From contig MHJG01000002.1 in assembly GCA_001818695.1 (NCBI GenBank), positions 14,431-68,144 of the forward strand: DNA of 53,714 nucleotides, read 5' to 3'. A program made the translations under genes and the position numbers. This DNA is from Candidatus Harrisonbacteria bacterium RIFCSPHIGHO2_02_FULL_42_16 (GTDB lineage: Bacteria; Patescibacteriota; Minisyncoccia; UBA6257; 02-FULL-45-10c). The notes under the pieces are model-generated. The model made no database searches, was not told where the DNA came from, and was given only the letters and a program-made list of their open reading frames with translations. Positions within the stretch are counted from its first letter, which is position 1. Every line of letters begins with the position of its first letter. Of the stretch, positions 1 through 53,714 are shown piece by piece.

Positions 1-163
1 ACACTTGGTCTCCGGGCAAAATTTTGATGTGATACATCCTCATTTTTCCGGAAAGATGCGCCAATACCAGATTTCCGTCAGGCAATTTTACCCTAAATAA
101 AGTTCCAGGAAGCGCCTCTTCAACAACGCCTTCAACTTTAATGACATTCTTTTTAGAATTCAT
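1..163 (-). CDS. infA: Translation initiation factor IF-1 (C-terminus runs off the window edge)
   Basis: Reverse complement reads [54 protein letters not shown], a typical IF-1 S1/OB fold. Confidence 0.93.
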
Positions 164-240
164 AATAAAAACTATACGCCATTAAAGCGTTACTAATGTA
201 TAAGTATAGCACGCGAAACCGTCAAAAGTCAAGTTCCCGG

Positions 241-1821
241 CTAATCCACGGCAATTTTAACTTTATCGGGAGAAGTCGGCACCTTTTTCACCCAAAACGG
301 CCACAGGGAAACAGTGGCGCTTTCCAGGCCGGGAATGGAAAATATAACCGCCTTGAATTCAACCTCAGGTTTCCCGAATATCTTGGAACGTAACGGCTCA
401 ATGTCAATTTTCCTGGCTAAAATTGCGGTATAACGAACTGGAAATGTAAGTTTTCCTCTGTCAAAATCTGCCCTCGGCAAACCGTACTCAAAAACAGATT
501 CTTTCAGATAAAATTCCTGCCCATTATCTTTAACAGCCCGCTCTTCCAATAGAAGCTTTAAAGTATCTTCTTCAAAAACAATAGCGGTTATTTCCGCTTC
601 AATAAAAACGCCAAATTGGCCTTTTTCATCCGCTTCCTCGTCAATTTTGGTCTGAATTATTTTATACTGCGTAGCCCCTTCTAAAACCTTGAATTTTTCG
701 GGAATCTGGGAAAAAATTGCGGTTTTTAAACTGTCATTCAAAGTTTTTTGAGCTTCCGCCTTGCCCTTGTTTATATCTTCATTAGTCGGATAAGCAATCT
801 GGCCGATAAATCCTCCAGTCATATCGTTTTTTGATTCTCCATAAAAATTCTGGTATTTCGGCCCGCCCTTAAAGCCGGGAATATTAAAAAGTTTAACCGG
901 GCCGATATTATATTCCGGACCGGCCTGGTCGGCTATAACTTCCGCCTCAATGCTGGAAGGAATTTTATTTCCTTCTATAATTTTTGCCCCGGGCACCGTT
1001 ATTCCCTTAATTAATTTAAAGGTTTTTCCGTCGGGAGAGGTAAATCTGGTATTGGCGACTAACTGCTGGGGGTCGGAACTATAGCTGTTATAAACCGTAA
1101 TGCTGCCGGTGGCTTTTTTTTGGACTTCCCGTTTCCCATTGGCGGGAAATTTCAGAAAAACATTTTTTTTCTGCGAAAAAATCTGATTGGGAATACTCAT
1201 TTTTGTCGTGTCAAAGACAGCGGATTTTTCCGTAATAATGGAATCGTTATAAATCCAATTTTGTTTTTTGGAAATTATGTTAACTTCCGCCCTGGGAAGA
1301 ACTTTCAAGCCGATGACCAGCAATAAAGACAGCCCCAAAATCGCTGAACCAATAATTAAAAATTTATTTTTGGATTCCGGCCAAAAAGCCGAAAAATCGA
1401 ATTTAGGCGGTTTAAATTCCGGTAATTTAAAAAATGGTTTTTTCTTAACATCTGAAATTTCCGGTTCAATTTCCGGCTCTAATGCCTCAAATTCGTCTTT
1501 AAATTTTTTACGCTTTTTCAAACCATCAGCTTTAAGAACGACAATATCGGAAAACTGACGCTTATTTTTCGTAAAAAACGGATTAAGGGCGGATAGGCCG
1601 CTCATTTCCGCAAGCTCAATCACGTGGTCGTCAACGGATTCTATGATAATTTCTTTATCCAATGCTCCCGCTTCGCGTTTCAACAAATGGAAATTACTTA
1701 ATGATTCTCCGATATGGGAAAAACGCGGAACGCTAAGAATAATCTTATCGCTTTCCGTTTCAATTATTTTTTCCACTATTTCCGCGACTTCGTCGCTTTT
1801 GTTTAATGAAATCTTCTTCAT
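241..1821 (-). CDS. Conserved single-TM membrane protein with large extracytoplasmic region (possibly baseplate J-like)
   Basis: 526-aa ORF; central hydrophobic segment FLIIGSAILGLSLLLVIGLKVL; ANTRFTSPDGKTFKL-type segment. Confidence 0.6.
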   Translation of the reverse strand: MKKISLNKSDEVAEIVEKIIETESDKIILSVPRFSHIGESLSNFHLLKREAGALDKEIIIESVDDHVIELAEMSGLSALNPFFTKNKRQFSDIVVLKADGLKKRKKFKDEFEALEPEIEPEISDVKKKPFFKLPEFKPPKFDFSAFWPESKNKFLIIGSAILGLSLLLVIGLKVLPRAEVNIISKKQNWIYNDSIITEKSAVFDTTKMSIPNQIFSQKKNVFLKFPANGKREVQKKATGSITVYNSYSSDPQQLVANTRFTSPDGKTFKLIKGITVPGAKIIEGNKIPSSIEAEVIADQAGPEYNIGPVKLFNIPGFKGGPKYQNFYGESKNDMTGGFIGQIAYPTNEDINKGKAEAQKTLNDSLKTAIFSQIPEKFKVLEGATQYKIIQTKIDEEADEKGQFGVFIEAEITAIVFEEDTLKLLLEERAVKDNGQEFYLKESVFEYGLPRADFDRGKLTFPVRYTAILARKIDIEPLRSKIFGKPEVEFKAVIFSIPGLESATVSLWPFWVKKVPTSPDKVKIAVD

Positions 1822-1832
1822 ACCATTGACCG

Positions 1833-1943
1833 ATTCAAACCCACAAACTTTTTATCCAAATCTACAAAGTTAGTTTGGATATAACTATTTGTAAGCCATT
1901 CGCATACAGTTTGTAGATTCGGATGTTATTTGTAGGTTTGGAT
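1833..1943. repeat. Cluster of four related 15-bp motifs (TTTGTAGRTTYGGAT and reverse complement)
   Basis: 1833-1847 attcaaacccacaaa (degenerate, reverse), 1854-1868 atccaaatctacaaa (reverse), 1910-1924 tttgtagattcggat, 1929-1943 tttgtaggtttggat. Confidence 0.6.
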
Positions 1944-1948
1944 CGCTA

Positions 1949-3151
1949 CTAAGTAATCAACCACCTGACTCTTCTGTTTGCCAAATGGCTCATTTTGTCA
2001 TTCTGCGGCAAAAAATTAATCTCCAAAAAAGCGCACAGCACCGAAAAAATATTTTTTACCTGGGTTGATTTTTTAAATTGTACACTATATCCGAATTTTT
2101 CGGTAATTAAATTTGTGGATAACGGCAAAAGTTTGGAAGATTTGTGCAATCTACTATTAAATCGGTCGGAGAAAATCAAGGATGGCATATTAAAAAAAGA
2201 ATTGACATAAATTTCGGACGGCTCTTCTATTAGGGAATTGAGGCCGTTAGCGAAAATCTGCAGTTCTTTGATTAAAATATTTTCAAATCTTCTTAAAAAA
2301 TTCTGCGAACCGTTTTCGGTAGCATACGCATCCACCAAAGATTTGGCGGTCGCCTGGTCAACCTTTAAATGATTGAATAATGACCTGGTCAGGGACTGCT
2401 CGCCCCAGGAAAAATTATCGTGATGGGACATCCGCCCGTTAGACGCGGAAAATAACGAGGTCTGGTCCGGAAATAAATTAGCGACGAAAAATCGGTCTTT
2501 GCCCAAAGCCCTCCAAAGAATGTGGCTAATCGCCGTGCCCGATTCGGTGATAAGGGCAATATTTTCTTTAGGCATGGTCTCCTGGAGCATTTTCATCAGT
2601 TCCCTGATAATAAAGGTCTGACTGAAATAAATTTCAACCGATTTCGCCTTAAAGCCGATGGGATTAACAATTTTATGACCATCCAATCTTACGCTTCGGA
2701 TTCTAACATCGCTTAAAAGCACGTCAATATCGTCCACATTCATCTTATTCGCCACCTTCAGCCGATAGCGGTCAAAAAATTTCCAAATCGCCTGCGAAAT
2801 TAAATTATCCAAATCCGCCTCGTCAATCGCCTCTTTTGGATGCTGGCGAATAAGGGGAACAGAAGCGTACATGGTGGTGGCCAGCGACGAATCCAAGCTT
2901 AAAATAATCTTATAGCTGTCCAATCTCCGGACTTTTTTAAGCAAAAGCCGGACCGCCCGCAAAGAATTAAGAGGGGTAAACTCCGGCAAGGGCTGTAAAA
3001 AGTTTTTTACGACGCGAATTTCTTTTTTCTCCGCGCTTACTTTAAGTACGGTAACCTGGACATAGTGATTTAAAAGCTCAACAATAAGATACCTATCATA
3101 CCTACTAAATAGGCCTAAGAACCATTGTTTTATTGCGTTAAATCCCAACAC
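1949..3151 (-). CDS. PilM/SHS2-like (actin-like fold) hypothetical protein
   Basis: 400-aa ORF; DRYLIVELLNHYVQVTVLKVSAEKKEIRVV start and overall layout resemble PilM-type proteins; weak. Confidence 0.4.
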   Translation of the reverse strand: MLGFNAIKQWFLGLFSRYDRYLIVELLNHYVQVTVLKVSAEKKEIRVVKNFLQPLPEFTPLNSLRAVRLLLKKVRRLDSYKIILSLDSSLATTMYASVPLIRQHPKEAIDEADLDNLISQAIWKFFDRYRLKVANKMNVDDIDVLLSDVRIRSVRLDGHKIVNPIGFKAKSVEIYFSQTFIIRELMKMLQETMPKENIALITESGTAISHILWRALGKDRFFVANLFPDQTSLFSASNGRMSHHDNFSWGEQSLTRSLFNHLKVDQATAKSLVDAYATENGSQNFLRRFENILIKELQIFANGLNSLIEEPSEIYVNSFFNMPSLIFSDRFNSRLHKSSKLLPLSTNLITEKFGYSVQFKKSTQVKNIFSVLCAFLEINFLPQNDKMSHLANRRVRWLIT

Positions 3152-3235
3152 TTTTAAGTATAGCAGTAAACAGAAATGCGGCCAAATAAGCCGTTAATAT
3201 GGCGCATACCTGCTTAAAAGTATTAAAAAGCCGTG

Positions 3236-3736
3236 TTACCACGGCCAGCGAATCTGAGGAAACATTTCACGCAAAGGAATGCTTTCTTCTTGATTCGCTA
3301 TCTGATTTATTATTGATTGGAAAAACCTAATTTCAGAATAATTGTCAGCGGGAGTTAACTTTAAATCTAAAATCGCTTTTTGAAGCCAGCTTTTTTTAAA
3401 TACCGCATTTTTATCGTCAAATAGAATATTTTTACGGAATGCCTTGCTTGTGATTACTTGACTTACTTGTCCATTTTCGGCTGCATATATTATAGTCACA
3501 TAAGCGTCATTGTACCGCATCGCGGCATCCTTCAAATCACAATACAATATTTTTTCTATTTTACCGCCAATTGAAATTTGAAAATTACCGCTAATCCGAT
3601 AATATAAAATTCTTTTTTCGTCCCGATGCCACACTTCTGCTTTCCGGAATTTAAAAAATCCCGATATAACAAGATTTCCTATCCAAAAAACAGTATACGA
3701 AAAAATGGCAAGCAGTAAAAATAACGCGCATCCCAT
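3236..3736 (-). CDS. Hypothetical membrane-anchored protein
   Basis: 166-aa ORF with N-terminal hydrophobic segment. Confidence 0.55.
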   Translation of the reverse strand: MGCALFLLLAIFSYTVFWIGNLVISGFFKFRKAEVWHRDEKRILYYRISGNFQISIGGKIEKILYCDLKDAAMRYNDAYVTIIYAAENGQVSQVITSKAFRKNILFDDKNAVFKKSWLQKAILDLKLTPADNYSEIRFFQSIINQIANQEESIPLREMFPQIRWPW

Positions 3737-3938
3737 AAAACCTCCCTTGCTGTTTTCAAAGATTTTATAATTTAAAAATAACAGATATTTTATTATCCGT
3801 CAATCTTAACCCCCCGCAAGCTATTCAACGAAACTCCACGGGCCGAAACTCATGGTTTCTTTTTCGTCCCAGCTTTGCTGATATTTTGACATATAAAAAT
3901 AAAATGTTAATAATTTATGAATTTGTAGGCTATCGTAG

Positions 3939-4265
3939 TTATTTCATTTTATCTTCTGATCCCCTCTCCAGTTCTTCCCAAATAACTTCATACCTTCCAT
4001 CGGTGTGATGTTTTATATCAAAATAATCAAGGACGCCATCCAGGATATCTGCCCAAAAAACTCCTCCTATTTTAGTAGGGCGTTTATTCGATAAATCGTC
4101 TATAAGATCTGCGCAAATTTCTTTATTAACCCATTTGGGACCGTATGCTTCCATCGCTTGCCTAAGTTGATAAATGAAACGTTCTCTTACTTTATGGACG
4201 AGCTGTTCATGAGATTCTTCTCCCCCCGACATCTCTTTATTTTTTGATGGAATTTTTTCAGTCAT
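3939..4265 (-). CDS. Hypothetical protein
   Basis: 108-aa ORF in an otherwise empty interval. Confidence 0.5.
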   Translation of the reverse strand: MTEKIPSKNKEMSGGEESHEQLVHKVRERFIYQLRQAMEAYGPKWVNKEICADLIDDLSNKRPTKIGGVFWADILDGVLDYFDIKHHTDGRYEVIWEELERGSEDKMK

Positions 4266-4537
4266 GGATTTAATTGTAACAAACGTTTTGTAAAAACGTC
4301 AAATAAACTAAAAACTGGCCTTATTTATTCTATTAATGCCTTGACACGTTTAATACCAACCCCCCCCAACGGCTTCTCGCGTGGAGAATTTATAATTCAA
4401 GCTTCGCCAAGTTTGGCTTGGCTTCTTTATATTTGGCACTTCAACGCACAGCACTTCAACGCGTTAAAGTGCTGGTATGCCTATTATCCCCAACCATAGG
4501 GTCATGATTTTAGTAAGATATTTTGATATTATAAAAG

Positions 4538-4557
4538 GCCCATTGCTGGGCCAAATT
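4538..4557 (-). terminator. Hairpin GGCCCA-ttgc-TGGGCC downstream of the 4574 ORF
   Basis: aaaaggcccattgctgggccaaattt. Confidence 0.55.
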
Positions 4558-4573
4558 TAAATTTTCAATCTGC

Positions 4574-4774
4574 CTAATCGGAATTAGTATAATGCAGAAG
4601 TTTATCAAAAAAGTCAGCGGCAATTCTACTTAACTTCAAACGCTGATTGCCGCGGCAACGATTCTTAAAAAAATCGTCAAATCCTATATCCACTAATGCC
4701 GATAACACACCAGCCTCTTCGTCGTTCAAAACCAAAATTATTTTGCGACTTTTCTTTCTTCTTTCTATCTTCAT
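4574..4774 (-). CDS. Small hypothetical protein
   Basis: 66-aa ORF followed by a hairpin. Confidence 0.45.
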   Translation of the reverse strand: MKIERRKKSRKIILVLNDEEAGVLSALVDIGFDDFFKNRCRGNQRLKLSRIAADFFDKLLHYTNSD

Positions 4775-4848
4775 CTCATGCTCCTATTATTTTAAAGAAT
4801 AAACTAATACGATTCTATCATTTCAAAATAAAAAGTCAAGATAAGGCC

Positions 4849-6732
4849 TTAGTCAACTACCCCGCGTATTCTCCTGACTCCGGCTCCGACCGCTTCCTGC
4901 TTAGAAATTTTAAATTTCCCAATCTTAAAAGTATTGGCAACATGCGGTCCGCCGCAAAATTCCCGACTGAAAGCCGGCTCTGAGCTTACCGAGGAATTGC
5001 CGCCTATTGAATAAACTTTAACTTTGTCAGGGTATTTTTCTTTGAAAAAATACAGGGCGCCGGTTTTTTTAGCTTCTTCAATCGGCAATTCTTGATAAGT
5101 TACCGGCAAATCCTTTTGAATCGCCTCGTTCACTAAGTCCTCAACTTTTTTAATTTCTTCATCGGTCAATTTCCGCGAAAATGAAAAATCAAAGCGGGTG
5201 CGTTCCGCCGTAATATCCGAACCCATCTGCTTTACTTCCGAGCCAAGAACCCGGCGGAGCGCAGCTTGAAGCAAGTGCGTGGCAGTATGAAGCCGGGTTA
5301 CTTTTTCCACTTCTTCCGGCGTGGATGCTTTCAATTCTCCGGTATCTAAAATCAAGCCGTGCCCGCCAAATTTCTTTTCCTGTCCGGCGCGGGAAATTTC
5401 CTGATGTTTCTGAAATTCGGCGTCAAAATCTGCCTTATTCAAATTCTTCACCTTATCCGGAACTAATTCCTGAAGTAATTCAAACGGCAGGCCAAAGGTC
5501 TCGTAAATATAAAAGGCGTCTTTGGCGGTAATTCTGTCGTATTTCTCTATTTCTTTAACTCCGAGCGCCAATGCTTTCTCAAACTTATCTTTTTCACCGA
5601 ACAAAATTTCCAAAATCTCTTTCGTTTTTTTGACTTCCGGATACCATTCCCCATAATTTTCTTTCACGAAATCAACTGCTATTGAAAATAAATCCGCGTG
5701 GATATCATATTTGATTCCGTACACTAAAATTCTCCTCAAAAGCCGCCGCAAAATATACCCTGCTTCTTTATTGGACGGCCGAAGCCCATCGGCAACCAAA
5801 AAAACCGAAGCGCGCAAATGGTCAGCCAGTATTTTTAATACCTTTTTATGGAGTACCGACTGTGTTTCGTGCGGCAATTTTGGAACGGCCTCTCTTAATT
5901 TAAAAATAAGTGGATAGAATAAATCCGTCTCAAACACATTTGGAACGCCTTGCATCATTACCGCCAGCCGTTCCAATCCCATTCCGGTATCCACTCCCGG
6001 ACTGCTGATTTTTTCTAACTCTAACCCATCGCCTCCAATTTCTAACCTCTTACCGTAGTATTCATTAAAAACCAGATTCCAAATTTCCACATCATCAACA
6101 TAAATTTCTGTGGTAGGGCCGCAAGGGCCTTCATTGCCAGTCGGTCCCCACCAATTATCTTCCCGGCCATGTTCCTTAATTTTATCCTCCGGCAAACCGA
6201 TTTCTTTATGCCAGATATTAAACGATTCTGCGTCACGCGAAACTTGTCCCTCACCCTTGAAAGAGTGATTTGTAAACGAACCGCTTGCTTCGCGCTCTTT
6301 CAAGGGTGAGGGGTCGCCGCCGAATACCGATACCGTAATCCGTTCCCGGGCAATTCCCAAAACATCCACGATAAATTCATACGCCCAATGAATCGCTTCT
6401 TTTTTGAAATAACTCGCGCCGCTGCCATCTAGATTTGCCGGGCCGCCGAACGAAAAATTTCCCAACATTTCAAAAAAAGTAAGGTGGGTCTCATCCCCGA
6501 CCGAATCAATATCCGAAGTCCGGAAACATTTTTGAACGGACGCGGCATTTCTACTCTTAAAATCCCGCAATGGGTCGGCTTTGCCGATATAATACGGCTT
6601 GAATTGCTGCATTCCGGCGGTAGTCAAAAGCACCGACGGGTCGTCGGGAATTAAAAGCGAAGATGGAACAATCTTATGCCCACGCTCCTCAAAAAAATTC
6701 AGAAATTTTCCGCGGATTTCCTTAGAATTCAT
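4849..6732 (-). CDS. alaS: Alanyl-tRNA synthetase, short form
   Basis: MNSKEIRGKFLNFFEERGHKIVPSSLLIPDDPSVLLTTAGMQQFKPYYIG; HTATH and CGGPH zinc motifs; 627 aa. Confidence 0.97.
   Translation of the reverse strand: MNSKEIRGKFLNFFEERGHKIVPSSLLIPDDPSVLLTTAGMQQFKPYYIGKADPLRDFKSRNAASVQKCFRTSDIDSVGDETHLTFFEMLGNFSFGGPANLDGSGASYFKKEAIHWAYEFIVDVLGIARERITVSVFGGDPSPLKEREASGSFTNHSFKGEGQVSRDAESFNIWHKEIGLPEDKIKEHGREDNWWGPTGNEGPCGPTTEIYVDDVEIWNLVFNEYYGKRLEIGGDGLELEKISSPGVDTGMGLERLAVMMQGVPNVFETDLFYPLIFKLREAVPKLPHETQSVLHKKVLKILADHLRASVFLVADGLRPSNKEAGYILRRLLRRILVYGIKYDIHADLFSIAVDFVKENYGEWYPEVKKTKEILEILFGEKDKFEKALALGVKEIEKYDRITAKDAFYIYETFGLPFELLQELVPDKVKNLNKADFDAEFQKHQEISRAGQEKKFGGHGLILDTGELKASTPEEVEKVTRLHTATHLLQAALRRVLGSEVKQMGSDITAERTRFDFSFSRKLTDEEIKKVEDLVNEAIQKDLPVTYQELPIEEAKKTGALYFFKEKYPDKVKVYSIGGNSSVSSEPAFSREFCGGPHVANTFKIGKFKISKQEAVGAGVRRIRGVVD
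6248..6312. repeat. Palindromic element read in frame inside alaS
   Basis: 18-bp perfect inverted repeat ccctcacccttgaaagag (6248-6265) / ctctttcaagggtgaggg (6295-6312). Confidence 0.85.
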
Positions 6733-6777
6733 AATTATGTTATATAAAAAATTTTATCATAAAAAAATTAAACAAAA

Positions 6778-6800
6778 AAGCTCGTAAGAAATCCTACGAG
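6778..6800 (-). terminator. Rho-independent-like hairpin
   Basis: gctcgta-agaaatcc-tacgagc next to an A-rich (T-rich on minus) tract. Confidence 0.6.
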
Positions 6801-6811
6801 CATTGAACTAT

Positions 6812-7324
6812 TTAATCTCCTTTGATTTCAACCATGGGGCACACTTTATTTTTAACGGCAACCACATACTCTCTGATTAGCTTAACCGCTTCATTATCGC
6901 TTGAAAGCAATTTATTCTCTAAAGCATAGTATAAAAATAAAATCGCCAAACAAAGCGCCAAAAACGTAAAGCCTAGAAACGCATACCTTCCCAGCTTGGT
7001 AAAAAATGAAAGGTATAAAAGGAAAAAGTAAATCGGCAATACGCGAAAACCTTTAATCGTCGGCCACTTTTTATATGAAATAAAAACTGGACCGTATACA
7101 GATGAAGATGGATGTTTGGCAAAAAGAATTCCAGATAAATATACAATTGCCAAAACAAATAATACTACCGGCCACACAATAAATAACATAAAAATAAATC
7201 TCCTGAATAAAATGCACAAGCTTACTTTACCGGGAATCCATCCTCTAAAATTCATAAAACTCGGGTAAGCGACCCTGCGCACTAATCCGTCCGACCTAAT
7301 TTTCATTCCTTTTTCTCCTATCAA
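6812..7324 (-). CDS. Hypothetical multi-pass membrane protein
   Basis: 170-aa ORF with several hydrophobic segments. Confidence 0.55.
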   Translation of the reverse strand: MIGEKGMKIRSDGLVRRVAYPSFMNFRGWIPGKVSLCILFRRFIFMLFIVWPVVLFVLAIVYLSGILFAKHPSSSVYGPVFISYKKWPTIKGFRVLPIYFFLLYLSFFTKLGRYAFLGFTFLALCLAILFLYYALENKLLSSDNEAVKLIREYVVAVKNKVCPMVEIKGD

Positions 7325-7381
7325 ACAACTTCAAATACTAAAAAGAGTATATAGTAAAAGCAATTAAAATGTCAAGTAGCC

Positions 7382-8962
7382 CTACTCTCCGGAATTTAAC
7401 TTTTGAATCGCCTCCTCCTTTAATTCCTTTTCTTTTTGGCCGCTCATCGGCAAAACTTTTTCAATAAACGGCTGAGTCGCCCGCCTTTCTTTTATTTTTT
7501 CTTCTACCCGATTCAATAAAGATTGAAGCATTTCCTCGGCAGAAAATAACAGTAACTTTGACGCCTTTAAATAAGGAATAACGGAATCCGGCTGGCTGTT
7601 TTTCCGACTTATTAAGTCCGACAGTTTAACCAAAGAGTTTTCGGTCTCCGCCGCAAAGGCGTAAAATTCCTTGGCATTTTTTTCAGTCAGCCCGTTTTTT
7701 TTGGCATTATCCATCAAATCATCATAAGCCGACTTCAATAATTGAAGCTCTTCACTTTTATCTTCAAAAAAGGCCAGTTGGCTTAACACTCCGCGAGCCG
7801 CCGCCAAGGATATGGACGCCCGGCTGAAAACATCGCCATACTGCTTCTCTTTCAAAAATTCTTCCGCCTGCTTAACATTAAATTCGGCTTGTAAAAAAAG
7901 ATTCTTAACGGCGCTACTTTTTATATTTGGCAATAAAGCGTTTTCTAAAATACCTAATACTAAATTAGCTTCGCTTAAGATATTTTCCGCTTCCGACCTT
8001 CCGATTCCCTTACCCGCGGATTCAAACAATTTTTGCCGGGCTAAATTAAACGAATTCTTTAAGTCCTGATTGTCAATAAACTCCCGCGCCTCATCTAACG
8101 TTTTGATACGGCGCAATAAATCGCCAGGCAACGCCTCTAATAATTCCGGCAAATACCGAACTACATCCCGCGAAATAATTTTCACCTGGGATTTCAATAA
8201 TAAGTCATTTTTAACTTTCAAAAATTCTTTTTGCAGCTGCGATTCTTGGCTGTCAAATTCCTTGCCGGCATCCAATAATAATTTTTCTTCAAAACGGCCC
8301 AGCGCCTCCGCGCCGCGGAATTCTTTCAGCAGGCCGTCCGGCTGGCCTTCTAAAATTTCCCATATTTTATTTTTCAAATTTTGAACGACGCCCAGTTTTA
8401 CTAATGCCATCGGCGCCAATGAACTTAACTTTTCTTGGGAAATTTTTAGCTCTTCGTCAAACTGGCGGCTGGCGGCCGGTTTTAATTCGTCAAAAAGCTC
8501 AATATGCTTCACGGCTAAATCAATCAAGGTATTGGCAATTCCTGAAACAAGAGAGTTCCCATCTATTTTTTTAATGCCGCCGGCATATTGCTGTAAACGG
8601 CCAATACTCTCCTGATAAAGCTTAATGGCGCTGGATAATCCCTTGGCATTATCCGGAATAATCTCATGTAAATTTTTTAATTCCGCGGCTTTATTGTTTA
8701 AAATGCCTAATTCCAGCTCTATCTTTTTTAAAATATCAAAAGATAAGGTCCGCAAAGTTGAACGTTTCAGCTTCTTTACGAAATAAAAGAAATTGGTATT
8801 TAATAAGCCGGGATTCTCCACTCCGAGATTTTCCAATTTCACTTCTTCGGCGGCAATCAAATCCTGCACGATGCTTTCACTGGCAATATCCGCCTTAGCC
8901 GTCCCGCCACCCATGCCGCCTCCGATTGCCAATAAAATTAAAATTATTTTTAAATTTTTCAT
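7382..8962 (-). CDS. Secreted, probably coiled-coil/helical hypothetical protein
   Basis: 526 aa; N-terminal MKNLKIILILLAIGGGMGGGTAKA looks like a signal peptide; Leu/Glu/Lys-rich remainder. Confidence 0.65.
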   Translation of the reverse strand: MKNLKIILILLAIGGGMGGGTAKADIASESIVQDLIAAEEVKLENLGVENPGLLNTNFFYFVKKLKRSTLRTLSFDILKKIELELGILNNKAAELKNLHEIIPDNAKGLSSAIKLYQESIGRLQQYAGGIKKIDGNSLVSGIANTLIDLAVKHIELFDELKPAASRQFDEELKISQEKLSSLAPMALVKLGVVQNLKNKIWEILEGQPDGLLKEFRGAEALGRFEEKLLLDAGKEFDSQESQLQKEFLKVKNDLLLKSQVKIISRDVVRYLPELLEALPGDLLRRIKTLDEAREFIDNQDLKNSFNLARQKLFESAGKGIGRSEAENILSEANLVLGILENALLPNIKSSAVKNLFLQAEFNVKQAEEFLKEKQYGDVFSRASISLAAARGVLSQLAFFEDKSEELQLLKSAYDDLMDNAKKNGLTEKNAKEFYAFAAETENSLVKLSDLISRKNSQPDSVIPYLKASKLLLFSAEEMLQSLLNRVEEKIKERRATQPFIEKVLPMSGQKEKELKEEAIQKLNSGE

Positions 8963-9094
8963 CCCTCACCCTTAAAGGATCGCGAAAACGCCGCAATACC
9001 TTTGTGTTAATTGAAGACCTTTCGTCAAAATTGTTTCTGTAAAAAATTTCATATAATTTGCAAGTAATTTATCAATCCTTTAAGGGTGAGGGAT
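8961..9094. mobile_element. MITE-like 134-bp element, copy 1
   Basis: Perfect 20-bp terminal inverted repeats atccctcacccttaaaggat / atcctttaagggtgagggat; second copy at 29356-29489. Confidence 0.8.
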
Positions 9095-10344
9095 TATTCT
9101 TCCAATGTATGGGCTTTTTCGTGCTGTTTAATGCGGCTAAGCGCTTTTACTTCAATCTGGCGGATGCGCTCCCGCGTTACCGCAAATTCTTTTCCCACTT
9201 CTTCTAAAGTATGAGTGATGCCATCTTCCAGGCCAAAACGCATTTTTAAAATTTTTTGTTCACGAGGCGTCAAATCAACCAGAATCTTTTGAATCCGCTC
9301 TTTAAGCAAGGATTGGGACGCCGATTGGGTTGGCGTAATGCTGTCTTCGTCTTTGACAAATTCAGAAAGAGATGATTCTTCATCGTCTTCCCCGACCGGC
9401 GCTTCCAAAGAAACAATATCTTGGGATATTTTCTGGATATGATGGATTTTATCAACTGGGATTCCCATTTCAATCGCGATTTCTTCCGGAAGCGGGTCCC
9501 GGCCTAATTCCTGAACTAAATGCCTCTTGGCCTGGGTATATTTAGAAATTGTTTCCACCATATGAACCGGAATACGAATTGTTCTGGATTGGTCGGCTAA
9601 TGCCCGGGTAATCGCCTGCCGAATCCACCAAGTCGCGTAAGTGGAAAACTTAAATCCGCGCCGATAATCAAACTTGGAAACCGCCCGGCCCAATCCGATA
9701 TTGCCTTCTTGAACAAGATCTAAAATACTTAAATGCGGAGTCCGGTTAACATAACGTTTGGCAATAGAAACTACCAGTCGAAGGTTAGCTTTAATAAATT
9801 CTTTTCTGGCTTCCGGGTCGCCTTTTTCCACGCGCTTGGCTAATTCTTTCTCCTGGTCTTTGGTTAAAAGCTTGGTCTGACCGATTTCCCTTAAATAGGC
9901 CTGAACAGAATCCGGCAATTCGCCCTCCATACTGGCCGCCTGCTCCAACTCTTTCTTGCTGACTTCTTCTTTATCTCTCGGCAAACGGATAAGCTGGGTG
10001 GTCTCCACAACCTTGATGCCAGCGGTATCAAGTTTATTATAAATTTCCTCCAAAAATGCCAAATCATCCTCTACGGTCGGAAAAATATGCAAGACCTCGG
10101 TGTCGGTAACAAATCCCCGGTTGCGGCCTCTGGCAATGAGCTCTTGAACTTTCTCTTCATCTTCAAATTTAAGTTCCGAAGCCGGTTTCTTTATTCCCGC
10201 CCGTTTTTTCTTCAATAATTTGCGCTTCCGAACCGCCTTTTTGACTTTCTTGCGTTTACTGAATTTTTTCGCCTTTTTAGAACGTTTAGGCGCGTTCTTT
10301 TTATTACGGACTGTTTTGCGCTTTTTTAATTTATTCTTTTTCAT
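9094..10344 (-). CDS. rpoD: RNA polymerase primary sigma factor (sigma-70)
   Basis: [12 protein letters not shown]-like region, [47 protein letters not shown]; start taken at MKKNKLKK. Confidence 0.96.
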
Positions 10345-10387
10345 AATAAAAACCCTGTTTAGAGGGGTCAAGACGCTTATTCGCTAA

Positions 10388-12118
10388 TTATTCTATACTA
10401 TACAACTCTTTTGAAACAATGTCAAATTCTCGCAAGGCCTCCTTAAGTTTGGGCTCATTACCCCCACTTTCAAGCTGGCGGATTAATTCACTGATTACCT
10501 GACGCTTTTCTTTCAGATATTCAATTTTTAACTCCTTAAAAAGCATCGGAATCTCGCTTTCCAGCTTAACGGACTCTATATTTTGGTTTTCAAAACTAAA
10601 TCTTAAACTAATCGCGTCCATCAATTGGCCGACATCGCCGGCCATACCCTCTTTGCTTTTGACGAAACTCTGACAGATATTCAGATATTTTTCCGGAAAA
10701 TACGGCAAATGATTTTCTAAAAAACCAAAATTATTTTTATAGAGCATTACCCCAAGCAAACGCTGGGCGATGAGATCCCGCCTGGAAAGGTCTTCGACCA
10801 GCGCGTTCGGACTCCGTTTTTCCTGTCCAACCGCCTGAACAGGCGCCGTTAAAGAATTCATTTCTTCCAATAAAATTTTCTCGTCAATTTTAACGATATT
10901 GGCAAGCTCTTTCAGCCAATGATTTTGGTCAATATGGCTGGAAAGATTTTTAATCTTTAAAAGCACTGTCCTGATATTTTGTTTTTTTAATTTAAGGTCT
11001 ATCGGAAGATTGCTGATATATTTATGAAAATAATATTCCATCGCCGATTTGGCATCCTTAACCAATAACTTAGTCAGTCCAGGCTTGCTCTTAACCACAT
11101 CCGCCGGGTCTTTCATATTACCGGCTTCGGGAATAATCAAAAGCTTCACCGAAAAATCATTGGCGCCGGCCAGGTCAATCATTCTTTCGGTCGCCGCCTG
11201 CCCGGCTTCATCGGCGTCAAAACTAAGCACCAATTCATCCGTTAAACGGCGCAAAACTTTCAAATGCTCCTGCGTTAAAGCCGTGCCGGAAGTTGCCACC
11301 GCATTCTTCACGCCGTCCTGCCAGAGCATTAAAAAATCCATTTGACCCTCCACCAGCACCGCCAAACCGGTTTGGCGGATATCATTTTTCGTTTTATGAA
11401 ATCCGTACAAAATTTTTGACTTTTGAAAAAGAGGGGTCTCCGGGCTATTTACATATTTACCCACATTAGGATTTTCGTTTCCGGGAAATATTCTGCCGGT
11501 AAACGCCACTGTTTTACCAAAATGGTTATGTATCGGAAACATTAGCCGCGCCCGGAAACGGTCCCAATAAGTTCCTCGCTCAGTTTTAAATGCCAGGCCG
11601 ACTTGGTCAATATCCCGTATCGAATACCCTTTCTTGAGCAAGTGCCGAACTAAAATGTCAGAGCCGTCCGGCGCCGATCCCAATTCAAATTCTTTTACGG
11701 TTTCTTCATTAAGCCCCCGTTCCTTAACATAATCCAAAACCTGGCGCGACTGCCATAAATTATTTTTATAAAAATCTTTTGCTTCATTTAAAATTTCGTA
11801 AAGCGAGTTGCGCGCCTTAAAATCCCGATTACCGGACGATTTTATTTCCACTCCGGTTTTTTCCGCGAGAATTTTCAAAGCGTCGTAAAATTCCAGATTT
11901 TCATACAGCATCAAAAATTTAATGACATCCCCGCCCTGCGAACAGCCAAAACAATGCCAGGACTGCCTTTCCGGCGATACCATAAAAGAAGGGGTTTTTT
12001 CCTTGTGAAAAGGGCAAAGCGCTTTGTAGTTTTTGCCGGCCGGCTTCAATTCCAAATACTGCTTCAAAAAATCCGCAACCTCCAGCCGGTCTTTAATAAG
12101 TTGGGTAGTGTCGCTCAT
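10388..12118 (-). CDS. dnaG: DNA primase
   Basis: CPFHKEKTPSFMVSPERQSWHCFGCSQGGDVIKF zinc motif; TOPRIM region VLVEGQMDFLML. Confidence 0.96.
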   Translation of the reverse strand: MSDTTQLIKDRLEVADFLKQYLELKPAGKNYKALCPFHKEKTPSFMVSPERQSWHCFGCSQGGDVIKFLMLYENLEFYDALKILAEKTGVEIKSSGNRDFKARNSLYEILNEAKDFYKNNLWQSRQVLDYVKERGLNEETVKEFELGSAPDGSDILVRHLLKKGYSIRDIDQVGLAFKTERGTYWDRFRARLMFPIHNHFGKTVAFTGRIFPGNENPNVGKYVNSPETPLFQKSKILYGFHKTKNDIRQTGLAVLVEGQMDFLMLWQDGVKNAVATSGTALTQEHLKVLRRLTDELVLSFDADEAGQAATERMIDLAGANDFSVKLLIIPEAGNMKDPADVVKSKPGLTKLLVKDAKSAMEYYFHKYISNLPIDLKLKKQNIRTVLLKIKNLSSHIDQNHWLKELANIVKIDEKILLEEMNSLTAPVQAVGQEKRSPNALVEDLSRRDLIAQRLLGVMLYKNNFGFLENHLPYFPEKYLNICQSFVKSKEGMAGDVGQLMDAISLRFSFENQNIESVKLESEIPMLFKELKIEYLKEKRQVISELIRQLESGGNEPKLKEALREFDIVSKELYSIE

Positions 12119-12161
12119 AACTATAAGCATAGTTTACCATATTATTTTAAAAATTAAAAAA

Positions 12162-12180
12162 ACTGGCATTGCCAGTTTTA
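12162..12180. terminator. Hairpin terminator
   Basis: aaaaaactggcattgccagtttta. Confidence 0.55.
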
Positions 12181-12229
12181 TATAATTTCATGGGTTAAAA
12201 TTTATCCATCATTGCTTTAGTAAGATTTT

Positions 12230-12544
12230 TTACAAAAAAGAGTCGCGATTAAAGGCCTGAATCTGCCACGCCTTTCCCTCATAGATTATTTGACGCTTAA
12301 GCAAATCTTCAGATAATTTCTTGACGACTTCTTCCGAATTACAAACTTCTTTTTTTAAAAGAACATAAAAAAATCTTGTTGGTATTTCTTCCGTATAATG
12401 CGCATACACATTGATTACCGACCCGGACCTGCTTACCTTTATTTCCACAATTAAATCCTTATATAACATTAAAACTTCTTTCGCTTTTTCAACGTTCTCT
12501 ACCGGCACGGGAAAAAAAAGCAGCATCTCTTTCGCCCTCCCCAA
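12230..12544 (-). CDS. Hypothetical protein
   Basis: 104-aa ORF. Confidence 0.5.
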   Translation of the reverse strand: MGRAKEMLLFFPVPVENVEKAKEVLMLYKDLIVEIKVSRSGSVINVYAHYTEEIPTRFFYVLLKKEVCNSEEVVKKLSEDLLKRQIIYEGKAWQIQAFNRDSFL

Positions 12545-12662
12545 TTAATCAATCAAAGTGCTAAAGTAAATCTTACATCGCTTGCTTTCAAATTGCAAAT
12601 CGTTTATATTAAATATCAGCGTTAATCCACGTTTATATCTGCGCGAATCCGCTTCTACAACT

Positions 12663-12857
12663 ATGAGACAATGCAAACTATGCGGCAAAAGCTATTTGAT
12701 GGGCGGCACCCGCAAATTGCTCCGCGGCCACTACAATCCAACCAATTATTCCCGAAAACAGCCCAATCTCCAATGGACCAGTGTGCCAGGAAAACCAGGC
12801 AGGTTTAAGGCCTGCATTAAATGCCGGCGCCTCTTAAAGAAAAAATTAGCCCCGTAA
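12663..12857 (+). CDS. rpmB: Ribosomal protein bL28
   Basis: MRQCKLCGKSYLMGGTRKLLRGHYNPTNYSRKQPNLQWTSVPGKPGRFKACIKCRRLLKKK; start trimmed from the track. Confidence 0.88.
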   Translation: MRQCKLCGKSYLMGGTRKLLRGHYNPTNYSRKQPNLQWTSVPGKPGRFKACIKCRRLLKKKLAP

Positions 12858-12880
12858 AGCGGAGCTGATTTTTTTAACTG

Positions 12881-12951
12881 TCGGAGTACCCGGAATCGAA
12901 CCGGGGCTGCATGCACCCCATGCACGCGGGCTACCACTACCCCATACTCCG
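12881..12951 (-). tRNA. tRNA-Pro (anticodon GGG)
   Basis: Minus strand: acceptor CGGAGTA/TACTCCG, D-arm GGGTAGTGGTAGCCC, anticodon arm CGTGC-ATGGGGT-GCATG, T-arm CCCGG-TTCGATT-CCGGG. Confidence 0.92.
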
Positions 12952-13007
12952 TTTATTGTTACATTGTCATTTTTAAATAAAAATGTGAAGAGCGCGGCTT
13001 AATATGG

Positions 13008-13013
13008 TATAAT
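13008..13013 (+). promoter_or_regulatory. Extended -10 (TGGTATAAT) upstream of ncRNA candidate
   Basis: aatatggtataataaaaatg; predicted TSS about 13020 coincides with the base of the closing stem. Confidence 0.55.
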
Positions 13014-13019
13014 AAAAAT

Positions 13020-13143
13020 GAAAGTCCCGTTCTATTTCCTGATTAAGTAGTTTTTTAAGGGATGGCGAATTTCACGGCGCCGTGGCGCCGCTGATGAGCT
13101 GACCCACCTGTTTTACGCAGGGAAATAATGAGCGGGATTTTCA
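13020..13143 (+). ncRNA. Candidate structured small RNA, family unknown
   Basis: 5' arm tgaaagtcccgttctatttcctg pairs with 3' arm cagggaaataatgagcgggattttca; internal hairpin cggcgc-cgtg-gcgccg. Confidence 0.5.
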
Positions 13144-13198
13144 TTTGGGCAGATTTCATTTATAATAAAACATAGCGTTCTTTTACAGAGGTGAATAA

Positions 13199-13798
13199 AT
13201 GCTCTTACCGCTTGGTTTTTTCGCATGCGCGGTTCTTTGCTTAATAACGCTCTGCATTAAAATATATTGGGGAAGAAAAGATAAAATAGCGGCGCTTTTC
13301 AAAACAATAGTTTATGAAATTAGCGCCAGAAAAAATCCGGAACAATTTGCCGAAAGAGTAATAAAAATTATGCGTCGTAACCGATATATACCGGTTATTA
13401 ACCCTATTATCCTTGACATCAACGGTCCGGATGAATCAAAAATCGCGTATTATGTAATACGGGCGGAAATTATCTTTCTTTTAAAAAATATTGACTTCAT
13501 ACAAGGGCAAAAAAATTATTTAACCGAATTAACGCCGAAGGAACAGCTGGAAAAATCGCTGTCGCTTGCTGAATATAAAAAACGGTTAATGGTTATGGAT
13601 GTCATTTCTGAGTATGTGCCGATAGAAGACGAAATGTATGATTTGCAAAAAATATACAATGAAACTGTTCGGCTTTATATTACTTTGCCAGATAAAAATA
13701 ACTATCAAGCGTTTAATTTCAAACCGTTGTTTTATATTATGGACAAGCTCCCGGGTAAAGATATTTTAATTTTTCCGCACACGCTTAAAACAATATAA
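13199..13798 (+). CDS. Hypothetical protein with N-terminal TM segment
   Basis: 199-aa ORF with upstream agaggtgaataa ribosome-binding site. Confidence 0.6.
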   Translation: MLLPLGFFACAVLCLITLCIKIYWGRKDKIAALFKTIVYEISARKNPEQFAERVIKIMRRNRYIPVINPIILDINGPDESKIAYYVIRAEIIFLLKNIDFIQGQKNYLTELTPKEQLEKSLSLAEYKKRLMVMDVISEYVPIEDEMYDLQKIYNETVRLYITLPDKNNYQAFNFKPLFYIMDKLPGKDILIFPHTLKTI

Positions 13799-13800
13799 GT

Positions 13801-13831
13801 AAAAACTGCCAATTCTGACTTGGCAGTTTTT
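13801..13831. terminator. Bidirectional terminator between convergent genes
   Basis: aaaaactgccaa-ttctgac-ttggcagttttt, 12-bp perfect stem. Confidence 0.85.
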
Positions 13832-14349
13832 CATTCCGGTTTGCTGTCTAAATTCACGTCGTAAAGAATCTTCTCCCGGACACTTTTGTAATTAACCAAT
13901 TCTTCCGGCTCAAACCAAACTTTTATTTCCTGCTCCGCATCCGATTCGCTGGCAGACGCGTGGACTAAATTTCTCACCGCCCGGCCGTCAGCATCCGCCA
14001 AATCATAAGAATCCAGCGTAAAATCGCCGCGAATCGTGCCGACATCGGATTTAAGCGGTTCGGTGGAGCCGATTAACTTTCTTACCACCGGAATGGCTTT
14101 ATTTCCTTCCAAAACCATCGCCACTACCGGGCTGGCGGATAAAAATGTTTTCAAATGATTTAAAATCTTTTCCGGAAGATTAGGATTAATCCTATAATGA
14201 GTCAATGCTTGTTCTTCGGTCGGCAAAACCAGTTTCATCGCCACAATCTTCAAGCCAACCCGCTCAAACCGGCTTATAATCTCTCCCGTCAAATTCCTCT
14301 GTACCGCGTCCGGCTTTAATAAAACCAAAGTCCTTTCTTTTTTATTCAT
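13831..14349 (-). CDS. ndk: Nucleoside diphosphate kinase
   Basis: ERTLVLLKPDAVQRNLTGEIISRFERVGLKIVAMK; RNLVHASASESDAEQEIKVWF. Confidence 0.95.
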   Translation of the reverse strand: MNKKERTLVLLKPDAVQRNLTGEIISRFERVGLKIVAMKLVLPTEEQALTHYRINPNLPEKILNHLKTFLSASPVVAMVLEGNKAIPVVRKLIGSTEPLKSDVGTIRGDFTLDSYDLADADGRAVRNLVHASASESDAEQEIKVWFEPEELVNYKSVREKILYDVNLDSKPE

Positions 14350-14350
14350 A

Positions 14351-15745
14351 TTATTTTTTTTTAATTTCTAATCCCAGCTCTTTTAATTGTTCTTTTGAGG
14401 CCTCGCTTGGCGCGTTCATCAATAAATCCCGGCCGTCGCCGGTTTTTGGAAAAGCGGTTACTTCGCGGATATTCGGCTCGCCAAGCAAAACCGCAAATAA
14501 TCTGTCCAACCCGAGCGCAATACCGCCATGCGGCGGCGCTCCGTATTCAAACGCTTTAAGTAAATGCCCGAATTGCTCCTCAACTTGTTTTGAAGAAAGA
14601 CCCAAGACAGCAAACATTTTTTCCTGCAATGAACGCTGATGAATACGGATAGAACCGCCGCCCACTTCAAAACCGTTTAAAACAACATCATAAGCGCGCG
14701 CTTTTACTTTTTTCGGCTCGGAATCCAGTTTTTCTATATCTTCGTCTTTAGGATGAGTGAACGGATGATGTATAGAAACCAATTTTTTATCGGTTTCCGA
14801 ATACTCTAACAAAGGAAAATCCGTCACCCACAAAAATGCCAGCTCCTTGTCTCTTGTCTCTTGTCTCTTGTCTCTAATATCTGGCTTATCGCTTCCATAT
14901 TTTCCCATTGCTTCCGCGTAAGTCATTCTCGGAAATTGCTTCTGCGCTAATTTCCGTTCCGGCGCCAATTTTTCCGCCAAATAAACCAGTAATTCCTCAA
15001 TCAAATTCATTATTTCTTCTTCGCTGGTAAAACTTAATTCCAAATCCAGCTGGGTAAATTCCGGCTGGCGGTCGCCGCGCGTGTCCTCGTCCCGAAAACA
15101 GCGGGCAATCTGAAAATAACGTTCCAGCCCGGCAACCATCAATAATTGCTTGTACTGCTGGGGCGACTGCGGCAAAGCGTAAAACTTACCCTTGTGCAAA
15201 CGAGACGGCACCAAATAATCCCGCGCGCCTTCCGGGGTGGATTTCCCCAAAATTGGCGTTTCCACATAAATAAATCCCCTATCCTGCAAAAAATCCATAA
15301 TCAGCCGCAGTCCCTCACTTCGAAGCCGCAGATTTTTCTGCATTCTTTGCCGGCGCAAATCCAAATAACGGTATTCCAAACGGGATTCTTCGCCTATTTC
15401 CAGTCCATCGCCAGAAACATCAATCGGCGGCGTTTTCGCCTCATTTAAAATTTCCAATTCCTCCGCCAGTACTTCATACTTACCAGTTTCCAAATTAGGA
15501 TTCACCAAATTTTCCGGCCGCTTATTAACTCGTCCGACAACTTTAATAACCCACTCCGACCTTAAAATGTCAGCTTTTTCGTAAAGTTCCTTGTCTTTAA
15601 CAATAAAAACCAGCTGGCAAATGCCGCTCCTGTCCCGTAAGTCAATAAAAATAATCTTGCCATGGTCGCGCCGGACATCCACCCAGCCCATCAATTCCAC
15701 CTTCTCACCTTCTTTATTTACAATTTCTGAAATTAAAGTTCGCAT
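14351..15745 (-). CDS. aspS: Aspartyl-tRNA synthetase
   Basis: WVDVRRDHGKIIFIDLRDRSGICQLV; FRDEDTRGDRQPEFTQLDLELSF; GIALGLDRLFAVLLG. Confidence 0.97.
   Translation of the reverse strand: MRTLISEIVNKEGEKVELMGWVDVRRDHGKIIFIDLRDRSGICQLVFIVKDKELYEKADILRSEWVIKVVGRVNKRPENLVNPNLETGKYEVLAEELEILNEAKTPPIDVSGDGLEIGEESRLEYRYLDLRRQRMQKNLRLRSEGLRLIMDFLQDRGFIYVETPILGKSTPEGARDYLVPSRLHKGKFYALPQSPQQYKQLLMVAGLERYFQIARCFRDEDTRGDRQPEFTQLDLELSFTSEEEIMNLIEELLVYLAEKLAPERKLAQKQFPRMTYAEAMGKYGSDKPDIRDKRQETRDKELAFLWVTDFPLLEYSETDKKLVSIHHPFTHPKDEDIEKLDSEPKKVKARAYDVVLNGFEVGGGSIRIHQRSLQEKMFAVLGLSSKQVEEQFGHLLKAFEYGAPPHGGIALGLDRLFAVLLGEPNIREVTAFPKTGDGRDLLMNAPSEASKEQLKELGLEIKKK
14846..14873. repeat. 7-bp microsatellite (CTTGTCT)x4 inside aspS
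   Basis: cttgtctcttgtctcttgtctcttgtct; encodes RDKRQETRDKE. Confidence 0.9.
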
Positions 15746-15763
15746 GCCAATTTTGTCTGAATT

Positions 15764-15838
15764 TTTTAGCTCAATTGTAGCGCATAAAATTTAGCTACAA
15801 AATTGAGCACCTCGCCGAAGCTTTATGCGAAGGCGGGT
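15764..15838. repeat. Inverted-repeat element upstream of aspS
   Basis: agctcaattgtagc ... gctacaaaattgagc, followed by cgccgaagctttatgcgaaggcg. Confidence 0.6.
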
Positions 15839-15927
15839 TACCTCACTATTTTATAAAATAATAACATTTTTATCAAAAAAGAAAAAACGCCCCTCTTATA
15901 AGGAACGCCTGTTTTATTTCAATTAAC

Positions 15928-16791
15928 TTACTGTTTTTGATTATACACGCGGAGCTGTCCGTTATCAACGATTATTTTTACAAACCCGTTTTGGTCTGTC
16001 CTGTATATTTGCGAACCGGCGCTCGCCAGCCGGTCCAATGCCTGCTTAGTTGGATGGCCATAACTGTTTTTGCCGACTTCAACTACTGAAACCGCCGGAC
16101 TGGCTTCTTTCAGAAAAACAGGGTCGGAAGAAAATCTGGAACCGTGATGGCTTGTCTTAAGAATATCCACATTAACACCATACCAAAGCGCCAACTCTCT
16201 TTCTTTTTCAGCGCTAATATCGCCGCCAAAGAACGCTTTAATGCCGGCTGTATTTAAAATCGTTACTATACTCATATCATTGATGTCTTTTGCCCAATCC
16301 GAAGTTCGCGGCGATAAAATATCAAAATAAGAATTCCGATATTTAATCCGGGCGCCGGCGGCTAAAATAATCCTGCGGATTCCTTTTTCTTTAATAATTT
16401 TTTCCAATTCCTGCCAAGCCGCCTGTTCGCTTATTTGATTGCTGGTTAAAACCGCGCCGACTTCATAATTTTTCAAAATTTCAATCAACCCGCCAAAATG
16501 GTCCAGTTGAGGATGGGAAATCATCACTAAATCAATATAGCGAGTATTGATTGGCAGAATAGCTTCCAGATTTTTATCCAATTTTCCGTTAATCGGCCCG
16601 CCGTCAATAAGCATCTTGACACCGCCCGGTAACGATACTAACGAACTATCTCCTTGCCCGACATCCAAAAAATACAGTTCCGGATTTTTGGCTTCAGCCG
16701 GAAATATAATCAGCGCCCAAATCAAAACATCAACCGCAATCGTAACCCCGGCAATTATTTTAAAATATAAAAATTTATCCTCTTTAAGCAT
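15928..16791 (-). CDS. Metallo-beta-lactamase-fold hydrolase (ComEC C-terminal-type domain)
   Basis: YFLDVGQGDSSLVSLPGGVKMLIDGGP; SHPQLDHFGG; KTSHHGS. Confidence 0.9.
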   Translation of the reverse strand: MLKEDKFLYFKIIAGVTIAVDVLIWALIIFPAEAKNPELYFLDVGQGDSSLVSLPGGVKMLIDGGPINGKLDKNLEAILPINTRYIDLVMISHPQLDHFGGLIEILKNYEVGAVLTSNQISEQAAWQELEKIIKEKGIRRIILAAGARIKYRNSYFDILSPRTSDWAKDINDMSIVTILNTAGIKAFFGGDISAEKERELALWYGVNVDILKTSHHGSRFSSDPVFLKEASPAVSVVEVGKNSYGHPTKQALDRLASAGSQIYRTDQNGFVKIIVDNGQLRVYNQKQ

Positions 16792-16808
16792 AAAACTGCA
16801 ATCAAAAT

Positions 16809-17078
16809 CTATTCTAATGTTCTTAAGAATTTAAGAATAGATTTTCCGCGATCTGTTAAAACGTGACGTACCGTATTGCCTGAATTCCATTTCATAACTA
16901 AATCCGCTATAGCTAAACGGCGGGTATGTTCAGCAGAGGTTTTATAATTTATACTTAGTTCTTCCGCAATCCCAAAAACTGAAAGTTCTGGTTCACGATT
17001 TAATAGCTCTAAAATCTGAATTCGCCGGTGATTAGAAAATCCCCTGACTATTTTTTCTAATTCTCTTGGTTTTAACAT
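16809..17078 (-). CDS. ArsR-type winged-helix regulator
   Basis: NHRRIQILELLNREPELSVFGIAEELSINYKTSAEHTRRLAIADLV. Confidence 0.82.
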   Translation of the reverse strand: MLKPRELEKIVRGFSNHRRIQILELLNREPELSVFGIAEELSINYKTSAEHTRRLAIADLVMKWNSGNTVRHVLTDRGKSILKFLRTLE

Positions 17079-17100
17079 ATTCTAATAACTTTATATACGT

Positions 17101-17136
17101 AACTATTCTAATATTCTTGAGAATATTAGAATAGTT
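17101..17136. promoter_or_regulatory. 36-bp near-perfect palindrome between comEC-N and the ArsR gene
   Basis: aactattctaatattct-tg-agaatattagaatagtt (17-bp arms). Confidence 0.65.
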
Positions 17137-17148
17137 ATTTTTAATAAA

Positions 17149-18546
17149 TTATTTATTAAATTTATAAATAAAGCAAGTTAGGATTAGATAATATATTATC
17201 GCCGCTAAAAAGCCAAACGAGTCCGTAATAATCGGCAGAGTTATTCTGGAAAATAAATCAATGAGCCAAAGCTCGTAAGTTAAAAGCAGATTAACCGCCA
17301 AACCGACCGCCTGCGCCAAAAATTCGGAAATAAATCCCAGCCCGCCCATTAAAAATCCCAAACCCATCGTCAAGGGAACGGCGCTTAAAATTAAAATATT
17401 AGCGAGAAATGAAGTTAAAGAAAAAATGCCGAAATTCCCGAGTAATAACGGCGCGACCGCGAGCTGGGCCGAAACGGTGGTTAGGGCATTTTCCTTCCAC
17501 GATAAAAATCCCTTATTCTTAATCTTAAGAATGTTTTTCAGCGCCGGCAAAATATAAACAATGCCGAGCAATGCCGCAAAAGATAGTTGAAAACCCAAAT
17601 CAAACGCCAGCACTCTCGGATTAAATAAAACCATCAAAAACGCGGAAATGATAATGGCATTTCTGATGCTGTAAATTCTCTCCGTTTCTTCCGCTAAAAG
17701 AACGATAACGCCCATAATTGCCGCCCGGATAATAGACGCCTCCACGCCGGTCATCAAAACAAATAAAATAATAAAACCGACGCTTAAATAAAAAGAGATT
17801 AAGCGGGAAAAGAAAAAACTGAATAATGTTCCCGCCGCCAAAACGATAACCGAAATATTGTAGCCGGAAAGCGCCACGATATGGGTAGTGCCGCTCAAAG
17901 ACATTTTTTCCTCAAATTCTTTGGAAAATTCCTGCCGTTCGCCAAGAGTAATGCCGGATAAAAAAGCGGCTTTTTCCGGTGGCAAGTTTCTTTTAAAAAT
18001 TCCGATAATGCCGGTTTTAAATTTCAACAGGCGGGATTTTATATAATTTCCTTGGCCGCTTTCCAAAAGCTCAATTTTAGGAAGATTGATTATGCCGGCT
18101 ATCCCTTCTTTTAAAAAATAATCAGCGGATTTTTCCGGCGGCTTCTGAATCGCGCCAATAACTTCAACCAAGTCGCCATATTCAAAACTCGGATATCTGG
18201 CGGCATTAATTCTTATTTTACCACTGTAGGGGCTTATTAGTTCCGCGATGATTTCCTGATTAGCGCTTGATTGGCTTGCTTTTTTAATCAACGCCCTAAA
18301 CTCTGTCCGGCCGCCGAAAGGAACATTAGCTTCTCTTCGAATAGCGTCAAAAACCTGGTAATAAACCGCGCCCGCTATTATAAAAAACGCCAGCAAAGCA
18401 AAATAATATTTTTTAAAAACAATAAAATATAACGAGACAATAAGAATAAGCGGTATAATTATCGGAAGCTGGTTTACCGCGCTGGCGAAAAACACGCCAA
18501 TAAGGAAAAGGGCGCAGACCCAGAACGCTATCGTATGAATAGACAT
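17149..18546 (-). CDS. comEC: ComEC/Rec2 competence membrane-channel domain protein
   Basis: FLSGITLGERQEFSKEFEEKMSLSGTTHIVALSGYNISVI; multi-pass membrane protein. Confidence 0.92.
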   Translation of the reverse strand: MSIHTIAFWVCALFLIGVFFASAVNQLPIIIPLILIVSLYFIVFKKYYFALLAFFIIAGAVYYQVFDAIRREANVPFGGRTEFRALIKKASQSSANQEIIAELISPYSGKIRINAARYPSFEYGDLVEVIGAIQKPPEKSADYFLKEGIAGIINLPKIELLESGQGNYIKSRLLKFKTGIIGIFKRNLPPEKAAFLSGITLGERQEFSKEFEEKMSLSGTTHIVALSGYNISVIVLAAGTLFSFFFSRLISFYLSVGFIILFVLMTGVEASIIRAAIMGVIVLLAEETERIYSIRNAIIISAFLMVLFNPRVLAFDLGFQLSFAALLGIVYILPALKNILKIKNKGFLSWKENALTTVSAQLAVAPLLLGNFGIFSLTSFLANILILSAVPLTMGLGFLMGGLGFISEFLAQAVGLAVNLLLTYELWLIDLFSRITLPIITDSFGFLAAIIYYLILTCFIYKFNK

Positions 18547-18582
18547 TCAAAAATTGTATTACTTTAAAAAGATTTTTTCAAT

Positions 18583-18608
18583 AAAAATCACGCATCTAAT
18601 GATGCGTG
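18583..18608 (-). terminator. Rho-independent terminator of the ncRNA candidate
   Basis: Minus: cacgcatc-atta-gatgcgtg-attttta. Confidence 0.8.
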
Positions 18609-18959
18609 AAAGGGGTGCGGGGCGGCTACTGAAAGTTAATCGCACAGTAGCCGCCCCGGATATACAATCGGAAAACGCGCTTAGCGAGATTCGGCAAGCT
18701 CCTGGTCGCGGTAACCTTAAGGTATTCTCCCTCTTAGGCCTTTTGCCCTTGACCATTCACTCAATCCGTCCTTCGCTTACATTGGTTCTTTCAGTTGCCC
18801 CCAAGAATAATTGAGAGTTAGCGGGGCAGGCGTCAAGAAATACGGACCGCCCCTTACTCAAACCAATACCCAAGCCATTTCTATCCAGCGCGGAAAGAAA
18901 CCACCAGGGCCCGCGTTTTCCAATTGCTGTTGTTACACAAATCAAAGAACTAATGCTAT
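18583..18959 (-). ncRNA. Candidate ~377-nt structured non-coding RNA, family not recognised
   Basis: Promoter TTGACA-N16-TATAAT at 18966-18993; 15-bp long-range helix 18912-18926 / 18665-18679 (one G-U); 14-bp hairpin 18618-18658; terminator 18583-18608; no convincing ORF. Confidence 0.65.
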
Positions 18960-18965
18960 TTTACT

Positions 18966-18993
18966 ATTATAGCATACCAACAGAATTTGTCAA
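18966..18993 (-). promoter_or_regulatory. Consensus sigma-70 promoter for the ncRNA candidate
   Basis: Minus: TTGACA aattctgttggtatgc TATAAT. Confidence 0.8.
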
Positions 18994-19391
18994 GGTGTCC
19001 ATTCTACCGCGTTTACGCCATCGTCCGAAAATAAAATAATCTGTTCAGCGTTCGGAATGCCAAAAAGAATAAGTTTAATCCGCTTTGCTATTTCCGGGTC
19101 GTTCAATCCTTTAAATCCCCGCAATTTTTTATTGGCAATCCGGCTTAAAAAGCCGGACACAAACTGCTTTCTTTTTTGTTCTAATTCTTTGCCGTAAAAA
19201 GCGGTAACTTCCTGGCTCTCATAACATTGGTCGGTGATAGATTTTGTCTGTAAAAAAATCCTATATATCTGCCTTGCTCTTTTTAAAGAAATTTGAAGCT
19301 TTTTTGCCACCGTATAGGCCTTACATCCAAAATTAAACAATGGCAAAGCTCGGATTAAAAGTCGGTCTAAAGAAGCATTATTGTAATCCAT
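18990..19391 (-). CDS. Hypothetical HTH-like protein
   Basis: Start trimmed to MDYNNASLDRL, preceded by aggagggtt; AYTVAKKLQISLKRARQIYRIF looks like HTH. Confidence 0.55.
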   Translation of the reverse strand: MDYNNASLDRLLIRALPLFNFGCKAYTVAKKLQISLKRARQIYRIFLQTKSITDQCYESQEVTAFYGKELEQKRKQFVSGFLSRIANKKLRGFKGLNDPEIAKRIKLILFGIPNAEQIILFSDDGVNAVEWTP

Positions 19392-19449
19392 AACCCTCCT
19401 ATGAAATTGAAAATAAATTCTGTTGTTTACTTTAACACAAATGATAAAT

Positions 19450-20712
19450 TTACGCAATAACCCCGCCACCCAGCATTTCGTACCCCCAGTCCCGCTTTGT
19501 GAAACTACGGCGGACGCTGTAAAAAACCGCTGATTGTCCCTGGGCAACAAATTTAATCGGTTGATTAAATTTTAATTTCCATGTCGCTTGTCGCTTATTG
19601 CTTTTCGCTAAAATGGCTTTTACTAACGGTTGCCGGTAACGAACGCGGACATATACGGAAATTGGGTAATTGAGTAATTGGGTAATTGAATTAATAAAAT
19701 TTATATTCTTTAATTCTATTTCTTTTTTATAAAGCGCTGGGTCGCTTTCTTCCGCGACCAAAATCGCGTTTTCTTTTACATCTTTTTCCGCAACATAAAC
19801 CGGCTTTTGCCCGACACCGGACACTTGATACTTGACGCTTAAATGCCGTTGGCCAATAGTATAAAAATGCGCTCCGCTATGCTCGCCGACAACCTTGCCG
19901 GCAGTATTTAAAACAATGCCGCGCTTTTCCGGCAAATAATTCCCCAAAAAATCTTTCAGCGTTATCTGGCCCAAAAAACAAATTCCCTGCGAGTCCTTTT
20001 TATCGGCGTTCGGCAAGCCGAATTTCTTCGCCAATTTTCTCACTTCTGGCTTGATATAATCACCAATCGGAAACAAGCAATGCCGCAACTGATTTTGCGC
20101 CAAAGTCCATAAAAAATAGGACTGGTCTTTATTTAAATCTTTAGCAGCAAACAATAAATAGCGAAGGTGTTGCCGAGTTGCTGTGGAGAAACTTCGGAGC
20201 TTCGAAAAGATTGGTGTCGCCATAGGCGACTTTTCGAAGCGAGACGTAGCGGGCGCTCGCCGCTGGAGCGAGCGAACCGCGGTTCTCGCAGGCAATTCGG
20301 CAACACCCGAACGCACGTAATGCCCTGTCGCCACATAATCCGCTCCCATATCCAACGCCTTTTTCAAAAACAATCCGAACTTAATTTCTTTATTGCACAT
20401 CACATCCGGATTCGGCGTAATTCCCTGCCGGTATCCATCCACCATATACTCCACCACCTTTTCTTTATATTCTTTTTCAAAATCAAAGACATAAAACGGA
20501 ATGCCCAAAACCTCCGCCGCTCTCCGCGCGTCTTCAGAATCTTGCTCTGCAGAGCAAGATTCTGCCCTGAGCGTAGTCAAAGGGCTACCGCTCCAGCACT
20601 TCATATGAACTCCAACTACATCAAAACCCCGTTTTTTTAAAAGCGCCGCCGCCACACTTGAATCAACGCCCCCGCTCATTGCCACGAATACTTTTTTAAT
20701 AACGCTTGACAT
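19450..20712 (-). CDS. mnmA: tRNA-specific 2-thiouridylase
   Basis: KKVFVAMSGGVDSSVAAALLKKRGFDVVGVHMK; ATGHY; KDQSYFLWTL; DSQGICFLG. Confidence 0.95.
   Translation of the reverse strand: MSSVIKKVFVAMSGGVDSSVAAALLKKRGFDVVGVHMKCWSGSPLTTLRAESCSAEQDSEDARRAAEVLGIPFYVFDFEKEYKEKVVEYMVDGYRQGITPNPDVMCNKEIKFGLFLKKALDMGADYVATGHYVRSGVAELPARTAVRSLQRRAPATSRFEKSPMATPIFSKLRSFSTATRQHLRYLLFAAKDLNKDQSYFLWTLAQNQLRHCLFPIGDYIKPEVRKLAKKFGLPNADKKDSQGICFLGQITLKDFLGNYLPEKRGIVLNTAGKVVGEHSGAHFYTIGQRHLSVKYQVSGVGQKPVYVAEKDVKENAILVAEESDPALYKKEIELKNINFINSITQLLNYPISVYVRVRYRQPLVKAILAKSNKRQATWKLKFNQPIKFVAQGQSAVFYSVRRSFTKRDWGYEMLGGGVIA
20166..20307. repeat. Complex palindromic element in frame inside mnmA
   Basis: Outer arms ggtgttgccgagttgc / gcaattcggcaacacc (1 mismatch); inner gcttcgaaaa/ttttcgaagc and gtcgcc/ggcgac; flanking cgaa on both sides. 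Confidence 0.75.
20535..20564. repeat. 30-bp perfect palindrome inside mnmA
   Basis: cagaatcttgctctg|cagagcaagattctg, followed by ccctgagcgtagtcaaaggg. Confidence 0.85.
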
Positions 20713-20734
20713 AATTGAATAGATATAATATACT
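20706..20734 (+). promoter_or_regulatory. Near-consensus promoter for the 20781 ORF; -35 overlaps the mnmA start codon
   Basis: ttgaca-N17-tatact. Confidence 0.75.
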
Positions 20735-20780
20735 GTATAAAGCTCAAGAAAAGCAAACTTGGAGCGAATAGGAGGGGGTC

Positions 20781-21077
20781 ATGTACTCAAAGCAAATGAA
20801 AATCGTGTACCGTGTGATTGGTCTCATTGCGATAGCGATAACAATAGGAATGCTTACGCCCATGCCCGCATTCAGATTCTTTTCAATTGATATAAAAGCC
20901 CATGACGCCAAACCCGATCCTTGCCAGCAATATCAAGAAAACGCCTTAAAATACATTCAAATGACAGAAGAATATCGAAAAAAAGAGTGGTGGCCAGGAG
21001 AGGCGGCTTCTGTGGCAGCAGCTTATAGCAGCTATTATCTCGTCTGTCGCGACCTTGAAAAACGGCAAAACCGCTAA
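20781..21077 (+). CDS. Small single-TM hypothetical protein ending CRDLEKRQNR
   Basis: SD aggaggg, N-terminal TM segment; C-terminal 10 aa identical to the ORF at 21793. Confidence 0.6.
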   Translation: MYSKQMKIVYRVIGLIAIAITIGMLTPMPAFRFFSIDIKAHDAKPDPCQQYQENALKYIQMTEEYRKKEWWPGEAASVAAAYSSYYLVCRDLEKRQNR

Positions 21078-21084
21078 GCTGTTC

Positions 21085-21297
21085 TCAAATATAAATGCCC
21101 AACCTGTAAAGGTTGGGCATTCTTTTTAAGAAATTCGCCAGAAACTTGTCTGATTTTTTTAAATAAAATACCTTAATGCCTTTAGGCAAATAATCATCAA
21201 CATTATGGTTAGCTCCCATAATTAAAATCCCGGTTTCGTCATCTTTTAAGGTCTGGCTTATTTGTTTAGCAATATATCGGTCCCGGCGCAACAGCAT
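21085..21297 (-). pseudogene. Truncated duplicate of the 22157-22714 gene
   Basis: DRYIAKQISQTLKDDETGILIMGANHNVDDYLPKGIKVFYLKKSDKFLANFLKRM is nearly identical to the longer gene; 5' leader remnant at about 21398-21472. Confidence 0.75.
21096..21132. terminator. Terminator hairpin, copy 1
   Basis: aaatgcccaacctgtaaaggttgggcattcttttt; duplicated at about 22146-22182. Confidence 0.75.
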
Positions 21298-21472
21298 TTT
21301 AATTCTTCCTCAACAATATTCCAAAATAAATTTAACACCCCTTTTTATTCAACAGTTAAAATACCGCGCCTACCAGAATCAGCCGAACTATGCATCACGC
21401 GAATATAAATCAATCTCCGCATTATTACCTCCTTCAATTTGCTGGCTATACAGTAGCACGGAAACTATAAAT

Positions 21473-21733
21473 TTAAAAGCCCATAAACCGCTCTCCTGCC
21501 TTATAAACATCGCCGGCGCCCATAGTAATCACCAAATCGTCTTTTTTAGTTTCCGCGATTAAAATTTTTGCCGCTTTTGAAAAATTCTCCGCGTAGCGCG
21601 CGTTTTTATGGTATTTTTGCGTTTTTTTAACCAAATCAGCCGAGCTGGTGCCGTCATTTTTTTCCCGCGCCGCGTAAATATCCACTCCTCCGGACATGGC
21701 TACAAATACTTTTTTCTTTTTAACATTTGACAT
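21473..21733 (-). pseudogene. Chimeric ORF: MnmA N-terminus fused to MurC C-terminus (duplication junction)
   Basis: MSNVKKKKVFVAMSGGVD matches the MnmA start; IYAAREKNDGTSSADLVKKTQKYHKNARYAENFSKAAKILIAETKK... matches the MurC C-terminus. Confidence 0.85.
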
Positions 21734-21792
21734 ATTAAGATAGGTAGATTATATTACTTTTAGACCTCAAAAATCAAACTAGGGACTGGGGG

Positions 21793-22128
21793 ATGAAAAT
21801 GAAAAAAAGATCTCGCCGCAAAGAGAATGACCATCTGGCAGACCAGCAATTGGAATGTCAATCCAAAAGAACTATATGGGTTCCTATTGCTATCCTGATA
21901 ATTATTGTCTCCATAGGAATAACCGGTTTATCCCTATTAGAAAAATCAGATAATAGAAAAATCGCGGAAAGAAAAAAGGTATTCATGGCCCGTATTCAAT
22001 CCGGAGATTGTAAACAATTATATAAGGAATCTCTGGAAGATGCAGCTAATATGCTTTGGCAGTCTTCAGCCGCTAAGGGCGTTCTTTACCAAAACTGCCG
22101 CGACCTTGAAAAACGGCAAAACCGCTAA
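21793..22128 (+). CDS. Small single-TM hypothetical protein ending CRDLEKRQNR
   Basis: 111-aa ORF; TM segment WVPIAILIIIVSIGITGLSLL; upstream TTGACA-N17-TATATT. Confidence 0.6.
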   Translation: MKMKKRSRRKENDHLADQQLECQSKRTIWVPIAILIIIVSIGITGLSLLEKSDNRKIAERKKVFMARIQSGDCKQLYKESLEDAANMLWQSSAAKGVLYQNCRDLEKRQNR

Positions 22129-22156
22129 GCTGTTCTCAAATATAAATGCCCAACCT

Positions 22157-22714
22157 TTACAGGTTGGGCATTCTTTTTAAGAAATTCGCCAGAAACTCGT
22201 CTGATTTTTTTAAATAAAATACCTTGATGTCTTTAGGTAAATAATCGTCAACATTATGGTTGGCCCCCATAATTAAAATTCCGGTTTCGTCATCTTTTAA
22301 GGTCTGGCTTATTTGTTTAGCAATATATTTATCTCTAAGCCGCCTTATTTTTGCCATTTCTTCTTCACAGCAAAGAGCTAATCTGAAATTATCGCATAAT
22401 TCTTCGTTCTCGGTCAGCATTAATTTTGCTCCTCGTTTTATTAAATTCAAAATTAATTTGTAATTCCTACTTCCGTCTGCGCTTCTTTTTTCCATTTCGG
22501 CGTAAATTTCTTTGCCATCCTCGCAATAACCATCTTGATACAAGCGTGTCTGCGAATACCTTAAATTAATTCTACCTAATTCTTTCTCGGCCATATCCCA
22601 AAAAGAATTTATGAAGTTTTCCTTTTTAACATCAAAACCAATACCATTACTAAAATCAACGGGGCTATGTATCACGCGAATATAAATTAATCTCCGCATT
22701 ATTGCCTCCTTCAA
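22157..22714 (-). CDS. Hypothetical protein (GILIMGANHNVDDYLP motif)
   Basis: 185-aa ORF; likely start MRRLIYIRVIHSPVDF. Confidence 0.6.
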   Translation of the reverse strand: MKEAIMRRLIYIRVIHSPVDFSNGIGFDVKKENFINSFWDMAEKELGRINLRYSQTRLYQDGYCEDGKEIYAEMEKRSADGSRNYKLILNLIKRGAKLMLTENEELCDNFRLALCCEEEMAKIRRLRDKYIAKQISQTLKDDETGILIMGANHNVDDYLPKDIKVFYLKKSDEFLANFLKRMPNL

Positions 22715-22749
22715 TTTGCTGACTACATAGTAGCACGGAAACTATAAAT

Positions 22750-24024
22750 TTAAAAGCTTGTAAACTGCTCTCCTATTTTATACACATCGCCGGCGCCCAT
22801 AGTAATAACCAAGTCGCCTTTTTTTGTTTCCGCGATTAAAATTTTTGCCGCTTTTGAAAAATTCTCCGCGTAGCGCGCGTTTTTATGGTATTTTTGCGTT
22901 TTTTTAACCAAATCAGCCGAGCTGGTGCCGTCATTTTTTTCCCGCGCCGCGTAAATATCCATTACTATTACCGCATCGGCATCATTAAAACTTTTCGCGA
23001 AATCATTCATCAATAATTTCGTCCGGCTGTAAAGATGCGGCTGAAAAACGCAAAAAATCTTTTTATTCGCAAAAGCTTCCCGCACGGCTTTCAGCGTGGC
23101 TTTAATTTCAGCCGGATGATGGCCGTAATCGTCATAAACCAAAACGCCGTTTTTAGTTTTACCTTTATATTCAAATCTCCGCCAAGTACCGGAAAAATTT
23201 TCCAAGGATTTCCGAATAGTATTTTCCCGAATACCAAGCATTTTCCCGACCGCGAACGCCGCCTGCGCGTTATCCAAATTATGTTCGCCGATAACTTTCA
23301 ATTTAAAATCGCGCGGCAATTTTGTATAATCAATAATTTCACATTTCGCAATTTTCACAACCGGCTTCATATATTTCCCGTTCGGATTGCAAATCAAATA
23401 ACCGTCTTTTCCCAATTTAGCCGCAAATTCGCCAAAGGCCTTCTGAATATTTTTAACGCTCTTATAATAATCCAAGTGGTCATTGTCAATGTTAGTGATA
23501 ATAGCAATTTTAGGATTGATATTTAAAAATGACCGCTTATACTCACACGCCTCCACCACAAAATATTTGCTTCTACCGGCAACAAAATTAGATTTTTCCT
23601 CTCTCAATAAACTTCCGACAATTATCGTCGGGTCCAATTTGGCGTCGCGGAGCATCATTCCGACCATCGCCGTAGTGGTGGTTTTTCCGTGCGCTCCGGA
23701 AACCGCAATCGTGTATTTATCTTTGGAAATTGCGCCGAGCATTTCTGGATACGAAAATGTTCGGATGCCAAGCTTTCTTGCCTTAATTAATTCCGGATTA
23801 TTTTCGGCTACTGCCGGCGAATACACCACCAAATCCGCCGCTTTCAAATTTTTCCCGCTGTGCCGATAATAAATCTTTGCCCCGATTTTTTCCAGCGCTT
23901 TGGTAATTTCCGAACGCGCGATATCCGAACCACTTACCGTCTTCTTCCCCCGTAAGAACATCCGCGCAACCGCCGAAACCCCAATTCCGCCAATGCCGAT
24001 AAAATGTATCTTTTTACTTGACAT
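22750..24024 (-). CDS. murC: UDP-N-acetylmuramate--L-alanine ligase
   Basis: KIHFIGIGGIGVSAVARMFL; SGAHGKTTTTAMVG; DDYGHHPAEIKATL. Confidence 0.96.
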   Translation of the reverse strand: MSSKKIHFIGIGGIGVSAVARMFLRGKKTVSGSDIARSEITKALEKIGAKIYYRHSGKNLKAADLVVYSPAVAENNPELIKARKLGIRTFSYPEMLGAISKDKYTIAVSGAHGKTTTTAMVGMMLRDAKLDPTIIVGSLLREEKSNFVAGRSKYFVVEACEYKRSFLNINPKIAIITNIDNDHLDYYKSVKNIQKAFGEFAAKLGKDGYLICNPNGKYMKPVVKIAKCEIIDYTKLPRDFKLKVIGEHNLDNAQAAFAVGKMLGIRENTIRKSLENFSGTWRRFEYKGKTKNGVLVYDDYGHHPAEIKATLKAVREAFANKKIFCVFQPHLYSRTKLLMNDFAKSFNDADAVIVMDIYAAREKNDGTSSADLVKKTQKYHKNARYAENFSKAAKILIAETKKGDLVITMGAGDVYKIGEQFTSF

Positions 24025-24046
24025 AATTGAATAGATATAATATACT
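24018..24046 (+). promoter_or_regulatory. Near-consensus promoter; -35 overlaps the murC start codon
   Basis: ttgaca-N17-tatact, embedded in 35 bp identical to the mnmA upstream region. Confidence 0.75.
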
Positions 24047-24091
24047 GTATAGAGCTACTGAAAATCAATATAAGAAAGGAGGAAGATTCCA

Positions 24092-24829
24092 ATGACTAAC
24101 TTAGCGCTGTGGCTGGTAACGGTGAGCGCGTATTTCGAGGTATGGTACTGGTTAAATGTTCCGGTTGGATTACAAAAATCCGTCTGGCGAATTAGTTTGC
24201 TAATGCTTCTCTGCGCCCCTTTTAACATTAATGATAATGTGTTCACGATACTTGGAAATGCCGTGAGCCAAAAGAACAGTTACGCTCTTTTCCCTTTATA
24301 TCAAAAAGCGGAACAGAAAGCAGATGCTCCATTTGCTCTGTACCAATCAGCTGGACAGAAAGCAGATGCTATATTTGCTCTGTACCAATCAGCTGGACAG
24401 AAAGCAGATGCTATATTTGCTCTGTACCAATCAGCTGGACAGGGAGCAAGTGCTGCATTTACTCTGTACCAATCAGCTGGACAGATAGCAGTGGCTGGAT
24501 TTGCTCTGTACCAATCAGCTGGACAGGGAGCAAATACTATATTTGCTCTGTACCAATCAGCTGGACAGAAAGCAGATGCTACATTTACTCTGTACCAATC
24601 AACTGAAAAGGACGCATTTGCTATATTTACTCTGTACCAATCAGCTGGACAGGGAGCAGATGCTATATTTGCTCTGTACCAATCAGCTGGACAGAAAGCA
24701 GATGCTATATTTGCTCTGTACCAATCAGCTGGACAGGGAGCAGATGCTTTATTTGCTCTGTACCAATCAGCTGGAAAAAAATCGGGCTCTCGGAGTTTTT
24801 TCAGAAATAAATCAAAACTAAAAGATTAA
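24092..24829 (+). CDS. Repeat protein: N-terminal TM region plus twelve 14-aa repeats (FALYQSAGQKADAI)
   Basis: SD aaaggagga; 42-bp repeats 24290-24793 in frame; followed by a terminator. Confidence 0.7.
   Translation: MTNLALWLVTVSAYFEVWYWLNVPVGLQKSVWRISLLMLLCAPFNINDNVFTILGNAVSQKNSYALFPLYQKAEQKADAPFALYQSAGQKADAIFALYQSAGQKADAIFALYQSAGQGASAAFTLYQSAGQIAVAGFALYQSAGQGANTIFALYQSAGQKADATFTLYQSTEKDAFAIFTLYQSAGQGADAIFALYQSAGQKADAIFALYQSAGQGADALFALYQSAGKKSGSRSFFRNKSKLKD
24290..24793 (+). repeat. 12 x 42-bp tandem repeat array (coding)
   Basis: Unit tttgctctgtaccaatcagctggacagaaagcagatgctata. Confidence 0.93.
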
Positions 24830-24853
24830 ACTCTCCTCTTTTTCCTTTTCGCG

Positions 24854-24885
24854 CCCCAACCCTAACCGGTTGGGATTTTTTATTT
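24854..24885 (+). terminator. Rho-independent terminator after the repeat ORF
   Basis: cccaaccctaaccggttgggattttttattt. Confidence 0.8.
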
Positions 24886-24913
24886 ACAAAACACAGATAT
24901 GTAAAAATTGTTT

Positions 24914-24931
24914 GGTTCTAATATTAGAACC
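24914..24931. promoter_or_regulatory. 18-bp palindrome ggttctaatattagaacc, site 1
   Basis: Perfect palindrome; four sites in about 0.7 kb. Confidence 0.8.
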
Positions 24932-25017
24932 AGACATAAAAAAATAATAAAAATTAAAGATGTATAAATTTAAAAAATAAGTTAGCAAAAAATCTAAGGT
25001 ATTTATACTCATTACTT

Positions 25018-25035
25018 GGTTCTAATATTAGAACC
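25018..25035. promoter_or_regulatory. 18-bp palindrome, site 2
   Basis: ggttctaatattagaacc. Confidence 0.8.
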
Positions 25036-25057
25036 GAGCTTCTTATACTAAAAAAAA

Positions 25058-25444
25058 TTAAAGGAGGTCAATAATGTTTGTCGCGCCTTTATATTTCCGA
25101 CGAAACGGTTTAAATGTTTTTTCTTGTCTAAATACTGAGTATTTTCTTTTTCTGTTAGGATTTTTTCCGTATCCTCTGCCGGCAATAATATCACTTATTT
25201 TGCTTATAGTCCCACTAGAAATGCCCAATAATTCTTTAATATCCCTATATTTCCTCTTTTTTTCCAATAGCTTAATCACCGCGATTCTGCGAATAAAGAG
25301 TATCTTCTCATCAGAGGTCATAAATTTATTTAAAAATTCCTCTGCCTGATTAAACGAGTTAATCTTTTTAAATTCTTTTAACAATTCCGAAGCAATTTCT
25401 TTCTCTAACGCTTTATTTAATTTTTTGTTTTTAATTATTGCCAT
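25058..25444 (-). CDS. TrpR-like (YerC/YecD-type) HTH regulator
   Basis: FMTSDEKILFIRRIAVIKLLEKKRKYRDIKELLGISSGTISKISDII is a TrpR-superfamily HTH. Confidence 0.85.
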   Translation of the reverse strand: MAIIKNKKLNKALEKEIASELLKEFKKINSFNQAEEFLNKFMTSDEKILFIRRIAVIKLLEKKRKYRDIKELLGISSGTISKISDIIAGRGYGKNPNRKRKYSVFRQEKTFKPFRRKYKGATNIIDLL

Positions 25445-25508
25445 ATCAACACTATATTAGTAACACATTAGTAATACTGTATTAAAACTATCATACCACA
25501 TCTTACCT

Positions 25509-25526
25509 GGTTCTAATATTAGAACC
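25509..25526. promoter_or_regulatory. 18-bp palindrome, site 3 (upstream of the TrpR-like gene)
   Basis: ggttctaatattagaacc; next to a possible minus-strand promoter TGGTATGAT. Confidence 0.8.
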
Positions 25527-25593
25527 ACGAGGAAATGAGTAAAACTTTCCAAAATTCTGCTAATGGGTATTTTATAAAAATAAAGCAGTATCT

Positions 25594-25611
25594 GATTCTA
25601 ATATTAGAACC
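25594..25611. promoter_or_regulatory. 18-bp palindrome, site 4 (one base changed)
   Basis: gattctaatattagaacc. Confidence 0.75.
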
Positions 25612-25667
25612 ACAAGGAAATGAGTAAAACTTTCCAAAATTCTGCTAATGGGTATTTTATAAAAAAA

Positions 25668-25712
25668 TAGCCCAGCTCCGACTTGCCAATGTGGCGAATC
25701 GGAGCGGGGCTA
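25668..25712 (-). terminator. Strong hairpin downstream of the 25760 gene
   Basis: tagcccagctccgacttgcc-aatgt-ggcgaatcggagcggggcta. Confidence 0.65.
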
Positions 25713-25759
25713 AGGACTAAGTTACCAAGAGCAAGCTCTAAGTAACTTAGTGTTGAGAA

Positions 25760-26185
25760 CTACTTGCGAAGGCCGCCGAACCACCAGCCGCCACGCCAGC
25801 CGACGCCGATGCGATTGACGTTCACGCGGCGCCCGCCAGCGATCCAGTGGCAGAAGACGGTATAGCACCACTGACCATTAGAATCCTTCCAGTGAGTGCT
25901 ATTCGGATGGCTGTCCGCAAACGCCGGGTCGGCTTCGTTGACGGCCGCGAGCGAATATGGGTCAACGGGTTTTAATCCGCGCGCCTCATATTCCCTCTCC
26001 AGGTCTTCATCGCTTACCCAATGTCCGAGACTGAAAAAAACCACTTTGGTTTTCTCGCCTTCGCCTTTCGGCATGGCATTGATCACATCCGGATTGACGT
26101 ACTGATTCCGGCCAGTCGCATTGAGCGCCTCTTGAGGCGAACGGATCCGGTTGACGCGGACAATGCGAGTAATGGTTTCTGCCAT
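25760..26185 (-). CDS. Hypothetical protein
   Basis: 141-aa ORF, SD-like aaggaggatgac upstream. Confidence 0.6.
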   Translation of the reverse strand: MAETITRIVRVNRIRSPQEALNATGRNQYVNPDVINAMPKGEGEKTKVVFFSLGHWVSDEDLEREYEARGLKPVDPYSLAAVNEADPAFADSHPNSTHWKDSNGQWCYTVFCHWIAGGRRVNVNRIGVGWRGGWWFGGLRK

Positions 26186-26229
26186 GGCGTCATCCTCCTT
26201 TTTCTTTTGCCTGGACTGTACGCATGCCA

Positions 26230-26278
26230 GTTAGTTACAGCTCTTAAACCACGAAAATGGGCTTAAAGCTGTAACCAA
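26230..26278 (-). promoter_or_regulatory. Long imperfect hairpin in the leader of the 25760 gene
   Basis: gttagttacagctcttaaacc ... gggcttaaagctgtaaccaac. Confidence 0.5.
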
Positions 26279-26383
26279 CCGTATAAGTAGCTTAATTTAT
26301 CAAAGTGCAACTATAAAAATAGACTATCATATAAAATCTAATCTATTAAGCTCATTCCGTAGATAACCTGACACTTATTTTGT

Positions 26384-27115
26384 TTAGCCCCACTCTTTGA
26401 TCGCTTTTTCCCATCTTTCCAAATTTCCGCAGTCAAACCATTTGCCATCGGACTTATAAGCGGCTAATTTCTTTAATTCCGCTAATTTCGGAAAAAGGTC
26501 TTTTTCAATCATTAAAAATTTCTTGCCGGCGGCCAGTTCTTCACTGATAAATTCCCGGACTTTCGGGTCAATTAAATATAAGCCAGAGGAAATAAAATTG
26601 GTCGGCGGATTCAACGGCTTTTCCAAAAACTCTTTAATGTAATCTCCGTTGAAGATTAAGACCCCGTATTCCTGCGGATTGGGAACTTCAACAGCGGCAA
26701 TGGTTGCCATTCCCCCGCTCCGCCGGTGATGTTCCGCCATAGCGGTCAAATCCACATCTTTCAATTCATCGCCATTAGTGAAAAAAAATGGTTCACTGCC
26801 AGTCCAGGTATGCAAATGATGCGCCCAATAACCCAAAGTTCCCATCGGCTCTTCTTCAATCATTAAATTTATCCAAACGCCGCCAAAATCATTCTGATAC
26901 CGCCGCAACCACCAGGAAAAATCTTCAAAATCGCTTTTCCGGACCGTAACCGCTATCTCCTCAACTCCGTGCCGCTTAAACATATCAATCAAATAATTCA
27001 AAATCGGCCGTTTATTTACCGTTAAAAGCGGCTTGGGCGTCTCCAAAGTAACCGGATAAAGCCGCGTTCCTTTCCCGCCCGCTAAAATAATCGCTTTTTT
27101 AATCCGTTCCGGCAT
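26384..27115 (-). CDS. NDP-sugar nucleotidyltransferase
   Basis: KKAIILAGGKGTRLYPVTLETPKPLLTVNKRPILNYLI. Confidence 0.92.
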   Translation of the reverse strand: MPERIKKAIILAGGKGTRLYPVTLETPKPLLTVNKRPILNYLIDMFKRHGVEEIAVTVRKSDFEDFSWWLRRYQNDFGGVWINLMIEEEPMGTLGYWAHHLHTWTGSEPFFFTNGDELKDVDLTAMAEHHRRSGGMATIAAVEVPNPQEYGVLIFNGDYIKEFLEKPLNPPTNFISSGLYLIDPKVREFISEELAAGKKFLMIEKDLFPKLAELKKLAAYKSDGKWFDCGNLERWEKAIKEWG

Positions 27116-27196
27116 AGTGCAATTATTATAACTTTATTTTTTATAAAAAGTTAAGCTGTTGAAAAAATAATCTTCTGCGTTTATAATCAAATAACT

Positions 27197-27772
27197 ATGC
27201 TTAGCTACAACGAATTAAAAATCGGAACGATGTTTAAGTTTGAAGGGATGCCTTACGAAGTTCTGGAATACGCATTTTTAAGGATGCAGCAAAGGAAACC
27301 GGTCGCTAAAACCAAATTAAAAAATCTCCTGACCGGCCAAATACTGGAAAGAAATTTCCACCAGAACGAATCGCTGGAAGAAATTGAAACGGAAAAACAG
27401 CCGATTACCTATCTTTACAGCCATCGCGGGGAATTCTGGTTCTGCGATAAGGGAAATCCTAAAAATAGATTCCAATTAAGCGAATCCAAAATCGGCCCGG
27501 CCGCGAAATTCCTGAAACCCAATACCGAAGTAACCGCCTTAAAATTAGACGACCAAATTTTAAATATTAAATCGCCGATTAAAATTGACCTTAAAATAAC
27601 CGAAACACCGCCCGGAGAGCGCGGCAACACCGCCCAGGGCGGAAATAAAACCGCCACTCTGGAAACCGGAGCGCAAATCGCTGTTCCGCTTTTTGTGAAC
27701 ACCGGCGATATTGTGCGGATTAACACCGAAACCGGCTTTTACGTAGAACGGATAGAAAAAGCTAAAGAGTAG
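27197..27772 (+). CDS. efp: Elongation factor P
   Basis: KIGTMFKFEGMPYEVLEYAFLRMQQRKPVAKTKLKNLLTG; TATLETGAQIAVPLFVNTGDIVRINTETGFYVER. Confidence 0.93.
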   Translation: MLSYNELKIGTMFKFEGMPYEVLEYAFLRMQQRKPVAKTKLKNLLTGQILERNFHQNESLEEIETEKQPITYLYSHRGEFWFCDKGNPKNRFQLSESKIGPAAKFLKPNTEVTALKLDDQILNIKSPIKIDLKITETPPGERGNTAQGGNKTATLETGAQIAVPLFVNTGDIVRINTETGFYVERIEKAKE

Positions 27773-29357
27773 TTTCTCCGCTATCTTCGGTTTCGTCCAT
27801 CAAATTTTTTTCTCCGCTGCTTGCGTCAAGAGATTTTTCCAACGTCTTCCGCAAATCAGCGATATTAACTTTTTGTTTTTCCGGAAATCGCGGCGGACGC
27901 GGTATAAACGCCGGACGCTCCTGCTCTTTCGGCTGCGCCGGCTTCAATACCTCGGAAAGGGGCCTCTCATTCTTATTCGGCAAACGGGATAGGTGGGGTA
28001 TAAACGCCGGACGCTCCTGCCGAACTTTCGGCCACATCGGTTTTGCTTCCGACGCCTTATTGCCGCTCTGCACCCATTCCTTGCCGATTTTTTCTTCAAT
28101 AATTTCTTTCGGGATGCTGTATTTTTTTCTGCTATTTTCAATTATTGAACCCTTAAAACTAGTTTCCGGCAGCTGATATGGCGGGATATTGCTGGCGGAA
28201 AAGGGCCGGGAAGCCACTCCATCAATCATTAATTTCGTATAAAAATTATATTTCGGCAGATTAACTAAATCGGTGCCCATAAAATCCGGCTGGAATTCTT
28301 TTTCCAAAAATTCTCCGTCTTCCGCCCCCACTCTGAAAGTAACTATCGTGCCGACATTTCCAAAAATGGCATCGCGTACTTTCCAGCTTTGGACATGAAG
28401 CAATTGTCCTATGTACTGATGCGCCAAAACCAAACTTAACCGATATTTTCTCGCCTCGGAAAGAATATTGGCAAAGGACTCGGTGGCAAAATTCTGGAAC
28501 TCATCAACATAAAGATGGAAGTCCTTCCGGTCTTTTTCCGGTATATCCACCCGCGACATAGCGGCTAATTGCAATTTAGTTATTACCATCGCTCCCAAAA
28601 GAGCCGAATTATCCTCGCCGATTTTGCCCTTGGACAAATTAACGATAAGAATTTTCTGTTCGTCCATAATCTTCCGCATGTCCACCGAAGAATGAGTTTG
28701 TCCCAAAATGTTCCTAATCAGTGGATTGGTGACGAATTGCCCCACCTTATTCTGAATGGCGGCGGTAGCTTCCGTTTCAAATTTCTGGCTATATTTGGCA
28801 AATTCATTAACCCAAAAGCCCTTAACCACCGGATCTTTCAAATTATCCACCACGCCCTTGCGGTATTCTTTGTCCGAAAGCATCCGCATAATGCCGAGAA
28901 GCGTGGAACCGGGACATTCCAATAAAGCCAGCAGAGTATTATTTAAAATATATTCCATCCGAGCCGACCACATGTCCACCCAGATTTTTTTAAATACGCC
29001 CATAATTCCGGAAGCCACCAGATGGCGGTATTCCGTTCCCACCTGTTCCAACGGATTAAAAGCTATCGGGAAATTCATATCGGCCGGATTAAAATAAATA
29101 ACGTCGTTTATCCTGCTTTCCGGAACAAAATCCAAAATTTTCTCCGCGAATTCTCCGTGCGGGTCAACTACGCCGACTCCCCGGCCGGCCAAAATATCCG
29201 AAATAACCATATTTTCCAAAAGAGTGGTCTTGCCCATTCCGGTTTTTCCCACGACATACATATGCCGGCGGCGGTCATCAATTTTTATGCCGAATTTCCT
29301 GGTTTGGCTGCGGAAATTAATGATTCCGAACAAAGTTTTTTCTTCTTTATTTTTCAT
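27762..29357 (-). CDS. VirD4/TraG-like ATPase (type IV secretion coupling-protein family)
   Basis: Walker A VVGKTGMGKTTLLENM; GVVDPHGEFAEKIL; DEFQNFATESFANILSEARKYRLSLVLAHQY. Confidence 0.88.
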   Translation of the reverse strand: MKNKEEKTLFGIINFRSQTRKFGIKIDDRRRHMYVVGKTGMGKTTLLENMVISDILAGRGVGVVDPHGEFAEKILDFVPESRINDVIYFNPADMNFPIAFNPLEQVGTEYRHLVASGIMGVFKKIWVDMWSARMEYILNNTLLALLECPGSTLLGIMRMLSDKEYRKGVVDNLKDPVVKGFWVNEFAKYSQKFETEATAAIQNKVGQFVTNPLIRNILGQTHSSVDMRKIMDEQKILIVNLSKGKIGEDNSALLGAMVITKLQLAAMSRVDIPEKDRKDFHLYVDEFQNFATESFANILSEARKYRLSLVLAHQYIGQLLHVQSWKVRDAIFGNVGTIVTFRVGAEDGEFLEKEFQPDFMGTDLVNLPKYNFYTKLMIDGVASRPFSASNIPPYQLPETSFKGSIIENSRKKYSIPKEIIEEKIGKEWVQSGNKASEAKPMWPKVRQERPAFIPHLSRLPNKNERPLSEVLKPAQPKEQERPAFIPRPPRFPEKQKVNIADLRKTLEKSLDASSGEKNLMDETEDSGETTL

Positions 29358-29489
29358 CCCTCACCCTTAAAGGATCGCGAAAACGCCGCAATGCCTTTGC
29401 GTTAATTGAAGACCTTTCGCCAAAATTGTTTCTATAAAAAAATTCATATAATTTATAAATAATTTATCAATCTTTTAAGGGTGAGGGAT
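29356..29489. mobile_element. MITE-like 134-bp element, copy 2
   Basis: Same length as 8961-9094, about 9 differences; 20-bp TIRs with one mismatch. Confidence 0.8.
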
Positions 29490-30775
29490 TATTCCATCGG
29501 CAAATCGGACGGCGGTTCGCCTTTCTTGGTTTCCAACCGGCGCACCAACGGCGCTTCCACGCTGACCAGCGGAAAATGGAAAATGGTCGCCAATTCTTCG
29601 GAATTAAGTATGGAAAATTTCGGCGGAAACCACCGCAATTTATACGCTTCATAAATCTGTCTCTGCCGATAAAAAATTTTCTGCTTCCGAAACCAGCTTT
29701 TATGGGTAAGCTTGCGGGCGGTCACGTAGGTCTTGGTTTCGCTGATAACGCGGAAACTGTTCATATCCAAAGTGTTAAATTGCCTGAAAGCTCCGTCCAC
29801 CGCGGCAACATTAGCCGGAGAATAAGAATCCCGCCGGTCAATGTAAATAAACCGGATAGCCGCTTCAAATCCCAGTTTAGAAATTTTATTATCCACGCCC
29901 TCCAGTATGTTTTTCTCGCCCGGAGATAAAACCAAAAATTTGAATTTTTCTTCTTTCTTTTTTTCTTGAGCCCAAACCGGATACTCCGCCGCCGCGAAAG
30001 AAAGATTTTTTAAAAATTTCGCCAAACCCGCTATTAACGCCTCAAAAAAACCCGCCGGTTTTTCCTTTCTGCGCTCCATCATTTTATCCCTAATCGCTTC
30101 GCCTTCTTTTTTCCATTCATTGGGAACCGGATTAATCAGATACTGAATCCAAATTGCCTCGCCTTCTTTCAAACGAGACATTACCTCGGTTATGGCGGCA
30201 ATCGGGTCCAAACGCCGTTCATCAATGGATTCTTCAAAAAATTCGTAAGTTTTAATCGGGTAAGGATTTTCCCGGGCCAAAATATAATCAGCCCCCCACA
30301 AATCATAGGTCTCATTGGGAAGCACTTCCGGCATATTTTCGGTATAATCTTCCGCTTCGCCTATTTCCGCGTCCGGATATTCCGAATAAATCGCCGATTC
30401 GGCAAGGTTTCGAAATATCTGCGGACAACGGATGTAAAAATGCACCTCTCCCCCGTAACCCGCCAATTCGCAGGAAAACCAGAGTCGGGCTTTTCCTTTG
30501 AAATAGATGTCTTCAAAACCTATCGGCTTGTAATAAATGGCATACAGCGCGGAAAATACGTTTTCCATCGCTTTCGGGGTTTTTAAAATATTTCTTGGAA
30601 TTTTAATTTCCAAAAAAGCCCATTTTATTTTTGATTTCCACAACCTGTTCATTCCCCACAGCCAAAAGTCCTTCCAGATAAAAAACAAGCCGACGGGTAA
30701 AATCGCCCACCAGCTGACTGCGAGAATTTTAACGATATTACTGCCAATGCCTAAAATAACTGCGGCAATCTCCAT
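29489..30775 (-). CDS. Conserved membrane-anchored protein paired with the VirD4-like gene
   Basis: 428-aa ORF, N-terminal TM region; adjacency. Confidence 0.6.
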   Translation of the reverse strand: MEIAAVILGIGSNIVKILAVSWWAILPVGLFFIWKDFWLWGMNRLWKSKIKWAFLEIKIPRNILKTPKAMENVFSALYAIYYKPIGFEDIYFKGKARLWFSCELAGYGGEVHFYIRCPQIFRNLAESAIYSEYPDAEIGEAEDYTENMPEVLPNETYDLWGADYILARENPYPIKTYEFFEESIDERRLDPIAAITEVMSRLKEGEAIWIQYLINPVPNEWKKEGEAIRDKMMERRKEKPAGFFEALIAGLAKFLKNLSFAAAEYPVWAQEKKKEEKFKFLVLSPGEKNILEGVDNKISKLGFEAAIRFIYIDRRDSYSPANVAAVDGAFRQFNTLDMNSFRVISETKTYVTARKLTHKSWFRKQKIFYRQRQIYEAYKLRWFPPKFSILNSEELATIFHFPLVSVEAPLVRRLETKKGEPPSDLPME

Positions 30776-30823
30776 ATATTTATTTTAAAACAACCGACGG
30801 AAAAGAACAAAAGAATATTCCGC

Positions 30824-31861
30824 TTATACTAAAGTGGCATATTTGCCGTCCTCCAGCCGTTTAAAGTGTTTCCTGTTCTGTAAATTTATTAAAATCGTAT
30901 TTTTCTTAAACACTCTTTCTTTAAGAACCAAAGATATCAGTTCTTTCGGGCTCAATGGGCCGTGCTGTTTAATTAAATTAGCCAGCACTTCTTTCGCGGT
31001 TCCCGGCATAATGCCGAATTCTTTAAGGCCATAAGTGCCCCGGCCAACCAGCACAAATCTTTCATCTTTAATCAGCTCGTTATGAACTGTCTGGGGATGG
31101 GCAATTTTATTGTCGCAAACTTTATTAATAAATTTTGTAATCTCTCCAAAATGAAGCGGCTTATTTTGTTTCTTTAAAACCGAATACGCCCAGTCCTTCA
31201 TGTTTTTCGGATTCACTTCCGGCCAGCTGGCCAAGCCAAAATCCCCATAATGATTTATATGGAATTGTTTTGATAAAGAAACATAATTAAGCGCCACCAA
31301 GTCCTTAAAATTGTGCGGCTTAGTCGCTTCGCTTAAAACCGAATCAATGTTTTGATGGCTGACAACCGTCCCTCGCTGTTTATCCATCAGCTTGACTAAT
31401 TTATTGGAAAAATCCTGCGCTTTTCTTTTTTCATCCTCTCCCAAATGCCAGTAAGCGTAAAAATTATTGTCTTCCGAAACAAGCCGGGGTTCGCCGGCTG
31501 TTTCCAAAAGAAAACGGACTTTATTGCCTAAATGCGGCGAATTAGGGTCGGCAATCATAAGCTTGAGGTCGGACAACAATAAAACGTCCCGCCGGACGCC
31601 CCCAACATTTTTTAAATGGTTTTTGACTAAACTTACAAAATCCGCCATTTCAACGCTGTCTTTATTTTTAAGGACTTCTTTGATGGCAACGGATTCTATC
31701 TGCCGCACTCTTTCTCTGGTTATATGATATTTTTCTCCTATTTCCGCCAATGTTTTTACCGCCCCGTCGGAAAGCCCGTAACGATTTTCTAAAACATCGC
31801 GCTGTTTTGCCTCTAATTGGGACAGAACCGCTTTAGTAAGTTTTGATACATTAATATTCAT
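30824..31861 (-). CDS. Sigma-70 region 4-like HTH plus HARE-HTH (RpoE delta-like) protein
   Basis: LEAKQRDVLENRYGLSDGAVKTLAEIGEKYHITRERVRQIE; C-terminal GTAKEVLANLIKQHGPLSPKELISLV; start trimmed to MNINVSK. Confidence 0.8.
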   Translation of the reverse strand: MNINVSKLTKAVLSQLEAKQRDVLENRYGLSDGAVKTLAEIGEKYHITRERVRQIESVAIKEVLKNKDSVEMADFVSLVKNHLKNVGGVRRDVLLLSDLKLMIADPNSPHLGNKVRFLLETAGEPRLVSEDNNFYAYWHLGEDEKRKAQDFSNKLVKLMDKQRGTVVSHQNIDSVLSEATKPHNFKDLVALNYVSLSKQFHINHYGDFGLASWPEVNPKNMKDWAYSVLKKQNKPLHFGEITKFINKVCDNKIAHPQTVHNELIKDERFVLVGRGTYGLKEFGIMPGTAKEVLANLIKQHGPLSPKELISLVLKERVFKKNTILINLQNRKHFKRLEDGKYATLV

Positions 31862-31923
31862 ATCATTACTATTGTATTCTATTATAGCGTATCTTGTCAA
31901 ACAAGTCAAGCATGCCAAAAACT

Positions 31924-31960
31924 TAAACCCGCCCCGATAATTTTCGGGGCGGGTTTTTAA
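31924..31960 (-). terminator. GC-rich terminator hairpin
   Basis: aacccgccccgataattttcggggcgggttttt. Confidence 0.85.
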
Positions 31961-31971
31961 AATATCCGGAT

Positions 31972-32217
31972 TTACTTATTAAACTTATTGTATGCCAAAG
32001 CAACGGCATAACCCCAGACAAAACCGGCAAACAAATGCGCCGCCGCCATCCAAAACATCCCGCCCCAGGTGTAGGAAAAGCCCGGATGCAAACCGCCAAC
32101 CGCTTGAACTGTCTGGTCCAGAAAGCCGGTCGTAAGGGAAACCGCCATCAAAACCAGCCAAACAGCTCCGGCCAGAAGACCAAAGGTAAGTCCGAGCGCT
32201 TTAGGATTTAAATTCAT
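31972..32217 (-). CDS. Small 2-TM membrane protein (DUF5676-like)
   Basis: 81 aa, LTFGLLAGAVWLVLMAVSLTTGF ... HLFAGFVWGYAVALAYNKF. Confidence 0.55.
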   Translation of the reverse strand: MNLNPKALGLTFGLLAGAVWLVLMAVSLTTGFLDQTVQAVGGLHPGFSYTWGGMFWMAAAHLFAGFVWGYAVALAYNKFNK

Positions 32218-32250
32218 AATAAATAATTTTAAATTTAATTTTCGACTTTT

Positions 32251-32727
32251 TTACCCAAGCCAATTTCTTAGCCGGGGGAATTTTGAACAAATCGGCAGAT
32301 TAGAGCACCAATTTTCCAGACCATAAACCCGTCCGGCGCGTGATGCCGCGAAATAAAGCAAGACCAAAGCATAAATGACATGCTCATCCACCAAATAAGA
32401 ATGCGGATTCGGATATGGAAAATCTAAAATCGGAAAATAATACAACAGCATCAAAATCGTTCCGGCAGTTGAACTTAACCGCACGAATACTCCAAAAATC
32501 AATGAAGCGCCAAGCAAAGTTAATCCCCACTCATTAATAAAATTGATTGTTGGCAAAATACTCGGCTGTAAAAGCCAGTCATAAAACCCGGCGAAGGTCT
32601 TCGCGCCTTGAAGATATCCGGCGGCAGACCAGCTCGAGTCCAAAATTTTGGTAATGCCCGCGTAAAACATCAGCCAGCCCATTGCCAATCTCAATGAGAA
32701 AATAGCTATTTTTTGATATTTACCCAT
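32251..32727 (-). CDS. DoxX-family membrane protein
   Basis: LRLAMGWLMFYAGITKILD; LTLLGASLIFGVFVRLSSTAGTILMLLYY. Confidence 0.8.
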   Translation of the reverse strand: MGKYQKIAIFSLRLAMGWLMFYAGITKILDSSWSAAGYLQGAKTFAGFYDWLLQPSILPTINFINEWGLTLLGASLIFGVFVRLSSTAGTILMLLYYFPILDFPYPNPHSYLVDEHVIYALVLLYFAASRAGRVYGLENWCSNLPICSKFPRLRNWLG

Positions 32728-32739
32728 AATAATTTATTT

Positions 32740-33123
32740 TTAATTAATCCATTCACGCCAATTTTTCGGCCAACCAATCAAGAAGAGTAACGCCAGCGGC
32801 GCTCCCCAGTTTGCCGAACGCTCCACAAAATCCCAAATCGGCATTCCGACTAACGGACGAAGAAGCGCAGTCCAAAAACCCCAAAAAGTCATCCATAAAA
32901 GCGCCAGCCGAACGGGTCTTGTTAAAACCAAAATTGCCAAAAACACATCTATTACTCCGACCCAAAAGAGAAGCGCGGTAGCCGTACCGGCATCCGAAAC
33001 GCCGAAATTCGCGAACCAGCCAATCCAATCCTTTTTGCCCTGAATCGCGAATACGCCGTGACCGATAAACTCTCCGGCCACCGCAATCCGCAACACCCAT
33101 TCCATAAATTTGTAATTATTCAT
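32740..33123 (-). CDS. DoxX-like membrane protein
   Basis: LRIAVAGEFIGHGVFAIQGKKDWIGWF; four TM segments. Confidence 0.6.
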   Translation of the reverse strand: MNNYKFMEWVLRIAVAGEFIGHGVFAIQGKKDWIGWFANFGVSDAGTATALLFWVGVIDVFLAILVLTRPVRLALLWMTFWGFWTALLRPLVGMPIWDFVERSANWGAPLALLFLIGWPKNWREWIN

Positions 33124-33132
33124 AAATTATTA

Positions 33133-33549
33133 TTAATTTTTATACTTTCTCCATAACCACAATGCCGCCAAAGCGCCGGTAAACGACCAAGCCGCCAAAC
33201 CAAGAAACGCGAGCCACGACCAAAAAGTCGCGAATCCCATCCAGGATGTCATCGCCGCGCCATTCCACCTCCCCATTCCGCCGCCTAACCGATTCATCAT
33301 CATTGAATTTGGTCCCGGATACTGAATCATTAAATCATTCAGACGGTTGGCTTCAAATTCAGTCATCCGGCCGTTCATCATTTTTACCATCAAGCCCTCC
33401 ATTTCTTCATGTAAGGAATCGCCCAGCGATAAATCCTCCATATAACGCATCATCCCTTGACTGCCCTGAACAGAATTAAAATCCAACGCGCCGCTATGCG
33501 CCGCCGCCAAAATCGGAATCAAAGAAATTAAAAAAATGATTTTTTTCAT
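33133..33549 (-). CDS. Exported Met-rich protein with C-terminal TM
   Basis: Signal peptide MKKIIFLISLIPILAAAHS; MMRYME, MVKMMNGRM, NSMMMNRLGGGMGRW. Confidence 0.6.
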   Translation of the reverse strand: MKKIIFLISLIPILAAAHSGALDFNSVQGSQGMMRYMEDLSLGDSLHEEMEGLMVKMMNGRMTEFEANRLNDLMIQYPGPNSMMMNRLGGGMGRWNGAAMTSWMGFATFWSWLAFLGLAAWSFTGALAALWLWRKYKN

Positions 33550-33627
33550 TTTTACTTATATTCTTTATATTATTAACAGCGACCTTTAAATCTTTATAAA
33601 AGACATTTTCCATATAATTATATCACA

Positions 33628-33846
33628 TTACGGCACTTCAAAAATTTTTTGTTTCGCGGAAAATCCGGAAATCAAGCAAATCCGCGATGGAGCGATTTTA
33701 AAATACTTTGCCAATACCCTAATAATCGCCTGATTCGCTTTTCCATCTTTCGGCGGCTCTTTTACCGCCACAAGGTAATGCGAATCGTCAACTTTTTCTA
33801 CGCTCTCTTTTCTGGATAACGGCTTGGCTTTAACAAAAATTCTCAT
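33628..33846 (-). CDS. DUF167 (YggU-like) protein
   Basis: PPKDGKANQAIIRVLAKYFKIAPSRICLISGFSAKQKIFEV. Confidence 0.85.
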   Translation of the reverse strand: MRIFVKAKPLSRKESVEKVDDSHYLVAVKEPPKDGKANQAIIRVLAKYFKIAPSRICLISGFSAKQKIFEVP

Positions 33847-33858
33847 ATATATGGCGTC

Positions 33859-36126
33859 TTAAATTTTTTTTCGGCTCATCAACACCGCGTTAACGGCCAC
33901 TATCACTGTGGAAAAAGACATAAAAACCGCCGCCAGCGCCGGCTGAAGAAGAATTCCTTTGTAAGCTAACACGCCGGCCGCCAGCGGAATCGCCGCTATA
34001 TTATATCCAACCGCCCAAAAAAGGTTCTGAATCATCTTGGAAAAAGTCAACCGCGATAAACGGATGATTTTTACTATATCCCGCGGGTCGTTTTTAACCA
34101 AAATGATTCCGGCGGATTCAATCGCCACATTGGTGCCGGCGCCGATGGCAATGCCGACATCCGCCTGTGTAAGCGCCGGTGCGTCATTAATACCGTCGCC
34201 AACCATCGCGACTTTAAGGCCGCGCGCCTGAAGTTCCTTTACTTTATCCACCTTCTGATTCGGCAAAACCCTCGCGAAATATTCATCAATTCCTAATTCC
34301 TCGGCAACCCATTTTGCCACTTCTTCCGAATCTCCGGTTATCATTGCGGTTTTTACGCCCATTGCTTTTAATTCCTTTATCGCTTCGCGGGACTCTTCCC
34401 GAATTAAATCGGCAAGCGCAATCGCCCCGGCAATTTCTCCGCCCAATGCCACAAAAATAACGGTTTCTCCTTTTCCGATTTCCTGTTTTACCGCTCTTTC
34501 CAATTCTGCCGAAAGATTTAAATTGACTTCATTCAAAATCCCCCGTCCGCCGGCAAAAACTTCTTTTTCGTTTATCATTCCAAAAACACCCCTGCCAGGC
34601 AAACGTCGGAAATTCCGCGCCAGGTATAAATCAAGGTTTTTTTCTTTGGCAGCTCTTACAATCGCTTTAGAAACAAAATGTTCCGAATGTTCGTCCACCG
34701 AAGCTGCGATTCTTAAAACTTCTTCTTCGGAAATTTTCCCCGCGCTCCAAATTTTCATTACGCCGAATTCTCCCTTAGTCAAAGTTCCTGTCTTATCTAA
34801 AAGCACCGTGTCAATTTTTCTCGCGCTTTCAATCGCCAAGCGATTCCGCACCAAAAAACCTTGTTTTGCTGCCATCGTAGTGGAAATAGAAGCCACCAGT
34901 GGCACCGCGAGCCCAAGCGCGTGCGGACAGGCAATCACTAAAACCGCAACCAAACGGCTGATTGCAAAATCAAAACCGGCTCCGGTTAAAATCCAGGCAA
35001 AAAAAGTAATTCCTCCGGATGCCGCCGCGATTAAAGTAAGATAATAAGCCGCCTTGTCGGAAAGAATCTGGAGGCGGGATTTAGACGCTTGCGCTTCTTG
35101 CACCAATCGCATAACTCCGGCAAGAAAAGTATGCTCGCCGATTTTATCCACTCTTATCTTAAGCGAACCGTCTCCATTGATTGTGCCGGCAATCACCGAA
35201 TCATTGGGTTTTTTAGAAACCGGCTTGGATTCTCCGCTCACCATTGATTCATCTACCTCGGTCTCTCCCTCTATTAATGTTCCGTCAGCCGGAATTTTTC
35301 CTCCGGGTCGGACAACTGCCAAATCGCCGATTTTCACTTCGGATAAAGCTATAATAGACGTCTTACCGTCTCTTAAGACCTCCGCCGTATCCGGCAATAA
35401 TTTAGAAAGCTCTTTCAATGCCCGCTGTGCGCTTTGCACTGCTCGCATTTCCAAATAATGCCCGAGAAGCATTATGGTAATTAAAGTAGTTAATTCCCAA
35501 AAAAGGGACTCTTCTAATCTACCAAGAAAAACAACAGAAACGCTGTAAATATAAGCAACGCTGATGGCGAGCGCGATTAAAGTCATCATTCCGGGAAGTT
35601 TTCCGGCCAACTCCCGCCAAGCGCCTTGCAAAAATACCAAACCGCCATAAAAGAAAACGATTGAACCTAAAACAAACGGAATATACGCGGAACCCCAGAA
35701 AGGCGGAACAAAAAAACCAAAAAGCGTATCCAAAATTCCTGAATATAAAATTACCGGAACCGTCAGCGCAAAACTGACAAAAAATTTCCGCAAAAACATT
35801 CGCGTGCTATGTCCAGCGTGCTTGTCCGCCATAACTTTAGCGCCGACGGATTTTTTTTGCTTCAATGTCGCAGAAACTAATTGCATTCCGCACTCCGGAC
35901 ACATCCCAGGCCGCTCACGCTGAATTTCCGGGTGCATCGGGCAGGAATAAACGGTTCCGGCCGCCGGCTCGCTTTCCGGAATTGCTTTTTCTTCCTTTTT
36001 TGAAAGCTTCAATATTAAATCCATTCCGCAATGAGGGCATTTCCCGGGCTTGTTTTCTTTTACTCCCGGACACATCGGACAAATATAAACCGGCGCCGAC
36101 TCGCTTTTTTTATAATTGTAATTCAT
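33859..36126 (-). CDS. Heavy-metal (copper) P1B-type ATPase with two N-terminal metal-binding motifs
   Basis: YICPMCPGVKENKPGKCPHCGMDL and YSCPMHPEIQRERPGMCPECGMQL; ACPHALGLAVPL; DKTGTLTKG; GDGINDAPAL. Confidence 0.95.
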   Translation of the reverse strand: MNYNYKKSESAPVYICPMCPGVKENKPGKCPHCGMDLILKLSKKEEKAIPESEPAAGTVYSCPMHPEIQRERPGMCPECGMQLVSATLKQKKSVGAKVMADKHAGHSTRMFLRKFFVSFALTVPVILYSGILDTLFGFFVPPFWGSAYIPFVLGSIVFFYGGLVFLQGAWRELAGKLPGMMTLIALAISVAYIYSVSVVFLGRLEESLFWELTTLITIMLLGHYLEMRAVQSAQRALKELSKLLPDTAEVLRDGKTSIIALSEVKIGDLAVVRPGGKIPADGTLIEGETEVDESMVSGESKPVSKKPNDSVIAGTINGDGSLKIRVDKIGEHTFLAGVMRLVQEAQASKSRLQILSDKAAYYLTLIAAASGGITFFAWILTGAGFDFAISRLVAVLVIACPHALGLAVPLVASISTTMAAKQGFLVRNRLAIESARKIDTVLLDKTGTLTKGEFGVMKIWSAGKISEEEVLRIAASVDEHSEHFVSKAIVRAAKEKNLDLYLARNFRRLPGRGVFGMINEKEVFAGGRGILNEVNLNLSAELERAVKQEIGKGETVIFVALGGEIAGAIALADLIREESREAIKELKAMGVKTAMITGDSEEVAKWVAEELGIDEYFARVLPNQKVDKVKELQARGLKVAMVGDGINDAPALTQADVGIAIGAGTNVAIESAGIILVKNDPRDIVKIIRLSRLTFSKMIQNLFWAVGYNIAAIPLAAGVLAYKGILLQPALAAVFMSFSTVIVAVNAVLMSRKKI

Positions 36127-36826
36127 AATGATTTTTTACTAATTTATTCCAAGTAAAATGCTCATAAACGCCTGACCAGAAAAATCCAAAGCTTAGGGCA
36201 AATAACAATTCCTCTAACGGAATACTCGATATTAAGATGCCGGAAATCGCCGTTAAATTCCAAACACTTTCAACATATCCTGGATAAAGCAATATTAAAG
36301 TTAAAAAATATAAATAATAAATTCCTAAAAATATAAGCGCGCTGGCAATCATTTTTATTTTTAAATCCGGCCTGCACAATATAATAAAAATTCCACCCAG
36401 CGCCAAGGCAATAATCGCCGAATGAATATTATTAAATTCGCTAAAAATTAAAAAGGCCGAAAAAATAATTGGTCCGGAAATTAAAGCGAAAAAATGATAT
36501 CGGTGACGCGGATTAAATCTTTCCAAAACAGGCATCCGTTTATGCCTAACCGAAAAAATAAATTCGTAAATAACGAAAGCGAGGCCGCCGATTCCAAAAG
36601 AAAATAAAAAACTCTCAATATCAAATCCTGTTCGTTGGGCCAAATCAAAAAGTGAGGGCGGGCTCCAGTATTCAGGCACAAAAAACGGTTCTGTCAATCC
36701 TAAAATAGAAGTCCATAAACTGACTTTAAGCATTTCTTTTCGGCTTTCATCGTTTTTTAGAAAAAAATAAATGGCCAGCCAAATAACCAGTAATATTAAA
36801 CTCCAAATAAACCAAGCAAATTGCAT
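36110..36826 (-). CDS. Lycopene cyclase-domain-like multi-pass membrane protein
   Basis: PFFVPEYWSPPSLFD, AISGILISSIPLEELLFALSFGFFWSGVYE. Confidence 0.6.
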   Translation of the reverse strand: MQFAWFIWSLILLVIWLAIYFFLKNDESRKEMLKVSLWTSILGLTEPFFVPEYWSPPSLFDLAQRTGFDIESFLFSFGIGGLAFVIYEFIFSVRHKRMPVLERFNPRHRYHFFALISGPIIFSAFLIFSEFNNIHSAIIALALGGIFIILCRPDLKIKMIASALIFLGIYYLYFLTLILLYPGYVESVWNLTAISGILISSIPLEELLFALSFGFFWSGVYEHFTWNKLVKNHYELQL

Positions 36827-36834
36827 AAACTACT

Positions 36835-37035
36835 TTATTGATTCTTGTTATCTATGTTAAATAAAGTATGAAGCCAACACCAGCCCACAAAACTCTCTAT
36901 CAACGCTACCCAGCCCACAAAAACAACAAGGAGATTCGCCCAGTCGGCGTTAAATTGCGGAGCCAATGGACTGATAAACCACACCGCTAACGCAAACCGC
37001 AAAATTCTGTCCAATTTACCTAAATTTTGATTCAT
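36835..37035 (-). CDS. DUF2892 (YgaP-like TM) protein
   Basis: NLGKLDRILRFALAVWFI ... GWCWLHTLFNI. Confidence 0.75.
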   Translation of the reverse strand: MNQNLGKLDRILRFALAVWFISPLAPQFNADWANLLVVFVGWVALIESFVGWCWLHTLFNIDNKNQ

Positions 37036-37054
37036 ATTTTTATAAATTTAAATT

Positions 37055-38230
37055 TTAACTGCCGACCTTTGTAATAGATTTCAAAATCAAGTTAGCAATA
37101 TACTGCCCGTTAATAAACGCATCTTCGGTGCTTGGAACATTGTGGTCATTGGCCAAAAATAAATTCGACTCCGGATTTTCATTAACATATTCATCGCCCA
37201 AGAAAAAGAGCGCTGGCCGCCATTCGTCTTTATAAATTATTTCCCAACTTTCAAAATATTTTGCGATATTGTCTTTCTGGCCGTAAAAATAAAGGTAAGT
37301 GCCGTTTGATTCGCGAGAAATTACCGTTTCCTCTTCTATCGGGAAAAAATTATACCAGGCCACGTCGTATTCCTTTTTAATTTTCCCGCGAAGATGGTAA
37401 TAATTCACATTAATCCCGCCTTTGATTTTTTGCGGTTTTGCCAGCCACCTATTAGCGATATCCATCGGGGTAGCCAGCACTAAAATATCGCATTCGTAAA
37501 TTTTGCCGGATTTAGTTTCTAATCTGAATTTCCAGTCGCCTGACCGCATTACTTTTATAACCGAATCCAAAATAATCCAATCTTTAAATGGCGCAACCAA
37601 TTTTTCAAAATAGAATTTAAAAGAATAACTGGGTACAATTAAAGTCATAAGCACTCCCAAAAAAATAGCCGTGGAGACATCCCTTGGGTCGGTAAAATAG
37701 GCCGCCCATAAAAATTGTTCAAGATATTCATTGGTCAAAGATTCCAATCCAAGTTCTTTTATAAAATCGCCGGCTTTTTGATGATAATAATTCCGCAAAT
37801 ATGGGTCAGCTTCAATAAGTTCTTGATAAGAAACATTCAATGCTTGCTTGCGAACTTTCTGGTGATGCCTTCGGAATTTAAAAAGCTCGATAAGCAATCG
37901 TATTCCGGCGGGAATATGTTTTAACATGCGCAAAGAATATGCATGATAATGTTCTTTGCATTCTTCACATTTCTTACATTCCTTGCCTTTGTGAAAATGG
38001 GCTTTGGCAAAATGCACGATATTCACTTTCTCCACATATGGCATAATATTATGGCAATCAGCAGTAATATAATAAGCGCCATAGTTAGTTTCGCCATCCG
38101 AAGAAATTTTAATGCGGCCACCGATGTCTTCTGTAATTAACTTAAATTCCACGCCGTTTTCCTTGAGTCGCTTAGCGCAACCAAGTCCGTTTAATCCTCC
38201 GCCAACAATTATTATTTTGAAATACTCCAT
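37055..38230 (-). CDS. FAD/NAD(P)-binding oxidoreductase (amine oxidase/desaturase-like)
   Basis: Rossmann IIVGGGLNGLGCAKRLKENGVEFKLIT; CKKCEECKEH cysteine cluster. Confidence 0.75.
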   Translation of the reverse strand: MEYFKIIIVGGGLNGLGCAKRLKENGVEFKLITEDIGGRIKISSDGETNYGAYYITADCHNIMPYVEKVNIVHFAKAHFHKGKECKKCEECKEHYHAYSLRMLKHIPAGIRLLIELFKFRRHHQKVRKQALNVSYQELIEADPYLRNYYHQKAGDFIKELGLESLTNEYLEQFLWAAYFTDPRDVSTAIFLGVLMTLIVPSYSFKFYFEKLVAPFKDWIILDSVIKVMRSGDWKFRLETKSGKIYECDILVLATPMDIANRWLAKPQKIKGGINVNYYHLRGKIKKEYDVAWYNFFPIEEETVISRESNGTYLYFYGQKDNIAKYFESWEIIYKDEWRPALFFLGDEYVNENPESNLFLANDHNVPSTEDAFINGQYIANLILKSITKVGS

Positions 38231-38233
38231 AAT

Positions 38234-38506
38234 TTAATTTCGTTTTCTAGATAGCTTATAAATTGATAGGATTTCCTTAATTGTTTTTCCAGACTTGCCG
38301 CTTCGCATTTGATCCGCCGCATGGGTGGCTAAATGATTTTCCAATATTAAGTCCTCCGCTCCGGAAAGAGCTTCTTTGGCCGCTAGCGACTGATACAGAA
38401 TATCAATGCAGTATTTCTCGTCTTCAACCATTTTTTGAAGTCCGCGAATCTGACCTTCTAAAATTTTAAGGCGGCGAACAACTTTTTTCTTAATCGCTTC
38501 TTTCAT
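38234..38506 (-). CDS. csoR: CsoR/RcnR-family metal-sensing repressor
   Basis: RLKILEGQIRGLQKMVEDEKYCIDILYQSLAAKEALSGAEDLILENHLATHA. Confidence 0.9.
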   Translation of the reverse strand: MKEAIKKKVVRRLKILEGQIRGLQKMVEDEKYCIDILYQSLAAKEALSGAEDLILENHLATHAADQMRSGKSGKTIKEILSIYKLSRKRN

Positions 38507-38513
38507 ATCTTTA

Positions 38514-38542
38514 AATATACCCCAGAGGGGTATCTATGTCAA
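38514..38542 (-). promoter_or_regulatory. csoR operon promoter with CsoR-type operator in the spacer
   Basis: Minus: TTGACA-tagATACCCCtctGGGG-TATatt; operator ATACCCCTCTGGGGTAT at 38517-38533. Confidence 0.85.
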
Positions 38543-38563
38543 ATCCTTATTTGTGAATAAAGA

Positions 38564-39544
38564 TTATACCCCACAACCGGCGCTTTTTTGTACCGGTAAA
38601 CCGGCGCCCACTCCGCAGTCGCCGCTATTTTGCGGCTGAAAGGACTTTAATTCGGACAAGATTTTCTTATAACCATCCGCGCTGGAAAATTCATAGCCCA
38701 ACAAATCCTTGGGGCTGGCTTTATTCCAATCAACGCCTTTTATGGCCAAATACTGCCTAATAGCCGCATAAGTATCAGGAAACCAAAGTTTATTTAACGC
38801 CAACGCTGACTTATACATCTCTTCCTCGCCCACTTCTTGGGACGCCATCAATTCCAAAAACCCAAGCATTGCCATCCCGTGATTGCAGTCCGGAAAATAA
38901 GTTGAATTGCCGCAACAGGGACGATAAATATTTTTACTCACCCGCTCCACCAATACTTGCTGTTCGCGGTTAAGAACGAAAAATTGGTGCTTGGAATAGT
39001 GTTTCATTGCGTCGCCATCGGCTAAAGTCCAACCGCCGGTAGAAGCGAAATTTCCCGCCTTCACCAAGGCTGCTTCCTTCGCCGAAGCGGCTACGGAGGC
39101 CGAATCGGCGGGCGAACCCACTTTCCTTCCATCATAAGTCGTCATCGGTCCCTCTTCTAAAATCTTATTCTGATTACTTAATCCTAATGCCCAAAAAAGA
39201 TTGAGAATAAATCCGGAATTCTCCTCGGTAATTTCAAGTTTTCCGTTATTAATTCCGGCAAGCAAATGTTTTTCTTCTTCGGAAAATCCGCCCCGTTGTT
39301 CATAAAGCGACTCAAATTTTTTCTCGTCAATCGCGCCCGCCTCAATCATTCTTTTTCCCAAATCTCCCCAAATTATCGGCAATTCCGTTGCTTCGGCCGC
39401 CAATCCGGAATCACCAAATAACAGCGCGTTTTGGGAAGAATCCAAACCGGCTTTATAAATCCAAGCGCTGGCTAAAATTAAAGACGACAAAAATATGCTG
39501 ATTGGAATTGAATAATCTTTTTGTTTTTCATTATCATTTTGCAT
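38564..39544 (-). CDS. Hypothetical membrane-anchored protein with PCCG-x-STYFPDCNHG motif
   Basis: 326 aa; NIYRPCCGNSTYFPDCNHGMAMLGFLELM; Cys-containing C-terminus. Confidence 0.65.
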   Translation of the reverse strand: MQNDNEKQKDYSIPISIFLSSLILASAWIYKAGLDSSQNALLFGDSGLAAEATELPIIWGDLGKRMIEAGAIDEKKFESLYEQRGGFSEEEKHLLAGINNGKLEITEENSGFILNLFWALGLSNQNKILEEGPMTTYDGRKVGSPADSASVAASAKEAALVKAGNFASTGGWTLADGDAMKHYSKHQFFVLNREQQVLVERVSKNIYRPCCGNSTYFPDCNHGMAMLGFLELMASQEVGEEEMYKSALALNKLWFPDTYAAIRQYLAIKGVDWNKASPKDLLGYEFSSADGYKKILSELKSFQPQNSGDCGVGAGLPVQKSAGCGV

Positions 39545-39559
39545 TTTGATTTTTAAATT

Positions 39560-39916
39560 TTAATTTTCTAAAAGACATCCGCTTTCCCGCGACAATTTTT
39601 CTAAACCCTGCTCGCCTTCCAGTTTTTTGCCGTTTGGAAAAATCCAAGTCGGATATCCGGAAATTCCGGCAGCCAGACACTGCTGGGGATTATCCGGACA
39701 TTCAACGTAAGAAACGAACTGGAATGAATCGCCGAACGCCTTTTTCTCATTTTGGCAATGCGAACACCAATTCGCCCCGTACATCACTATTCTTTTTTCC
39801 GAAAGGCATTTGGCAAAAACTTCCAAAAGCGGATTTTCTTTTTTCGGCTGGCTTAAAAAGATAAAAGCGGCAGGCGCGGCAATCGCAAAAATTGCGATAT
39901 AAATATAATTTTTCAT
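39560..39916 (-). CDS. Membrane-anchored thioredoxin-fold protein
   Basis: MYGANWCSHCQNEKKAFG (CxxC), GYPTWIFPNGKKLEGEQGLEKL. Confidence 0.85.
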   Translation of the reverse strand: MKNYIYIAIFAIAAPAAFIFLSQPKKENPLLEVFAKCLSEKRIVMYGANWCSHCQNEKKAFGDSFQFVSYVECPDNPQQCLAAGISGYPTWIFPNGKKLEGEQGLEKLSRESGCLLEN

Positions 39917-39941
39917 ATTAATAGTTCTATTTTACTCGCCA

Positions 39942-40460
39942 TTAACAGCAATTTTTCATTTTTTTCTCAATTTCCGCGACCTTTTTATTCTCTTTTTTAT
40001 CTCCGAAATGCGCGCCGTCCGGCGCTAAAAAATATATTGCCAGCAAAGCCAAAAAAACCGCTAAAATAGAAAATCCAATCCACCGATGGAAAATCAAACT
40101 ATAAACCGCCGCAAAACCGAACGGAATAAAAATTGTCTTCCAAAGAAGCGGCGAACGGCCTGCAGGCAAGCGCTTTTCCAGCTGATAAGCAATGCCAACT
40201 ACCGAACCGCCCATTAAAATTCCGGTAAGCAATTGGTAATTAGTAATTGATAATTGTCCGGAAAATATACCGGCAAGCATCCAAAGCCAAGTTCCGCTGA
40301 CACCGGCGCAAATCGGACAAATCCAAACAGGAGAAACCTTATTAAGAACCCAAACCGTTCCGGTTATCAAAAATATTGACGAAAGAACAATAAAAATAAC
40401 CATAAAATTAAAAGAGTAAAATAATACTTCCCAAAACGACCATGGCGATTCCGCCGCCAA
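39942..40460 (-). CDS. Membrane protein with WICPICAGVSGTW motif
   Basis: 172 aa; 4-5 TM segments; C-terminal KNCC. Confidence 0.6.
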   Translation of the reverse strand: MAAESPWSFWEVLFYSFNFMVIFIVLSSIFLITGTVWVLNKVSPVWICPICAGVSGTWLWMLAGIFSGQLSITNYQLLTGILMGGSVVGIAYQLEKRLPAGRSPLLWKTIFIPFGFAAVYSLIFHRWIGFSILAVFLALLAIYFLAPDGAHFGDKKENKKVAEIEKKMKNCC

Positions 40461-41199
40461 AACGCATCAACCGCCACTCCTTCTGCTGCCACGCCTGAAC
40501 TTGAGTAAGCAGAATTTTATCGCTCGCGATAAGCAAAATAACAACCAATGGCAGAACAAAAATCAGATTGTACAGGAAAAGATAACCAAGTCCCGTAAAA
40601 TAAGTTGATTGGTCGTGAAGCAATCCCAACACCATCAAATACGGGCCACCGGTGCAGGGAAACTCACAAAGCCCGACTAATATCCCCAAAAGAAAAGCGG
40701 CCGGAATTGAACCCTTATCCATCAGTTCCGCCATTTTATGGTGCGCCGCCGAAGGAATGCGGAGCTTAATCGGAAAATTCGGGAAAAATTCATTTATAAG
40801 ATTTATCACTCCCAGCGCGATAAGCAGAAACGCCCCGACCTTCGCCATAAAATGCGGCGTGTTAAAAAGATGGAGCGCCTGCAAAATTCCCAAACCAATC
40901 AGGATATACACCAAAAAAATTCCCAAAATATAAACTCCCCCAATTTCCAAAATTCTTGAACGCAACTTTCCAACGCTAAAAAGAAACGCGATAGTCAGCA
41001 ATAAGATGGAAAACGCGCAAGGATTTATGCTGTCAATCAACGCCGCAACGCCCACCAGCGGCAAAAGCCACTTTCCGCCGTTGCTCACGCTCCAAAGCCA
41101 GCCGGAAACAGCCGGATTGGAACGGAAAATAATCGCTAAACCAACCAAAGCGATTCCAACTAAAATCAAGATTAAAATTTTTCTAAATTTTATTTCCAT
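40408..41199 (-). CDS. CcdA/DsbD-like transmembrane thiol-disulfide transporter
   Basis: ALIDSINPCAFSILLLTIAFL ... LVGLCEFPCTGGPYLMVLGLL. Confidence 0.85.
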   Translation of the reverse strand: MEIKFRKILILILVGIALVGLAIIFRSNPAVSGWLWSVSNGGKWLLPLVGVAALIDSINPCAFSILLLTIAFLFSVGKLRSRILEIGGVYILGIFLVYILIGLGILQALHLFNTPHFMAKVGAFLLIALGVINLINEFFPNFPIKLRIPSAAHHKMAELMDKGSIPAAFLLGILVGLCEFPCTGGPYLMVLGLLHDQSTYFTGLGYLFLYNLIFVLPLVVILLIASDKILLTQVQAWQQKEWRLMRFGGGIAMVVLGSIILLF

Positions 41200-41205
41200 A
41201 TTGAG

Positions 41206-41715
41206 TTAAGGAGTTACCGTAGCGGCAAATCGAAGCTCTAAAAGAGTTCCTAATTTGCTTTCCGCATAGATGCTCCTTTCAATTTTTCCAATGCCGGCCG
41301 GGCCATGCGCCGCCGGGTCAAAAATCGCTTCAATATCCGCTTCTTCACCCGGCTGGAAAAGAACGTTAATTTTCGGAACCGCGCCGTGCCCAGGCATGCC
41401 AAACGACCCCAAATTCCTTCCACTCTTTAATAAATTAGCAATCGTGCACATGCAGGAGGTATAAATTTTGGCAAGCGTAACCGTTTCCGCATTGGAATTT
41501 TTAATTTTAAACGCATGGCTGACTTTACCGGCCGCCATGGAAATTTCTCCGAAATCAAAGAATTGCTCGTTAGACGCCAGAAAATTCTCCTCCATCGGTT
41601 CTTGGGCGCCGGCGCCGGAAGAATTGGAACGGGCAAATAAAACAATTCCAATAAAAATTAAAACGGTAATTATGATTATACTAATGCTAATTTTAAGGTC
41701 TGAATTTTGTTTCAT
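41206..41715 (-). CDS. DUF1573 protein
   Basis: FDFGEISMAAGKVSHAFKIKNSNAETVTLAKIYTSCMCTIA. Confidence 0.85.
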   Translation of the reverse strand: MKQNSDLKISISIIIITVLIFIGIVLFARSNSSGAGAQEPMEENFLASNEQFFDFGEISMAAGKVSHAFKIKNSNAETVTLAKIYTSCMCTIANLLKSGRNLGSFGMPGHGAVPKINVLFQPGEEADIEAIFDPAAHGPAGIGKIERSIYAESKLGTLLELRFAATVTP

Positions 41716-41817
41716 ATTTTTAAATTAAATTTAAACTAAAATAAAAACTCCCCGAGATAAGAGGGTTCGGGCGCGAATTTAAACCGCCATCAGACGGCAA
41801 GGCCTAAATCCGCGCTT

Positions 41818-42234
41818 TTAAGCGAAAGACGGGCTATTTTCGTGAAAAACCAGCCAGGATAAAAATTTTCTGCGATAAAATAAATTAGGCGGATTAAAAA
41901 GCGCAAACCGGTTTGCGGATAATAAAAGGCGCGGCGGCTCAAAAATAAAACCGAAAGCCAAAGCAATGCCGGCAAAGGCCGCTAAAATTGAACTAACTAT
42001 CGTAGCCAGCGAAAAATTCCTGTAAGCGTCAAGGTGAAAAGAAATAACGGAAAGCAGGCCTCCTTCCGGACAATCCATCCCCTGAACGGCGGCGGCCAGG
42101 CAATTATGACCGGCTTCATGGCCCATTGCCAAAAAACCGAATACCGAGATGCTCGCAAACGACAATATAATAAAAAACGCGAATTTGCTTTTCATATTCT
42201 TATAAGCATAACATAATACAAAATGAAAAAACAA
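41818..42234 (-). CDS. Hypothetical membrane protein
   Basis: 138-aa ORF (start possibly MKSKFAFFIILSF). Confidence 0.5.
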   Translation of the reverse strand: MFFHFVLCYAYKNMKSKFAFFIILSFASISVFGFLAMGHEAGHNCLAAAVQGMDCPEGGLLSVISFHLDAYRNFSLATIVSSILAAFAGIALAFGFIFEPPRLLLSANRFALFNPPNLFYRRKFLSWLVFHENSPSFA

Positions 42235-42268
42235 GGGGTGGTGTAAAAAATCGCCCGATCAGAGCGAT

Positions 42269-42691
42269 TTAATTCATTTTAAATTTATTTTTTGGGCCTG
42301 TGTCCTTATCAATTTTTCGACTAAGGTCTAAACCTTCATCGTCTGGGGGGAAAGTTAGGGTTGGTCTTTCTGCTCCAGCTAATAACGGTTGCCCAGCATC
42401 GTCTAACGGCGTAAAAATAAATTGAACCTGCATTCCCTGTTTGCCTTTTAAAATATCTAATCCAATTTTTATCTGATTAAAGATAATTCCTTTCTCTCGG
42501 GCTGCTATGTTCATGGCAAATCTAGCGACATATATAACCCCGCTAATAATCTGATTAACTACCGGGTCCGTAACGGCCACGCGCCTGGATTTTAAAACAT
42601 CGGAGATATCCGGAAGAAAAATATTTATAAAATCATTAATAAATGCTTCCGACGTGGGAAGGCGCCAATCAACCAAAATCTCTTTCGCCAT
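42269..42691 (-). CDS. Hypothetical protein
   Basis: 140-aa ORF with aaaggaggcaaaa SD. Confidence 0.65.
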   Translation of the reverse strand: MAKEILVDWRLPTSEAFINDFINIFLPDISDVLKSRRVAVTDPVVNQIISGVIYVARFAMNIAAREKGIIFNQIKIGLDILKGKQGMQVQFIFTPLDDAGQPLLAGAERPTLTFPPDDEGLDLSRKIDKDTGPKNKFKMN

Positions 42692-42728
42692 TTTTGCCTC
42701 CTTTCTATTTTATCAAGGTATTTTATAA

Positions 42729-44477
42729 CTATACCACAGTATAAATATTCACCAAATTTTCTCTGCCCTTAACAGCGGCTTTATCCAAAAATTTAAGCTC
42801 AGCGCCGAGCTTTATTTTATTTTTAGACGATTCGCTGATAATAATTTCCGCGTTGTACGTCTTGCTTAATCCTTCCAGCCGCGACGCCACATTAACCGCA
42901 TCGCCGATAGCAGTATAATCAAATCTAGACTCCGAGCCAAGATTGCCGACTATCGCGGTGCCGGTGTGTATTCCGATGCCGATTTTAATTTCCTGCTCGC
43001 CGGCCGCCAATAATTCTTTATTCAATTTCTTCAGCCGCTCCAGCATTCCTTGAGCCGCGCGCAAAGCGTTATCCGCCTGTTCCTCATCGTCCAGCGGCGC
43101 GCCCCAAAAAGCCATAATGGCATCGCCGATATACTTATCCACTACGCCTTTATTTTTTAAAATCTCTTCTGTCATTTCACTAAAATATTTATTTAAACTG
43201 TGAATCAGCTTTTTCGGCTCTGTTTTCTCCGACCAGCTGGTAAAAGAACGGATGTCAGAAAATAAAATGGTGATTTCCCGCTCTTCTCCTCCCAAAGAAA
43301 CTTTTTCCGGGTCTTTCATAATTTCCGCCAACACCTCTTTAGAAACATATTTGGCGAAATTCTTTTTAAGCTGGCGCCGTTCTTTCTCGCCGACAAAATA
43401 TTGGTAACCGAACAGCGAAAAAGAGGAAAACGCCCAGGCAAAATTAAGATGGGTTAAATTAACGGCAACGCCGTTGTCAAAAATCAAAGCGGCGGCAAGA
43501 GTATAGAAAAATCCCAAAAAAACATTTGCCCCCAAAGCAAGCAGGGCGCGGCGGAAGGCCAAAAAAACCAATGCCGGAACAAACGCCGCGAAAAAAATCC
43601 AAACCGCCATAGCGGAAAAACCCAATGGCCGCAGGCGGTAACCGGAAATAAGCATATTGGCGATATTCGCCTGAATTTCCACGCCAGGCATCAGCGCGCC
43701 CCGGGAAATCGGAGTTAATTTCTCATCGTGCAAATCCGCCGCCACGCTTCCAATAAACAAAATTTTATTTTTTAATTCCGGCAAACTGTTCTCTTCCAGT
43801 AAATGCCAAAAAGGCAGACGCTTAATACGGCCCGGCGCGCCGAAATAAACAATCCGTTCTACATCTCTAAAATTATCCTCTGGCAAAATTTCTTTTCCCG
43901 CCGCCTTAACCACCGCATAAGAAAAGGCCGGGAATTCTTCACCGCTTTCCGTTTTTACAAAAAGCGGAAATCGCCTTACTACGCCGTCGCTGTCCAAAAA
44001 CAAATTCACCTGCCCAAATTCTACCTTCGGCGAGCCAGCGAATAAAGCCAATGGCTTTAACGCGCCGCCGCCGGCTAATTCCCCGTTTTCCAGCAAAATA
44101 AGATTTTCCACTTCCACGGGCATTACCGCCGGATAAGGCAAATTATTCAAAACCGCCGCCAGCGCGCGGTCATCCTCGACTCCGAACCGCGATGGTTCGG
44201 AAAAAATCACGTCCAGTCCAACAGCCAGCGGTTGATTCTTGGCTAATTTCGCCAGCGCTTCCGCGAACACTTTTCTCGGCCACGGCCACTGCCCGATTCT
44301 CTGAATTGATTCATTATCAATAGCTACTATTATAATATCGTCCGAAATCGGCTTTTCGACGTAAAGCAAATCCTCCAAACGATATTCCGAACCGGCAAAA
44401 AGTCCATAGGAAAAAGATATAAAAACAAAAAATCCGGATAATAGCGCTATCAAAAAATATGCGGAAATGGGCTTCAT
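42729..44477 (-). CDS. CHASE2-domain class III adenylate/guanylate cyclase
   Basis: IIVAIDNESIQRIGQWPWPRKVFAEAL (CHASE2); ITILFSDIRSFTSWSE, VDKYIGDAIMAFWGAP, DAVNVASRLEGL. Confidence 0.93.
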   Translation of the reverse strand: MKPISAYFLIALLSGFFVFISFSYGLFAGSEYRLEDLLYVEKPISDDIIIVAIDNESIQRIGQWPWPRKVFAEALAKLAKNQPLAVGLDVIFSEPSRFGVEDDRALAAVLNNLPYPAVMPVEVENLILLENGELAGGGALKPLALFAGSPKVEFGQVNLFLDSDGVVRRFPLFVKTESGEEFPAFSYAVVKAAGKEILPEDNFRDVERIVYFGAPGRIKRLPFWHLLEENSLPELKNKILFIGSVAADLHDEKLTPISRGALMPGVEIQANIANMLISGYRLRPLGFSAMAVWIFFAAFVPALVFLAFRRALLALGANVFLGFFYTLAAALIFDNGVAVNLTHLNFAWAFSSFSLFGYQYFVGEKERRQLKKNFAKYVSKEVLAEIMKDPEKVSLGGEEREITILFSDIRSFTSWSEKTEPKKLIHSLNKYFSEMTEEILKNKGVVDKYIGDAIMAFWGAPLDDEEQADNALRAAQGMLERLKKLNKELLAAGEQEIKIGIGIHTGTAIVGNLGSESRFDYTAIGDAVNVASRLEGLSKTYNAEIIISESSKNKIKLGAELKFLDKAAVKGRENLVNIYTVV

Positions 44478-44490
44478 GAGATTGTCGCCT

Positions 44491-45747
44491 TTAGCCGCGG
44501 GAAGAATCCAAAATCACTTCCACATTCGCTTCCACGGTGAAAATCGGACTGTTAGCCAAAAACGTTTCGCCGGAAACCGGGTCCTGCCAAACCGCGGTAA
44601 CCGAGCCAGGCGCCGAACCGAATTCCGCCACTGCGGCGCCTAATTGGGCGATAAATAATCCCGGTTTTTCCAATCTTCCGATATTCCCCAGCGCCTGCCA
44701 TTTTGCTGATTCGGTAACAATTTTTTTAGAACCGTCGCTCATCGCCAAAACCGCGTCAAAAAATATCTGGTCGCCTTCTTTTACCGCGCTTAAACCGCTT
44801 TTGGCGACCACTTCCAACCTCTCTGGTTTAACTGCCGGTTTAATGGCAACGGATGGAGCGAATTCTACGCTTCCGGTTTTGCTTTCAACGGCCGCCGGTT
44901 TGGAAACTGCTTCCATTGCGGTTCGCGTTTCCTCAACTGCCCGCGTTCCGGCTTTTACCGGAAAAGTTTGGGGTTCTTTATCAATGGAAGTATTTTCTTT
45001 CTCTTTCCGAATAACTTCCGGCGCGATCACCCGGCGGTCCGCTTCTATGTTTCTTGCCACCCAAGCGCTTTCCATCATTGCTTTTGGCGCTTCGCGAACC
45101 GCCATTACCGTCATTGCCGGCGCCGCCACAGTCCTATCCGCTGACTTCATTCTTTGAATATCGTCTTTTTTTACTTCCACAAATTGATTTTCCGAAACCG
45201 CTACTTCCGAATTTTCAATCACACTCTTTGTTTCCGGGTCAATCGCCGCCACTGCCACCGCATTTTCCGCCACCACTACGTTAGATTTTTCATTAAGGTA
45301 TTCCACGCCGAACGCCGTTCCTCGGACAGTGGCTACTGCATTGGCAGTTTTTACTTCCCACTGGGAATCCGGCGTTGCCAAAGCCGAAACTTTAGACCAA
45401 ACCCGCCCGCTTAAAAGTTCAAAGCGGGCAAGCAATTTTCCGCTTCCCCGGATAAATTGCGCCTCTTCCACTAATAATTCCGTTTCCGAATCCAACCGGG
45501 CAATGGAACCGTCTGGAAAAACCAGATTTGCAGAACCGCCGGAACTGACTTTAATCAAAAAACCCGGATTTATCTCATCGCCGTCCGACAATCCCCGGAC
45601 AACCGATTTATCCTGAGCATTTAAAACGTTGGCTAAACCGGATAAAATTTCAATTTTGGGATTCACGGCTGTTTCCGGCAAATTTAAAAAATAAAATCCG
45701 GCTCCCAATAAAACTGCCGCTATAGCTAATAAAATTATTTTTTTCAT
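44491..45747 (-). CDS. FecR-domain extracytoplasmic protein
   Basis: DGSIARLDSETELLVEEAQF; WEVKTANAVATVRGTAFGVEY. Confidence 0.88.
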   Translation of the reverse strand: MKKIILLAIAAVLLGAGFYFLNLPETAVNPKIEILSGLANVLNAQDKSVVRGLSDGDEINPGFLIKVSSGGSANLVFPDGSIARLDSETELLVEEAQFIRGSGKLLARFELLSGRVWSKVSALATPDSQWEVKTANAVATVRGTAFGVEYLNEKSNVVVAENAVAVAAIDPETKSVIENSEVAVSENQFVEVKKDDIQRMKSADRTVAAPAMTVMAVREAPKAMMESAWVARNIEADRRVIAPEVIRKEKENTSIDKEPQTFPVKAGTRAVEETRTAMEAVSKPAAVESKTGSVEFAPSVAIKPAVKPERLEVVAKSGLSAVKEGDQIFFDAVLAMSDGSKKIVTESAKWQALGNIGRLEKPGLFIAQLGAAVAEFGSAPGSVTAVWQDPVSGETFLANSPIFTVEANVEVILDSSRG

Positions 45748-46505
45748 AATTGGTTTTCCAACTCGCCAACCGCCTTTCGGTAAGAACAATAATCACAACC
45801 ATCCCCGGCTTCCGGAATATTTTCTACGGATAAACATTTATGGATAGCAGACAGCGTATTTTCTATCCAATGGCCGCTTCCTTTATACGGTATGATATTC
45901 ACGTCAAATTCCAACTTGCCGTCAAACGCTTTCCGGTCGGTTTTTCCGTTGCAATAAACAAAATATCCCGTATCCGAGACGGTAAAATCATTGCGGCGAA
46001 ACAGCCATTGATAAACTTCCATCTGCCGCTTATAGCCAATTTGCCAATCAGCGTCTAAATTCACTTCGCTCTCCTTGGCGGTAGCTTTGTAATCCACCAC
46101 GATAAGTTCTTTTTTGGGATTAATCCAAACATCATCCACTCCGCCGGTTACCAGAAAATTAGTGTCGGGATGAACATACTGCACGCCGGCGCGGAGTGAA
46201 TCCCGCCATTCGTCTATTTTTTCATGCTCAAAAGGCACCGCGTCAATGCCATAGGTCTCCATCAGCGGATGCCTCGTTCCCTTGGCGCGATGAATGTCAA
46301 ATTCCTTTTTCAATAATTTATCCACCGCGGTATTCAAGCTGAACGGAAAACCCGGCGGCCGGCCAACGCCCAAACGGCGATCCAAATAAAAACAGCGCGG
46401 GCATTCCAGAAATAAATCAATTTTGGAACGGCTCAGCCGGAACGGCTCGTCCGAAACAGGATTATAAAGATTCCGCGTCCGCTTGGCGTTATAATATTTA
46501 GACAT
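45744..46505 (-). CDS. PD-(D/E)XK (RecB-like) nuclease-fold protein
   Basis: RLSRSKIDLFLECPRCFYLDRRL; VTGGVDDVWINPKKELIVVDYKAT; CDYCSYR. Confidence 0.85.
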   Translation of the reverse strand: MSKYYNAKRTRNLYNPVSDEPFRLSRSKIDLFLECPRCFYLDRRLGVGRPPGFPFSLNTAVDKLLKKEFDIHRAKGTRHPLMETYGIDAVPFEHEKIDEWRDSLRAGVQYVHPDTNFLVTGGVDDVWINPKKELIVVDYKATAKESEVNLDADWQIGYKRQMEVYQWLFRRNDFTVSDTGYFVYCNGKTDRKAFDGKLEFDVNIIPYKGSGHWIENTLSAIHKCLSVENIPEAGDGCDYCSYRKAVGELENQL

Positions 46506-46561
46506 CCTTAAATCTTACCCGAACAGAATTAAAAAATCAAAAATGGTTCTTTTTTATATAC

Positions 46562-47350
46562 TTATTTTATTTCGTAAGACATCGTCACATTGACCGAAAC
46601 TTCTTCCGAGCCCGGCTCAATGGTCGGCGACGGCAAAGACGCGGGCGCGCCGACGTCGGCTTTTAGGGTCTCAAAACGATACGCTTGCGGATAAAAACCT
46701 CCTTCGCTAATAGAAAGCAATCTGCCCAGCCGAAAACCGCCGGCTTTGGCTATGGACATGGCTTTAACTTTGGCTTTTTGGATGGCTTCGGCGCGGGCTT
46801 GATTCTGGACTTCGGTCGGGTCATCCACCGCAAAAGAAAGATTAGAAACGGAATTGGCGCCGTTTTCCACGGCTCCGGACAGCAAAATTCCGATTTTTTC
46901 AAAATCCCTAATTTTTACCAAAACCGTCTGGTTAACCGAATAACCGACAATTTCTGGCGGCGGACAAGGACGGGATTGTCCGCCGGAAAAAATCAATCCG
47001 TTCGGACAACTAAAATACTGATAACGGGGCTCCAAATTATAATTTTGCGTTTGAATATCTTTTTTTTCCACTCCGCTCTCTTTAATAAAACTGATTATTT
47101 TATTTGTCTTCTCGGTATTTTCTTTCTGTAAAGCCGCGATGTCTTTGCCGCCCTGTACCAAAACGCTGAAAGTGAACTGCGCCACATCCGGAATGGCAAT
47201 CGCTTTACCGTCTCCGCTGACGGAAAAACTGCGAAAAGACGACGGCTCAACAGAACGGTAATAAGCGACCGCGAAACTGACTGCCGCAACGGCAAAAGCC
47301 GCCAGCGCCGCCGTGGCGGCAATAAATAAATAATTTTTATATTTAGTATC
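46562..47350 (-). CDS. SIMPL-domain (DUF541) protein
   Basis: SVSGDGKAIAIPDVAQFTFSVLVQG; ARAEAIQKAKVKAMSIAKAGGFRLGRLLSISE. Confidence 0.9.
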   Translation of the reverse strand, partial: DTKYKNYLFIAATAALAAFAVAAVSFAVAYYRSVEPSSFRSFSVSGDGKAIAIPDVAQFTFSVLVQGGKDIAALQKENTEKTNKIISFIKESGVEKKDIQTQNYNLEPRYQYFSCPNGLIFSGGQSRPCPPPEIVGYSVNQTVLVKIRDFEKIGILLSGAVENGANSVSNLSFAVDDPTEVQNQARAEAIQKAKVKAMSIAKAGGFRLGRLLSISEGGFYPQAYRFETLKADVGAPASLPSPTIEPGSEEVSVNVTMSYEIK

Positions 47351-47529
47351 CATAAAAGTTATTATAGCATAACCATTTGACAAAGATTAAGCCGTTCATA
47401 TATAATGAATTACTATAAAGTAGATTTGAGTAAAAGCAGGCCCAATTTATAAACGTTAAGTTTTATAGAGTACGCCATTTTGCTGCGAATCTGAAAAGGT
47501 CGCAAAAAATATATTATATATTAAGAATA

Positions 47530-47730
47530 ATGGCGTACGATAACAATAGAGGTGGAGACGGCGGTTTTCAGAGAAAAATGTTTCAAGGAAACTGGAAGTG
47601 CTCCAAGTGCGGCGCGGCGATAACGGAACTTCCGTTTGACCCGGATCCGAGCCGGCTTGACCAGCTTCAGTGCCGCGATTGCCACCGACAAAGACGAGCT
47701 TCTTTCCAAGGAGGAAGAGATCGTTATTAA
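47530..47730 (+). CDS. Small zinc-ribbon protein
   Basis: WKCSKCGAAITELPFDPDPSRLDQLQCRDCHRQRR. Confidence 0.85.
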   Translation: MAYDNNRGGDGGFQRKMFQGNWKCSKCGAAITELPFDPDPSRLDQLQCRDCHRQRRASFQGGRDRY

Positions 47731-47735
47731 ACAAA

Positions 47736-47772
47736 AAGCGTCCCGACAAAAATCGGGGCGCTTTTTGTTTTT
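47736..47772 (+). terminator. Terminator after the zinc-ribbon gene
   Basis: aaaaagcgtcccgacaaaaatcggggcgctttttg. Confidence 0.8.
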
Positions 47773-47861
47773 AACTAAAATTTTTTATTTCCATAAAAAT
47801 CCCGACTTATTAACATTTTTCCATTGTTATTAAACAATTTAACTGTTTAAATAAAAATAAG

Positions 47862-49169
47862 ATGGCAAACGAACCGGACAATAAAAAAAGTTACAAATTT
47901 TTATTTGTTTCCATTCAGGGCGACATAGCCGATATCGCTTGGCAAGCAGCAAAAGAAGGACACAAAATAAAACTTTACGTAAAAAATCCTGCAGACCGCG
48001 ATATTGCCGACGGCTTCATCGCAAAAACCGATGACTGGCGGAATGAAATTGATTGGGCAGACATAATAATATTTGACGATGTGTCTGGGCAAGGAACGGA
48101 AGCAAAAAAACTTCGCGACCAGGGAAAACTTGTAATCGGCGGTACCCCGTATACGGACCAGCTGGAAGACGACCGGGAGTTCGGCCAAAATGAGCTGAAA
48201 AAAATCGGCATTTCTACAATCCCCAACTGGAATTTTTCTTCATTTGAAGAAGCCATTGATTTAGTAAAAAAAAATCCTGGCCGTTATGTGATTAAACCGA
48301 GCGGCAAAGCTCAAAATATAAAACGGCTGCTTTTTGTCGGAGAGGAAGAAGACGGAAAAGATGTGCTGCAAGTCCTTGAGGCCTATAAAAAATCGTGGGC
48401 GTCAAAAATAAAGACCTTTCAACTGCAGAAACGCGTTGACGGCGTGGAAATTGCAGTCGGCGGCTTCTTTAACGGCAATGAATTCGTCTATCCTATTAAC
48501 GTTAATTTTGAACATAAAAAATTATTTCCCGGAAATCTCGGCCCATCAACAGGCGAAATGGGCACCAGTATGTTTTGGAACGAACAGAATCATGTTTTTG
48601 AAGCAACCTTGAAAAAAATGGAGGTGAAACTGCGTGAAGAAAAATACGCGGGTTATATAGACATCAATTGCATCGTCAATGGCCAAGGAATTTATCCGTT
48701 GGAATTTACGGCCCGGTTCGGTTATCCCACAATCTACATTCAAAGCGAAGGCATTAATATGCCGATTGGAGAATTTCTACTCGGCCTCGCTGGCGGCAAT
48801 TTAAAACGGTTCAGGGCAAAATCCGGATTTCAAGTCGGAGTCGTAATCGCGGTACCGCCATTTCCTTTCCAAGACAGCAAAACATTTGAAACGGACTCCA
48901 AAGAAGCGGCAATTCTTTTCAAAAAACCCAATTCTGAAGGAATACATATTCAAGAAGTAAAAATTATAAATGACGATTGGGTAATCGCCGGAACAACCGG
49001 AGTGGTATTAACCGTGGTGGGAACCGGACCCACTATGCGCCAAGCGCAACAACAAGCATACGGCCGGATAAAAAATATAATGATTCCCAATATGTATTAC
49101 CGCACCGACATTGGCGGCCGATGGCTTGAAGACCACGATAAACTGCACACCTGGGGATATTTGTATTAA
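47862..49169 (+). CDS. ATP-grasp ligase, PurD-like
   Basis: RYVIKPSGKAQNIKRLLFVGEEEDGKDVLQVLEAY; LGPSTGEMGTSMFW; IYPLEFTARFGYPT. Confidence 0.82.
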   Translation: MANEPDNKKSYKFLFVSIQGDIADIAWQAAKEGHKIKLYVKNPADRDIADGFIAKTDDWRNEIDWADIIIFDDVSGQGTEAKKLRDQGKLVIGGTPYTDQLEDDREFGQNELKKIGISTIPNWNFSSFEEAIDLVKKNPGRYVIKPSGKAQNIKRLLFVGEEEDGKDVLQVLEAYKKSWASKIKTFQLQKRVDGVEIAVGGFFNGNEFVYPINVNFEHKKLFPGNLGPSTGEMGTSMFWNEQNHVFEATLKKMEVKLREEKYAGYIDINCIVNGQGIYPLEFTARFGYPTIYIQSEGINMPIGEFLLGLAGGNLKRFRAKSGFQVGVVIAVPPFPFQDSKTFETDSKEAAILFKKPNSEGIHIQEVKIINDDWVIAGTTGVVLTVVGTGPTMRQAQQQAYGRIKNIMIPNMYYRTDIGGRWLEDHDKLHTWGYLY

Positions 49170-49239
49170 AACCTATTATTAAAATTTGTTTTAATATATA
49201 ATTTCATTTAGATACTTGAAGTAAAAATTGGAGGTGAAA

Positions 49240-49665
49240 ATGCCGAACCCCTACAAAGGAATCCGGGGTATCAAGACAAAAGTTGAGGGACATAAAAAAA
49301 TCGGCTTACCAGAAGACATTTATGAGTATGACAGCCGGTTAGAAGCGCGTTGCGCTCAAATTTTCATCAAACATGGCATCCGATTTAAACCGCACGTAAG
49401 ATTTGATTGCTTTGATAAAAACATTGAAAAAGGCATAAAGAAATTTACTTACACAGTGGACTTTCTTTTTGAATTGCCGCAAAGCCTCCTCGGCATATCT
49501 CCTATCGTAGACGCCATTGAAGTTAAGGGTCGGCTTAAACGGCGCGACCTCCTCCGTATTGAAGCGCTTGAATTTTTTCACGAAAAACGCACCTACATCG
49601 CTACGGAAACGCTTATTGACCTATGGGAAAGAGATGGGATACAAAAAAAAGAAGAGGGGGTTTAA
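49240..49665 (+). CDS. Predicted PD-(D/E)XK nuclease-like protein
   Basis: YDSRLEARCAQIF ... YTVDFLFEL ... VDAIEVKGRLKRRD. Confidence 0.6.
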   Translation: MPNPYKGIRGIKTKVEGHKKIGLPEDIYEYDSRLEARCAQIFIKHGIRFKPHVRFDCFDKNIEKGIKKFTYTVDFLFELPQSLLGISPIVDAIEVKGRLKRRDLLRIEALEFFHEKRTYIATETLIDLWERDGIQKKEEGV

Positions 49666-49677
49666 AAACTCCTTTTT

Positions 49678-50298
49678 TTATTTGCTTAAAATTTTAACGC
49701 TTTCAATTGCCGCATCCTCAATCGGCCGGTCCGGGCCTTCGGTCGCGGAATTTTCAATTTTCCTCACCGCCTCCATTCCGGCGATTACTTTGCCGAATAC
49801 CGTATGCTTGGTATCCAAAAAATTATTATCGGCGGTATTGATGAAAAACTGGCTGCCATTAGTATTTGGCCCGGCATTCGCCATAGCAATCGTGCCGGTA
49901 ATATTATAGTTATTAGCGCGAATTTCGTCCGGAAAAACATAACCGGGCCCGCCAGTCCCCCATCCGTCTTTTAAAGAATTATCTTTACTTAAGGGGTCTC
50001 CGCCTTGAATCATAAATCCTTTTATCACCCGATGAAATTTTACGCCATCATAAAATCCGGACTCGGTAAGTTTAACAAAATTCTCTACCGTCTTCGGCGC
50101 GTCAGAAGAAAAAAGTTCCAGTTTAATTTCGCCGAAATTGGTCTTCATTATCACGATTATATTATCGCTTGTTGATAATAAAACATTCTCTGTCACGGAA
50201 TCCCCTCCCTTATTTTTAATAAAAATAAAATAACCTCCGTAAACCAAAAAAGCGACAGTAACCGCGCCTAAAATTAAATAAGTTTTGTATTGATTCAT
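49678..50298 (-). CDS. Peptidyl-prolyl cis-trans isomerase (cyclophilin), membrane-anchored
   Basis: FHRVIKGFMIQGGDPL; GTIAMANAGPNTNGSQFFI; HTVFGKVIAGMEAV. Confidence 0.95.
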   Translation of the reverse strand: MNQYKTYLILGAVTVAFLVYGGYFIFIKNKGGDSVTENVLLSTSDNIIVIMKTNFGEIKLELFSSDAPKTVENFVKLTESGFYDGVKFHRVIKGFMIQGGDPLSKDNSLKDGWGTGGPGYVFPDEIRANNYNITGTIAMANAGPNTNGSQFFINTADNNFLDTKHTVFGKVIAGMEAVRKIENSATEGPDRPIEDAAIESVKILSK

Positions 50299-50319
50299 AA
50301 ATAATATTATATCACAAAA

Positions 50320-50345
50320 TAAAATACCTAACGCGAGTTAGGTAT
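50320..50345 (-). terminator. Hairpin terminator
   Basis: atacctaacgcgagttaggtat flanked by A/T tracts. Confidence 0.7.
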
Positions 50346-50352
50346 TGTTTTT

Positions 50353-51003
50353 CTACCGATGTTCGTATTTTAGCATTTCAATGGTTTGAGCATCCCATTT
50401 GTTTTCTAAATAAAGTTCCAGCGACGGCCTATTGCCGTCTAATTCTAAAGTTAAAAGAACGCCGGCAAGCGCGCCCCTTAACACCTCCTCCGGCGAATTA
50501 TACGAAAGAACGGTAACTAATCCTCCTTTCCTGCCACTAATCCATTTTCCGTCCTTTAAAAGTTGGATATACTGAAATTGCAACTCATCAGAATTCCGCG
50601 TCAGCATCAAAAATACTCTCATTTTCACGCCATTACCAAGAATATCGTATTCCAAAACCGCTCTCGTAAAATAACCGTTGGAATGGCTTGAGTCGTACTT
50701 TTCTTCGTACGCAGTAATCGTCCCAATTCTTACCGTAAAAGCCATAACATAATTATTTTCAATAATCTCTTTATTAAAAAAATTCACGTCAAAATATTTC
50801 CCCGTCGATTTCATTTCCCATTTTTGATAATCATCAGGCCAAACAGCTGTTTCGGTAGATTTATCTAATTTAGTAACAACGGTTTCGGTTTCGACAGATA
50901 TTCCATCATCAATGTCTTGCGCGTTAGCAACATTAACCACTCCGACCGCCAGCAAAACCAGCATAATCGCCTTTTGCATTTCCCGCCTCCCATTGTCCTT
51001 CAT
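50353..51003 (-). CDS. Secreted hypothetical protein
   Basis: 216 aa; signal peptide AIMLVLLAVGVVNVANAQD. Confidence 0.6.
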   Translation of the reverse strand: MKDNGRREMQKAIMLVLLAVGVVNVANAQDIDDGISVETETVVTKLDKSTETAVWPDDYQKWEMKSTGKYFDVNFFNKEIIENNYVMAFTVRIGTITAYEEKYDSSHSNGYFTRAVLEYDILGNGVKMRVFLMLTRNSDELQFQYIQLLKDGKWISGRKGGLVTVLSYNSPEEVLRGALAGVLLTLELDGNRPSLELYLENKWDAQTIEMLKYEHR

Positions 51004-51116
51004 AGCTTTAGCGACGGAGGATTAATTTTAAACAAAGTTTACTGTTTAGCAGTATACAAAATCATATTGCCCCGGTCAATAGCTCCGCAAAAAAAACGGC
51101 GCCGATGCCGTTTTTA

Positions 51117-51755
51117 TTATTTAGAGTAGCCCAAAAGCTTGCGAGCCGGCGGATACATTAAAGCATTAAGCTCTTCACTTCCTTGCCACAATTTAATTTC
51201 ATTACACTCTCCATCAATCCTCAAACTGCCTAATGTCCATTGAAATGGCTTATGGTCTTTCCAGCAATGCACTGCCCGCTTCCATATATCGCCCGAACCT
51301 TTCGTATCTTTAGGAGTTGCTCCTATTAAAAGGTATCTGCTGAATCTGGATTCCATTGCCGCTTCTGCCGCCAACGCGTAACAGCAATCATTAACAAAAA
51401 TAAGATTTCCGTCGTGGCCGGCAAATATAAGCCGCAATTTTTCATAATCTACTATATTCTTTTCATCGTCAGGATTATTTTCATAACCGGTAACCGACCA
51501 TCCGCTTTTATCTCCATGGCCGAGATAAAATAAACAACTATCTTCTCGCGGCTTGTTTAAAAATATTTCACCTAATAAAGCGGTAATCAGCTCATTATTT
51601 CCGGATGGCAATCTGATAATATCTTCCTTTTCCCTAAAACTAAGTTCTTTAACAAGTTTATCAATGAGATTATTAGCACCTTGATTAAAACGTTCTGATA
51701 TTCCATTATCAAAATCATTGTTATTTGGCTGACCAACCACCACGATAATCTGCAT
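51117..51755 (-). CDS. Caspase-like (C14-type) fold protein
   Basis: SCLFYLGHGDKSGW (candidate catalytic His) and NLIFVNDCCYALAAEAA (candidate catalytic Cys) with plausible spacing. Confidence 0.7.
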   Translation of the reverse strand: MQIIVVVGQPNNNDFDNGISERFNQGANNLIDKLVKELSFREKEDIIRLPSGNNELITALLGEIFLNKPREDSCLFYLGHGDKSGWSVTGYENNPDDEKNIVDYEKLRLIFAGHDGNLIFVNDCCYALAAEAAMESRFSRYLLIGATPKDTKGSGDIWKRAVHCWKDHKPFQWTLGSLRIDGECNEIKLWQGSEELNALMYPPARKLLGYSK

Positions 51756-51854
51756 TGCCGGACTCCTTTTTTATGAGTTACTAAATTATATGGTATCCCA
51801 AAATTAATTTTGAGTCAAATTTAATTTGATGGATTCCGCAATTTTCTAAAAGTC

Positions 51855-52160
51855 CTACCCTTCAATGTCCTGCTCCTCGCGAACAATATCTAACTTAGCA
51901 ATAAAAACATATATATCGTTAACTTTCCGCATAATACCCAAATTAACCTCATAGATAATTGATTTTGAACCGATATTCCGCCGCTTAAAATCAAAAATAA
52001 GTTCTTCTTCTAATTTTCTAATAACCCATCTGCCATCAATATAAAACGCCTGACCATAAGGCACTTCATCTATACGTTCTCTTTCCCAGTCCTCTTTTTT
52101 AAAAAATTCTCTATCTAACGGGTCGCCCGGCAATATAAATCGAAAATCACTGTCAGTCAT
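51855..52160 (-). CDS. Hypothetical protein
   Basis: 101-aa ORF. Confidence 0.5.
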   Translation of the reverse strand: MTDSDFRFILPGDPLDREFFKKEDWERERIDEVPYGQAFYIDGRWVIRKLEEELIFDFKRRNIGSKSIIYEVNLGIMRKVNDIYVFIAKLDIVREEQDIEG

Positions 52161-52239
52161 TGCGCTCCTATATAACTATTAAAATCCTACTGTTAGGATA
52201 AACGAGTCCGATAATTAACGCAATCTGGAAATATTCTTA

Positions 52240-52614
52240 TTATTTGTCTAATTTCAGCTCAAGGCAGACCGAATTTATACAATATCTTTTGCCCCCTTTA
52301 TCTTTCGGCCCATCTTCAAAAACATGACCAAGATGCGCGCCGCAATTTTTGCAAAGAACTTCAGTTCGGCTCATACCCAAACTTTTATCTTCCCGCAGTT
52401 CTATATTTTTAAAATTCGCCGGTTCAACGAAGCTCGGCCAGCCAGTTCCAGAATCAAATTTTGTATCCGACGAAAAAAGTTCTGCGTTGCATACCGCACA
52501 CTGATACATTCCCCCTTCATGGCTGTCCCAATATTTTCCGGTAAACGGCGTTTCAGTGCCGCCTTCGCGAGCAACCTGACGCAATTCCGGAGAAAGTTCG
52601 CTGTCTTTTTTCAT
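52240..52614 (-). CDS. msrB: Peptide-methionine (R)-S-oxide reductase
   Basis: [64 protein letters not shown]. Confidence 0.97.
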
Positions 52615-52723
52615 AATTATAAATTTATTTTACCGCTTTTTAATTTTTAAGCCAAATTTTCACTTGATTATCTTAAAATTTAGATATATTATTTATATGG
52701 CCTGAAGTGGCCTTTTTAATTAA

Positions 52724-53621
52724 AATGGGAAATTTTTCTAAAATTTATAAAACTATTAAGCCATCTATCGTGGCTATTGCCTCAAAGATATCAAAAAATC
52801 CAGAATTCCCGGATATTATTGGCACTGGCTTTATAGTAAAATCTGAAGGGATAATTTTTACTAATAGTCATGTAATTAAAGTAATTGAAAAATTACCCCG
52901 GCTTAAAAATATGGGACCCGAAGATTGGCCGGCAATGATTTTATATTTCCACTGGATTCCCGATAGGGGGATGATGGCGATCCCTCTTGAAATAAAAGGA
53001 ATTGGGAGTTTAGAAAGAATAAAACCAGTAGAAGGTTATCATTATGGAGAAGATATTCCAGACTTAGGTTTTATACAGGTACATATAAAAAATTTACCAG
53101 CGCTTAAGATTTCTGAAAGGCTAGAATTGGAAGAGGGTGATGAAATAATGCTAGCTGGTTTTCCAATGGGTACAAGTACATTAAGAGCGCCGGGGTGGTT
53201 ACACCAAATAACTCCAACACTGCAATCAGGAATTATTAGTTCAATACTACCCTTTCCCTGCGACGATCCACATGCAATTCTTCTTGATGTAATGACACAG
53301 GGTGGCTCAAGTGGTTCCCCGGTTTTTAATCCATCTACGGGCGAAGTAATAGGCATAGAGTATGGAGGAATTACGGAACCGAAAATCCTTAAAACTAATT
53401 CGGGTACGATGATTTATGAAAATAATACTTCTTTAACTCTCGCAATCCCAGCAAAAATATTGTATGAAATATATAAAAAAATAGAGGAAGTAGAAGAATT
53501 TAATAATATTGATATTTCTAAATTTGATACCATTGAAAACTTAATCAATAAGAAAAAGGTGATAATTCAGCAACCAAGAACGCCGTCGATGCAACCCATA
53601 AAATCAAACGAGATATTATAG
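52724..53621 (+). CDS. Trypsin-like serine protease (S1/HtrA-like)
   Basis: SIVAIASKI; GTGFIVKSEGIIFTNSHVI (His); DLGFIQVHI (Asp); MTQGGSSGSPVFNPSTGEVIGIEYGG (Ser); likely start MGNFSKIY. Confidence 0.85.
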
Positions 53622-53647
53622 AACCATCACTTGGAAAATATTTAATT

Positions 53648-53714
53648 ATGACACCAAAAGAAAAAGAAGTATTAAAAGCTTTAGTTGAACATCCTAGTGG
53701 ATTATTATCACCCT
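53648..53714 (+). CDS. Start of an ORF running off the window (MTPKEKEVLKALVEHPSGLLSP)
   Basis: Open to the edge. Confidence 0.35.
   Translation, partial: MTPKEKEVLKALVEHPSGLLSP

Follow-up and report, generated by a model that had tools for sequence, protein, structure and literature searches.

The 53,714-nucleotide stretch of DNA analysed here, referred to as the window, encodes an alanyl-tRNA synthetase (AlaRS) with a perfect-armed palindrome inside its reading frame and carries intergenic elements that share the ends of this palindrome. The features concerned are:

4849..6732, minus strand: AlaRS ORF, 627 aa (PF01411, E=3.1e-106), the single AlaRS match in its own genome
6248..6312, no strand assigned: 65-bp palindromic element within AlaRS, reading PSPLKEREASGSFTNHSFKGE(G) on the coding strand and missing from relatives
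6248..6265, plus strand: left arm CCCTCACCCTTGAAAGAG, the first 14 bp of which equal the ends of a GIY-YIG element
6295..6312, minus strand: right arm, exact reverse complement of the left arm
8961..9094, no strand assigned: long intergenic relative made up of 130 bp (CCC...GGG) with AT on each side
29356..29489, no strand assigned: another long intergenic relative, sharing 94% identity with the 8961..9094 copy in the repeat comparison and likewise arranged as TAAT/element/ATG

The palindrome is laid out as CCCTCACCCTTGAAAGAG-(29 nt)-CTCTTTCAAGGGTGAGGG, and its perfect 18-bp arms, first described in a first-pass annotation of this DNA, were confirmed in the sequence. Only two 18-bp inverted repeats exist in the window. 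In simulated windows (order-1 Markov), inverted repeats with 12-bp arms occurred at a rate of 0.9 per window, and 30 runs produced no inverted repeat with 14-bp arms.

The AlaRS gene is present in a single copy and intact, with one terminal stop, and its best matches are found in Ca. Harrisonbacteria and other Parcubacteria. It is 81% identical over aligned residues to the nearest named relative and, as the differences fall mostly at third codon positions (266 vs 56 at second positions), is under purifying selection. The element lies in the first quarter of the ORF and is open in the frame used on the coding strand, the other five frames containing stops. It codes for about 22 residues (PSPLKEREASGSFTNHSFKGEG). 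The first-pass annotation had proposed about 25 extra in-frame residues; the in-frame reading stands while the size does not, as QVS belongs to the flank and the net gain relative to plain relatives (GD-S-E-VPQD there, GD-[22]-QVSRD here) is 21 codons. Tryptic peptides predicted over the insert are ITVSVFGGDPSPLK, EASGSFTNHSFK and GEGQVSR, and we infer that the inserted peptide is retained in the mature enzyme. In an AlphaFold2 model, insert residues 141-162 form a loop of low confidence (block pLDDT 55 and 47), preceded by a core strand (132-137) and followed by a helix (168-178), in line with the surface loop that had been expected. The insertion site is read as a tolerant surface turn leading from the core β-strand to the next helix. 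The flanking residues are directly adjacent in aligned AlaRS sequences of the PDB (residue 134 of 1riq on both sides).

Comparison with relatives, as suggested by the first-pass annotation, found the segment in this genome alone. It is absent from all 30 aligned sequences of its own family and order, and equally from the 90 sequences that could be parsed at the site out of 109 fetched, a set in which some genomes are represented twice. All 90 carry at most 14 residues at this position and 64 carry five. Protein-level conservation across distant Patescibacteria without a palindrome, the pattern named there as speaking for an ordinary lineage insertion, was not found. Across genome_contigs, which covers 85,488 species genomes and possibly leaves out this genome's own records, scanning gave no match to an element of the 65-bp type bearing these ends.

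Sequence searches, together with the stretches around element copies, were used to place the palindrome in its genomic context. Its 14-bp end, CCCTCACCCTTGAA, also terminates intergenic elements of 126-134 bp, with A or G at position 12. The pattern CCCTCACCCTTRAA has 52 exact matches in the 754-kb genome, compared with 0 for a reversed control pattern, and is present in 4 of 60 other relatives. The earlier proposals, that the AlaRS palindrome is related to the intergenic element and that it has the CCCTCACCCTT(A/G)AA end in common with the 134-bp copies, are borne out by these ends. The 8961..9094 element is located between the stop of an rpoD-like gene (TAAT) and the ATG of the next gene, and many intergenic copies sit exactly between a TAA stop and an ATG start. 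Among 82 element ends from four genomes, AT is found next to the element in 63, ATG in 34 and ATTA in 23. Most intergenic copies have AT on both sides. The region upstream of pilB offers a comparison of occupied and empty sites. A relative without the element (G008) has the junction TTTTAATGGACG with a single AT, in this genome an array of elements ends there in GGG/ATGGATG, and G017 carries a same-ended element. At locus L228 of G003, an element with different terminal repeats, ending in ATCCCGTTAGAGATA, abuts the pilB ATG. Ends similar to ATCCCGTTAGAGATA also bound the GIY-YIG loci L174 and L181. Separately, two pilus-type genes lie on a 1112-bp segment that is tandemly repeated between element arrays at L022 1-2162; this is either a true duplication or an assembly effect.

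A second 65-bp copy was identified in an unrelated coding gene of this genome (G000):

G000:C20:2363-2427: second copy of the same length, with 18-bp arms identical to those of the AlaRS copy

Its core is identical to the AlaRS core at 15 of 29 positions and lies in the opposite orientation. The copy is read in frame as PSPLKERFLSKHLASHSFKGEG within the C-terminal domain (PF00408) of a phosphomannomutase/phosphoglucomutase, at a site that is empty in most relatives and holds a PSAGSGQ repeat in G008. This gene is split: an ORF that looks PP2C-like by eye separates its N-terminal ORF from its C-terminal one (L020 2245-4807), which makes its functionality less certain than that of AlaRS. The C-terminal half further contains a second private insert of 12 aa.

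The longer family member sharing these ends is:

G000:C3:11593-12014: GIY-YIG element, 422 bp, each end starting with the same 14 bp

Its arms are perfect over 19 bp, one flanking base included, and match those of the coding copies over 14 bp only. It contains a GIY-YIG ORF (PF01541, E=3.7e-16), the sole recognisable gene, and a nested 126-bp element. Similar GIY-YIG element copies were found at different loci in G003, at contig ends; the two left ends are 95% identical and each preceded by TAAT, the two right ends 100% identical and each followed by ATG. Perfect inverted repeats of at least 11 bp flank 21 of 32 single-domain GIY-YIG loci in the order, these loci being the best matches per genome and not a random draw, compared with 6 of 709 control windows taken from the same loci; the other 11 have no such flanking repeats. 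The repeats often start with ACCCC or ATCCC and the element lengths are mostly 250-340 bp. The G000 element is not counted among the 21, as its nested insertion made the automated window miss the repeats. In a phylum-wide sample, flanking repeats were found at 5 of 29 GIY-YIG loci (controls 3 of 801) and 24 were without them, which does not support the notion that every GIY-YIG gene in the phylum represents such an element. No description of GIY-YIG elements bounded by terminal inverted repeats in Patescibacteria/CPR was found in the open-access literature searched, and one may exist elsewhere.

The arrangement TAAT/element/ATG, seen at many intergenic sites and in the two GIY-YIG copies of G003, makes a duplication of AT within a TAATG stop-start overlap likely, and this 2-bp target duplication is the simplest reading for the long copies as judged from their junctions. 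Long members would accordingly target TAATG, converting it into TAAT-element-ATG. For the coding copies, a simple AT target duplication was discarded in view of the junctions. Their flanks are AC/AC on the coding strand in AlaRS and GT/AT in phosphomannomutase, and the net inserts amount to 63 and 60 nt, respectively, not 65 nt plus a duplication, so that simple insertion fails to account for them.

A different history must also be weighed. The nearest relatives, G006 and G010, carry PSAGSGQV and LSAGPGQV at the AlaRS loop, encoded by CCTTCGGCAGGCTCAGGGCAAGT-type repeats. Their DNA reads GAC-CCTTCGGCAGGCTCAGGG-CAAGTT, or a variant of it, at the position occupied in this genome by GAC-CCC...GGGA-CAAGTT, and both flanks therefore match. 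The AlaRS insert may therefore have arisen through conversion or replacement of a pre-existing repeat of the CCTTCGRCARGCTCAGG family, without any insertion into an empty site, and the PSAGSGQ repeat of G008 at the phosphomannomutase site fits the same scheme. However, empty sites are common at both the AlaRS and the phosphomannomutase loci, and the new arms fit the mobile family, not the old repeat. Related PS..SGQ-type inserts also occur at the AlaRS loop in the more distant lineages L100, L106 and L157, so the site may simply be a tolerant spot that has been used more than once. Replacement is the most serious competitor, and we regard it as unlikely overall.

Mobilisation of a REP-type palindrome by a RAYT/IS200-like tyrosine transposase is considerably weaker as a candidate. 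In-frame insertion into genes, tRNA synthetase genes included, is known for REPs (PMC3733652), and Y1 transposases are present in some relatives. However, the Y1 transposase family PF01797 has no match in this genome (~91% complete) or in the element-bearing G003, the ends lack a GTAG or CGTC tag, and the terminal inverted repeats enclose a GIY-YIG ORF instead. We consider this origin improbable. Recruitment of a regulatory RNA structure or terminator within the gene is more doubtful still. The coding-strand RNA of the element does fold strongly (-43.8 kcal/mol, z -4.9), but the hairpin lies early in an intact ORF, is followed by GACAAGUUUC with no U run, is confined to this lineage and recurs as a sibling copy in a second coding gene. 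Least credible of all is an ordinary lineage-specific protein insertion that is palindromic by chance, since the variability of AlaRS loop lengths in Patescibacteria, which would favour it, is set against the lack of 14-bp arms in the simulated windows, an end common to 52 genome matches and, contradicting it directly, the same arms and length in an unrelated gene.

Other repeats were observed in the course of this analysis. The MnmA gene (19450-20712, minus strand) contains a 30-bp perfect palindrome at 20535-20564 and an 11-bp-arm palindrome at 20199-20240, the latter within a segment missing from solved MnmA sequences. The AlaRS genes of two relatives (L113 and L123) have unique in-frame palindromic inserts, and a PSAGSGQ repeat is present at another site in the AlaRS of L030. 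Together with the private 12-aa insert of the mutase, these cases give the impression that in-frame palindromes are recurrent in these bacteria and belong to several families. Elsewhere in the window, four copies or near copies of the palindrome GGTTCTAATATTAGAACC surround the gene of a Trp-repressor-like protein (PF01371; 25058-25444, minus strand) within 24913-25612 and are possibly its operators. The ORF at 24092-24829 (plus strand) consists mostly of a 14-aa tandem repeat, ALYQSAGQ.ADAIF, with a 42-nt unit. Duplicated segments (95% and 83% identical) including 3' gene fragments are found beside a MurC-like gene at 21044-22876.

Taken together, the AlaRS segment is likely a 65-bp non-autonomous mobile palindrome, translated in frame and belonging to a GIY-YIG-carrying family, with GIY-YIG mobilisation as the most likely means of spread. 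As a type, it is best read as a coding insertion resembling both Rickettsia palindromic elements (RPEs) and MITEs. We hypothesize that the palindrome entered the AlaRS gene and was then translated, and that it would have been kept because one reading frame was open and the landing site was a tolerant surface turn. In the proposed mechanism, the GIY-YIG protein would recognise the terminal inverted repeats or the target and then cut the target, and copies would spread through repair of the cut. The shared ends and shared target suggest that this protein probably mobilises the palindromes in trans. As for AlaRS itself, the nearest relatives have another kind of repeat in this loop, and the history may therefore have been one of replacement. 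A broader proposal is put forward tentatively, at slightly less than even chances. Patescibacteria would harbour minimal mobile elements, about 250-340 bp when intact, in which a GIY-YIG gene stands alone between terminal inverted repeats, and at least one family would target TAATG overlaps and spawn short palindromes; by landing in frame within genes as well, these would extend core enzymes, AlaRS among them, with additional peptides.

Protein-coding palindromes have been known chiefly from Rickettsia and some REP-rich bacteria. To our knowledge, no mechanism has been established for the movement of RPEs. The AlaRS case is an example of this known kind of in-frame palindrome and a new variant for Patescibacteria, while the link between in-frame palindromes and a GIY-YIG protein appears to be new. 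As the palindromes share ends with an element carrying one small nuclease gene, the mobilising enzyme is testable in this system. If the proposal is true, this would be a very small transposable element and a route by which streamlined genomes gain extra peptide loops in essential enzymes.

Several known systems can be compared with the elements described here. Free-standing GIY-YIG homing endonucleases are similar in consisting of a single-domain GIY-YIG protein (PF01541) in a selfish-looking context. In contrast, the genes studied here are often bounded by 11-22-bp terminal inverted repeats, occur at different loci (G003) and have short derivatives without the gene; Rfam detected no intron family in L011 or the window and only a tRNA in the sources searched. 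GTAG/CGTC-tagged REPs have intragenic cases, among them tRNA synthetases, with termini supplying stop codons (PMC3733652). The REP/REPtron (RAYT) system shares with the present one palindromes near or inside genes and differs in its tag and Y1 transposase, neither of which was detected here, and in the arms, which are here of the terminal-inverted-repeat type. MITEs correspond in being short, in sharing terminal inverted repeats (14 bp in this case) with a longer one-ORF element and in the probable 2-bp target duplication of the long copies. Unlike in MITEs, the coding copies are without clean duplications, and in place of a known transposase the longer element has a gene for a GIY-YIG nuclease. 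RPEs are mobile palindromic repeats found in frame in unrelated, probably functional genes, where the added peptide is tolerated (PMC10969869, PMC3733652), and the parallel drawn by the first-pass annotation is supported: the AlaRS palindrome is in frame within an intact gene, restricted to one lineage and missing from relatives, and the same element occurs in more than one unrelated gene (AlaRS and phosphomannomutase). This likeness is one of described traits and the element is not claimed to be an RPE; it belongs to a different phylum, measures 65 bp vs about 150 bp, and its ends match those of an element with an endonuclease ORF.

What the first reader, a model, noticed from the sequence alone, without database searches (positions are those of the whole stretch)
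18583..18993. Candidate novel ~377-nt structured RNA with consensus promoter and terminator
On the minus strand TTGACA-N16-TATAAT precedes about 377 nt with no convincing ORF. Long-range pairing CAATTGGAAAACGCG/CGCGTTTTCCGATTG closes a multi-helix body (ATTGGTT/AACCAAT, GGGGC/GCCCC); then come a 14-bp GC-rich hairpin (CGGGGCGGCTACTG/CAGTAGCCGCCCCG) and a terminator. The size is that of RNase P RNA or tmRNA, but I find no GAGGAAAGUCC or ACAGAA..GGCUUA, no tRNA-like T-arm or A..LAA tag, and no SRP GGAAGCA loop. A strong promoter implies an abundant RNA.
Basis: partly seen in the sequence, partly recalled or inferred. Interest (0 to 1): 0.85.

Follow-up and report, generated by a model that had tools for sequence, protein, structure and literature searches.

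The report
Orphan structured RNA gene in Patescibacteria
A small-genome bacterium of the candidate phyla (related to Candidatus Harrisonbacteria) carries a stretch of about 380 bases that looks like a strongly promoted, folded RNA gene with no recognisable relative in anything we could search: probably a real, lineage-specific RNA of unknown job, but not a proven new RNA class.

Summary
On the minus strand a perfect TTGACA-N16-TATAAT promoter (18993-18966) precedes about 380 nt of GC-rich (52% vs 41%), ORF-poor sequence with a 16-pair closing helix, three inner arms, a 14-bp hairpin and an intrinsic terminator (to 18583). comEC downstream has its own promoter, so this reads as an independent unit. 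Rfam gives nothing. tmRNA lies elsewhere in the genome. RNase P RNA is missing from the 754-kb assembly (91% complete) although RnpA is present and all 16 same-family genomes searched have rnpB; the candidate has none of the RNase P conserved blocks, so it is not RNase P by any test run. BLAST and a single-sequence covariance model find no homologue in 17 family or 392 class genomes, phages or plasmids, whereas tmRNA (74-78%) and rnpB (72%) stay recognisable. One relative (G003) has a similarly promoted structured stretch at the same mnmA-comEC position but without sequence similarity; the nearest relative in a ComEC tree (G001) has none. Covariation is therefore untestable. Best reading: a lineage-specific structured RNA gene acting in trans, one of at least three such orphans in this genome. 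That it is an RNA gene: about 0.72. Its function is inferred only.

The parts
18966..18993 (-). sigma-70-type promoter TTGACA-N16-TATAAT with extended -10 (TGC before TATAAT)
   Evidence: 12 of 12 matches; genome-wide excess of such promoters
18583..18960 (-). inferred RNA transcript (start about 6-7 nt after the -10; end in the T-run)
   Evidence: ends inferred, no RNA data
18928..18960 (-). 5' leader; contains GTTCTTTGA (boxA-like, weak lead only)
18912..18927 (-). 5' arm of long-range closing helix GCAATTGGAAAACGCG
18664..18679 (-). 3' arm of long-range closing helix CGCGTTTTCCGATTGT
18868..18910 (-). inner arm A
   Evidence: predicted fold
18781..18867 (-). inner arm B, ATTGGTTT/AGAACCAAT enclosing the GGGGC/GCCCC hairpin and a second hairpin
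   Evidence: predicted fold
18683..18778 (-). inner arm C, long imperfect arm closed by AGCGA/TCGCT
   Evidence: predicted fold
18618..18658 (-). 14-bp GC-rich hairpin CGGGGCGGCTACTG/CAGTAGCCGCCCCG
18583..18609 (-). intrinsic terminator (9-bp stem, 4-nt loop, T-run)
18553..18581 (-). separate promoter-like site TTGAAA-N17-TACAAT directly before the comEC ATG (leaderless)
   Evidence: sequence
17149..18546 (-). comEC-like competence gene downstream
   Evidence: Pfam PF03772 E 1.8e-44
18990..19391 (-). small HTH-like ORF upstream (likely ATG at 19391 after AGGAGGG); similar ORFs precede comEC in relatives
   Evidence: no Pfam or NCBIfam match
19450..20712 (-). mnmA (tRNA 2-thiouridylase)

Best explanation
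An independently transcribed, lineage-specific structured RNA gene. Shown from sequence: perfect promoter, GC-rich stretch, stable multi-helix fold closed by a long-range helix, two 3' stem-loops of which the last is an intrinsic terminator, no protein-coding signal, and a separate promoter for the next gene. Inferred: RNA polymerase makes a stable RNA of about 375 nt that folds into a closed multi-branched body with a protective 3' hairpin and acts in trans. The mechanism I think most likely is a protein-binding scaffold or decoy RNA (in the manner of 6S or CsrB-type RNAs) rather than an antisense RNA, because the molecule is almost fully paired and the genome holds no long complement of it; that last step is a guess (about 0.3). 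It is one of at least three such orphan RNA candidates in this genome.
For: Promoter and terminator; promoter class 23 vs about 0-1 expected; fold z -5.9 whole, -3.4 body; long-range helix and 14-bp hairpin each reached by 1% or fewer of shuffles; GC 0.52 vs 0.41; no protein family in any frame; comEC with its own promoter. Two other ORF-poor structured stretches of the genome start at the same promoter type with 16-nt spacer and TGC-TATAAT: L113:4539-4891 upstream of rpsO and L138:14834-15095. In G003 the same mnmA-comEC interval holds TTGACA-N16-TATACT, a 333-nt stretch with z -4.6 and a terminator. No long complement elsewhere in the own genome.
Against: No homologue, hence no covariation and no conservation. 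G001, the nearest relative in the ComEC tree (83/93 support), lacks it at this site. The body z-score lies within the best 5% of ordinary windows. No transcript data.
Confidence: 0.72

Rival explanations
1. Decaying or neutral insert: a once-functional RNA or foreign fragment that keeps its promoter and terminator only because it is recent, and does nothing now.
For: Absent from the corresponding sites in G001, G006, G010 and L078; no homologues.
Against: Perfect promoter, uninterrupted long helix, hairpin and terminator all stand together, in a small genome.
Confidence: 0.12
2. Leader or attenuator of comEC: the RNA is the 5' part of the comEC transcript and its terminator is conditional.
For: Lies directly upstream of comEC here and, as a different sequence, in G003.
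Against: comEC has its own TTGAAA-N17-TACAAT site between the terminator and its ATG; relatives without the RNA also have a hairpin with T-run before comEC, where it follows the HTH gene (sequences); no cis-regulatory Rfam match.
Confidence: 0.07
3. RNA of a mobile or RNA-guided element (omega RNA, bridge RNA, retron RNA, TIGR array).
For: Lineage-specific and sits in an interval that is shorter in relatives.
Against: No direct repeats in the interval; no transposase, reverse transcriptase or Nop-domain gene among the neighbours scanned; no Rfam match; no phage or plasmid match.
Confidence: 0.05
4. Relocated and extremely divergent RNase P RNA: rnpB left its ancestral site and this is it.
For: RnpA is present but rnpB is not found by RF00010, RF00011 or a profile of relatives' RNAs; in relatives rnpB follows an RNase H gene, while here that gene is followed by hpf and secA; the size fits.
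Against: None of the blocks that are invariant in the family (such as GAGGAAAGTCCGGACAC, ACAGAATCCGGCTTA) is in it; no RNase P match at E up to 10. An assembly gap is simpler: 91% complete, 25 contigs.
Confidence: 0.03

Closest known systems
Bacterial structured sRNA genes such as 6S RNA and CsrB-type decoys (general kind)
   Same: Own sigma-70 promoter, noncoding, mostly double-stranded, intrinsic terminator.
   Different: Multi-branched body of about 265 nt instead of one long hairpin (6S) or repeated GGA hairpins (CsrB, from general knowledge); no Rfam match.
RNase P RNA (RF00010, RF00011)
   Same: Similar length, body closed by a long-range helix; the genome's own rnpB is missing.
   Different: Lacks the conserved blocks; not detected by covariance models or a family profile.
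tmRNA (RF00023)
   Same: Similar length; promoter-driven.
   Different: The genome has a tmRNA on contig C9 at 136 bits; no tRNA-like ends here.
Structured stretch upstream of comEC in G003 (L135:8243-8609), not a named family
   Same: Same position, same promoter layout (TTGACA-N16, TG before the -10), 333 nt, structured, terminator.
   Different: No sequence similarity beyond shuffles and not hit by the candidate's covariance model.

Membership tests
RNase P RNA | Match to RF00010 or RF00011 covariance model | tested here: not met
RNase P RNA | Conserved blocks GAGGAAAGUCC (CR-I) and ACAGAA..GGCUUA (CR-V) | tested here: not met
   motif scan and profile over window and genome; family invariants
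tmRNA | tRNA-like domain with tag frame; RF00023 match | tested here: not met
   the tmRNA is elsewhere
6S RNA and SRP RNA | Rfam covariance match | tested here: not met
Other Rfam 15 families (large ncRNAs, riboswitches, leaders) | Rfam covariance match | tested here: not met
TIGR array | Tandem alternating 8-12 nt repeats with 9-nt spacers (PMC12045711) | tested here: not met
   no direct repeats inside 18583-18993
Independent bacterial sRNA gene | Own promoter and intrinsic terminator, no coding signal | tested here: met
Independent bacterial sRNA gene | Transcript observed | not testable with these tools
   no expression data
New structured RNA class | Homologues with covarying helices | tested here: inconclusive
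   no homologues found

The most novel reading that the evidence does not exclude
Founding member of an undescribed class of large, strongly expressed, fast-evolving structured RNAs in Patescibacteria, with a positional counterpart in G003 and sister RNAs on contigs C11 and C3 of the same genome that have diverged beyond sequence recognition.
Probability: 0.17. Interest if true: 0.7.

Novelty: new member of a known kind. Interest (0 to 1): 0.4.

Why it matters
If transcribed and functional, it shows that reduced Patescibacteria genomes keep several strongly promoted structured RNAs that no RNA family database covers and that turn over between genera while tmRNA and RNase P RNA stay recognisable. 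It also points to a checkable oddity: this genome has RnpA but no detectable RNase P RNA.

Tried and rejected
BLAST hits in G042, G011 and G012: short chance matches; the G042 one lies in what reads as coding sequence. Homology of the candidate with the G003 stretch and with the C11 and C3 orphans: pairwise scores at shuffle level; the best involving the candidate (25 nt, C3) is about 1.5 sd above the mean. Single-sequence covariance model without filters on syntenic loci: short weak matches only. Shared 5' leader with G003: 7% of shuffles as good. boxA in the leader: GTTCTTTGA is there, but the enrichment behind promoters is too thin to claim. DNA patterns in viral contigs: none. A first z-score scan timed out and was replaced by a coarser one. 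Papers on Patescibacteria noncoding RNAs: nothing relevant found in the held library. Parts of G003 and the end of one G006 contig could not be fetched, but both genomes were searched whole with the model. The RNase P reading was tested and set aside, see rivals.

Full report
What is there. The minus strand between a small HTH-like gene and comEC carries TTGACA-N16-TATAAT at 18993-18966 with a TG extension, 12 of 12 matches, then about 380 nt without a convincing reading frame, a 9-bp terminator ending at 18583, and a second promoter-like site TTGAAA-N17-TACAAT at 18581-18553 directly before the comEC ATG. By sequence the candidate is a transcription unit of its own. Perfect promoters of this type occur 23 times in the 754-kb genome and 0 to 1 times in simulated sequence.

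Structure. The transcript folds at -150.3 kcal/mol, z -5.9; the 265-nt body alone at -100.8, z -3.4. In a scan of 269 stretches of the window 4.5% were below -3.4, so the body fold is supportive and not proof. The closing helix of 16 pairs is reached by 3 of 300 shuffles and the 14-bp hairpin by 2 of 300. GC is 0.52 against 0.41 for the genome.

What it is not. Rfam 15 gives nothing at gathering level for the interval and only chance matches at E up to 10. tmRNA is elsewhere, C9:42721-43064, 136 bits. RNase P RNA was not found in the genome with RF00010, RF00011 or a profile of 23 relatives' RNAs that recovers control loci strongly, although RnpA is present and all 16 same-family genomes searched have rnpB. 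In several relatives rnpB follows an RNase H gene; here the RNase H gene is followed by hpf and secA with no rnpB between. The candidate carries none of the family-invariant RNase P blocks, so I ascribe the absence to an assembly gap or relocation and not to this RNA.

Relatives. The window comes from a Patescibacteria genome whose nearest named ComEC relatives are Candidatus Harrisonbacteria and similar MAGs at 60-61% identity. Nucleotide search found nothing beyond chance in 60 relatives or in the family. A covariance model built from the candidate alone found only itself (apart from a 10.5-bit match at E about 1 in the same genome) in 17 family genomes and only itself in 392 class genomes, the latter with stricter filters. 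Phages and plasmids gave nothing. As yardsticks, tmRNA is 74-78% identical between this genome and G003 or G006 over most of its length, and rnpB has 72% mean column identity in the family. The candidate is therefore either new to this lineage or evolving much faster than the housekeeping RNAs.

Synteny. G010, G001, G006 and L078 have an HTH-like gene before comEC and no RNA of this kind there. G003 has no HTH gene but a stretch with TTGACA-N16-TATACT, 333 nt of structured sequence (z -4.6) and a terminator. The two show no sequence similarity, the G003 stretch has no convincing match in 246 genomes of the order, and in a ComEC tree this genome groups with G001 (83/93, below the tool's own star threshold), not G003. 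Homology of the two is unproven. In the own genome two further orphan stretches start at the same promoter type: upstream of rpsO on C11, where G006 and G003 show nothing comparable, and on C3; permissive Rfam scans gave no convincing match for either.

Mechanism. Shown: the anatomy. Inferred: transcription, stability, action in trans. I favour a protein-binding scaffold or decoy because pairing is extensive and the genome holds no long complement, with low confidence for that step. The comEC-leader reading is weakened by the separate comEC promoter. Verdict: a credible orphan ncRNA gene of unknown function; novelty as a class is unproven because no homologues turned up in what could be searched.

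Noticed in passing
own genome G000, L105:7484-7777 (C3) and whole assembly: RNase P RNA is missing from the place after the RNase H gene where relatives have it and from the whole assembly, while RnpA is present at C9:2953-3222.
   Followed up: partly
L113:4539-4891 (G000 C11): Second orphan structured stretch with perfect promoter and terminator, just upstream of rpsO; not seen upstream of rpsO in G003 or G006.
   Followed up: partly
L138:14834-15095 (G000 C3): Third orphan structured stretch of about 230 nt with perfect promoter and terminator.
   Followed up: partly
L135:8243-8609 (G003 C10): Structured, promoter- and terminator-flanked stretch between mnmA and comEC in a related genome, without sequence similarity to the candidate.
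   Followed up: partly
window 24092-24829: Reading frame of 245 aa built on about eleven 42-nt tandem repeats (ALYQSAGQ...), no strong family match.
   Followed up: no
window 24907-25671: Palindrome GGTTCTAATATTAGAACC in several copies on both sides of a TrpR-related gene (25058-25444), possibly its operators.
   Followed up: no
window 21044-22876: Duplicated segments (83-95% identical) between mnmA and murC, with a chimeric frame 21473-21733 joining an mnmA-like start to a murC-like end.
   Followed up: no
seven genomes of the family (G000, G001, G002, G003, G006, G009, G010): No small SRP RNA (RF00169) detected in any of them.
   Followed up: no

Follow-up and report, generated by a model that had tools for sequence, protein, structure and literature searches.

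The gene and its surroundings

The window analyzed here is a stretch of 53,714 nucleotides, positions 14,431-68,144 of contig C2 (MHJG01000002.1) in the 754-kb genome (G000; 90.75% complete) of Candidatus Harrisonbacteria bacterium RIFCSPHIGHO2_02_FULL_42_16. On its minus strand, the open reading frame at 51117-51755 starts with ATG and encodes a protein of 212 amino acids, hereinafter the window protein. Given the Shine-Dalgarno-like sequence upstream and the hairpin that follows the stop codon, the gene looks like a single-gene unit. The features of the locus are the following (residue numbers are those of the window protein; slots and homologues are described below):

51762..51769, minus strand: Shine-Dalgarno-like AAAGGAGT, recognized in the sequence
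51117..51755, minus strand: predicted caspase-like (clan CD) cysteine peptidase, slot-A paralogue (open reading frame, family alignment, AlphaFold, Foldseek, hhalign to C14, tree)
51513..51518, minus strand: codons of the putative catalytic His80 and of Gly81 (invariant in 17/17; hhalign places His80 on the C14 His; located where predicted strand 73-78 ends)
51387..51389, minus strand: codon of Asp123, candidate S1-pocket residue in the place of TbMCA2 Asp211 (alignment; role of Asp211 from PMC4357240, PMC6426788)
51381..51383, minus strand: codon of the putative catalytic Cys125 (invariant in 17/17; hhalign places it on the C14 Cys; located shortly after predicted strand 118-123)
51147..51191, minus strand: C-terminal family signature, LRxGxxLDYLxYP in relatives and LWQGSEELNALMYPP in the window protein (alignment)
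51092..51115, minus strand: palindromic terminator-like hairpin just past the stop codon, detected by a scan of the plus strand

The reading frame at 51117-51755 is a real gene, and pairwise pN/pS values within the family (0.33-0.58, with pS near saturation) are consistent with purifying selection.

Several other features of the window deserve mention. The plus-strand gene at 52707-53621, ~1 kb away from that of the caspase-like protein, encodes a trypsin-like peptidase (Pfam Trypsin_2, E 1.5e-18) that gives weak PADLOC candidate matches (PDC-M35A, PDC-S45) and is not conserved with the caspase-like family; a conserved caspase-trypsin conflict pair was considered and rejected, the relatives showing weak matches only. 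A 42-bp repeat in 11 tandem copies (24313-24775) lies within the open reading frame 24092-24829 and gives rise to a repetitive ALYQSAGQKADAIF-type protein. Two small plus-strand reading frames (20781-21077 and 21793-22128) that have the tail CRDLEKRQNR in common apparently arose by recent duplication and encode a small protein that looks membrane-anchored.

A divergent caspase fold

The earlier note on this DNA had likened the segments LFYLGHGD and FVNDCCYA to the His and Cys regions of caspases, and both are present in that order, containing His80 and Cys125, respectively. Across all six frames of the window, a single instance of the corresponding His-then-Cys pattern was found, and none when the residues of the 274 open reading frames of at least 60 aa were shuffled 2000 times; the result is descriptive because the pattern was composed after the hit was known. 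In an alignment of 17 homologues, with identity to the window protein down to 20%, the invariant columns are Met1, His80, Gly81, Cys125 and Gly192 only. The caspase-type assignment of the two motifs is borne out by this invariance and by the profile alignment that places them on the C14 His and Cys.

Taken alone, the window protein matched nothing in Pfam, NCBIfam, PADLOC or, with phmmer, PDB. The search with the Peptidase_C14 HMM that the earlier note had proposed as a check accordingly returned no match, and the relatives, scored one by one, fall just under the cut-off of PF00656 (maximum 20.4 bits against 21.4). Single members nevertheless yield weak Pfam hits to C14 (10/17), C25 (7/17), Raptor_N (4/17) and C13 (4/17), all of which are caspase-fold families. 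When the family was compared by hhalign with the p20 domains of canonical C14 proteins from other Patescibacteria, a match of 97.3% (E 2.5e-11) was obtained with His80 and Cys125 aligned, against at most 0.7% for nine unrelated neighbour families used as controls. The family profile also matched metacaspase-4 (E 9.6e-4), GPI transamidase, metacaspase-1, CHAT and legumain in PDB.

The AlphaFold model of the window protein (pLDDT 88.8, pTM 0.88) has as its top Foldseek matches caspase-11, caspase-4, C11, legumain, Raptor and metacaspase-9, with probability 1.00 to caspases, C11 and legumain. With TM-scores of only ~0.5, these matches point to a distant relation. Among the BFVD models, the structural matches are caspase-domain proteins of giant viruses. 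A second model, of the L014 homologue, was built without an alignment (pLDDT 51.5) and was left out of the fold evidence. The absence of a caspase-hemoglobinase fold, which the earlier note had named as the refuting outcome, did not arise.

On the strength of the invariant residues, the C14 profile-profile match, the weak Pfam hits of the relatives and the AlphaFold and Foldseek results, it is a well-supported prediction that the window protein is a divergent clan CD (caspase-fold) cysteine peptidase with the catalytic dyad, and one that consists of the p20 domain only: neither Pfam nor the AlphaFold model revealed a further domain in the 212 residues, and there is no p10. That the two motifs resemble those of caspases by chance and mark no such fold would be compatible with the failure of the single sequence in Pfam, PADLOC, NCBIfam and PDB; this reading is contradicted by the profile, the predicted structure and the invariance of the residues, and is barely credible.

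Paralogues and distribution

The description of the protein as stand-alone in the earlier note holds with regard to domains and fails with regard to the genome, which encodes two paralogues, P2 (contig C25, locus L002) and P3 (contig C20, locus L003). P2 (L002:1184-1863, minus strand) sits in its ancestral slot, flanked by the deaminase gene and thyX; in the assembly it is frameshifted after approximately residue 130, the C-terminal part running on in another frame, which reflects either a pseudogene or an assembly error.

Within the same GTDB family, 10 of the 17 genomes encode members of the protein family. In a sample of 244 genomes of the order they are confined to that GTDB family, apart from a protein in genome G098 (L029:1330-3240, contig C37), in which a C14 domain and a DEAD-box helicase are fused in one open frame of ~1038 aa. 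The class sample (384 genomes) added two distant full-length relatives (family f33), the remaining hits being canonical C14 proteins, and the phylum sample (380 genomes) gave weak hits only; the three samples overlap. One of the distant relatives (L059:6522-10699, genome G509) adjoins homologues of the gene cluster at 39942-42234 of the window, ~9 kb from the window caspase-like gene. Public records of relatives include MAGs of 'Candidatus Harrisonbacteria' and 'Candidatus Paceibacter sp.'. No relatives were found in viral contigs, phages or plasmids, leaving a phage or plasmid origin unsupported. The family is not described in the literature on caspases in Patescibacteria/CPR that was searched, most subscription journals lying outside the search. 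Within the caspase fold, the family constitutes a new, divergent branch of p20-only proteins in Patescibacteria.

Canonical C14 proteins were detected in 9 of the 384 genomes of the class, and none was found in G000 by a genome-wide C14 search. Six of the canonical proteins (L064-L068 and L049; families f57, f65, f74, f113 and f120) have a signal-peptide-like N-terminus and a common RPIHATNIKIAKK-like segment before the p20 domain, and on these sequence traits apparently form an exported caspase-like family.

Genomic slots around groES-groEL

In relatives, the family is found in a conserved region with the order (gene identities from Pfam) rmuC - nucleotidyltransferase-like gene - small gene - CIRCE - groES - groEL - cytidine/dCMP deaminase - thyX or thyA/DHFR - LemA - M48 protease. 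Its members occupy three slots: A, beside rmuC; B, before groES/groEL; and C, after groEL or the deaminase gene, often as tandem pairs. In the phylogenetic tree, the window protein clusters with the slot-A members (100/99) and P3 with those of slot B (96/93); the grouping of P2 with slot C is weak (81/84). Three old paralogues are recognized in a family that is confined mainly to one family of Patescibacteria. Given the grouping in the tree, the window protein is the slot-A (rmuC-side) paralogue, relocated; by the same comparison P3 is relocated too and P2 is still in its slot. In three genomes (G001, G010 and G011) the region is present without any family member, which indicates that clean gain or loss of the gene is possible. 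The conservation of neighbours, another check suggested in the earlier note, is accordingly evident as fixed slots beside groES-groEL in the relatives and does not extend to the window copy, which is no longer near groEL. The home of the family suggests a core cellular role, one that was absent from the earlier note.

CIRCE-like elements (TTAGCACTC-N9-GAGTGCTAA, 1-4 mismatches) lie just 5' of groES at L039, L040, L042-L045, L056, L073-L075, L077 and L079, implying HrcA-type heat-shock control in the reduced genomes of this Patescibacteria family. A heat-shock operon with groESL, although CIRCE is found in most relatives, is not proposed: terminator-like hairpins intervene between groEL and the caspase-like genes (L043 and L039), and co-transcription is not claimed. 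No conserved partner gene was found beside the family, and no conserved single-TM partner either.

Candidate active site and specificity

Clan CD peptidases have a caspase-hemoglobinase fold of the alpha/beta/alpha type. In these enzymes, the His-Gly and Cys of the dyad are located at the C-terminal ends of neighbouring strands of the sheet (PMC4357240). The AlphaFold model fits this description, with His80-Gly81 after strand 73-78 and Cys125 after strand 118-123. The proposed mechanism is activation of Cys125 by His80, each at the end of a strand of the central sheet. The adjacent position 124, also Cys in the window protein, varies among the homologues (P, S, T, G), which makes Cys125 the nucleophile candidate.

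Asp123 occupies the place of Asp211 of TbMCA2, which lies in the proposed S1 pocket for basic P1 residues (PMC4357240, PMC6426788). By analogy with orthocaspases and metacaspases, Asp123 could contribute to a partly acidic S1 pocket that would accept Lys or Arg at P1. Of the 17 members, 13 have D and 2 have E at this position, and two close relatives of the window protein have Ala or Tyr. The second acidic S1 position, Asp95 of TbMCA2, corresponds in an approximate placement to Gly26 of the window protein and is Asp mainly in slot-C members, so the P1/S1 specificity may differ between paralogues. Because of Gly26 and of the Ala and Tyr substitutions in the close relatives, the basic P1 preference of the window paralogue is uncertain.

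These differences in S1 residues among close relatives would also suit a catalytically silent scaffold or binding protein with a caspase fold, comparable to Raptor, which is among the structural and profile matches, or to the pseudo-variants known among bacterial caspase homologues (PMC6426788). A scaffold would have no need of the His and the Cys, which are among only five invariant positions, and this alternative is considered improbable.

Proposed function and alternatives

The most plausible overall interpretation, to which a probability of about one half is assigned, is that the window protein is a cytosolic endopeptidase of clan CD with a p20 domain only that makes limited cuts in protein substrates and acts under stress or in quality control. 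The model and the alignment predict a single-domain enzyme in which strand 1 starts at residue 2, with no signal-peptide-like stretch; opening directly with this strand, the protein should stay in the cytoplasm. The proteolytic activity, the basic P1 preference and the cytosolic location are inferred, and the role in stress or proteostasis is speculative. The most economical such role would be limited proteolysis of the cell's own proteins. As an analogy only, a plant metacaspase is reported to clear protein aggregates (PMC10473220). The conserved neighbourhood suggests a connection with stress or proteostasis. The link is weak, given the hairpins after groEL and the fact that conserved gene order in reduced genomes may simply be inherited; the location of the window copy away from groEL and the three genomes that keep the region without the gene likewise leave a stress role only suggested.

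A more specific proposal is that this Patescibacteria-specific family, with up to three paralogues in genomes below 1 Mb, is a functional part of a chaperonin/protease stress locus (groE, LemA, M48), making regulated cuts in client proteins or arresting growth. It is put forward tentatively, as rather unlikely; if true, organisms stripped of most regulation would have a caspase-fold stress protease.

An effector of regulated death or anti-phage defence is a possible but doubtful alternative, regulated death and defence having been among the roles suggested in the earlier note. In this reading, the protease would stay latent until the cell is damaged or infected by a phage and would then halt growth by cutting an antitoxin or proteins of the cell. 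Among known proteins, MaOC1 cleaves an antitoxin (PMC7935541) and caspase-like peptidases occur in predicted conflict systems (PMC7159879); in the present family, relatives are weakly similar to EACC1-associated caspases (L006, E 4e-7), and the gene is patchy within the GTDB family. Nevertheless, the three paralogues match no PADLOC families at E values up to 10, no EACC1 or other conserved partner gene and no toxin-antitoxin pair were seen alongside, and the conserved slots by housekeeping genes are unlike a defence island. Each of the three copies in G000 lies within ~6 kb of one of the five DNA methyltransferase genes found in this genome with two Pfam models, for which uniform placement gives a chance of ~5e-4, a value that was calculated after the proximity had been spotted, ignores contig ends and concerns an arrangement not conserved in relatives. 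The methyltransferase genes in question are located at C2:70084-70650, C25:8934-9617 and C20:19142-19966.

Patescibacteria are thought to be mostly episymbionts. This life style, along with the signal-peptide-like N-termini (judged by eye) seen in several of the canonical C14 proteins from other families of Patescibacteria, would fit a protease exported to act on a host or partner cell. The window protein and its aligned relatives, in contrast, open directly on the first strand of the fold, and the home of the family adjoins housekeeping genes. The host-interaction role contemplated in the earlier note is therefore disfavoured, and export is regarded as very unlikely.

A link has been drawn between caspase homologues in bacteria and complex life styles, and cyanobacteria with small, streamlined genomes are reported to lack such homologues (PMC3501461). 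By contrast, a 0.75-Mb genome keeps three copies, one of them frameshifted, of a divergent branch that is missed by standard profile libraries and whose slots are conserved on the chromosomes of relatives. Pfam-based surveys accordingly under-count caspase-like proteins in Patescibacteria. At ~200 aa, the cytosolic endopeptidase proposed here would, if active, represent a caspase-fold protease of minimal size and offer a means of studying the basal functions of such enzymes separately from death pathways.

Comparison with known systems

Among the closest known proteins are the orthocaspases and metacaspase-like proteins (MEROPS C14, p20-only; e.g., MaOC1 of Microcystis), with which the family shares the predicted caspase fold, the His-Gly and Asp-x-Cys motifs, and the lack of p10 and of added domains. 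Unlike these, it falls under the C14 Pfam cut-off and has a C-terminal signature of its own, the window paralogue does not have the second S1 Asp, and the activity is predicted.

Several relatives match the EACC1-associated caspases (NF047832) better than any other NCBIfam model, with scores of at most 29.7 bits (L006) against a cut-off of 140 bits; the window protein has no match. The family also differs in having neither a membrane EACC1 partner gene nor a variable C-terminal effector domain. The C25 gingipains, C13 legumain/GPI transamidase, C11, CHAT and the N-terminal domain of Raptor resemble the family in fold, in weak profile hits and in the His-Gly/Cys dyad (Raptor not as a protease), but none of their cut-offs is reached, and size and architecture differ.

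Canonical C14 proteins from the other families of Patescibacteria (L061-L068) score above the C14 cut-off and are encoded by longer open frames (319-425 aa), and several have the signal-peptide-like N-termini mentioned above; with the window family they share the p20 core, over which the 97.3% profile-profile match extends with both catalytic residues aligned.
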